Positions 1-23,866 of a DNA stretch of 23,866 nt are shown here, in pieces (positions within the stretch are counted from its first letter, which is position 1; every line of letters begins with the position of its first letter). The notes under the pieces were generated by a model. It worked only from the letters and a program-made list of their open reading frames with translations. It searched no databases and was not told where the DNA came from. The position numbers and the translations under genes were made by a program. The DNA is from a virus. The DNA is taken from the IMG/VR virus record IMGVR_UViG_3300048554_000384, positions 1-23,866 of that record; one strand, written 5' to 3'.

Positions 1-120
1 ATTTTCCTGTATTAAGGTTTTAGTTTTAACAGCAGTATAATGATATGTGTGATGATCTCTAGATTCACCTTCTGGTATCATATATACTATTGTTTTCTTT
101 TTATTACTTTTGCTTGCCAT
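1..120 (-). CDS. bL33-like ribosomal protein homologue, partial (C-terminus beyond window edge)
   Basis: Forty codons are visible, starting MASKSNKKKTIVYMIPEG and running off the left edge. The order is a short basic N-terminus, a beta-strand-like segment and then a YHYTAVKTKTLIQEN stretch. This resembles the start of bacterial L33 (lysine-rich start, then Y-T-x-x-K-N-x-x and a basic tail). bL33 genes are known in marine viral genomes, and a bS21 homologue lies elsewhere in this window. The gene has its own late box at 156-163 and a perfect 9-bp hairpin just before the ATG. The diagnostic C-terminal half (KKY...RKH) is outside the window, so the family call is tentative. That it is a gene is more certain than what it encodes. 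Confidence 0.45.
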   Translation of the reverse strand, partial: MASKSNKKKTIVYMIPEGESRDHHTYHYTAVKTKTLIQEN

Positions 121-127
121 TTTAAAT

Positions 128-151
128 GGAGAGGACTTTTGTGTCCTCTCC
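128..151 (-). promoter_or_regulatory. 9-bp stem-loop before the bL33-like start codon
   Basis: On the minus strand GGAGAGGAC and GTCCTCTCC form a perfect 9-bp stem with a 6-nt loop, ending 7 nt before the ATG at 120. The late box at 156-163 predicts transcription starting at about 150, so the stem would sit at the very 5' end of the mRNA. No SD lies between stem and ATG; the only G/A-rich element is inside the 5' arm. It could stabilise the mRNA, control translation, or terminate hsp20 transcription, though the following T-run is weak. Confidence 0.6.
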
Positions 152-155
152 CCTA

Positions 156-163
156 TATTTATA
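156..163 (-). promoter_or_regulatory. T4-type late promoter box
   Basis: A perfect TATAAATA on the minus strand, between the hsp20 stop and the bL33-like gene. It would drive the leftward gene starting at 120. Confidence 0.7.
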
Positions 164-170
164 AACCAGA

Positions 171-623
171 TTAGCCAATTTTAATCTTTTGTGGTTTAAG
201 AGCGTCAGGAACGTTTCTGAATAGTTCTACTTTAAGTAGACCGTCCTCTAGTTTTGCACTCTTAACCTCCACATACTCAGCAAGTTTAAAACTTCTTACA
301 AAGTTTCTCTCTGCGATACCTTTATGTAAAAACTCGATATCATCCTCTGCTCCGGACTCATCAGGTTTTATAGTACCAGTAATAAGTAAGTTACCATCTT
401 CCAGTTCTATGTCTATTTCGGACTTTTTAAATCCTGCAATAGCCAATGTAATGGAATACAGATCATCACCGTCTTTACTGATGTTGTATGGTGGATAGCC
501 TTGTGAATTTGCTGAAGAATTCATTTGAGTTTCGAACTCATTGAATAGTCTGTCAAATCCGACTGTGGCTCTATATAGTGGGTTTAGTGTATCAGAAGTG
601 ATACGAAATTGTTTGCTTACCAT
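171..623 (-). CDS. hsp20: IbpA-type small heat-shock protein Hsp20
   Basis: A 150-residue ATP-independent holdase chaperone that would bind unfolding proteins and pass them to host refolding chaperones. The alpha-crystallin domain spans about residues 45-140. IbpA-type landmarks are PPYNI near its start, LAIAGF, the LHKGIAERNFVRSFKLA block and the DGLLKVEL strand. The C-terminal IKI matches the I-x-I anchoring motif. The chosen ATG has an AAAGGAG SD 8 nt upstream; an in-frame ATG 24 nt further upstream precedes that SD and is unlikely to be used. Hsp20 genes are common in T4-like marine phages. The leader is unusually long and structured, and the SD abuts an AU-rich stem (see regulatory entry). 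Only the exact role in infection is unknown. Confidence 0.95.
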   Translation of the reverse strand: MVSKQFRITSDTLNPLYRATVGFDRLFNEFETQMNSSANSQGYPPYNISKDGDDLYSITLAIAGFKKSEIDIELEDGNLLITGTIKPDESGAEDDIEFLHKGIAERNFVRSFKLAEYVEVKSAKLEDGLLKVELFRNVPDALKPQKIKIG

Positions 624-744
624 GATATTATCTCCTTTAAAAAGCAAGTTAATTTATTTTACTAGTTCTTTTTAAACCCTTACGGCGAATAAAAAGATCG
701 CGGGTTAGAGGAGCATTCGTTAGTGTGTGTCCTGTTCCTCTATC

Positions 745-783
745 CTACTTGGTATACTTCTTGGTTACTTTGAATGTTGCCAT
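745..783 (-). CDS. Candidate upstream leader peptide of hsp20 (12 codons)
   Basis: A short ORF MATFKVTKKYTK in the hsp20 leader. AAAGGA lies 6 nt before its ATG, a good SD by spacing, but that SD is partly flanked by the 8-bp TTTGTTGG/CCAACAAA hairpin. The stop lies just upstream of the hairpin carrying the anti-SD. The position fits a leader peptide whose translation changes downstream folding, but an ORF this short can arise by chance. Confidence 0.3.
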   Translation of the reverse strand: MATFKVTKKYTK

Positions 784-866
784 TCTCAGTCCTTTGTTGG
801 ATACCCCAACAAATAAGTAATGCTTTGTTAGTAAACTATCTAAGCGGTGTTACTCATTCTAATCTT

Positions 867-918
867 GGATGAAAAAATCCGTGCTCTTTTGAAGACCTAT
901 ATTGCAAAGCCCGAGCAC
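867..918 (-). terminator. Attenuator-like hairpin with T6 run in hsp20 leader
   Basis: On the minus strand GTGCTC (918-913) pairs with GAGCAC (886-881) around a 26-nt loop, followed by GGATTTTTTC. The loop is long for an intrinsic terminator, so termination would be partial at best. The two arms sit beside near-identical CTTCAAAAG copies. Confidence 0.35.
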
Positions 919-1069
919 TTTTGAAGATTTAATCTTCCTATGTAGTATTACCATTCGGTTTGTTTCACTTACGATTCACTTACCTTGTGTATTACTACAG
1001 TAATTTGGATTTACAGTAGACTTTAGTTTCTTACGATTCTATTGCCCTTGCATTTCCTTATTACAATTT

Positions 1070-1077
1070 TATTTATC
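1070..1077 (-). promoter_or_regulatory. Late promoter-like box upstream of hsp20 leader
   Basis: GATAAATA on the minus strand, just inside the early promoter at 1090-1117. This region could give both early and late transcription into the hsp20 leader. Confidence 0.4.
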
Positions 1078-1089
1078 ATTTATATAATA

Positions 1090-1117
1090 TATATAGTGTT
1101 AAAATGGTAAATTTCAA
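1090..1117 (-). promoter_or_regulatory. Sigma70-like early promoter (TTGAAA-16-TATATA)
   Basis: Minus-strand TTGAAA (1117-1112) and TATATA (1095-1090) are separated by 16 bp, the same spacing as the other early promoters here. It starts 6 nt below the HNH stop codon and points into the long hsp20 leader. Confidence 0.55.
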
Positions 1118-1122
1118 GTACT

Positions 1123-1557
1123 TTATGCAGATTTTCCTAAAAAATCCTCATTTAATGTTGTTTTTATAGCATGACATACTTTACAAAGTGTTTTATGATT
1201 ATTTGGATCATTGTTAAAATGGTTTCCATCTATATGATCAACATCTAATAAAGTTCTAACAAGTCTGTTTACCACAATAGGATCTTTAACCTTTTTAACA
1301 GTAGGGTGCTGTAATGGATCAAATCCACATTCCTCACAACAATCTCCTCTACTGAAACTATGCTCTTTAGTTCCTTTTGCCAGTCCACCATACTCAACTA
1401 AATCTTTTTGGTGCTGTCTGCAATACTTGTCATGTCCAGGACCTTCAAATAGTGTTAAAATTTTATCGCAACCCTCAACACTACATCTAGTTTTCCTAGC
1501 CTTAAGTAATAGTTTACCTGTTTTAGGTTTGTCTATATTTGCGTTTCTGAAGCTCAT
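1123..1557 (-). CDS. HNH endonuclease with zinc-binding cysteines
   Basis: A 144-residue HNH nuclease. The HNH core is at about residues 105-130: DVDHIDG with the catalytic His at 108, an NDPNN segment at 116-120 and the C125-x2-C128-H129 end. Further Cys/His (C25, C30, C46, H49 and C73, C74, C77) suggest structural zinc sites. It overlaps the upstream ParB-like gene by ATGA, so the two are translationally coupled, and has an AGGA-type SD at the end of that gene. Free-standing HNH genes in phages are often homing endonucleases. The strict coupling to a ParB-like gene makes a two-protein unit possible. The nuclease fold is well supported; the target is unknown. Confidence 0.85.
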   Translation of the reverse strand: MSFRNANIDKPKTGKLLLKARKTRCSVEGCDKILTLFEGPGHDKYCRQHQKDLVEYGGLAKGTKEHSFSRGDCCEECGFDPLQHPTVKKVKDPIVVNRLVRTLLDVDHIDGNHFNNDPNNHKTLCKVCHAIKTTLNEDFLGKSA

Positions 1558-2741
1558 GACAATTCCTCTTCAGTAAATCTATAATTCATGTTGCCACCAA
1601 ATTTTGGTACAGCATATTTAAATCCTGCTAGTACAACTGCCTGACATAACCAAGTAGGTGCTACAAGTGTTTGGTTACATCTCTGAGATATTGTATCTGC
1701 ATTTCCTTGTCTTGCTCTCCAAGATGTGTATGCATCACTTACTTTTTTGTGCTTACTACTTTTACTTTGCTGTCTGTGTTTCCAAGTATTGTAAGTAACT
1801 TTGTCTAATACATCAACAAATTGCTGTATATAGTCCTCATTGACTTCAATGCCTTGCTCTTCACAAGCTCTAAATATATGTGACATGTTATCTATTTCCA
1901 AAGGCTCTACAGACAAGTCTGGATTGCTTAGAGCATGGTATTTAAATACATTGCATAATGTACTTACACTAAACTTATCAATTCTTTTAGGAAATATTTC
2001 TGAAGGACGTGATATTGCACCTGCCATTTGATTATCTCCAAACTTTTCATGTGTAAAGAACATATCGTTTTCTTCTAAACCAGTCTGTATGGCTTCCATT
2101 CTTTCATGCCATGGATTTTTACTACCATTATGCCTTACAGCATATACATACTGATCATAATGATCAATTTTGTCTAACTCTTTACTCATGCTACCGTCAT
2201 TAAATCCAATAAATCTGTCTCTAATTTTCGCAACATCTTTTCCTGGGTATATTGCTGTAGGCATTTTAAATTTTTGTGCGTCTTCAATGGTAAGACCAAA
2301 TCCGTATCTAGCAACTATTAATAATAAGAGAGCAGTATGTTGACCATCCCATACAATTAATTGCTCTTCTCCATCAACATTATCTTTATAAGTTCTTATT
2401 GGATTAACAAAGAATGGGTCAAACTTTCCAAACAACTCACACAACCATTGTGCATCTGGTTCTCTTTGTATTGTTGCATTTATAACTAAAGTATCAGGAG
2501 CAACTGTTCTACCTTCATCTCCTAATCCTACCATGTCTTTCATCATGGCTTTAAATGTTTTATATTGAGGATATCTGGTTTTAAATTCATCACCATATGC
2601 TTCAAATACTTCTGCAATATCAGGATCTTCATCAATAATTGCTTGGTACCTTTCCCATAAGGTTAAAAAGATATCTTTATCTGATTGGAACCTAGAGTTC
2701 CTTTTTGTGGCGTGACTTACGCCTATTTGTTCATTGCTCAT
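1554..2741 (-). CDS. ParB-like (DGQH) domain protein
   Basis: A 395-residue protein. Residues about 80-145 match the ParB/Srx core: a VINATIQREPD strand with the conserved Arg, a FDPFFVNPI strand, then VWDGQHTALLL at 130-140. This is the DGQHR-type motif with Thr in place of Arg. ParB-fold domains bind CTP or ATP and some family members are nucleases; here only the fold is supported. The remaining 250 residues are unrecognised and basic near 325-345. It is the first gene after the early promoter at 2851-2878, has a TATAGGAGA SD, and overlaps the HNH gene by 4 nt. Candidate roles are host-DNA targeting, antidefence or nuclease regulation, all inference. Confidence 0.65.
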   Translation of the reverse strand: MSNEQIGVSHATKRNSRFQSDKDIFLTLWERYQAIIDEDPDIAEVFEAYGDEFKTRYPQYKTFKAMMKDMVGLGDEGRTVAPDTLVINATIQREPDAQWLCELFGKFDPFFVNPIRTYKDNVDGEEQLIVWDGQHTALLLLIVARYGFGLTIEDAQKFKMPTAIYPGKDVAKIRDRFIGFNDGSMSKELDKIDHYDQYVYAVRHNGSKNPWHERMEAIQTGLEENDMFFTHEKFGDNQMAGAISRPSEIFPKRIDKFSVSTLCNVFKYHALSNPDLSVEPLEIDNMSHIFRACEEQGIEVNEDYIQQFVDVLDKVTYNTWKHRQQSKSSKHKKVSDAYTSWRARQGNADTISQRCNQTLVAPTWLCQAVVLAGFKYAVPKFGGNMNYRFTEEELS

Positions 2742-2850
2742 AAGTTTCTCCTATAATGTATATGAGTTCTTATTCCTTTCTTTAGTAATTTGATCCTGGC
2801 CTTCTGGTCCTTTGATCTTTTTCCTATTTAAAAATTTATAAGTTACCTAT

Positions 2851-2878
2851 AGTATATATTATTCTATGCTTATGTCAA
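2851..2878 (-). promoter_or_regulatory. Sigma70-like early promoter (TTGACA-16-TATACT)
   Basis: Minus-strand TTGACA (2878-2873), 16-bp spacer, TATACT (2856-2851). The TGA of TTGACA is also the stop codon of the upstream small gene. It drives the ParB-like/HNH pair after a leader of about 100 nt. Confidence 0.8.
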
Positions 2879-3126
2879 GTACCTTTTTGCAATCTTTTAT
2901 TCTCAAACCAAACTCTTACAAAAGTTTTTCTTATTATTGCTACTGTGGTGAAAACTATATTTTGAAGTATAACTAATTGTACATTCTGTTCGTATGATAC
3001 TGTTACTATACCGATCCAGTCTGCAAATGCAATAATACCAAAACCTATTGGTACATTCATTACAAATGCTAAAGCCGTATCACTAACAGATTCTTTAAAT
3101 GCCTGTCTTTTACTTGCTTTAGCCAT
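2875..3126 (-). CDS. Small membrane protein resembling the DUF7220 type
   Basis: An 83-residue protein with a basic N-terminus (AKASKRQAFKES), two hydrophobic segments (about 20-42 and 49-70) and a basic end (RKTFVRVWFENKR). This order resembles small phage and bacterial membrane proteins grouped as DUF7220, recalled from memory rather than a search. The ATG at 3126 has AAGGAG 9 nt upstream; an in-frame TTG two codons earlier is too close to the SD. It is the last gene of the 11-gene operon and overlaps the gene before it by 8 nt. Confidence 0.7.
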   Translation of the reverse strand: MAKASKRQAFKESVSDTALAFVMNVPIGFGIIAFADWIGIVTVSYEQNVQLVILQNIVFTTVAIIRKTFVRVWFENKRLQKGT

Positions 3127-3412
3127 GTACAAATTCTCCTTCCATCATATTATTTAAATTTAATTTAGAATATGGTTTTCCATCAAATGCTAATTTAAAT
3201 AATGCATAATCTTCTTTGTCTTCAAAGACTGCATCTACACATAATGTTAATTTGTATGCAATATCTTCAAAACTTTTTTCAAAACTAACAGTACCTTTAG
3301 ATGTTTCTGCCCACTTCCAATAAGAGTTTAGAGTATTTTGAACTGCGTTATCATAAATGTAATCATAATCGCCATCATCTTTTATAGTGGCTTCAATTAT
3401 TCTAATTTTCAT
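3119..3412 (-). CDS. Hypothetical acidic protein
   Basis: 97 residues, no recognised family. It begins with a beta-strand-like MKIRIIEATI, followed by acidic, aromatic-rich sequence (DDGDYDYIYD). The ATG at 3412 overlaps the end of the preceding membrane-protein gene by 11 nt (ATGAAAATTAG), which argues for coupled translation. Longer in-frame starts would lie well inside the neighbour. The start resembles MKIIRATITVEV of the gene at 3650-3832, so the two may be distant paralogues. Confidence 0.7.
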   Translation of the reverse strand: MKIRIIEATIKDDGDYDYIYDNAVQNTLNSYWKWAETSKGTVSFEKSFEDIAYKLTLCVDAVFEDKEDYALFKLAFDGKPYSKLNLNNMMEGEFVHG

Positions 3413-3653
3413 TTTTTCTTTTAAAGAACATAAAGATCCCATATACACTTATAATAAACCAAAAGAATTCTATAACTAAACTTGCTAGGTTAGGTGTGTA
3501 AACTAAACTTACCGTGACAAGTATTGCTACAATAAGATTATTAAAACTGTACCAAAATCCTTTGGGGTCTATTTTGTCTAATTGTAACATAGCATATGTC
3601 ACTATTAGTAATGCTACTCCTGAAAAGCCGATTAAGTCTGGTATTGTTATCAT
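3402..3653 (-). CDS. CBU_0592-like small membrane protein
   Basis: 83 residues with three hydrophobic segments at about 5-23, 36-52 and 58-77. The pattern IGFSGVALLIVTYAMLQL, a central NNLIVAILV helix, then VIEFFWFIISVYGI matches the CBU_0592-like domain of short bacterial inner-membrane proteins, whose function is unknown. It overlaps both neighbours (4 and 11 nt). The resemblance to a cellular family suggests host-derived cargo acting in the host inner membrane. Confidence 0.75.
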   Translation of the reverse strand: MITIPDLIGFSGVALLIVTYAMLQLDKIDPKGFWYSFNNLIVAILVTVSLVYTPNLASLVIEFFWFIISVYGIFMFFKRKNEN

Positions 3654-3832
3654 ATTTTCTCCTTTAAGACTGGTCGTTTACTGTAATCTAATTCACCTGC
3701 CTGTGTTTCGTGTGGTATATAATCAGCATTTTTTATAATTCTTTTAAGTTCTTTGTCTAACTTAGTTCCATCGTTCATTAGTTCATTACTGTAAGGTACT
3801 TCTACTGTAATAGTTGCTCTAATTATTTTCAT
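3650..3832 (-). CDS. Hypothetical small protein
   Basis: 60 residues, charged, with an N-terminal beta-strand (KIIRATITVEVPYS) followed by a helix-prone KELKRIIKNADYI and a basic end. No family recognised. The ATG overlaps the end of the upstream small gene by 14 nt, and the stop overlaps the next start as ATGA. Operon position supports it as real. Confidence 0.65.
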   Translation of the reverse strand: MKIIRATITVEVPYSNELMNDGTKLDKELKRIIKNADYIPHETQAGELDYSKRPVLKEKI

Positions 3833-3968
3833 TTTTATCCTTTTTCTTTTTGCCCCAAATTAAGTCCCAATTATCTGCATACTTGTCCTGATCAGTAGGC
3901 TTTTGTACTGAGCCTTTTCCGCCATGCCATTGGCCTTTACTCTTTTCTGTCTTGTTTTCTTCGCTCAT
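3819..3968 (-). CDS. Conserved small phage protein with WHGGKGS and NWDLIWGKK motifs
   Basis: A 49-residue gene starting MSEENKTEKSKGQWHGGKGS and ending YADNWDLIWGKKKKDKNENN. The combination of W-H-G-G-K-G-S, a central P-T-D-x-x-K-Y and N-W-D-x-I-W-G-K is one I recognise from very small conserved proteins in many phages, function unknown. It fills what would otherwise be the only gap in the operon, overlapping the gene before by 32 nt and the gene after by 14 nt. Strongly basic at the C-terminus. Confidence 0.8.
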   Translation of the reverse strand: MSEENKTEKSKGQWHGGKGSVQKPTDQDKYADNWDLIWGKKKKDKNENN

Positions 3969-4122
3969 CTGCTTTTACCAAAATCTTATTACAATGTGGG
4001 CACTCAAGATCTAAATCTAACAGCCTGGTTATTGCCTCATGTTTTAAAAAATCTACTTCTTCTTTTTCCATACTGTTCCACATCTCTGTCGGCACAGGGT
4101 AACCAACATGTTTATTAGACAC
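3937..4122 (-). CDS. Hypothetical small CxxC protein
   Basis: About 61 residues with one CPHC knuckle near residues 43-46 followed by a charged tail. One CxxC cannot make a complete zinc site alone, so metal binding might need dimerisation. No ATG is well placed. Two GTG codons (4122 and 4128) overlap the previous stop; I prefer 4122, giving MSNKHVGYPVP. An internal ATG at MWNSMEKEE is the alternative. Start uncertain, gene likely. Confidence 0.6.
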   Translation of the reverse strand: MSNKHVGYPVPTEMWNSMEKEEVDFLKHEAITRLLDLDLECPHCNKILVKADERRKQDRKE

Positions 4123-4354
4123 TTTCACTTTTGTTTCTTATAAACAATAATTCTTTCTGCCAATTTTCCTTATTTGTTTGTTCTTGTCCACTTCCAGTTT
4201 GTGCTATTATAACACGTCCGCCATCCATGTCAATACGAATGCTATCTGTGTTTATTACTTCACCATGTCTTCCAATAAAAACACCTGTCATTTTTCCTTT
4301 TGTGTCTTCAGGATGTAGTCCTTTTATTAGTTCTATTAGTTCTTCTTTATTCAT
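4115..4354 (-). CDS. Hypothetical protein
   Basis: 79 residues. An N-terminal helix (NKEELIELIKGL) is followed by beta-rich sequence (TGVFIGRHGEVINTDS, DGGRVIIAQTG) and a charged tail. No family recognised. The ATG overlaps the preceding stop as ATGAATAA. Confidence 0.65.
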   Translation of the reverse strand: MNKEELIELIKGLHPEDTKGKMTGVFIGRHGEVINTDSIRIDMDGGRVIIAQTGSGQEQTNKENWQKELLFIRNKSESV

Positions 4355-4541
4355 CTAAATAATATATTTGAGTATACTTTCTTGTATGCGGTATTTTCTC
4401 ATAAGTTACATAATCGTAGTCGCAATTACTACACCATTTTTCTATCGGGTGGTCGCAAGTAGGGAATATAAAACTATTAGGCACATGTAAATTTAAATTT
4501 AAAAAGTGCTGTCGTAGATCTTCTTGGTCTTTATTAGACAT
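4347..4541 (-). CDS. Hypothetical protein with CxxC
   Basis: 64 residues with C-D-H-P at 29-32 and C-S-N-C near 37-40, possibly a small metal-binding knuckle, then a tyrosine-rich C-terminus. No family recognised. It starts directly after the TAG of the preceding gene and overlaps the next by 8 nt. Confidence 0.65.
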   Translation of the reverse strand: MSNKDQEDLRQHFLNLNLHVPNSFIFPTCDHPIEKWCSNCDYDYVTYEKIPHTRKYTQIYYLDE

Positions 4542-4685
4542 CTATGCTAACTTCTCTACTTCAATATTTACAGGCATATCATAATAGTCTTTAACCTCTT
4601 TTTCTTTTAATTCTAGAAAAGATAACCAAATAAAACAGATTATTATAATTATTGCTAATAAATTTTCTTTTAAAAAATTAATCAC
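4542..4685 (-). CDS. Small single-span membrane protein
   Basis: 47 residues from a GTG start: MINFLKENLLAIIIIICFIW, then LSFLELKEKEVKD and a short acidic tail. One transmembrane helix covers about residues 8-24, probably with the C-terminus in the cytoplasm or periplasm as a peripheral tail. The GTG overlaps the previous TGA (GTGA) and the TAG abuts the next ATG, so it exactly fills the space between neighbours. No family recognised. Confidence 0.6.
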   Translation of the reverse strand: MINFLKENLLAIIIIICFIWLSFLELKEKEVKDYYDMPVNIEVEKLA

Positions 4686-4882
4686 AAATCTACTCTGCTC
4701 CATGGATTGTTCTCTCTATGCTCTATTAAATCTTGTATGCTGTATATACCCATTTCTTTGTATACATGCGGTGCAACTTTATATGGACTTTTACCCATTG
4801 CTTTATAATAAGACTGCATATCAGCAATATAATTTTTAAGATCTATATAGTCTGATGCCATTGGTTTTATTACTTTTGCCAT
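4682..4882 (-). CDS. Hypothetical small protein
   Basis: 66 residues, mostly helical by appearance, with a basic N-terminus and NPWSRVDL at the end. No family recognised. The ATG overlaps the previous stop as TAATG and the stop overlaps the next GTG. Confidence 0.7.
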   Translation of the reverse strand: MAKVIKPMASDYIDLKNYIADMQSYYKAMGKSPYKVAPHVYKEMGIYSIQDLIEHRENNPWSRVDL

Positions 4883-5364
4883 TAACCTCTCCTCATTCTT
4901 GCAATGTCTTTTGCTTGGTCTGTGCCTTTCATTACAGGTACTGCGTTACTTTTGTGCATAGTAGCAATGCCCTGTATAAGATCTCCTGTGTACTTCATAG
5001 GCTCCTTCTTAGTGCCCTGTCCCATACTTTCACTATTAAATGTACCTGCCTTCATTTGTTCTTCCATAAGACTAGGATACTTCTCTCTGTGTTCATCATC
5101 TTGTACTGCTCGCCAGTTACGTTGTTCACGTAATGGTTTAAATGTTCTGTAGTCACGAGGGTCAGGCATACTGACTTTACCATAACAATAATCCATATAC
5201 TCCTGTAGAGTATCGTACCTTAAATGATGCATATGATTCTGCTTCATACGTTTGTTATGCTGACGCCATCTAAGTTCCAGCTCTTTTAGTTTACCTTTTG
5301 TAATCTTGGCTTTATACTTTTTGGTATTGATCGTAGAAAACCTGTTATCTAAATGCATAGTCAT
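4882..5364 (-). CDS. Conserved marine phage hypothetical protein, first gene of the small-gene operon
   Basis: 160 residues, very basic and rich in Met, Arg and His. The N-terminal third has a helix with KGKLKELELRWRQHNKRMKQ. The C-terminus ends KGTDQAKDIARMRRG, like the ending of a hypothetical family seen in marine T4-like phages. No function known. The ATG at 5364 lies exactly 6 nt below a perfect -10 (TATAAT), so the predicted +1 is the start codon and the mRNA would be leaderless; a second in-frame ATG is two codons on. It heads an 11-gene overlapping operon. Confidence 0.75.
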   Translation of the reverse strand: MTMHLDNRFSTINTKKYKAKITKGKLKELELRWRQHNKRMKQNHMHHLRYDTLQEYMDYCYGKVSMPDPRDYRTFKPLREQRNWRAVQDDEHREKYPSLMEEQMKAGTFNSESMGQGTKKEPMKYTGDLIQGIATMHKSNAVPVMKGTDQAKDIARMRRG

Positions 5365-5370
5365 ACATCT

Positions 5371-5398
5371 ATTATAACAGGTTGTGTTAGTTTGTCAA
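5371..5398 (-). promoter_or_regulatory. Consensus sigma70 early promoter (TTGACA-16-TATAAT)
   Basis: Perfect -35 and -10 boxes on the minus strand with a 16-bp spacer and TG one base before the -10 (extended -10). The -10 ends 6 nt before the ATG at 5364. It is the only promoter I see for the operon down to 2875. Confidence 0.9.
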
Positions 5399-5593
5399 CT
5401 ATTTAATATTTAATTTAAATACTGATGCAGTAAGTTCGCCGAATGGCTTTGCTATAAAGGCCAATGCTCCAATCATAAAGATTGTGCCTATTGTTTCTTT
5501 GTCTAAAGTTAATGCTGTTAATATTCCTGCTATTGCATACACAATTAATGATATGATTGCAAAAACGCCTATTCCTAATAAAAAATGTTTCAT
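5399..5593 (-). CDS. Small two-helix membrane protein
   Basis: 64 residues with two hydrophobic helices at about 3-28 and 35-55, joined by a short TLDKETIG loop. No family recognised. It has AGGA 8 nt before the ATG and its own early promoter at 5636-5663. The stop codon lies next to the -35 box of the next promoter. Confidence 0.7.
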   Translation of the reverse strand: MKHFLLGIGVFAIISLIVYAIAGILTALTLDKETIGTIFMIGALAFIAKPFGELTASVFKLNIK

Positions 5594-5635
5594 ATTTTAT
5601 TCCTATAATGTGTAAGATTTATTTCTTACTCTCTT

Positions 5636-5663
5636 ATAATAGCATATCTTGTATTATTGTCAA
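5636..5663 (-). promoter_or_regulatory. Sigma70-like early promoter (TTGACA-16-TATTAT)
   Basis: Minus-strand TTGACA (5663-5658) and TATTAT (5641-5636), 16-bp spacer. It begins a few bases below the terminator of the ferritin operon and drives the small membrane protein at 5399-5593. Confidence 0.75.
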
Positions 5664-5668
5664 GTAAA

Positions 5669-5690
5669 AAAACACTAGATCTTGTGTTTT
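5669..5690 (-). terminator. Intrinsic terminator of the ClpX-ferritin operon
   Basis: AAAACAC and GTGTTTT form a 7-bp stem with an 8-nt loop on the minus strand, running into a T tract. The stem overlaps the stop codon of the ferritin-like gene. The sequence is nearly symmetrical and could work both ways. Confidence 0.65.
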
Positions 5691-6129
5691 ATGCAAAATC
5701 TATTAGCATTTTCCTTATTTCTAATGCATGTTGTTCTTCCATACCAATCTGTCCTCTGGCATATTCTTCCAACATAATACTAGCATCTTGTACTTCTACT
5801 AATAATTCTTTGTACTTTTCTACAGCCGCCATTTCGTGGTCTAAACTTTCTTGTAGAATTTGTTGTACACTATGATTGTGATTTTCTTCTATCTCAGATA
5901 TTTTTTGACTTGGGTGTCCATTAAAACCTGTAATATACTCGCCTGCCTGCAAGGCATGTTGTAAACTTTCTGTTGCTTGTTCCTGTAGGAATGCTACAAT
6001 AGGAATTCTGTTAGGTCCTGTTATCATTAAGGAACTGTGAGCATAACGTACAACTCCTGCCATTTCTAATTCAACTATTTCATTTAATATATCGCAAACA
6101 CGTTGTTCACTTAATACTCGCATTTCCAT
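5689..6129 (-). CDS. Bacterioferritin-like di-iron protein
   Basis: 146 residues predicted as a four-helix ferritin-like bundle. Candidate di-iron ligands sit in the expected helices: E22 (ELEMAGVVRY), E54 and H58 (ESLQHA), E99 (DHEMAAVEKY) and E131-x2-H134 (EEQH). The pair in helix B is E-x3-H rather than the E-x2-H of E. coli Bfr. The QATESLQHALQAGEYITGFN-GHPS stretch resembles bacterial ferritin-like proteins related to bacterioferritin. Expected chemistry is Fe(II) oxidation, with storage if it forms a cage. No haem-binding Met is assigned. It is the last gene of the late operon, abutting the previous stop (TAA-ATG). Alternatives are a Dps-like or other ferritin-like enzyme. Confidence 0.8.
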   Translation of the reverse strand: MEMRVLSEQRVCDILNEIVELEMAGVVRYAHSSLMITGPNRIPIVAFLQEQATESLQHALQAGEYITGFNGHPSQKISEIEENHNHSVQQILQESLDHEMAAVEKYKELLVEVQDASIMLEEYARGQIGMEEQHALEIRKMLIDFA

Positions 6130-6909
6130 TTATTCTCCGTCGTAGTATTCTAAACGTTCTATATCTTCTTCGTTAGTTTCTTCACCATACTGTATCTCTA
6201 CAATATGACATGGCTCTTGACTACTATTAACTATTTGGTGCCAATCACCTACTTTTATGTGTATAACTTCGTCTGTTTTTAAATTTATTACATCATATTC
6301 TTCTGGTTTGTTTGTGTCTCTGCCATGTTTAACTACGCATTCACCTTTGCTTACAAACCATATTTCACTACGTTTAAAATGTCTTTGATAACTGATGCCT
6401 TTACCAGACTCAATTACTAACTCTTTAACTCTTACTGCTGAGTCTTGGAATAAGTCACTAAACTCTCCCCACACTCTGCGTTCTGTTGGATACTTCCATT
6501 CCTTTAATATCCAACTGCTACTGTTGGCTTTGTTATCGCCTCCAACACTAAATTTAAAAGTGTAACCTTCTACTGACATTTCGGGTATGTTATCTTTTCC
6601 TCTATCACCTCCGTTACAGAATACATAATCATGATCGTGTCCGAATGCTTCACGGACTTGAATAAGTCCTTTGGTTACACTTCCATCGTCATCGTCAACA
6701 GCATACACATTGTCTACCATGTCCATGCGTTGTATGATAATTGCCCTCTCTTCAAATGGCATAAAGGGCCTGCCTTTCTTTCTTGTAAGCCATTCATCAC
6801 TATTAACCAGCACTACTAATTTGTCTCCAAATGTAGCCGCTTGTTCTAATAAATTTATATGACCTGAATGTAATGGATCAAAACCTCCACTTACTACAGA
6901 AATTTTCAT
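6130..6909 (-). CDS. Cytidylyltransferase-like domain fused to a cupin
   Basis: 259 residues in two parts. Residues 1-140 are a nucleotidyltransferase of the cytidylyltransferase superfamily: GGFDPLHSGH at 8-17 carries the HxGH nucleotide motif, followed by VLVNSDEW. Residues about 160-240 are a cupin (KGISYQRHFKRSEIWFVSKG, then GDWHQIVN), like the sugar-phosphate isomerase type II cupins. The first half would join CTP or ATP to a sugar- or polyol-phosphate; the second may bind or isomerise a sugar. This suggests nucleotide-sugar supply for the glycan genes elsewhere in the window. ATGA overlap with the bS21 gene upstream; abuts the ferritin gene downstream. Confidence 0.8.
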   Translation of the reverse strand: MKISVVSGGFDPLHSGHINLLEQAATFGDKLVVLVNSDEWLTRKKGRPFMPFEERAIIIQRMDMVDNVYAVDDDDGSVTKGLIQVREAFGHDHDYVFCNGGDRGKDNIPEMSVEGYTFKFSVGGDNKANSSSWILKEWKYPTERRVWGEFSDLFQDSAVRVKELVIESGKGISYQRHFKRSEIWFVSKGECVVKHGRDTNKPEEYDVINLKTDEVIHIKVGDWHQIVNSSQEPCHIVEIQYGEETNEEDIERLEYYDGE

Positions 6910-7292
6910 GGTTTTCTTCCTCTGAGCTTACTAATTTTTTCTCTTCCCATGTACTCTTTTCTTCTTTGACGTTTACCTTTAAGATGTTTTTGTCCAGTAA
7001 TAGGTGTTGGCATCCATTCGCCTTTCATTATCATAATATCTAGTTCTTTATTATGACGTTTTACTGCTTGGTCTTTTTTACGTTTGCGTTTTGCACTTGG
7101 TTTTTCGTAATATTCTCTTTTAGAAAGTTCCTTTTGAAATTCCATTTTTTCAAGAACTTTTTTAAGTTTTCTGATGGCAATGTTTACATTACCATTTACA
7201 ACTGCAATAGAACGACCTTTGTCTTGTATTTGATTTTTTTCAGGACGTTTGCCCTTCCAATTTTTGTTAAAGTTTTGTTTGTGTTTATTCAT
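6906..7292 (-). CDS. rpsU: Ribosomal protein bS21 homologue with extensions
   Basis: 128 residues; the bS21 core covers about 28-82: VVNGNVNIAIRKLKKVLEKM, then KELSKREYYEKPSAKRKRKK. bS21 sits near the mRNA exit side of the 30S subunit and aids initiation. Cellular bS21 is about 70 residues; here there are some 27 extra residues in front and 45 behind, both basic. bS21 is among the ribosomal proteins repeatedly found in viruses, including SAR11 phages, and is thought to exchange into host ribosomes. The start overlaps the clpX stop (ATGAATAA) and the stop overlaps the next ATG. Alternative: an RNA-binding protein derived from bS21. Confidence 0.9.
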   Translation of the reverse strand: MNKHKQNFNKNWKGKRPEKNQIQDKGRSIAVVNGNVNIAIRKLKKVLEKMEFQKELSKREYYEKPSAKRKRKKDQAVKRHNKELDIMIMKGEWMPTPITGQKHLKGKRQRRKEYMGREKISKLRGRKP

Positions 7293-8553
7293 CTATTTGT
7301 CTGTATACCTTATAGTTAGCATCTATTTCTTCTTTACCATCAAAAACTAGGACAGGATGCTTTTCACTGCTTGATGGGTAACTATTAAATTTAACAGTTT
7401 TAACACCGTTCTCTTTTAATTCTTTTATTCTAAACATAACATTTATAATACTATTCTCTACTATACTTTTTAATGACCTTGCTCCTGTAGAAGACTTAAT
7501 AGCCATCTCAGCCACATTGTCATAATATTCGTCAGCAAATTCTAGTGCTATATCATCAACCTCCATTAATGCCGATACTTGAAGTATAACACTATTTTTA
7601 ATGTTTGTCAATATGTTCCTGTATTGTGCTTTATCTAAATTATCTAGTATTCCAAATACTGGTAGTCTACCAACTAACTCTGGAATAAGACCAAAATCAA
7701 CTATGTCTTGTTCTGTTAATTTGCTTAACAGCTCTTTCCTATCATCTGATCCTACAATTTTACTACCAAATCCTATTGTGCTAGATTTTCTTAACCGTTT
7801 TTCAATAATTTTTTCTATGCCTACAAATGCTCCACCAACAATAAACAACACATTAGACGTATCAAATTCTGCATAGTCATCGGAAATCTTTTTACCAGAG
7901 TTTACTTTAATTTTTGCTATGGTACCTTCTACTAATCTTAAGAGTGCTTGTTGCACACCTTCACCACTTACATCTCTAGTACCCGTATTGCTCTGACTAC
8001 GTCTAGCCTTTTTGTCTATCTCATCAATAAAAACTATTCCACGTTGAGCTAGTTCTATATCAAAGTTTGCCAAGTTTATTAGACGCTCTAAAACACTCTC
8101 TACATCTTCACCTACATATCCTGCTTCAGTTAATGTTGTGGCATCTGCAATAGCAAATGGGACACCTAACTTTTCTGCTAATGTTTTAACCAATAAAGTT
8201 TTTCCTGTACCAGTAGATCCTATAATAAGTATATTAGATTTCTCTATTTTATTATCTTTTATTTTATTACTGATTCTTTTATAATGATTGTATGAGCTAA
8301 CACTAAGAATTTCTTTTGCTGATTCTTGTCCAATAACATATTCATCTAAATAATCTTTTATGTCTTGTGGTTTAGGAATGTCTTCGAATGCAAAGTCAAA
8401 AAGATCTAATTTATCTTCATTTTTAACAATATTATAACTTAATGAAATACATTCGTTGCAAATGTAGGCATCAGGTCCTGCTATAAGTTTTTCTACTTCT
8501 TCTCTTTTCTTCCCACAAAAGTTACAATTTAATTGGTTATTATTTTCTGTCAT
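7285..8553 (-). CDS. clpX: ClpX-like AAA+ unfoldase
   Basis: 422 residues, full length for ClpX. The N-terminal zinc domain has C10-x2-C13 and C32-x2-C35. The AAA+ core has Walker A GSTGTGKT (112-119), pore loop GYVG (145-148), Walker B VFIDE (174-178) and a sensor/arginine region. IGF at 260-262 matches the loop by which ClpX docks on ClpP, so the protein could partner with host ClpP; no clpP is in the window. ClpX unfolds tagged proteins using ATP and passes them to ClpP. Overlaps the coiled-coil protein gene as ATGA. The zinc domain, which selects adaptors and substrates, may differ from the host's. Host-derived cargo is likely. Confidence 0.95.
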   Translation of the reverse strand: MTENNNQLNCNFCGKKREEVEKLIAGPDAYICNECISLSYNIVKNEDKLDLFDFAFEDIPKPQDIKDYLDEYVIGQESAKEILSVSSYNHYKRISNKIKDNKIEKSNILIIGSTGTGKTLLVKTLAEKLGVPFAIADATTLTEAGYVGEDVESVLERLINLANFDIELAQRGIVFIDEIDKKARRSQSNTGTRDVSGEGVQQALLRLVEGTIAKIKVNSGKKISDDYAEFDTSNVLFIVGGAFVGIEKIIEKRLRKSSTIGFGSKIVGSDDRKELLSKLTEQDIVDFGLIPELVGRLPVFGILDNLDKAQYRNILTNIKNSVILQVSALMEVDDIALEFADEYYDNVAEMAIKSSTGARSLKSIVENSIINVMFRIKELKENGVKTVKFNSYPSSSEKHPVLVFDGKEEIDANYKVYRQIDE

Positions 8554-10490
8554 TTTTTGCCAATGTATCTTTTGTTAGTAGGATTTTTATCTATGTCACT
8601 TTTTGGTAATGGCATAGCCCAGAAACCAATTTTTTTCTTTACGTCTTCTTCTGAACTTTTAATTAGCATATCATATATTTGTTCTTCTGTTAAGTCTTCT
8701 TTATTAAGTTCACTGTTTGCCATTAATCTTGCCGCTTCTTTTAAATCACCGGATGCGGCCTTTTCAACTTGTACAGGTACTTCTTTTTGTACTTCTATAA
8801 CCTTCTCAACCTCTACAATTTTTTCTACTTCTTTAGGTTGTTTTTGTATTTCTTTTTCTAAATTTTTAATTGTGTTCTTAAGACTATTATTTATTCTACT
8901 AAGCTCATCTACCTTTGAATTATCAGTCCTAACAACTAATCTTTCTGGTCCTGGGACTTCGACGATTCTTTCTGGTCCTGGGACTTCCTTTTCGACAATT
9001 CGTTCAACCTCCTTGATGACCTCAACCTCCTTTGCGACTTCAACCTCAATGATCTTTTCAACTGGCACCTCCCTTTCAACTACCACTTCATTAATTACTT
9101 CAACCGGAACTTCTACTATCTTCTCGACTTCTTTTTCTATTATAACTTCTTTAGGTTTATCGTCAAGAGCTTTTAATGTTTTTTTGTATTTTGTTTCCAA
9201 TAACGACAAGGCCTTTTTTAATTTTTCCGTTCTTTTTTTTTCGGCGGCACTTTCGGCCATTGCCTTTGCGGCATCTTCTGCCGCACTAGGAAGGTCTGGC
9301 ATATTGTCGCCATATATTTCTCTGGATTGTTCTTCAAAGTCACTGTCGTAATAATCATCTGGATCGTCGTCAGGTGATTTAGGACCAGTACTTTCTAAAT
9401 TTATGCCATATCTTAATAATGTTTGGTTAGCCGCAATCAATAACATAATTGCTAAAGGGTCAAATACAAAAACAAATAGCAATATAAATATCCTAACTGC
9501 TTTATCCATAACAGTTTGGTCTGATGCTCCGTATAGGAGTTCTGCTACATACTTAATTGGTCCTATTTCTCTTTCTAAGTCTCTTACTTTACTTTCTGCT
9601 TCAAATTTACTGTCTTTAAGTACTGCGATATTATCGTATATGGCGTCGATATCTGTGTTAAAAGCATTTATCTTTTCTATGTTCTGATCTTGCTGATTCG
9701 AACTAGTATTTCTTAGCCTGTTTATTTCTGCATTAGCACCGTTTATTGTATCTTGTGCTTGTAGTCGGTATGCATCTATATTTGCTTGTTGCTTGTCTAT
9801 ATCTGTTTTGATATCTGCACGTTGCTGTTCTTGTTGGTTATATAAGTCGTTTGCCTGTGCAACATAGTCTATCTTTTCTGTGGTATCTCCCTGGAATATA
9901 CCACCCTCATCTGTTACAACAACTTCTACACCTTTGTTTCTTAAATCGTTTACTGCTTTATCTAATACTGCTAGTTGATCTCTGAGCCTGTCTATTTGTC
10001 CTTGTGCATAATCTATGTCACCTTGTACTCTTTGCCATGCACCATCTCTGATAGTTTCCTGTTGTTCAATACTTTCACTTACATCAACACTACCACCTAC
10101 ACTTATTATCCTATCCTCTATAATAGCAATCTTATTTTCTTCTCTGAGAATAAGTCCGTCAACACGTTCTACTTCTGCAAAGGCTACAGCACCGTCACTA
10201 GATACATCACTGGCGGCCTTAGACAGGTAACCATATATACCTGCAGATGTTATAACCATCAGAACTATAACTGCTGTGGTCAGATATGTCTTGAGTAGTA
10301 TAGATGTTTCGTTCCAGTATCTGTAAAGCCAACTTGCTGTAAGTAGTTTACCTACTTCTAATGTACCAGCCATAATGGCTACACTTAGAGGCATACCACC
10401 AAAGAATATCATAAGTCCAGCAATACTGAACCATGCGGCCACACCTGCTATTGCAAGTGCTGTAAATAATGTAAGTAATCCAAATAGCAT
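8550..10490 (-). CDS. Membrane-anchored coiled-coil protein
   Basis: 646 residues. Three hydrophobic helices lie at about 1-31, 34-55 and 68-90; a long coiled coil follows (about 105-320, many Q/N/D/E); a fourth helix is at about 330-355 (FILLFVFVFDPLAIMLLIAA). The C-terminal half has charged coils, then a run of Val-Glu-rich repeats (VEKIVEVPVEV and variants) with PGPERIVEV/PGPERLVVR. Coil-containing membrane proteins of unknown function occur in marine T4-like phages. It opens the late operon with clpX, suggesting action at the host inner membrane late in infection. No SD is visible; the late box at 10499-10506 gives a leader of only about 3 nt. Confidence 0.75.
   Translation of the reverse strand: MLFGLLTLFTALAIAGVAAWFSIAGLMIFFGGMPLSVAIMAGTLEVGKLLTASWLYRYWNETSILLKTYLTTAVIVLMVITSAGIYGYLSKAASDVSSDGAVAFAEVERVDGLILREENKIAIIEDRIISVGGSVDVSESIEQQETIRDGAWQRVQGDIDYAQGQIDRLRDQLAVLDKAVNDLRNKGVEVVVTDEGGIFQGDTTEKIDYVAQANDLYNQQEQQRADIKTDIDKQQANIDAYRLQAQDTINGANAEINRLRNTSSNQQDQNIEKINAFNTDIDAIYDNIAVLKDSKFEAESKVRDLEREIGPIKYVAELLYGASDQTVMDKAVRIFILLFVFVFDPLAIMLLIAANQTLLRYGINLESTGPKSPDDDPDDYYDSDFEEQSREIYGDNMPDLPSAAEDAAKAMAESAAEKKRTEKLKKALSLLETKYKKTLKALDDKPKEVIIEKEVEKIVEVPVEVINEVVVEREVPVEKIIEVEVAKEVEVIKEVERIVEKEVPGPERIVEVPGPERLVVRTDNSKVDELSRINNSLKNTIKNLEKEIQKQPKEVEKIVEVEKVIEVQKEVPVQVEKAASGDLKEAARLMANSELNKEDLTEEQIYDMLIKSSEEDVKKKIGFWAMPLPKSDIDKNPTNKRYIGKK
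8941..8987. repeat. 20-bp direct repeat encoding PGPER(I/L)V units
   Basis: CTTTCTGGTCCTGGGACTTC occurs at 8941-8960 and again at 8968-8987, a 27-bp period equal to nine codons. It lies in the wider Val-Glu repeat region (about 8930-9150) of the coiled-coil protein, which is richer in C than its surroundings. Recent slippage expansion is likely. Confidence 0.8.
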
Positions 10491-10498
10491 TATACCAC

Positions 10499-10506
10499 TA
10501 TTTATC
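10499..10506 (-). promoter_or_regulatory. Late promoter box for the coiled-coil/ClpX operon
   Basis: GATAAATA on the minus strand, 8 nt before the ATG at 10490. It lies back to back with the plus-strand box at 10552-10559. Confidence 0.65.
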
Positions 10507-10551
10507 GTAATTTCGTTATGCCTTTATAACTATTTGGTTATTATAGTAGTA

Positions 10552-10559
10552 TATAAATA
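10552..10559 (+). promoter_or_regulatory. Late promoter box, 5 nt before an ATG
   Basis: Perfect TATAAATA, then TAAGT, then the ATG at 10565. If the box spans -13 to -6 as in T4, the +1 is the A of ATG. Confidence 0.75.
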
Positions 10560-10564
10560 TAAGT

Positions 10565-11779
10565 ATGATTTCCATTGAGAACATACAACTATCTATACCT
10601 AACTTTTTAATTAATCATTCACAAGGGGTAAAATGGTCGCCTATGCCTACCTATGTAGACATGTTTTTATCTAATGATAAGAAATATATGAATTGGTTTT
10701 ACGATAAGTTTAAAAATGATTTTACACCTTTGCTACCAGAAGATTTTAGATTGGGTAGTAAGCATGGTACTAAAGGAATACCTATTCAGGAATTATTATC
10801 TAATGAACCAGACGATACATATTATGCCTTAAGTCATAATGAGCTTAGTTTATTACCTAAAAAGTATGCTAAACCATTATTAGAAAAATATAAAGTAATA
10901 TGTATAGACATCATGGAAGGCAGACAGTTTATTACTTCAGAAATATCAGATAAATTAAATCAATTTAGACAAGATTTTAAAGTACGAGAACTTATTGATC
11001 AGATGACAGGACCTATGTTTGGATTAGTAACATATAATAATGTTTCAAAACAATATAATAAACCAGAATTTAAATATAACCCAAAAAAATTAGCAGTTGT
11101 GCCTTGTCACAAACCCAGACCTGGCAGACTGTTTATGCTATCTGAATTACATAAACAGGAACTATTAGACAATTGTGATTGGACACTATTTCCAGACTTT
11201 AATGATAAAGTTTCAACAGAAGCTCTTATTATAGAAGGGAAAGGAGATGGCCATTTCTATCTGTCACCAAATTTAAATTATAAACAATGGCCATTACTTA
11301 CAGACAACACATTTAATGACATACAAGTATTTTTAAATGACCATAAATCACAATTACCAAAGTCATTTAACAATTTAACTAACAACACATTTTCAGATAG
11401 TTGTTTTAGTGTGTCTATGGACTTTCTAGGTGCTCATATGTTTAATGTTTCTTGTGAAACAAGAGATGATGATTGTGATGATAAAGATATTTTTATTACT
11501 GAAAAAACTTGGAAAGCATTTTTATATGCTACACCTTGTTTAGTATATGGCTCACCAAATGTAGAAAAGAAACTGACAGGTTATGGGTTTAAATTTCCTA
11601 GCAAGTCTAATTATGATCACTTACAAGGTAAAGCAAGAGTTAAAGCAATGGTAGATTTTTTAAGACAAAATCATAACGTACAAGAACTTAAAGATATCGC
11701 AGAACATAATTTTAATCTTGCATGGGATAGAAAATATTTGGTAAACCTTTTTATTGAGCACATAAAGAAAAAGCAGTAG
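10565..11779 (+). CDS. Glycosyltransferase-like protein (possible fucosyltransferase/GT10 type)
   Basis: 404 residues. The best landmark is in the C-terminal third: DIFITEKTWKAFLYATPCLV, then YGSPNVEKKLTGYGFKFP. This resembles the nucleotide-sugar-binding end of GT10-like and related phage glycosyltransferases (ITEKxxxA...G.P). The N-terminal 250 residues are not recognised. It has no SD and appears leaderless from the late box at 10552-10559. It ends in a terminator shared with the convergent QueD-family gene. It likely modifies the cell surface or a virion glycan with the sugars made by the genes at 14.4-18.1 kb. Fold assignment is from motif only. Confidence 0.55.
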   Translation: MISIENIQLSIPNFLINHSQGVKWSPMPTYVDMFLSNDKKYMNWFYDKFKNDFTPLLPEDFRLGSKHGTKGIPIQELLSNEPDDTYYALSHNELSLLPKKYAKPLLEKYKVICIDIMEGRQFITSEISDKLNQFRQDFKVRELIDQMTGPMFGLVTYNNVSKQYNKPEFKYNPKKLAVVPCHKPRPGRLFMLSELHKQELLDNCDWTLFPDFNDKVSTEALIIEGKGDGHFYLSPNLNYKQWPLLTDNTFNDIQVFLNDHKSQLPKSFNNLTNNTFSDSCFSVSMDFLGAHMFNVSCETRDDDCDDKDIFITEKTWKAFLYATPCLVYGSPNVEKKLTGYGFKFPSKSNYDHLQGKARVKAMVDFLRQNHNVQELKDIAEHNFNLAWDRKYLVNLFIEHIKKKQ

Positions 11780-11792
11780 GATATACTGCTTT
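11770..11792. terminator. Bidirectional terminator between convergent genes
   Basis: A perfect 9-bp stem AAAGCAGTA/TACTGCTTT with a 5-nt loop. The stop codon of the glycosyltransferase-like gene lies in the stem. On the minus strand it runs into TTTTTCTTT, a good terminator for the QueD-family gene; on the plus strand the T-rich part starts some nine bases on. A short imperfect tandem repeat (GTTCTTCGTT, 11808-11834) fills the rest of the gap. Confidence 0.7.
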
Positions 11793-11838
11793 CATTCTAA
11801 ACTTTTTGTTCTTCGTTTATCGTTCTTCGTTATCTCAG

Positions 11839-12333
11839 TTAGATTCCAGATTGTTGTCCAACGAATCTAAATTTCTGAGTGTCTGCTAATTCACAAGTTG
11901 CACTATTGGCATCATGCTCCTTAACAGTAACCTTTTGAACCCAACATCTGCCATTGCTCATATCCTTCACAATGTTATCTGCTTCATCAAAGGCCATTTC
12001 GGCAAACCTTTCACATCCTGTCGCTTTTACAACTCTCATGTCAACAAGACCTTTTTCTTGTAACATTAAAACTGTATCCATTTCAGGATCATCCTCGGCT
12101 ACCAAATAAGTATGGTCAAACATCTGTTTTAACCATTCTTTTAGTGGCTTTAAGCCACCAAAGTCTACTGCCCAGTTGCGTTCATCTAGTTCATCACAAC
12201 CAAAAGTAAACTCAAATTGTAAAGCATAGCCATGTATTAAATTACAGTGACTATCTGCTCTCCATTGTCTGAATGCACAACTGTGACCAGTTGCGTGGGT
12301 ATATGTTTTACCTGAGTAAAATCTTTTTGCCAT
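11839..12333 (-). CDS. 6-pyruvoyl-tetrahydropterin synthase/QueD family protein
   Basis: 164 residues of the T-fold PTPS/QueD family, which in cells makes 6-carboxy-tetrahydropterin for 7-deazaguanine (queuosine) synthesis or a pterin. Visible matches to E. coli QueD: first zinc His in TGHS (H17), catalytic C30, H34-G-Y36 where the family has H-G-H, D73-H74 (catalytic His) and K138-E139. So one zinc-ligand His is Tyr, which also occurs in related phage proteins as I recall. Other pathway genes (folE, queC, queE) are not in the window, so the product is unclear: DNA modification, tRNA modification or a pterin. Early promoter at 12358-12385 and an AGAGG SD. Confidence 0.85.
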   Translation of the reverse strand: MAKRFYSGKTYTHATGHSCAFRQWRADSHCNLIHGYALQFEFTFGCDELDERNWAVDFGGLKPLKEWLKQMFDHTYLVAEDDPEMDTVLMLQEKGLVDMRVVKATGCERFAEMAFDEADNIVKDMSNGRCWVQKVTVKEHDANSATCELADTQKFRFVGQQSGI

Positions 12334-12357
12334 TACATTACCTCTATATATTGTTCT

Positions 12358-12385
12358 ATTATATACTATATCAAGGTATTGTCAA
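12358..12385 (-). promoter_or_regulatory. Consensus sigma70 early promoter (TTGACA-16-TATAAT)
   Basis: Perfect boxes on the minus strand with a 16-bp spacer, upstream of the QueD-family gene; leader about 20 nt. Confidence 0.9.
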
Positions 12386-12398
12386 GTAGAAATACTGG

Positions 12399-12893
12399 TT
12401 ATTTTTTCTTTTTTTCCATTATTGCTGTTGCTTTATCAAAGTCTGTTTTACTTACCATGTTCTCACGCAATAACTTATCTCTGTTGACTAAATGCTTTGC
12501 CGCAATTTCTTCTTTGCTACCACCAAAATATGCAACTGCATGACCTTCTTCAACCATAATCTCAGTTACCAATCTCCAGGAATCTGTTTGTGCATGATAA
12601 ACGGTAAAGTCGCCTAAAATACGACCAAACTTACCTTTCATATCTTCACCTTTCTTATTGATCTGTGTCTTAAGAATAGGTCCAGATTTATTATCTAGCA
12701 TTTCTTTTAAACGTTTTTTACTTGCGTTACCAAATACTTTTTCAACCTTGTCTCTTGTTCTAGATTCTGGTGTGTCTATTCCCATAAGTCTAACACGTTC
12801 ATCTTTTAGTACAATACCAAAACCTAAATCGATATCTACATCTACTGTGTCTCCGTCAACAACTTTCAAGACTTTACATCTATACTCATACAT
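12399..12893 (-). CDS. Staphylococcal nuclease-like (SNase) nuclease
   Basis: 164 residues with an SNase OB-fold. Active-site residues match: R35, D40, T41 and E43 in VRLMGIDTPE, calcium-site acids near VVDGDTVDVD (13-20), and R91 in GKFGRILG for the second Arg. It has the VxxVxDGDTVxV start typical of the family. No signal peptide, so it probably acts in the cytoplasm, perhaps on host DNA or RNA. AGGAG lies 7 nt before the ATG. It may be transcribed with the SleB gene and from its own weak promoter. Confidence 0.9.
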   Translation of the reverse strand: MYEYRCKVLKVVDGDTVDVDIDLGFGIVLKDERVRLMGIDTPESRTRDKVEKVFGNASKKRLKEMLDNKSGPILKTQINKKGEDMKGKFGRILGDFTVYHAQTDSWRLVTEIMVEEGHAVAYFGGSKEEIAAKHLVNRDKLLRENMVSKTDFDKATAIMEKKKK

Positions 12894-12914
12894 ACTGTTA
12901 CTCCTAATGTGTGT

Positions 12915-12936
12915 ATTATAACAGTATATATTTATC
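12915..12936 (-). promoter_or_regulatory. Overlapping extended -10 and late box before SNase gene
   Basis: Minus-strand TGTTATAAT (extended -10 ending at 12915) with no good -35, and GATAAATA at 12936-12929 just upstream. Possible dual early/late control. Confidence 0.4.
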
Positions 12937-13478
12937 TAATCAGTTCTATATAAAAATGTATGATTTTCAACAATAATTGTCACTGGATATACAGTACTCC
13001 AACTAGGTGTTGATATATTATGATTGTAATAATGTGTTGCACCTTTTGTAGGATCACGATACCATAAGTTTCGCTCCATTAATTTGATAGCAACTTGCAT
13101 TGACGTTACCCAATCTCGCATATTGGGTTCTATAACTTTACCTCTTCTAGGTTCTGCTTTATAATATAATTGAGGGTCGTCTTTAAGTCCATCACAGTAC
13201 CAGGCAAACTGGCACATGTCTCTGATAACTTTGCCCTTCCATAGTCTTGCTTCGTAAACAACACCACATACGGTGTTAGGATATTTAGGATGTTCAACTC
13301 TATTGAGTACAACATTGCCAACTGCTTGTTTGCCTTTTAAACTTTCACCACGTGCTTCATAGTAAATGTTTTGAGCCATACAGTATGTTTCGTTTAACTT
13401 ATCATCAGGTACTGGACCTGTTGACATTAGCATAGTCAATAATAAAGACTTTGCCGCTATAACACTTGATTCAATCAT
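12936..13478 (-). CDS. SleB-type cell-wall hydrolase
   Basis: 180 residues, Hydrolase_2/SleB family. Residues 34-60 give the core AQNIYYEARGESLKGKQAVG with the presumed catalytic Glu at 41, followed by VVLNRV and CQFAWYCDG. GATHYYNHNISTPSWS near the C-terminus matches the conserved end. These enzymes cleave peptidoglycan glycan strands. The N-terminal 20 residues are hydrophobic (IAAKSLLLTMLMS) and could export it. It is under a consensus early promoter with an AGGAG SD, odd for a lysis enzyme; a true late lysozyme is at 22.8 kb. Possible roles are wall remodelling, spanning of the envelope, or blocking superinfection. Confidence 0.9.
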   Translation of the reverse strand: MIESSVIAAKSLLLTMLMSTGPVPDDKLNETYCMAQNIYYEARGESLKGKQAVGNVVLNRVEHPKYPNTVCGVVYEARLWKGKVIRDMCQFAWYCDGLKDDPQLYYKAEPRRGKVIEPNMRDWVTSMQVAIKLMERNLWYRDPTKGATHYYNHNISTPSWSTVYPVTIIVENHTFLYRTD

Positions 13479-13503
13479 AGGATCTCCTAAAAGTTATACC
13501 TAT

Positions 13504-13531
13504 ATTATAACATTTCTAGTGTTTATGTCAA
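13504..13531 (-). promoter_or_regulatory. Consensus sigma70 early promoter (TTGACA-16-TATAAT)
   Basis: Perfect boxes on the minus strand, 16-bp spacer, extended TG before the -10. It lies in the short gap above the SleB gene. Confidence 0.9.
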
Positions 13532-13535
13532 GTGT

Positions 13536-13829
13536 CTATTTTGCTAAAGTGATGTTTGTAGTTGCTTCTATGAACTTGTCTGCAATAGCATCTGCTGTTT
13601 GTCCAAATGTTACAACTGTATCTTTATTTATACTAATTTTTTCTGGCATTGAGCTCATCATCCAAGGCACTAATCCTAATCCACCTTGTGGGTTTGCCGC
13701 AACTATACTTGCTTTAGAAACAACAAGGTTGTTATCTTTTTCTTCTTGGAATTGTGCTATGACTTCTTCGCCAGTCAGTAGTTTAAGTGAAATTATATCG
13801 TTTTTCTTTATAGGTTTGTCTAATAACAT
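13536..13829 (-). CDS. Small Sm/LSm-like protein
   Basis: 97 residues. The first half reads as a beta-barrel (DIISLKLLTGEEVIAQFQEE, then NNLVVSKASIV), the pattern of an Sm fold with the G-E-E-V turn. The second half is Met/Pro-rich and then helical. Sm-like proteins of this kind are recurrent in marine T4-like phages, function unknown; they could bind RNA as Hfq does. A late box (TATAAATA, 13853-13860) lies 23 nt upstream, with AGAGA as a weak SD. Confidence 0.6.
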   Translation of the reverse strand: MLLDKPIKKNDIISLKLLTGEEVIAQFQEEKDNNLVVSKASIVAANPQGGLGLVPWMMSSMPEKISINKDTVVTFGQTADAIADKFIEATTNITLAK

Positions 13830-13852
13830 ATGTTTTATCTCTATTTAAAGTG

Positions 13853-13860
13853 TATTTATA
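13853..13860 (-). promoter_or_regulatory. Late promoter box for the Sm-like gene
   Basis: Perfect TATAAATA on the minus strand. Leader with a weak AGAGA SD before the ATG at 13829. Confidence 0.65.
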
Positions 13861-13906
13861 ACTGTATTTAACATTAAGTGAGTTGTTTAGTAAGTGATTA
13901 CTGGAA

Positions 13907-13914
13907 CTTAAATA
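13907..13914 (+). promoter_or_regulatory. Weak late promoter-like box
   Basis: CTTAAATA, a variant box on the plus strand upstream of the small membrane protein at 13958. Confidence 0.35.
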
Positions 13915-13957
13915 TTATCTGAATTTGCTAATTTTGGTAAATTCAATGGAGGTTGAT

Positions 13958-14188
13958 ATGGATATTCTTAAAAGTGTTGGCGGATGGGCCAAACAACTTA
14001 CAGAAGTTGGTATCAGTGTTATTGCTCTTGGAGTAGTACTTGAAGTATTATTTGGTGGAGCAGTTCCTTTCCTAGGAGATTTCCAGGTTGTTACAAACAT
14101 CATGGCTATCTTGAATGGATTGAGTAACGAAGGCTTACTAGGATTAGTAGGTGTTTGGATACTGTACCATGTCTTTAACAAGAAATAA
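13958..14188 (+). CDS. Small hydrophobic conserved phage protein
   Basis: 76 residues starting MDILKSVGGWAKQLTEVG, with two hydrophobic segments (about 15-35 and 55-73), glycine-rich and ending FNKK. Similar small proteins (VGGWAKxLTEVG...LEVLFGG) are familiar from marine T4-like phages but have no known function. The ATG at 13958 has a strong GGAGGT 4 nt upstream, the best SD in the window, which implies high expression; an upstream in-frame ATG is not needed. It ends in a clear terminator, so it is a single-gene unit. A virion or membrane component is possible. Confidence 0.75.
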   Translation: MDILKSVGGWAKQLTEVGISVIALGVVLEVLFGGAVPFLGDFQVVTNIMAILNGLSNEGLLGLVGVWILYHVFNKK

Positions 14189-14207
14189 CATACATATAGA
14201 CTAGATT

Positions 14208-14229
14208 AGGGCGGTTATCCGCCCTTTTC
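14208..14229 (+). terminator. Intrinsic terminator
   Basis: AGGGCGG-TTAT-CCGCCCT stem (7 bp, 4-nt loop), then TTTTCT. The most GC-rich hairpin in the window, directly after the small membrane protein gene. Confidence 0.9.
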
Positions 14230-14270
14230 TTTGAAAAAATACATGTTTTAGTGTACATTTAGATATTTTT

Positions 14271-14278
14271 GTTAAATA
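14271..14278 (+). promoter_or_regulatory. Late promoter-like box for the 14.3-kb RNA
   Basis: GTTAAATA on the plus strand. With T4 geometry the +1 is 14284, one base from the foot of the closing helix of the candidate RNA. Confidence 0.5.
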
Positions 14279-14282
14279 AAAG

Positions 14283-14387
14283 TGTTGGGCAGAATAGATT
14301 TCAGTCTAACAGTAATTAAACATCGCCTCCCTCTTAGGAAAGGCTAGATAGAGCAGGAGAACTGCAAAATGACTGTTCAACATTTTT
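14283..14387 (+). ncRNA. Candidate structured RNA of about 105 nt
   Basis: There is no substantial gene between 14,230 and 14,408. The ends pair: TGTTGGGCAG (14283-14292) with CTGTTCAACA (14373-14382), ten pairs including two G-U, followed by T5. Inside are small hairpins: TAGA/TCTA (14295-14308), GCCT/AGGC (14325-14344) and GCAG/CTGC with a GAGAA loop (14353-14365). A late box predicts the 5' end at 14284. A 7-codon ORF (14369-14392, MTVQHFC) with AGGAGA 8 nt upstream overlaps the 3' helix. It could be an sRNA or a cis-acting leader. It does not match a riboswitch class I know. Helices were found by eye. Confidence 0.45.
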
Positions 14388-14410
14388 GCTAGGTGGCCAC
14401 CAAGCATTTT
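14388..14410. terminator. Palindrome/possible bidirectional terminator
   Basis: GCTAGGTGGCCACCAAGC is an inverted repeat with one mismatch and no spacer, followed on the plus strand by ATTTT. It sits between the candidate RNA and the end of the leftward sulfotransferase gene, whose stop it touches. It could end both transcripts or be a protein-binding site (the core GGTGGCCACC is a perfect palindrome). Confidence 0.4.
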
Positions 14411-15077
14411 AAGGAATGTAGTATGACTGATTCCTTATGTGATTTATAATCTTATAGTCTTCAACTCTAAGATCGTTTGTAAACCATTCTCTATTAGTTT
14501 TAGAAATACTATATGTCTGATTAATATCTGGGAATTGTTTTCTGCTTCTTTTTAAGAAAGGATCTTCTGGTAGATTTACGCCTTGTTCTTTCATTATGCT
14601 ACTTAATGAATTTAATTCAAATACGTTTTTAACTTTTGCTTCATGTTTTTTATATGTTGATAAATTGCCTAACCAATATGTTAAAGGAGATAATAAAAGA
14701 TTAAGTGGAGTAGTTCCAAATTCATGCTCAACTTTATCTGCAGAGCCTTCTCTAAGAGCTGTTATAAAATGATTAGGAGTAGGGAAGTCTCTAAAAATAT
14801 TTTTTTCTCCCTTACCTAAATCCTGATAGCCTCCTCCCTGAAATAAAATATTTACACCTTTATTAATTTGTTTACGTTTATTGTTAGTTGCTCTTTCCCA
14901 AAAGCCACTACAAAATCTTTCCAAAGGGTCGCGAATGCTAAACACACAGTATGTTTCAATATTAGTTAAAGTGATTGCGTGACTAGGTGCAACAACAAAG
15001 GGTACAGGATTTTGAGCCAACATAAAGGCATTTCTTAATGATGTTCCTCCTGTTTTTGGTATATGTAAATATATCAT
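14409..15077 (-). CDS. Sulfotransferase-family protein
   Basis: 222 residues. HIPKTGGTSLRNAF at 5-18 is the 5'-phosphosulfate loop of PAPS-dependent sulfotransferases, and FSIRDPLERFCSGF at 46-59 is the 3'-phosphate motif (R49, S57). The enzyme would move a sulfuryl group from PAPS to a hydroxyl, here most likely on a glycan. It is last in the glycan operon, overlapping the previous gene by one base (TAATG). No separate promoter is seen. Cellular relatives are usually somewhat longer. Confidence 0.8.
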   Translation of the reverse strand: MIYLHIPKTGGTSLRNAFMLAQNPVPFVVAPSHAITLTNIETYCVFSIRDPLERFCSGFWERATNNKRKQINKGVNILFQGGGYQDLGKGEKNIFRDFPTPNHFITALREGSADKVEHEFGTTPLNLLLSPLTYWLGNLSTYKKHEAKVKNVFELNSLSSIMKEQGVNLPEDPFLKRSRKQFPDINQTYSISKTNREWFTNDLRVEDYKIINHIRNQSYYIP

Positions 15078-15805
15078 TATCCATTATTTACCGGAACCTC
15101 TAACCATTCACAGATATAATTAAACAATTCTACTCTATTTTGTATACCTCTACTACTATGCCAATGCACAATATGAGCATCATTAATATCTATTCCATTC
15201 CATTGATTGCCTTGTTCAATGTTAGTATCTAAATTTGGTATCATATGTCCCTGATAAGCCATTTTAGGATCTATAACGTCATCATAATTTATGTCTTGTC
15301 CCCATAACATATCGTTATAGATGTCTTGCTCATCTGACCAAATTTTTAAACTATCTATTTTTTCCATAGTATAGTCTATCCATTTTTTGTCCATTGTGGA
15401 TGGATAGTATCTTACATCACAATTAAAATTATTTTGAAATTTGGTTGTATGTTTTGGATCACTATGGTTAAACATTGTGAAATTATCGTACTTACCAAAA
15501 ATTTCAGTAGGCTGAATCATTGTAGTATCTAAACCAGTGAATAAAATATTACATGGTTCACTATTCCACAGATCATATATTTTTCTAAAGTTTTGTTGGA
15601 AAACTTCAAATACATGATTTACATCTTCTTCTAATAAAACATATTCCCACTCTCCTTGTAAAAAATGATTAAAAGTTGAGTAGGATAAATTTTGTAACTC
15701 CTGATACATTGGGTAAGTATCTGGTTCATGTATAGGTATCTGTTGAGTAGGGTCGTAGTCTTCTTTGGTTACTTTACAAAGAGTTTGTACAAAATAGTTC
15801 TTCAT
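15077..15805 (-). CDS. Probable glycosyltransferase-like protein
   Basis: 242 residues with no strong motif. WSDEQDIYNDMLWG and the C-terminal AHIVHWHSSRG resemble the acceptor-side and end regions of GT-A-like sugar transferases (D-x-x-N pattern and the IVHxH segment); EWEYVLLEEDVNHV could carry a metal-binding acid cluster. The operon context, between an RfbH-type dehydrase and a sulfotransferase, supports a transferase role. ATGA overlap with the dehydrase gene. The alternative is a non-catalytic glycan-binding protein. Confidence 0.45.
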   Translation of the reverse strand: MKNYFVQTLCKVTKEDYDPTQQIPIHEPDTYPMYQELQNLSYSTFNHFLQGEWEYVLLEEDVNHVFEVFQQNFRKIYDLWNSEPCNILFTGLDTTMIQPTEIFGKYDNFTMFNHSDPKHTTKFQNNFNCDVRYYPSTMDKKWIDYTMEKIDSLKIWSDEQDIYNDMLWGQDINYDDVIDPKMAYQGHMIPNLDTNIEQGNQWNGIDINDAHIVHWHSSRGIQNRVELFNYICEWLEVPVNNG

Positions 15806-17145
15806 AGTATTCTGTTTTCATATTGTGATAAAAACTCGTCCGCAATCTTCTCGATCCATGCAATCTGTTCTGGTGTAATTACAGCACTTGCTCCATGAAA
15901 GAAAGTATTTGTTAATGTAAATGTTGCATTAGGGTAATTATCTTTTGCGTCTTGAGGATCCATTAAATGACTATATGCTGGTTGTAACATAATATTACCA
16001 GCAAAATAAGGTCTTGTTTGAATTTTATTATCTTCTAAATAGTCTACATATTGTGTTCTAGTAAACGGTGCATTTTTCCTTATTGTTAATGGGAAAGCAA
16101 ACCAACTAGGATCTGAATGTTCCCTTGGTCTAGGTAATATAAAATATTTTTCATATTTTTCGTATATTTTAAATAGTAAACTGTAATTTCTTCTTCTTAA
16201 GGAATGAATTTCGTCTAGTTTTTTAAGTTGCTCAAGACCCATTGCACTCTGGATATCTATAGGTTTTAAATTATATCCTATTTCATCATATACAAATTTA
16301 TGATCAAATGTTTGGTCAGGCATTGTAGGTATCCAATCACTAAAACGTTTTTTACATGTTCCGTTTTTTAGTTTGTTTGCTTCTGGACCTACACAATAAC
16401 AACCTCTACCCCATTCCCTAAAACTTCTAGTAATTACTTCTTGCTCATTTGTATTACATGCAACAAAGCCACCTTCTCCCATAGTCATATGATGTGCAGG
16501 ATAAAAACTACAACTTGCCATTTCACCAAAACTACCTAAAGGCTTTCCTCTGTATGTTGTACCCAATGCATCGCAACAATCTTCTAATAATACTAGATTA
16601 TACCTTTCCACTAACTCCATAAGTTGATCCATGTTAGGCGGATTTCCTAGTACGTGAGCGAATGTTATCACTTTGATGTCAGGATCATTTTTTAATATCT
16701 CCTCACACTGATCTAAATCTAAATTAAGTGTATCTAATTCAATGTCTACAAATACAGGTTCAAATCCTACCTGTAATGTTGGATTAAGTGTTGTTGGAAA
16801 ACCTGCAATAGGCATTAATACTTTAGTACCTTTAGGAAAGTTATGTCCCCTTTTACTTGTTAATGATGCCATCATTAATAAATTGGCACTACTACCTGAG
16901 TTAGTTAATACACCGTGTTTTTTGCCATAATATTTTGGAAACTTACGTTCAAATTTTAAACTTTTATCTCCCATTACTAACCATCCATCCAGTAATGTTT
17001 CTGCGGCACTCACATACTCATCACTACTAAACAAAGGACCAGCATAATTTACAAAGTCTTTGCCAGGCTCCCATGTTTTGTTTGCTTGTTTTTCATCTAT
17101 ATATTCTTTTATAGATTCAAGAATGTCATTTAGTTTGTTATCCAT
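15802..17145 (-). CDS. rfbH: RfbH-type CDP-4-keto-6-deoxyglucose-3-dehydrase (E1)
   Basis: 447 residues, DegT/DnrJ/EryC1/StrS fold. In SFYPAHHMTMGEGG, His218 stands where aminotransferases have the PLP-binding Lys, the mark of the dehydrases RfbH/E1 and ColD. C191, C249, C251 and C264 match the E1 [2Fe-2S] spacing C-x57-C-x1-C exactly; the last interval is x12 against the x7 I recall for Yersinia E1. The Fe-S cysteines favour RfbH over ColD. RfbH removes the C3 hydroxyl on the way to 3,6-dideoxyhexoses of O-antigens and normally needs an E3 reductase, not seen here. It appears leaderless, the late box ending 5 nt before the ATG, and heads the glycan operon. Confidence 0.9.
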   Translation of the reverse strand: MDNKLNDILESIKEYIDEKQANKTWEPGKDFVNYAGPLFSSDEYVSAAETLLDGWLVMGDKSLKFERKFPKYYGKKHGVLTNSGSSANLLMMASLTSKRGHNFPKGTKVLMPIAGFPTTLNPTLQVGFEPVFVDIELDTLNLDLDQCEEILKNDPDIKVITFAHVLGNPPNMDQLMELVERYNLVLLEDCCDALGTTYRGKPLGSFGEMASCSFYPAHHMTMGEGGFVACNTNEQEVITRSFREWGRGCYCVGPEANKLKNGTCKKRFSDWIPTMPDQTFDHKFVYDEIGYNLKPIDIQSAMGLEQLKKLDEIHSLRRRNYSLLFKIYEKYEKYFILPRPREHSDPSWFAFPLTIRKNAPFTRTQYVDYLEDNKIQTRPYFAGNIMLQPAYSHLMDPQDAKDNYPNATFTLTNTFFHGASAVITPEQIAWIEKIADEFLSQYENRIL

Positions 17146-17150
17146 ATCAA

Positions 17151-17158
17151 TATTTATA
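17151..17158 (-). promoter_or_regulatory. Late promoter box, 5 nt before an ATG
   Basis: Perfect TATAAATA on the minus strand, then TTGAT, then the rfbH ATG at 17145. No SD. Predicted +1 is the A of ATG. Confidence 0.75.
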
Positions 17159-17165
17159 TACCATT

Positions 17166-18092
17166 TTATTCGTATTCTACAGGTTCTGATCTATTAGTTT
17201 TTAATTCGCAGTTATCAAATTTTCCTACAGTCTCATAAACTAATGACTCTAATGTATCATTAAATTTAAAATTAAATGTTTCTTGAAATTTTGTAGTAGT
17301 GACACCAAAGTTATAATTCTTTTTTTCTAATTTTTCGTTAGTAATAACTTCTGGAGTATCTTTGTTTATAACTTTTACTTTGGATGCCATGCCTACTACT
17401 TCAGCAATCTCTCCTGATGTACTTGTAAAACTTGCCAAGTTATATATGCCTCTGTTGTCTTCATTTGACTCTATTATTGTTTCTAAGGCATTCATTAAAT
17501 CATTTATTCCTAATATGCTTCTTTTAGTATCAGCATTAAACAAATGTATCTCACCTTTTGTTTTTGCTGTATTAGTCATAGCATTTATCATTACATCAGT
17601 TCTTATATGTGGAGCCGGCCCATTTACCGTACCAAATCGCAATCCATAGAATTCAGAATCACTTAATTTTGCTAATTGGTCTACTTGTAGTTTTGCCATA
17701 TCATAAAAATTTATAGGAGAAAAATCTAAATATTCTTCATCTATCTCGTCTTCAGTTGTATTTCCATATACACTACTGCTACTGGCGTAAATAAATTTTG
17801 TACCATTTAATTTCTTTAGCAGGTTGGCAAAGTTTCTAACATTGTTATTCCAACTACTAAATTTGTCTTCACACATCTTAACACTACTATGACCTGCTAA
17901 CAATATAACGGTATCAAATGTTTTAATGTATCTATCAGTAACATCATTGTAATCAAAAAACTCGTATTGTAATTCTTCTGGATTACCAAACCAATTAATA
18001 TCCACATTGGTAATATTATATTTGTCTTTAAAAACTTTATTAAATTTAGACCCGATGTAGCCTACGCCACCTAATAGCAATATATCCTTCAT
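17166..18092 (-). CDS. NAD(P)-dependent sugar epimerase/reductase (extended SDR, WcaG-like)
   Basis: 308 residues. The N-terminal Rossmann motif LLLGGVGYIGSKF (GGxGxxG at 8-14) binds NAD(P). The catalytic set is visible: Ser in YASSSSVYG (about 104-107) and Y130-x3-K134 in FYDMAK. RFGTVNGPAPH is the usual substrate-side strand. It would epimerise, dehydrate or reduce a nucleotide sugar, most plausibly acting after the RfbH-type step to set the final dideoxy- or deoxy-sugar. The late box variant GGTAAATA ends 5 nt before the ATG, with no SD. Confidence 0.85.
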   Translation of the reverse strand: MKDILLLGGVGYIGSKFNKVFKDKYNITNVDINWFGNPEELQYEFFDYNDVTDRYIKTFDTVILLAGHSSVKMCEDKFSSWNNNVRNFANLLKKLNGTKFIYASSSSVYGNTTEDEIDEEYLDFSPINFYDMAKLQVDQLAKLSDSEFYGLRFGTVNGPAPHIRTDVMINAMTNTAKTKGEIHLFNADTKRSILGINDLMNALETIIESNEDNRGIYNLASFTSTSGEIAEVVGMASKVKVINKDTPEVITNEKLEKKNYNFGVTTTKFQETFNFKFNDTLESLVYETVGKFDNCELKTNRSEPVEYE

Positions 18093-18096
18093 GCCA

Positions 18097-19152
18097 CTAT
18101 TTACCAGTTGCTATTGCTTGGTTATATAATTGTTGGCTTGCCAAGTTTTTGGCCTTGGCCTCACATTGTATGTCAAAGTTTTGCCAAAAGGTCAATGCCC
18201 ATTCGTTTACTTGTTCATTAGGATAAAAATCAGAGTGGGCTCTTAGTTTTTGTTTTTTGCAACCTAAATCGAGTAAGGTGTTAATGTCATGCATACCTCC
18301 GTGCTGGTGGTTTGCTTGTAACAAGGATGGTTCAGGTAACCATTCATCCCTGCTATAACTATAATGTAAAGTAGGCCTAACACCACGCCAACTATCAATG
18401 ACCCTTTTAACGCGGTCATCATTCGCTTGTATATATTCTTCATCTCTAATCCAGTGATGGTGTATATCTAACACCAGTGCAACATATTTTTCTAATTGTA
18501 AGGACTCATCTAATCCCCAACACATTTCGTCATTTTCAATAGCGATTGTGTTTCGAGCTTCTGGGCTCAATTTATCTAGTATATTTATGATACCTAGATA
18601 TCCTTGTCTACCCGAAATATGGACATTAGTTTTAAAGTCCATAAACTCCTTACCAAAACCCATCCAACGTACCATGTTAGCATGATACTCAAACTCATCA
18701 ATACTTCGTTCTACAACCTCAGGTTTGTCACTAGCAAGTACACAAAACTGTCCAGGATGAAAACTTACACGAACATCTTTTTCTCTAGCAAGTTCTCCTA
18801 CTTTACTAAATCCTTTCTCAAGTTCTTTAATAACTGTTTTATCCTCAAAGACATATCTCCATGTAGGTTCAGTTGCCATGGGTATTTGGTTACTGCCTAG
18901 TCTTACCATACGCATATTTTCAGGTAGTGTACTCACATACTCCACAAGATTGTATGCACTTTGCATATTGTGTTCAACACAATCCAATAACTTTTGTTCT
19001 GCTTTGTCAGGATTATTGTTACACCACAGTCTTGTAGTAGACTTTTCAGTATACATCTGCTGTTTTTCTTTGAGTATTTTAGGTTTCTGTGTCTGATCTT
19101 CTTCCAGATACTTACAGCAGAATCCAATTCGTTTTATAGAATTATCAAACAT
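18097..19152 (-). CDS. uvsE: UV damage endonuclease UvsE/UvdE
   Basis: 351 residues, complete TIM-barrel UV endonuclease. Metal-binding and catalytic landmarks: VRLGSNQIP (83-91), RVSFHPGQFCVLAS (128-141), NDEM (207-210), LDIHHHW (228-234) and AHSDFYP near the end. It nicks 5' of pyrimidine dimers and other photolesions, starting repair without photolyase, which suits a surface-ocean phage. UvsE genes are known in marine T4-like phages. The ATG overlaps the end of the upstream small gene by 8 nt (ATGTTTGA), so it is coupled to the early operon promoter at 19412-19439. Confidence 0.95.
   Translation of the reverse strand: MFDNSIKRIGFCCKYLEEDQTQKPKILKEKQQMYTEKSTTRLWCNNNPDKAEQKLLDCVEHNMQSAYNLVEYVSTLPENMRMVRLGSNQIPMATEPTWRYVFEDKTVIKELEKGFSKVGELAREKDVRVSFHPGQFCVLASDKPEVVERSIDEFEYHANMVRWMGFGKEFMDFKTNVHISGRQGYLGIINILDKLSPEARNTIAIENDEMCWGLDESLQLEKYVALVLDIHHHWIRDEEYIQANDDRVKRVIDSWRGVRPTLHYSYSRDEWLPEPSLLQANHQHGGMHDINTLLDLGCKKQKLRAHSDFYPNEQVNEWALTFWQNFDIQCEAKAKNLASQQLYNQAIATGK
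18098..18105 (-). promoter_or_regulatory. Late promoter-like box, 5 nt before an ATG
   Basis: Variant GGTAAATA on the minus strand, then GTGGC, then the epimerase ATG at 18092. It overlaps the end of uvsE. Confidence 0.5.
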
Positions 19153-19405
19153 TGTTTTTAAATATATCCATTGCTTTTTGAAAAGAGTTAGTGTCTTGTT
19201 CTTCTTCCATTATATCATGCGTACAAGCATTTAAGCTCTTTATCATATTATAATTTAATTGTAGTAAATTGTCAAACTCTAATTTAATGGGTTCTCTATC
19301 CCAATCAGTTATAGATTTACCATCATCAGACAAATAAACTTTGTGTACAGAGTATTGTACCTTGCCTTTATTAGTTGTTTTAAATATTCTGAAGTGTTCT
19401 TCCAT
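19145..19405 (-). CDS. Hypothetical small early protein upstream of uvsE
   Basis: 86 residues, no family recognised. Beta-strand-like N-terminus (HFRIFKTTNKGKVQYSVHKV) and an acidic, helical C-terminus. It is the first gene of the uvsE operon. The -10 box ends 6 nt before its ATG, with no SD, so the mRNA is predicted to be leaderless. Confidence 0.7.
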   Translation of the reverse strand: MEEHFRIFKTTNKGKVQYSVHKVYLSDDGKSITDWDREPIKLEFDNLLQLNYNMIKSLNACTHDIMEEEQDTNSFQKAMDIFKNNV

Positions 19406-19411
19406 GCTGGA

Positions 19412-19439
19412 AGTATAACACAGTTACAAAAATTGTCAA
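19412..19439 (-). promoter_or_regulatory. Sigma70-like early promoter (TTGACA-16-TATACT)
   Basis: Minus-strand boxes with a 16-bp spacer; TATACT is 6 nt above the ATG at 19405. Its -35 lies only 5 bp from the plus-strand late box at 19445, a compact divergent early/late switch point. Confidence 0.85.
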
Positions 19440-19444
19440 TATAA

Positions 19445-19452
19445 GATAAATA
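19445..19452 (+). promoter_or_regulatory. Late promoter box for the tandem virion-type genes
   Basis: GATAAATA; the predicted mRNA leader of about 29 nt carries a CGGAGAT SD and the 14-bp palindrome ATTGTAATTACAAT (19456-19469). Confidence 0.7.
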
Positions 19453-19486
19453 CTAATTGTAATTACAATCCAATCTCGGAGATAAA

Positions 19487-20089
19487 ATGGCTACAGTAAA
19501 AAAATATAATCTAGCAGGTGTAGGTGCTAATGTGGAACTTGGTAAACAAGGATCATACATTAGTGGAAACGCCAGTGCAGTTGGCTTTTACACGTCTGGT
19601 GATGCTTTACAAAAGATAGCAGTTGCAAATGCTACAGTAAGCACACAGGCAGTAACAAAAGCCCAATTAGATGATGCTGAAGCAAACTTATTACAACACG
19701 TTACAGTAGATGTTGACTATAATTCAGGTTCTGCCAACATTGCCACAATAGCCTCAGGTTCAAGAATAGTAAGTGTCACAGTTGACATTCCTACTGCTTG
19801 GGCAAGTGGTGGAACTGGTGATTATGTAGAAGTTGGTGACTCAAGCAACTCTTCAAGATTTATTAGATCTGGTGACGTAGATGTAACTAAAGTTGCTCAA
19901 TATCATTCACAATATCAATATGAATATACATCAACCGGTACACTAAGTTACAATATAGTAAATGGTGCCGCAAGTGCAGGTAACGCCACTATAAGTATCT
20001 TATTAGCAAGTGATAGTGTAAGTGTAACTGATTACGGTACAATTTCTCAATCACAAAACAGTAATAGTGATTTAGGTAACATTAGTTAA
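19487..20089 (+). CDS. Probable virion structural protein, paralogue 1
   Basis: 200 residues, low in charge, rich in Ser, Thr, Ala, Gly and Val, beta-rich by appearance. The N-terminus has YNLAGVGANVELGKQG and the body has AASAGNATISILL near residues 168-180, both shared with the next gene. This composition and the late-gene context fit a virion or fibre-associated protein of marine T4-like phages. The GGAGAT SD is well placed. Function within the particle cannot be read. Confidence 0.7.
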   Translation: MATVKKYNLAGVGANVELGKQGSYISGNASAVGFYTSGDALQKIAVANATVSTQAVTKAQLDDAEANLLQHVTVDVDYNSGSANIATIASGSRIVSVTVDIPTAWASGGTGDYVEVGDSSNSSRFIRSGDVDVTKVAQYHSQYQYEYTSTGTLSYNIVNGAASAGNATISILLASDSVSVTDYGTISQSQNSNSDLGNIS

Positions 20090-20101
20090 TAGGAGTTTAA
20101 C

Positions 20102-20638
20102 ATGGTAGATTCAGTAAAAAACTACGGCATTGCAGGTGTTGGTGCTAATGTTCAACTTGGTAAAAGTGGTGTAACTGTTGTAGGTAGCAATAGTGACCAA
20201 ATTAGTTTTACAAATACAAGTGACCAATTAGTAAACGTAAACATTGCTGACGCAACTGACGATACTCATGCCGCAAGTAAAGGTCAATTTGACACAATAC
20301 TTGACCCTAAATTACAATACGTTGATACCACAGTTACTCATAACGGTGGTAATGTATCATTAGGAACTACTTCATCAAACACATGGATACATACTGTGGT
20401 TGTTGAAAAGACTGCAGGTAACTGGACTGATTTTGATTCTTCTACAGAAATTACTGTAGGTGATTCAGGTGATCTTGACAGACTATTTGCAGGATTTGAT
20501 CCTTCAGGAAGTCAAGTTAAAATTGAGCCTAAGCATAATTATACTAGTGCTACAGCATTAAATATTTATGTAACACAAGGTGGTGCAAGTGCCGGAAATG
20601 CTACAGTAAGAGTTTGGTACTCAGGCGAAATAGCATAA
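20102..20638 (+). CDS. Probable virion structural protein, paralogue 2
   Basis: 178 residues; same architecture as the upstream gene: YGIAGVGANVQLGKSG at the start, an ADAT/T-x-A-A-S-K-G-Q-F segment near 55-65, and GGASAGNATVRVW near the end. The 12-nt gap holds AGGAG. The pair arose by tandem duplication, with the middle and C-terminus diverged. Likely beta-rich virion protein. Confidence 0.7.
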   Translation: MVDSVKNYGIAGVGANVQLGKSGVTVVGSNSDQISFTNTSDQLVNVNIADATDDTHAASKGQFDTILDPKLQYVDTTVTHNGGNVSLGTTSSNTWIHTVVVEKTAGNWTDFDSSTEITVGDSGDLDRLFAGFDPSGSQVKIEPKHNYTSATALNIYVTQGGASAGNATVRVWYSGEIA

Positions 20639-20640
20639 CA

Positions 20641-21468
20641 ATGAAAATAGACAGTATTATCACAGAAAAGAAATTAAAACAAGCAAAGGCTTCTGCAAAG
20701 AAGCCTAAACTTGTAAAACCTAATCCAGGTCACGAGTCACCTCATCCTATGCAAGGCAAACTTGTTGGTGAAGCGAATCCTAATTTTAGTAAGGGTAGTC
20801 AACTAGATAAAATGGAGTTGCCTGATAAACTTTTAGCAACAGACCTACATGATTTAATGAACCAAATAGGTCCTGAAAAATTTATTGGTTTTCTTTTTAG
20901 TGCAATGACTAATCCTAAATTTAAAAATTTATCTTTAGAAAAATTTGCAGAGCAAATTAAAAATGTTTATACACAAACAAGAACACCAGGTGCATTTAAA
21001 ACTCAAACAAATCAAAGTAACATAAGTTATGGTGCTAAAGGATTGGGTTTAAATAATAAAGGTGAGTTAGATTTTAAAGAAGCAACAATTGAGGAAGGTC
21101 CATATTCAGCAAGTAAATCAAGTTTAATAACCGCAGTAATTAATGAATTAGAAAAAAATGCACAAGATGAAGAAGGTATAAAACTTTTACAACGTCTAGC
21201 ATCAATTATTGATAAAAAAGTAACTAAAAGAGAAAATGGTAAACTTGCTTTAGAATCAAAAATACCATTTGATCAATGTCCTAAATGTGGAGGTGGCATA
21301 GTACACGAATCACAACTCAACGAAAAGCAGGATGCCTGCTATCACAAAGTAAAATCCAGATATAAAGTATGGCCCAGTGCATACGCATCAGGAGCCTTAG
21401 TTAAGTGCCGTAAAGTAGGTGCTAAGAATTGGGGCAATTCCTCCAAGAAGAAAAAGAAAAAATCCTAA
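20641..21468 (+). CDS. Putative internal head protein with DUF5872-like C-terminus
   Basis: 275 residues. The N-terminus MKIDSIITE ends in I-T-E (7-9), matching the (I/L)xE processing motif of T4 capsid-targeting sequences. A Lys-rich stretch (10-26), a helical middle, a CPKCGG knuckle at 213-218 and a C-terminal block ACYHKVKSRYKVWPSAYASG, then KCRKVGAKNWG (232-265) and poly-Lys follow. The last block matches the family I know as DUF5872, found in many phages. The start at 20641 is chosen because an upstream in-frame start lies within the previous gene. No SD seen. Packaging with DNA is inference. Confidence 0.7.
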   Translation: MKIDSIITEKKLKQAKASAKKPKLVKPNPGHESPHPMQGKLVGEANPNFSKGSQLDKMELPDKLLATDLHDLMNQIGPEKFIGFLFSAMTNPKFKNLSLEKFAEQIKNVYTQTRTPGAFKTQTNQSNISYGAKGLGLNNKGELDFKEATIEEGPYSASKSSLITAVINELEKNAQDEEGIKLLQRLASIIDKKVTKRENGKLALESKIPFDQCPKCGGGIVHESQLNEKQDACYHKVKSRYKVWPSAYASGALVKCRKVGAKNWGNSSKKKKKKS

Positions 21469-21482
21469 TACCTCTTAAAACT

Positions 21483-21490
21483 GATAAATA
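21483..21490 (+). promoter_or_regulatory. Late promoter box, 5 nt before an ATG
   Basis: GATAAATA, then TTAGT, then the ATG at 21496. No SD. Predicted leaderless mRNA. Confidence 0.7.
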
Positions 21491-21495
21491 TTAGT

Positions 21496-21933
21496 ATGAA
21501 CACTTTAAGGCGTTATATTAATATTATTGAGGCGGCAGAGTCCAGTTGTCCTTTGGCTACTAAAGATATAGAACTCAATACTGAAAACAGAGATGCCACA
21601 ATTAAAAGATTCAATTATGGTCCTTTAAATGTAGAGGAACCTGGAGACTATTGGATTAAAATTGCAGAATACTGGGATACCACAGAAGAAGCGGCTAAAG
21701 AAAGTAATTGTGGTAATTGTGTAGCATTTGATATATCACCCAGAATGGAAGAATGTATGCCTGGTTCAGTCAGTGATGATGAAGATGGGGGTAGATTAGG
21801 ATATTGTTGGATGCATCACTTTAAGTGTCATAGTTTAAGAAGTTGTCACACTTGGGCAAAAGGTGGTCCAATAGATGAAGACGAAGTAAGTTACGAGTGG
21901 GCAGAAAGGAACCAAACAGCAGATGAAGATTAA
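21496..21933 (+). CDS. Cys-rich (possible HiPIP-like Fe-S) phage protein with N-terminal IxE motif
   Basis: 145 residues. Six Cys follow the pattern C72-x2-C75 ... C87 ... C104 ... C111 ... C117, in NCGNCVAFDI, GYCWMHHFKC and RSCHTW. Proteins with GNCxAF...GYC...F.C...R.C..W are common in phages and resemble small Fe-S (HiPIP-like) folds; the cofactor is inferred. The N-terminus ends I-I-E at 10-12, like a T4 head-processing site. Acidic C-terminus. Apparently leaderless from the late box at 21483. Confidence 0.7.
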   Translation: MNTLRRYINIIEAAESSCPLATKDIELNTENRDATIKRFNYGPLNVEEPGDYWIKIAEYWDTTEEAAKESNCGNCVAFDISPRMEECMPGSVSDDEDGGRLGYCWMHHFKCHSLRSCHTWAKGGPIDEDEVSYEWAERNQTADED

Positions 21934-22627
21934 CGAGATTGTAGAAGGAACACGTTGCTGGAAAGGCTACAAGAAGAAGGGCATGAAAACCATGTTTGGA
22001 AAACGTGTGCCTAACTGTGTAAAAAATGAAGATGTTGTGGGCATGAATCCACAAGCAGTAAAGCCTTACTTCTCACCACAAGAAGCAGACCGAGCCAACT
22101 ATGAATGGATAAACCAAGCACAGGTAGATCAGGAAGATGGTGTTATAATAAAAGGCACAGACGGTAATCAGTATCGCATAATGACCAGTTACGGCAATCA
22201 ACACTTTGAAGATGGTGAAGTTTATTTAGATGGTGTTACTGATCCTGAATATTTAGACATAGACGGCTACCCAGATGCCGCAGAACTGTTATACTATCAT
22301 AGTGCCACAGGACATTATCCTGATGACGAGGAAGAAGTAGATGAAAATTTAAGAGCCTGGTTCGGCAAAGGCAAGAAAGGTGGAGCCGGTGGTGGCGGTT
22401 GGGACAGATACAACACCAAAGGCGAACGTATTGGCAAATGCGGAGACAGTAAGAAGGGCGAAGGTAAACCCAAGTGTTTATCCAAAAGCAAAGCCGCAAG
22501 TTTAAGAGCCAAAGGCGGAAAGTCCGCTATAGGTAAAGCAGTATCAAAGAAAAGACGTAACGATCCAAATAAGAACAGAAAAGGCAAGGCCAAAAATGTC
22601 AGTAATACTGTACGCAAAAAGAAATAA
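21923..22627 (+). CDS. Basic putative internal head/DNA-binding protein
   Basis: 234 residues. The start MKINEIVEG contains I-V-E at 6-8, again a possible prohead-protease site. CWKGY at 12-16 and VPNC at 29-32 flank a basic stretch, a motif seen in many marine phage proteins. An acidic middle (35-135) is followed by a very basic glycine/lysine/serine C-terminus from about 145 (GGWDRYNTKGERIGKCG, KPKCLSKSK, KKRRNDPNKNRKGKAK) resembling DNA-binding tails of phage proteins such as the DUF5872/DUF6321 type. The ATG overlaps the previous gene by 11 nt. It fits an internal protein packaged with DNA, by inference. Confidence 0.65.
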   Translation: MKINEIVEGTRCWKGYKKKGMKTMFGKRVPNCVKNEDVVGMNPQAVKPYFSPQEADRANYEWINQAQVDQEDGVIIKGTDGNQYRIMTSYGNQHFEDGEVYLDGVTDPEYLDIDGYPDAAELLYYHSATGHYPDDEEEVDENLRAWFGKGKKGGAGGGGWDRYNTKGERIGKCGDSKKGEGKPKCLSKSKAASLRAKGGKSAIGKAVSKKRRNDPNKNRKGKAKNVSNTVRKKK

Positions 22628-22629
22628 CT

Positions 22630-22637
22630 TATAAATA
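22630..22637 (+). promoter_or_regulatory. Late promoter box for the lysis-region genes
   Basis: Perfect TATAAATA just after the stop of the basic protein; leader with TAGGAGA before the ATG at 22660. Confidence 0.75.
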
Positions 22638-22659
22638 GATTTGCAAATAGGAGAATACT

Positions 22660-22815
22660 ATGGATTTTATTAAAGCAAGATTAAAAGAAAGAACAAGTTT
22701 AGATGGAGCAGTCCTTATAGGTGGTGGTATAGCAATGTTACTAGTACCAACAACTTTAATTGGTTGGGGTATGATTGCCTACGGTGCTTGGACTATCTGG
22801 AAAAAAGAGGACTAA
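22660..22815 (+). CDS. Small membrane protein next to lysozyme (possible holin-like)
   Basis: 51 residues: MDFIKARLKERTSLDGAVLI, then a glycine-rich hydrophobic region to about 47 and a KKED tail. One long or two short membrane segments. Similar small proteins (MDFxKARLxERTSxDG) recur in marine T4-like phages without known function. AGGAGA SD 6 nt upstream; 4 nt separate it from the lysozyme gene, so a role in releasing lysozyme is possible, but location alone supports this. Confidence 0.7.
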   Translation: MDFIKARLKERTSLDGAVLIGGGIAMLLVPTTLIGWGMIAYGAWTIWKKED

Positions 22816-22819
22816 TTAA

Positions 22820-23287
22820 ATGTTTTTTGGGAAAGATACAAAACTAGACCGTGAGGCAGTATTTGAACAGCTCAAAATAGACGAAGGTGTTGTATATGAA
22901 GTATATCACGATCATCTAGGTCTTCCAACCTTTGGTGTTGGACATTTAGTTTTAGATTCAGATCCAGAATATGGAAAAGATTTGGGCTTTCCTGTTGATG
23001 AAGACAGAGTCAAAGAATGTTTTGAAAAAGATTTAGATACAGCAATATCAGAGTGTGAAGTTTTATATGAAAACTTTGGTAATTGGCCTGATGAAGTCCA
23101 ACAAATATTAGTAAACATGATGTTCAATATGGGTAGAACTAGATTGAGCGGATTTAAAAACTTTAAGAAAGCCTTAGAGGCAGAAGATTGGAAACAAGCA
23201 GGTATTGAGGGCCGAGATAGTAAATGGTACAGACAAGTAACAAATCGAGCAGAAAGACTGATGTCGAGACTCGAGACCGTCAAATAG
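22820..23287 (+). CDS. T4-type lysozyme (GH24 endolysin)
   Basis: 155 residues. The catalytic set of T4 lysozyme E11/D20/T26 is matched with identical spacing by E22, D31 and T37 in IDEGVVYEVYHDHLGLPTFG. GVGHLV follows, and the C-terminal WPDEVQQILVNMMFNMG block with the basic AERLMSRLE end matches the family. It cleaves the MurNAc-GlcNAc bonds of host peptidoglycan for lysis. No signal peptide, so release would need a holin. There is no clear SD: translation is probably coupled to the small membrane protein just upstream. Confidence 0.95.
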   Translation: MFFGKDTKLDREAVFEQLKIDEGVVYEVYHDHLGLPTFGVGHLVLDSDPEYGKDLGFPVDEDRVKECFEKDLDTAISECEVLYENFGNWPDEVQQILVNMMFNMGRTRLSGFKNFKKALEAEDWKQAGIEGRDSKWYRQVTNRAERLMSRLETVK

Positions 23288-23388
23288 AATACTCTCTTAA
23301 AGTTTTACAACATCCTATCTATAAAGCAAAATTTTGGTGTAGTGAACGAAAAGATTTTTTTAATTATATGGACTGGTTATATAAGTAA
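23224..23388 (+). CDS. Overlapping small ORF at the end of lysozyme
   Basis: 54 codons from ATG at 23224, starting in another frame inside the last 64 bases of lysozyme. The part beyond lysozyme, IEYSLKVLQHPIYKAKFWCS, then ERKDFFNYMDWLYK, has protein-like composition, with several aromatics and no rare-codon run. A GAGG lies about 13 nt upstream, too far for a good SD. It fills a 140-nt space otherwise without a gene. No family recognised. Confidence 0.45.
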   Translation: MVQTSNKSSRKTDVETRDRQIEYSLKVLQHPIYKAKFWCSERKDFFNYMDWLYK

Positions 23389-23401
23389 AAACATGTTTTT
23401 A

Positions 23402-23409
23402 ACTAAATA
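23402..23409 (+). promoter_or_regulatory. Late promoter-like box
   Basis: ACTAAATA, 22 nt before the ATG at 23432, with AGGAG between. The 14-bp AT-rich palindrome AAAAACATGTTTTT (23388-23401) directly before it may end the upstream transcript. Confidence 0.5.
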
Positions 23410-23431
23410 ATACATTATTTAGGAGAACGTG

Positions 23432-23638
23432 ATGCCAATAAAATTTAAACCCTCACATAAATCTTTTGTTAAAGGGCAAGGCAATAAAGTAGAACATTTT
23501 TATATTAAAAATACCTCAAAAGAAGAGCTAGTAGAATATATTAATAATGGGCAAAAGCCAAAAGTAAAACAGAAGTGCAGAAACGAACTAGACAGAAGAG
23601 GAATCAAACTAGTTTGGAAACCAGTTGGACAAGATTAG
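23432..23638 (+). CDS. Conserved small basic marine phage protein
   Basis: 68 residues: PIKFKPSHKSF at the start, HFYIKNTSKEELVEYIN in the middle and KQKCRNELDRRGIKLVWK at the end. The K-F-K-P-S, H-[FY]-Y-[IM]-K-x-T-S and N-E-L-x-R-R-G-I blocks are shared with small proteins of cyanophages and other T4-like marine phages, function unknown. The ATG at 23432 has AGGAG 6 nt upstream; a GTG directly before it is too close. Confidence 0.75.
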   Translation: MPIKFKPSHKSFVKGQGNKVEHFYIKNTSKEELVEYINNGQKPKVKQKCRNELDRRGIKLVWKPVGQD

Positions 23639-23651
23639 TAATTAATTAGAC

Positions 23652-23659
23652 TATAAATA
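23652..23659 (+). promoter_or_regulatory. Late promoter box, 5 nt before an ATG
   Basis: Perfect TATAAATA, then GTCAT, then the ATG at 23665. No SD. Predicted leaderless mRNA. Confidence 0.75.
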
Positions 23660-23664
23660 GTCAT

Positions 23665-23866
23665 ATGACTAGTTCTTATAGGTACTTTCCAAATCTTATC
23701 ACTCACTCAGAGTGCGATAATATATTAAACAATTTACCACAACCTGATTATACTCAGGCACCTGCTATAGATAGAACTATAGAAAAAGTACCATTAAACA
23801 CATGGTATAAAATGGAAAAAGTTCCTATCAGAATAGAATTAGAGGCTTCTGATTTTATAAAATCCA
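23665..23866 (+). CDS. N-terminus of a possible 2OG-Fe(II) oxygenase, partial
   Basis: 67 codons to the window edge, starting MTSSYRYFPNLITHSECDNI. The F-P-N-L-I-T-x-x-E-C-D-x-I start is typical of prolyl-4-hydroxylase-like (2OG-Fe(II)) oxygenases common in marine T4-like phages. The metal-binding HxD...H is not in the window, so the call rests on the N-terminus alone. The ATG is set by the late box 5 nt upstream. Confidence 0.5.
   Translation, partial: MTSSYRYFPNLITHSECDNILNNLPQPDYTQAPAIDRTIEKVPLNTWYKMEKVPIRIELEASDFIKS

Follow-up and report, generated by a model that had tools for sequence, protein, structure and literature searches.

A probable new family of structured late RNAs in large marine phages

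Introduction

Little is known of structured small RNAs in lytic marine phages. The pRNA of phi29 is about 120 nt long, with a paired foot and loop complementarity. Hfq-dependent, trans-acting sRNAs encoded by phages include VpdS and PreS, and CfrI of cyanophage S-PM2 is an antisense RNA to psbA (review PMC12197685). A literature search, which was not exhaustive, led to these Hfq-dependent sRNAs and CfrI (PMC12197685) and to no RNA resembling the element described here.

The element lies in a viral DNA of 23,866 nucleotides (IMG/VR record IMGVR_UViG_3300048554_000384, positions 1 to 23,866), hereafter the window. It occupies an intergenic site, with the terminator hairpin (14208-14225) of an upstream gene for a 75-aa protein on one side and the end, at 14409, of a convergent gene of the sulfotransferase family (PF03567) on the other. 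In an initial annotation of the window, a promoter box, this terminator and convergent gene end, a foot helix, inner hairpins, a T5 run, an AGGAGA motif and a tiny open reading frame (ORF) were listed, and all of them are present where they were placed. No RNA class could be named for the region; a scan with Rfam release 15 of the window and of loci with copies from groups A/B, C and D (defined below) agrees, giving no match at the gathering threshold and only chance-like hits below it. The element is very probably a stand-alone late noncoding structured RNA, and in large marine phages it probably represents a new RNA family that acts as RNA and not as a peptide message.

Distribution and conservation

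The element was found in 34 marine viral contigs, the window included, as 24 distinct copies in four groups: A/B (the window and L001-L020), L030/L045, C (L146-L155) and D (L145). Where A/B is named without qualification, L030/L045 are included. The search started from the 75-aa gene, which gave 20 IMG/VR contigs with the element, and a 19-base invariant stretch added two more that lack this gene. A covariance model built from the 16 distinct A/B copies (R1) detected a distant copy, L108 (the same as L145; E 3.8e-6), whose neighbouring Sm-like gene is 39% identical. A degenerate pattern search then gave ten further contigs. R1, which contains none of them, scores the ten group C contigs at E 7e-9 to 5e-12 and the group D copy at 5e-6. 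The covariance model search suggested in the initial annotation has thus yielded homologues in marine viral contigs, and compensatory changes were found among them.

Several matches were rejected as chance: pattern matches in L156-L159, all four of which R1 ignores, and in L049, L050 and L052-L066; a weak covariance-model match in AG-345-O18, in a sequence without the element's motifs; and covariance-model matches in other Sm-like loci, with E above 1. Among isolated phages, blastn with the window gave no homologue, and model R2 found no copy in five isolate or single-cell records. Wherever whole records were searched, the element is single per record.

At 15 loci that carry the adjacent gene, identity is 91% in the core, compared with 62% in the spacer upstream of it and 63% immediately downstream. 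For the adjacent gene at the same loci it is 92% over codon positions 1+2 and 69% at third positions. Judged by these identities, the core is conserved like codon positions 1+2 while its flanks diverge, and its recurrence is well beyond chance. All copies belong to a single phage lineage, in which gene order is broadly conserved. The Gp23 and RegA families gave no match in the contigs, which are fragments and in which the controls also gave no signal.

Late promoter and start site

Each of the 16 distinct A/B copies, L030/L045 counted in, has the late-type promoter box GTTAAATA (14271-14278 in the window, + strand), always equally far from the core. In the distant groups the box is NGTAAATA or CTTAAATA. 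GTTAAATA is a variant of the NATAAATA-like, T4-type late box, and its fixed distance from the core would mark a late transcription unit. The 5-nt spacer between box and core is variable in A/B, and in every copy the sixth base after the box is the first of the conserved block. In these contigs an ORF start lies near 68 NATAAATA boxes, 23 of which precede the ATG by exactly 5 nt; NTTAAATA boxes do so in 5 of 36 cases, and scrambled control words in none. This NATAAATA-N5-ATG calibration in the same phages, together with the block start at the sixth base, places +1 at G14284. The box had been taken to predict a start at 14284, the foot of the helix, and conservation in the homologues begins exactly there. 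From this start the RNA is predicted to be about 125 nt long, with R1 spanning 14284-14411 on the + strand.

Many late genes of the window (for example at 10565 and 15802-17145) and of L077-L086 are apparently leaderless, with NATAAATA, exactly 5 nt and then ATG, an arrangement that is unusual in phages with T4-type late promoters.

Secondary structure

Folding energy alone does not distinguish the element from shuffled sequence (z -1.03), and the simple energy z-score was set aside as uninformative. The foot helix, P1, is formed by GUUGGGCAG (14284-14292) and CUGUUCAAC (14373-14381), which pair in 24 of 24 copies. In the window this closing helix has 9 pairs, or 11 counting flanking bases. 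Across the copies, GGRCAG with CUGUYC, plus outer pairs, is always intact, in some copies with one bulged U. All 144 core pairs form on the + strand, 19 of them as G-U, compared with 125 on the complementary strand, which places the RNA on the + strand. Variation in P1 is one-sided with pairing kept; its innermost pair is A-U in group C and U-A in group D, and is open in A/B. An alternative helix, AACAGU/ACUGUU, was rejected as energetically poor. The initial annotation had described a region with paired ends, inner hairpins and a T5 run behind the closing helix; the helix and the hairpins stand, whereas the T5 (14383-14387) is not kept across copies and was discarded as a terminator.

P1 encloses three hairpins. 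P2, UAGAU-UUCA-GUCUA (14295-14308), has a variable 5' strand and is weakly supported; the segment UUCAGUCUAACA (14300-14311) is invariant in 24 of 24 copies. P3, GCCU-CCCUCUUAGGAA-AGGC (14325-14344), has a C-rich loop, and its stem changes on both sides: 18 copies have GCCU/AGGC and 6 have GGCU/AGCC, with C-G swapped for G-C. P4, GCAG-GAGAA-CUGC (14353-14365), has an invariant GAG in its loop and contains the Shine-Dalgarno-like AGGAG in A/B only. A contact between the CUC of the P3 loop and the GAG of the P4 loop is possible, since both triplets are invariant. The 3' hairpin, P5 (14387-14406), is built around the palindrome GGTGGCCACC (14392-14401). Its outer and inner pairs vary two-sidedly across the groups, and the self-complementary dyad centre stays GGCC or GCGC. 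No conserved U-tract follows P5. In group C its arms are A/U-rich like those of an intrinsic terminator, with U-rich 3' arms.

The covariation score of the A/B alignment, which had been fitted to the model, is greater than those of all 500 shuffles, a control that leaves relatedness in, and of all slid versions. Pairs are kept through two-sided change in P3 and P5 and through one-sided change with 100% pairing in P1, as would be expected of a structured noncoding RNA. The structured RNA with a promoter at its foot, as originally proposed, therefore agrees with what the copies have in common: conservation from +1, a foot that is always paired, and two other helices with compensatory changes. 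Sequence comparison is taken here to establish the conservation, the exact start, P1, P3, P5 and the irrelevance of the tiny ORF, and it points to a noncoding structured RNA, made on the + strand from a late promoter and held under strong selection.

The same site could also be read as a DNA element at the edge of a variable block, made up of a promoter and either a bidirectional terminator or a protein-binding palindrome; the RNA would then be a by-product. The dyad symmetry of the P5 palindrome, kept even at its centre, would suit such a site, as would its position between convergent transcription units with genes to the right that vary among phages, and the terminator-like arms of P5 in group C. 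However, the conservation spans the whole transcribed part from +1, most copies have no T-run after P5, and a DNA site needs neither the strand-specific G-U pairs in P1 nor the two-sided change in P3. This makes a DNA element rather unlikely.

The 5' strand of P1 has an alternative local partner, GUCUAAC (14304-14310), and in A/B the energies of P1 and of this 5' hairpin lie within about 2.5 kcal/mol. In groups C and D, P1 is predicted with a probability of 0.99-1.00. The 5' hairpin is favoured over P1 in only some A/B copies, and the distant groups choose P1, so it was rejected as the main fold. A 5' strand with two mutually exclusive folds of almost equal energy, together with a Shine-Dalgarno-like sequence in P4, could belong to a riboswitch-like 5' regulatory leader of a downstream gene since lost, or to a cis regulator of the upstream or convergent genes. 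Against this, the competing fold is absent in the distant groups, and the contexts laid out have no co-directional + strand gene downstream, where convergent, phage-variable genes follow, so that a leader or cis regulator is improbable.

The tiny open reading frame

The tiny ORF of the window (14369-14392, + strand; ATG ACT GTT CAA CAT TTT TGC TAG, encoding MTVQHFC) has an AGGAGA Shine-Dalgarno sequence upstream and had been noted as overlapping the 3' helix and stopping in the next palindrome. It could be taken to make the element a very small messenger, whose leader sequesters the Shine-Dalgarno sequence in P4 and whose product is a peptide of 7-19 aa. All 16 distinct A/B copies do have a Shine-Dalgarno-like GGAG and an ATG, and their spacing of 8-9 nt is kept through indels. 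However, this ATG opens frames of 7-19 codons that differ among the copies, the frame shifts after codon 3, so that translation would cross the palindrome in either of two frames, and the ORF lengths are those expected by chance in AT-rich sequence. Groups C and D have neither the Shine-Dalgarno sequence nor the ATG. Since the frame differs among A/B copies and both signals are missing from C and D, the peptide is not a conserved product; the ORF was rejected in that role and is probably incidental, and the messenger reading is very unlikely. In group C (for example L147, element at 8719-8847, - strand), the RNA has an AUG at +1 that would open a leaderless MDRLNSV, which the other groups lack.

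The Sm-like neighbour and gene order

The divergent upstream neighbour of the RNA is a gene (13536-13829, - strand) for a 97-aa Sm/LSm-like protein. The protein has a profile match to PDB 3by7 (E 2.7e-6), and its AF2 model (pLDDT 77) has 3by7 as best Foldseek match (E 5e-6), followed by Sm/LSm chains. It was assigned to phrog_527, as a distant relative of that family and of 3by7, whose relatives are common in cyanophages. The gene adjoins the element in every locus tested, even where the 75-aa gene is missing, and in L145 it does so where both the 75-aa and the hydrolase genes are missing. Nuclease, hydrolase and UvdE genes also hold their position in most of these phages. As all copies come from one lineage with a conserved gene order, the linkage to the Sm-like gene is not independent evidence. 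A functional link between the RNA and the Sm-like protein is only suggested by this arrangement, and the neighbour need not be the partner. The cyanophage genomes searched have Sm-like genes, and no such RNA was found in them. No Sm-type site in the linker is conserved across copies; the candidate AUUUUUG was rejected, being confined to the window and near-identical copies.

The 75-aa gene (13961-14188) encodes a small, hydrophobic-looking protein without a family match, nearly identical across the A/B phages; relatives of it occur in L021-L023, which have neither the RNA nor the Sm-like gene. The variable block that separates the RNA from the conserved UvdE gene (window 14409-18092, and matching parts of L001, L003, L017, L045 and L146-L155) holds sulfotransferase, DegT aminotransferase, epimerase-like and other genes, and its content differs among phages. 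Also encoded in the window, at 7285-8553 on the - strand, is a ClpX-like AAA protein of the phage that has a ClpX zinc finger domain.

Possible function

In the proposed mechanism, a T4-type late promoter would start the RNA at G14284, and its 5' end would pair with an internal strand into P1, enclosing P2, P3 (loop CCCUC) and P4 (loop with GAG), with the palindrome-built P5 as a separate 3' hairpin. In A/B, the 5' strand could switch between P1 and the local hairpin. P5 may be the 3' end or a dimer contact, its self-complementary loop joining two molecules; the dimer calculated for this palindromic loop is far more stable than the monomer. The RNA would act in trans late in infection, either as a riboregulator, with the C-rich P3 loop pairing with Shine-Dalgarno-like GGAG or GAGGG, or as the RNA component of an RNP whose protein is the Sm-like product of the adjacent gene. 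Counts of GAGGGAG, the sites complementary to the P3 loop, are at chance level in related contigs, with no excess, and this count revealed no target in trans. A role as riboregulator or RNP component is put forward tentatively, and the explanation as a whole, a late structured noncoding RNA of about 125 nt acting in one of these ways, has about an even chance of being right. More doubtful is a phage-encoded RNP module, in which the phage's own Sm/LSm ring protein would join a dedicated late RNA from the adjacent divergent unit; such a particle would be comparable to a private Hfq-sRNA pair or to a snRNP-like particle, and possibly multimeric via the palindromic 3' loop.

Very unlikely is a single-copy late virion or packaging RNA analogous to phi29 pRNA, possibly assembled on an Sm-like protein ring: the late box, size, closed foot, invariant palindromic loop with its stable calculated dimer, and the five chains with which 3by7 was solved would fit it, but such a dimer is expected from any palindrome, and T4-type packaging motors are not known to require RNA.

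Because its start is defined, its fold can be tested, a covariance model recognises its distant relatives and there is a candidate partner, the expression, partner and role of the late structured RNA are directly testable. If the link to the Sm-like protein is true, it would assign a first function to the phrog_527/3by7 family, which is common in cyanophages.

Comparison with known systems

Like VpdS and PreS, the element would be a small phage RNA with its own transcription, in whose action an Sm-fold protein may take part, and its unpaired C-rich loop could pair with Shine-Dalgarno sequences. Unlike them, it has a T4-type late promoter, a phage-encoded Sm-like protein beside it, a multi-hairpin body closed by the 5' end, and a palindromic 3' hairpin without a conserved U tail. 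CfrI is likewise noncoding and also comes from a marine T4-type phage, but it is an antisense RNA to psbA, whereas this RNA is structured and lies in its own intergenic site. The resemblance to phi29 pRNA, compared by Rfam scan only, consists of a length of about 120 nt, a paired foot and possible self- or inter-molecular loop complementarity, whereas the present RNA matches no Rfam family and comes from another phage type. The product of the neighbouring gene has, by profile and model, the same fold as 3by7, an Sm-like protein of GOS/cyanophage origin (phrog_527). In the cyanophages examined, however, the gene for that protein has a different location and the RNA was not found, whereas in the marine phages described here the Sm-like gene and the late RNA stand side by side.
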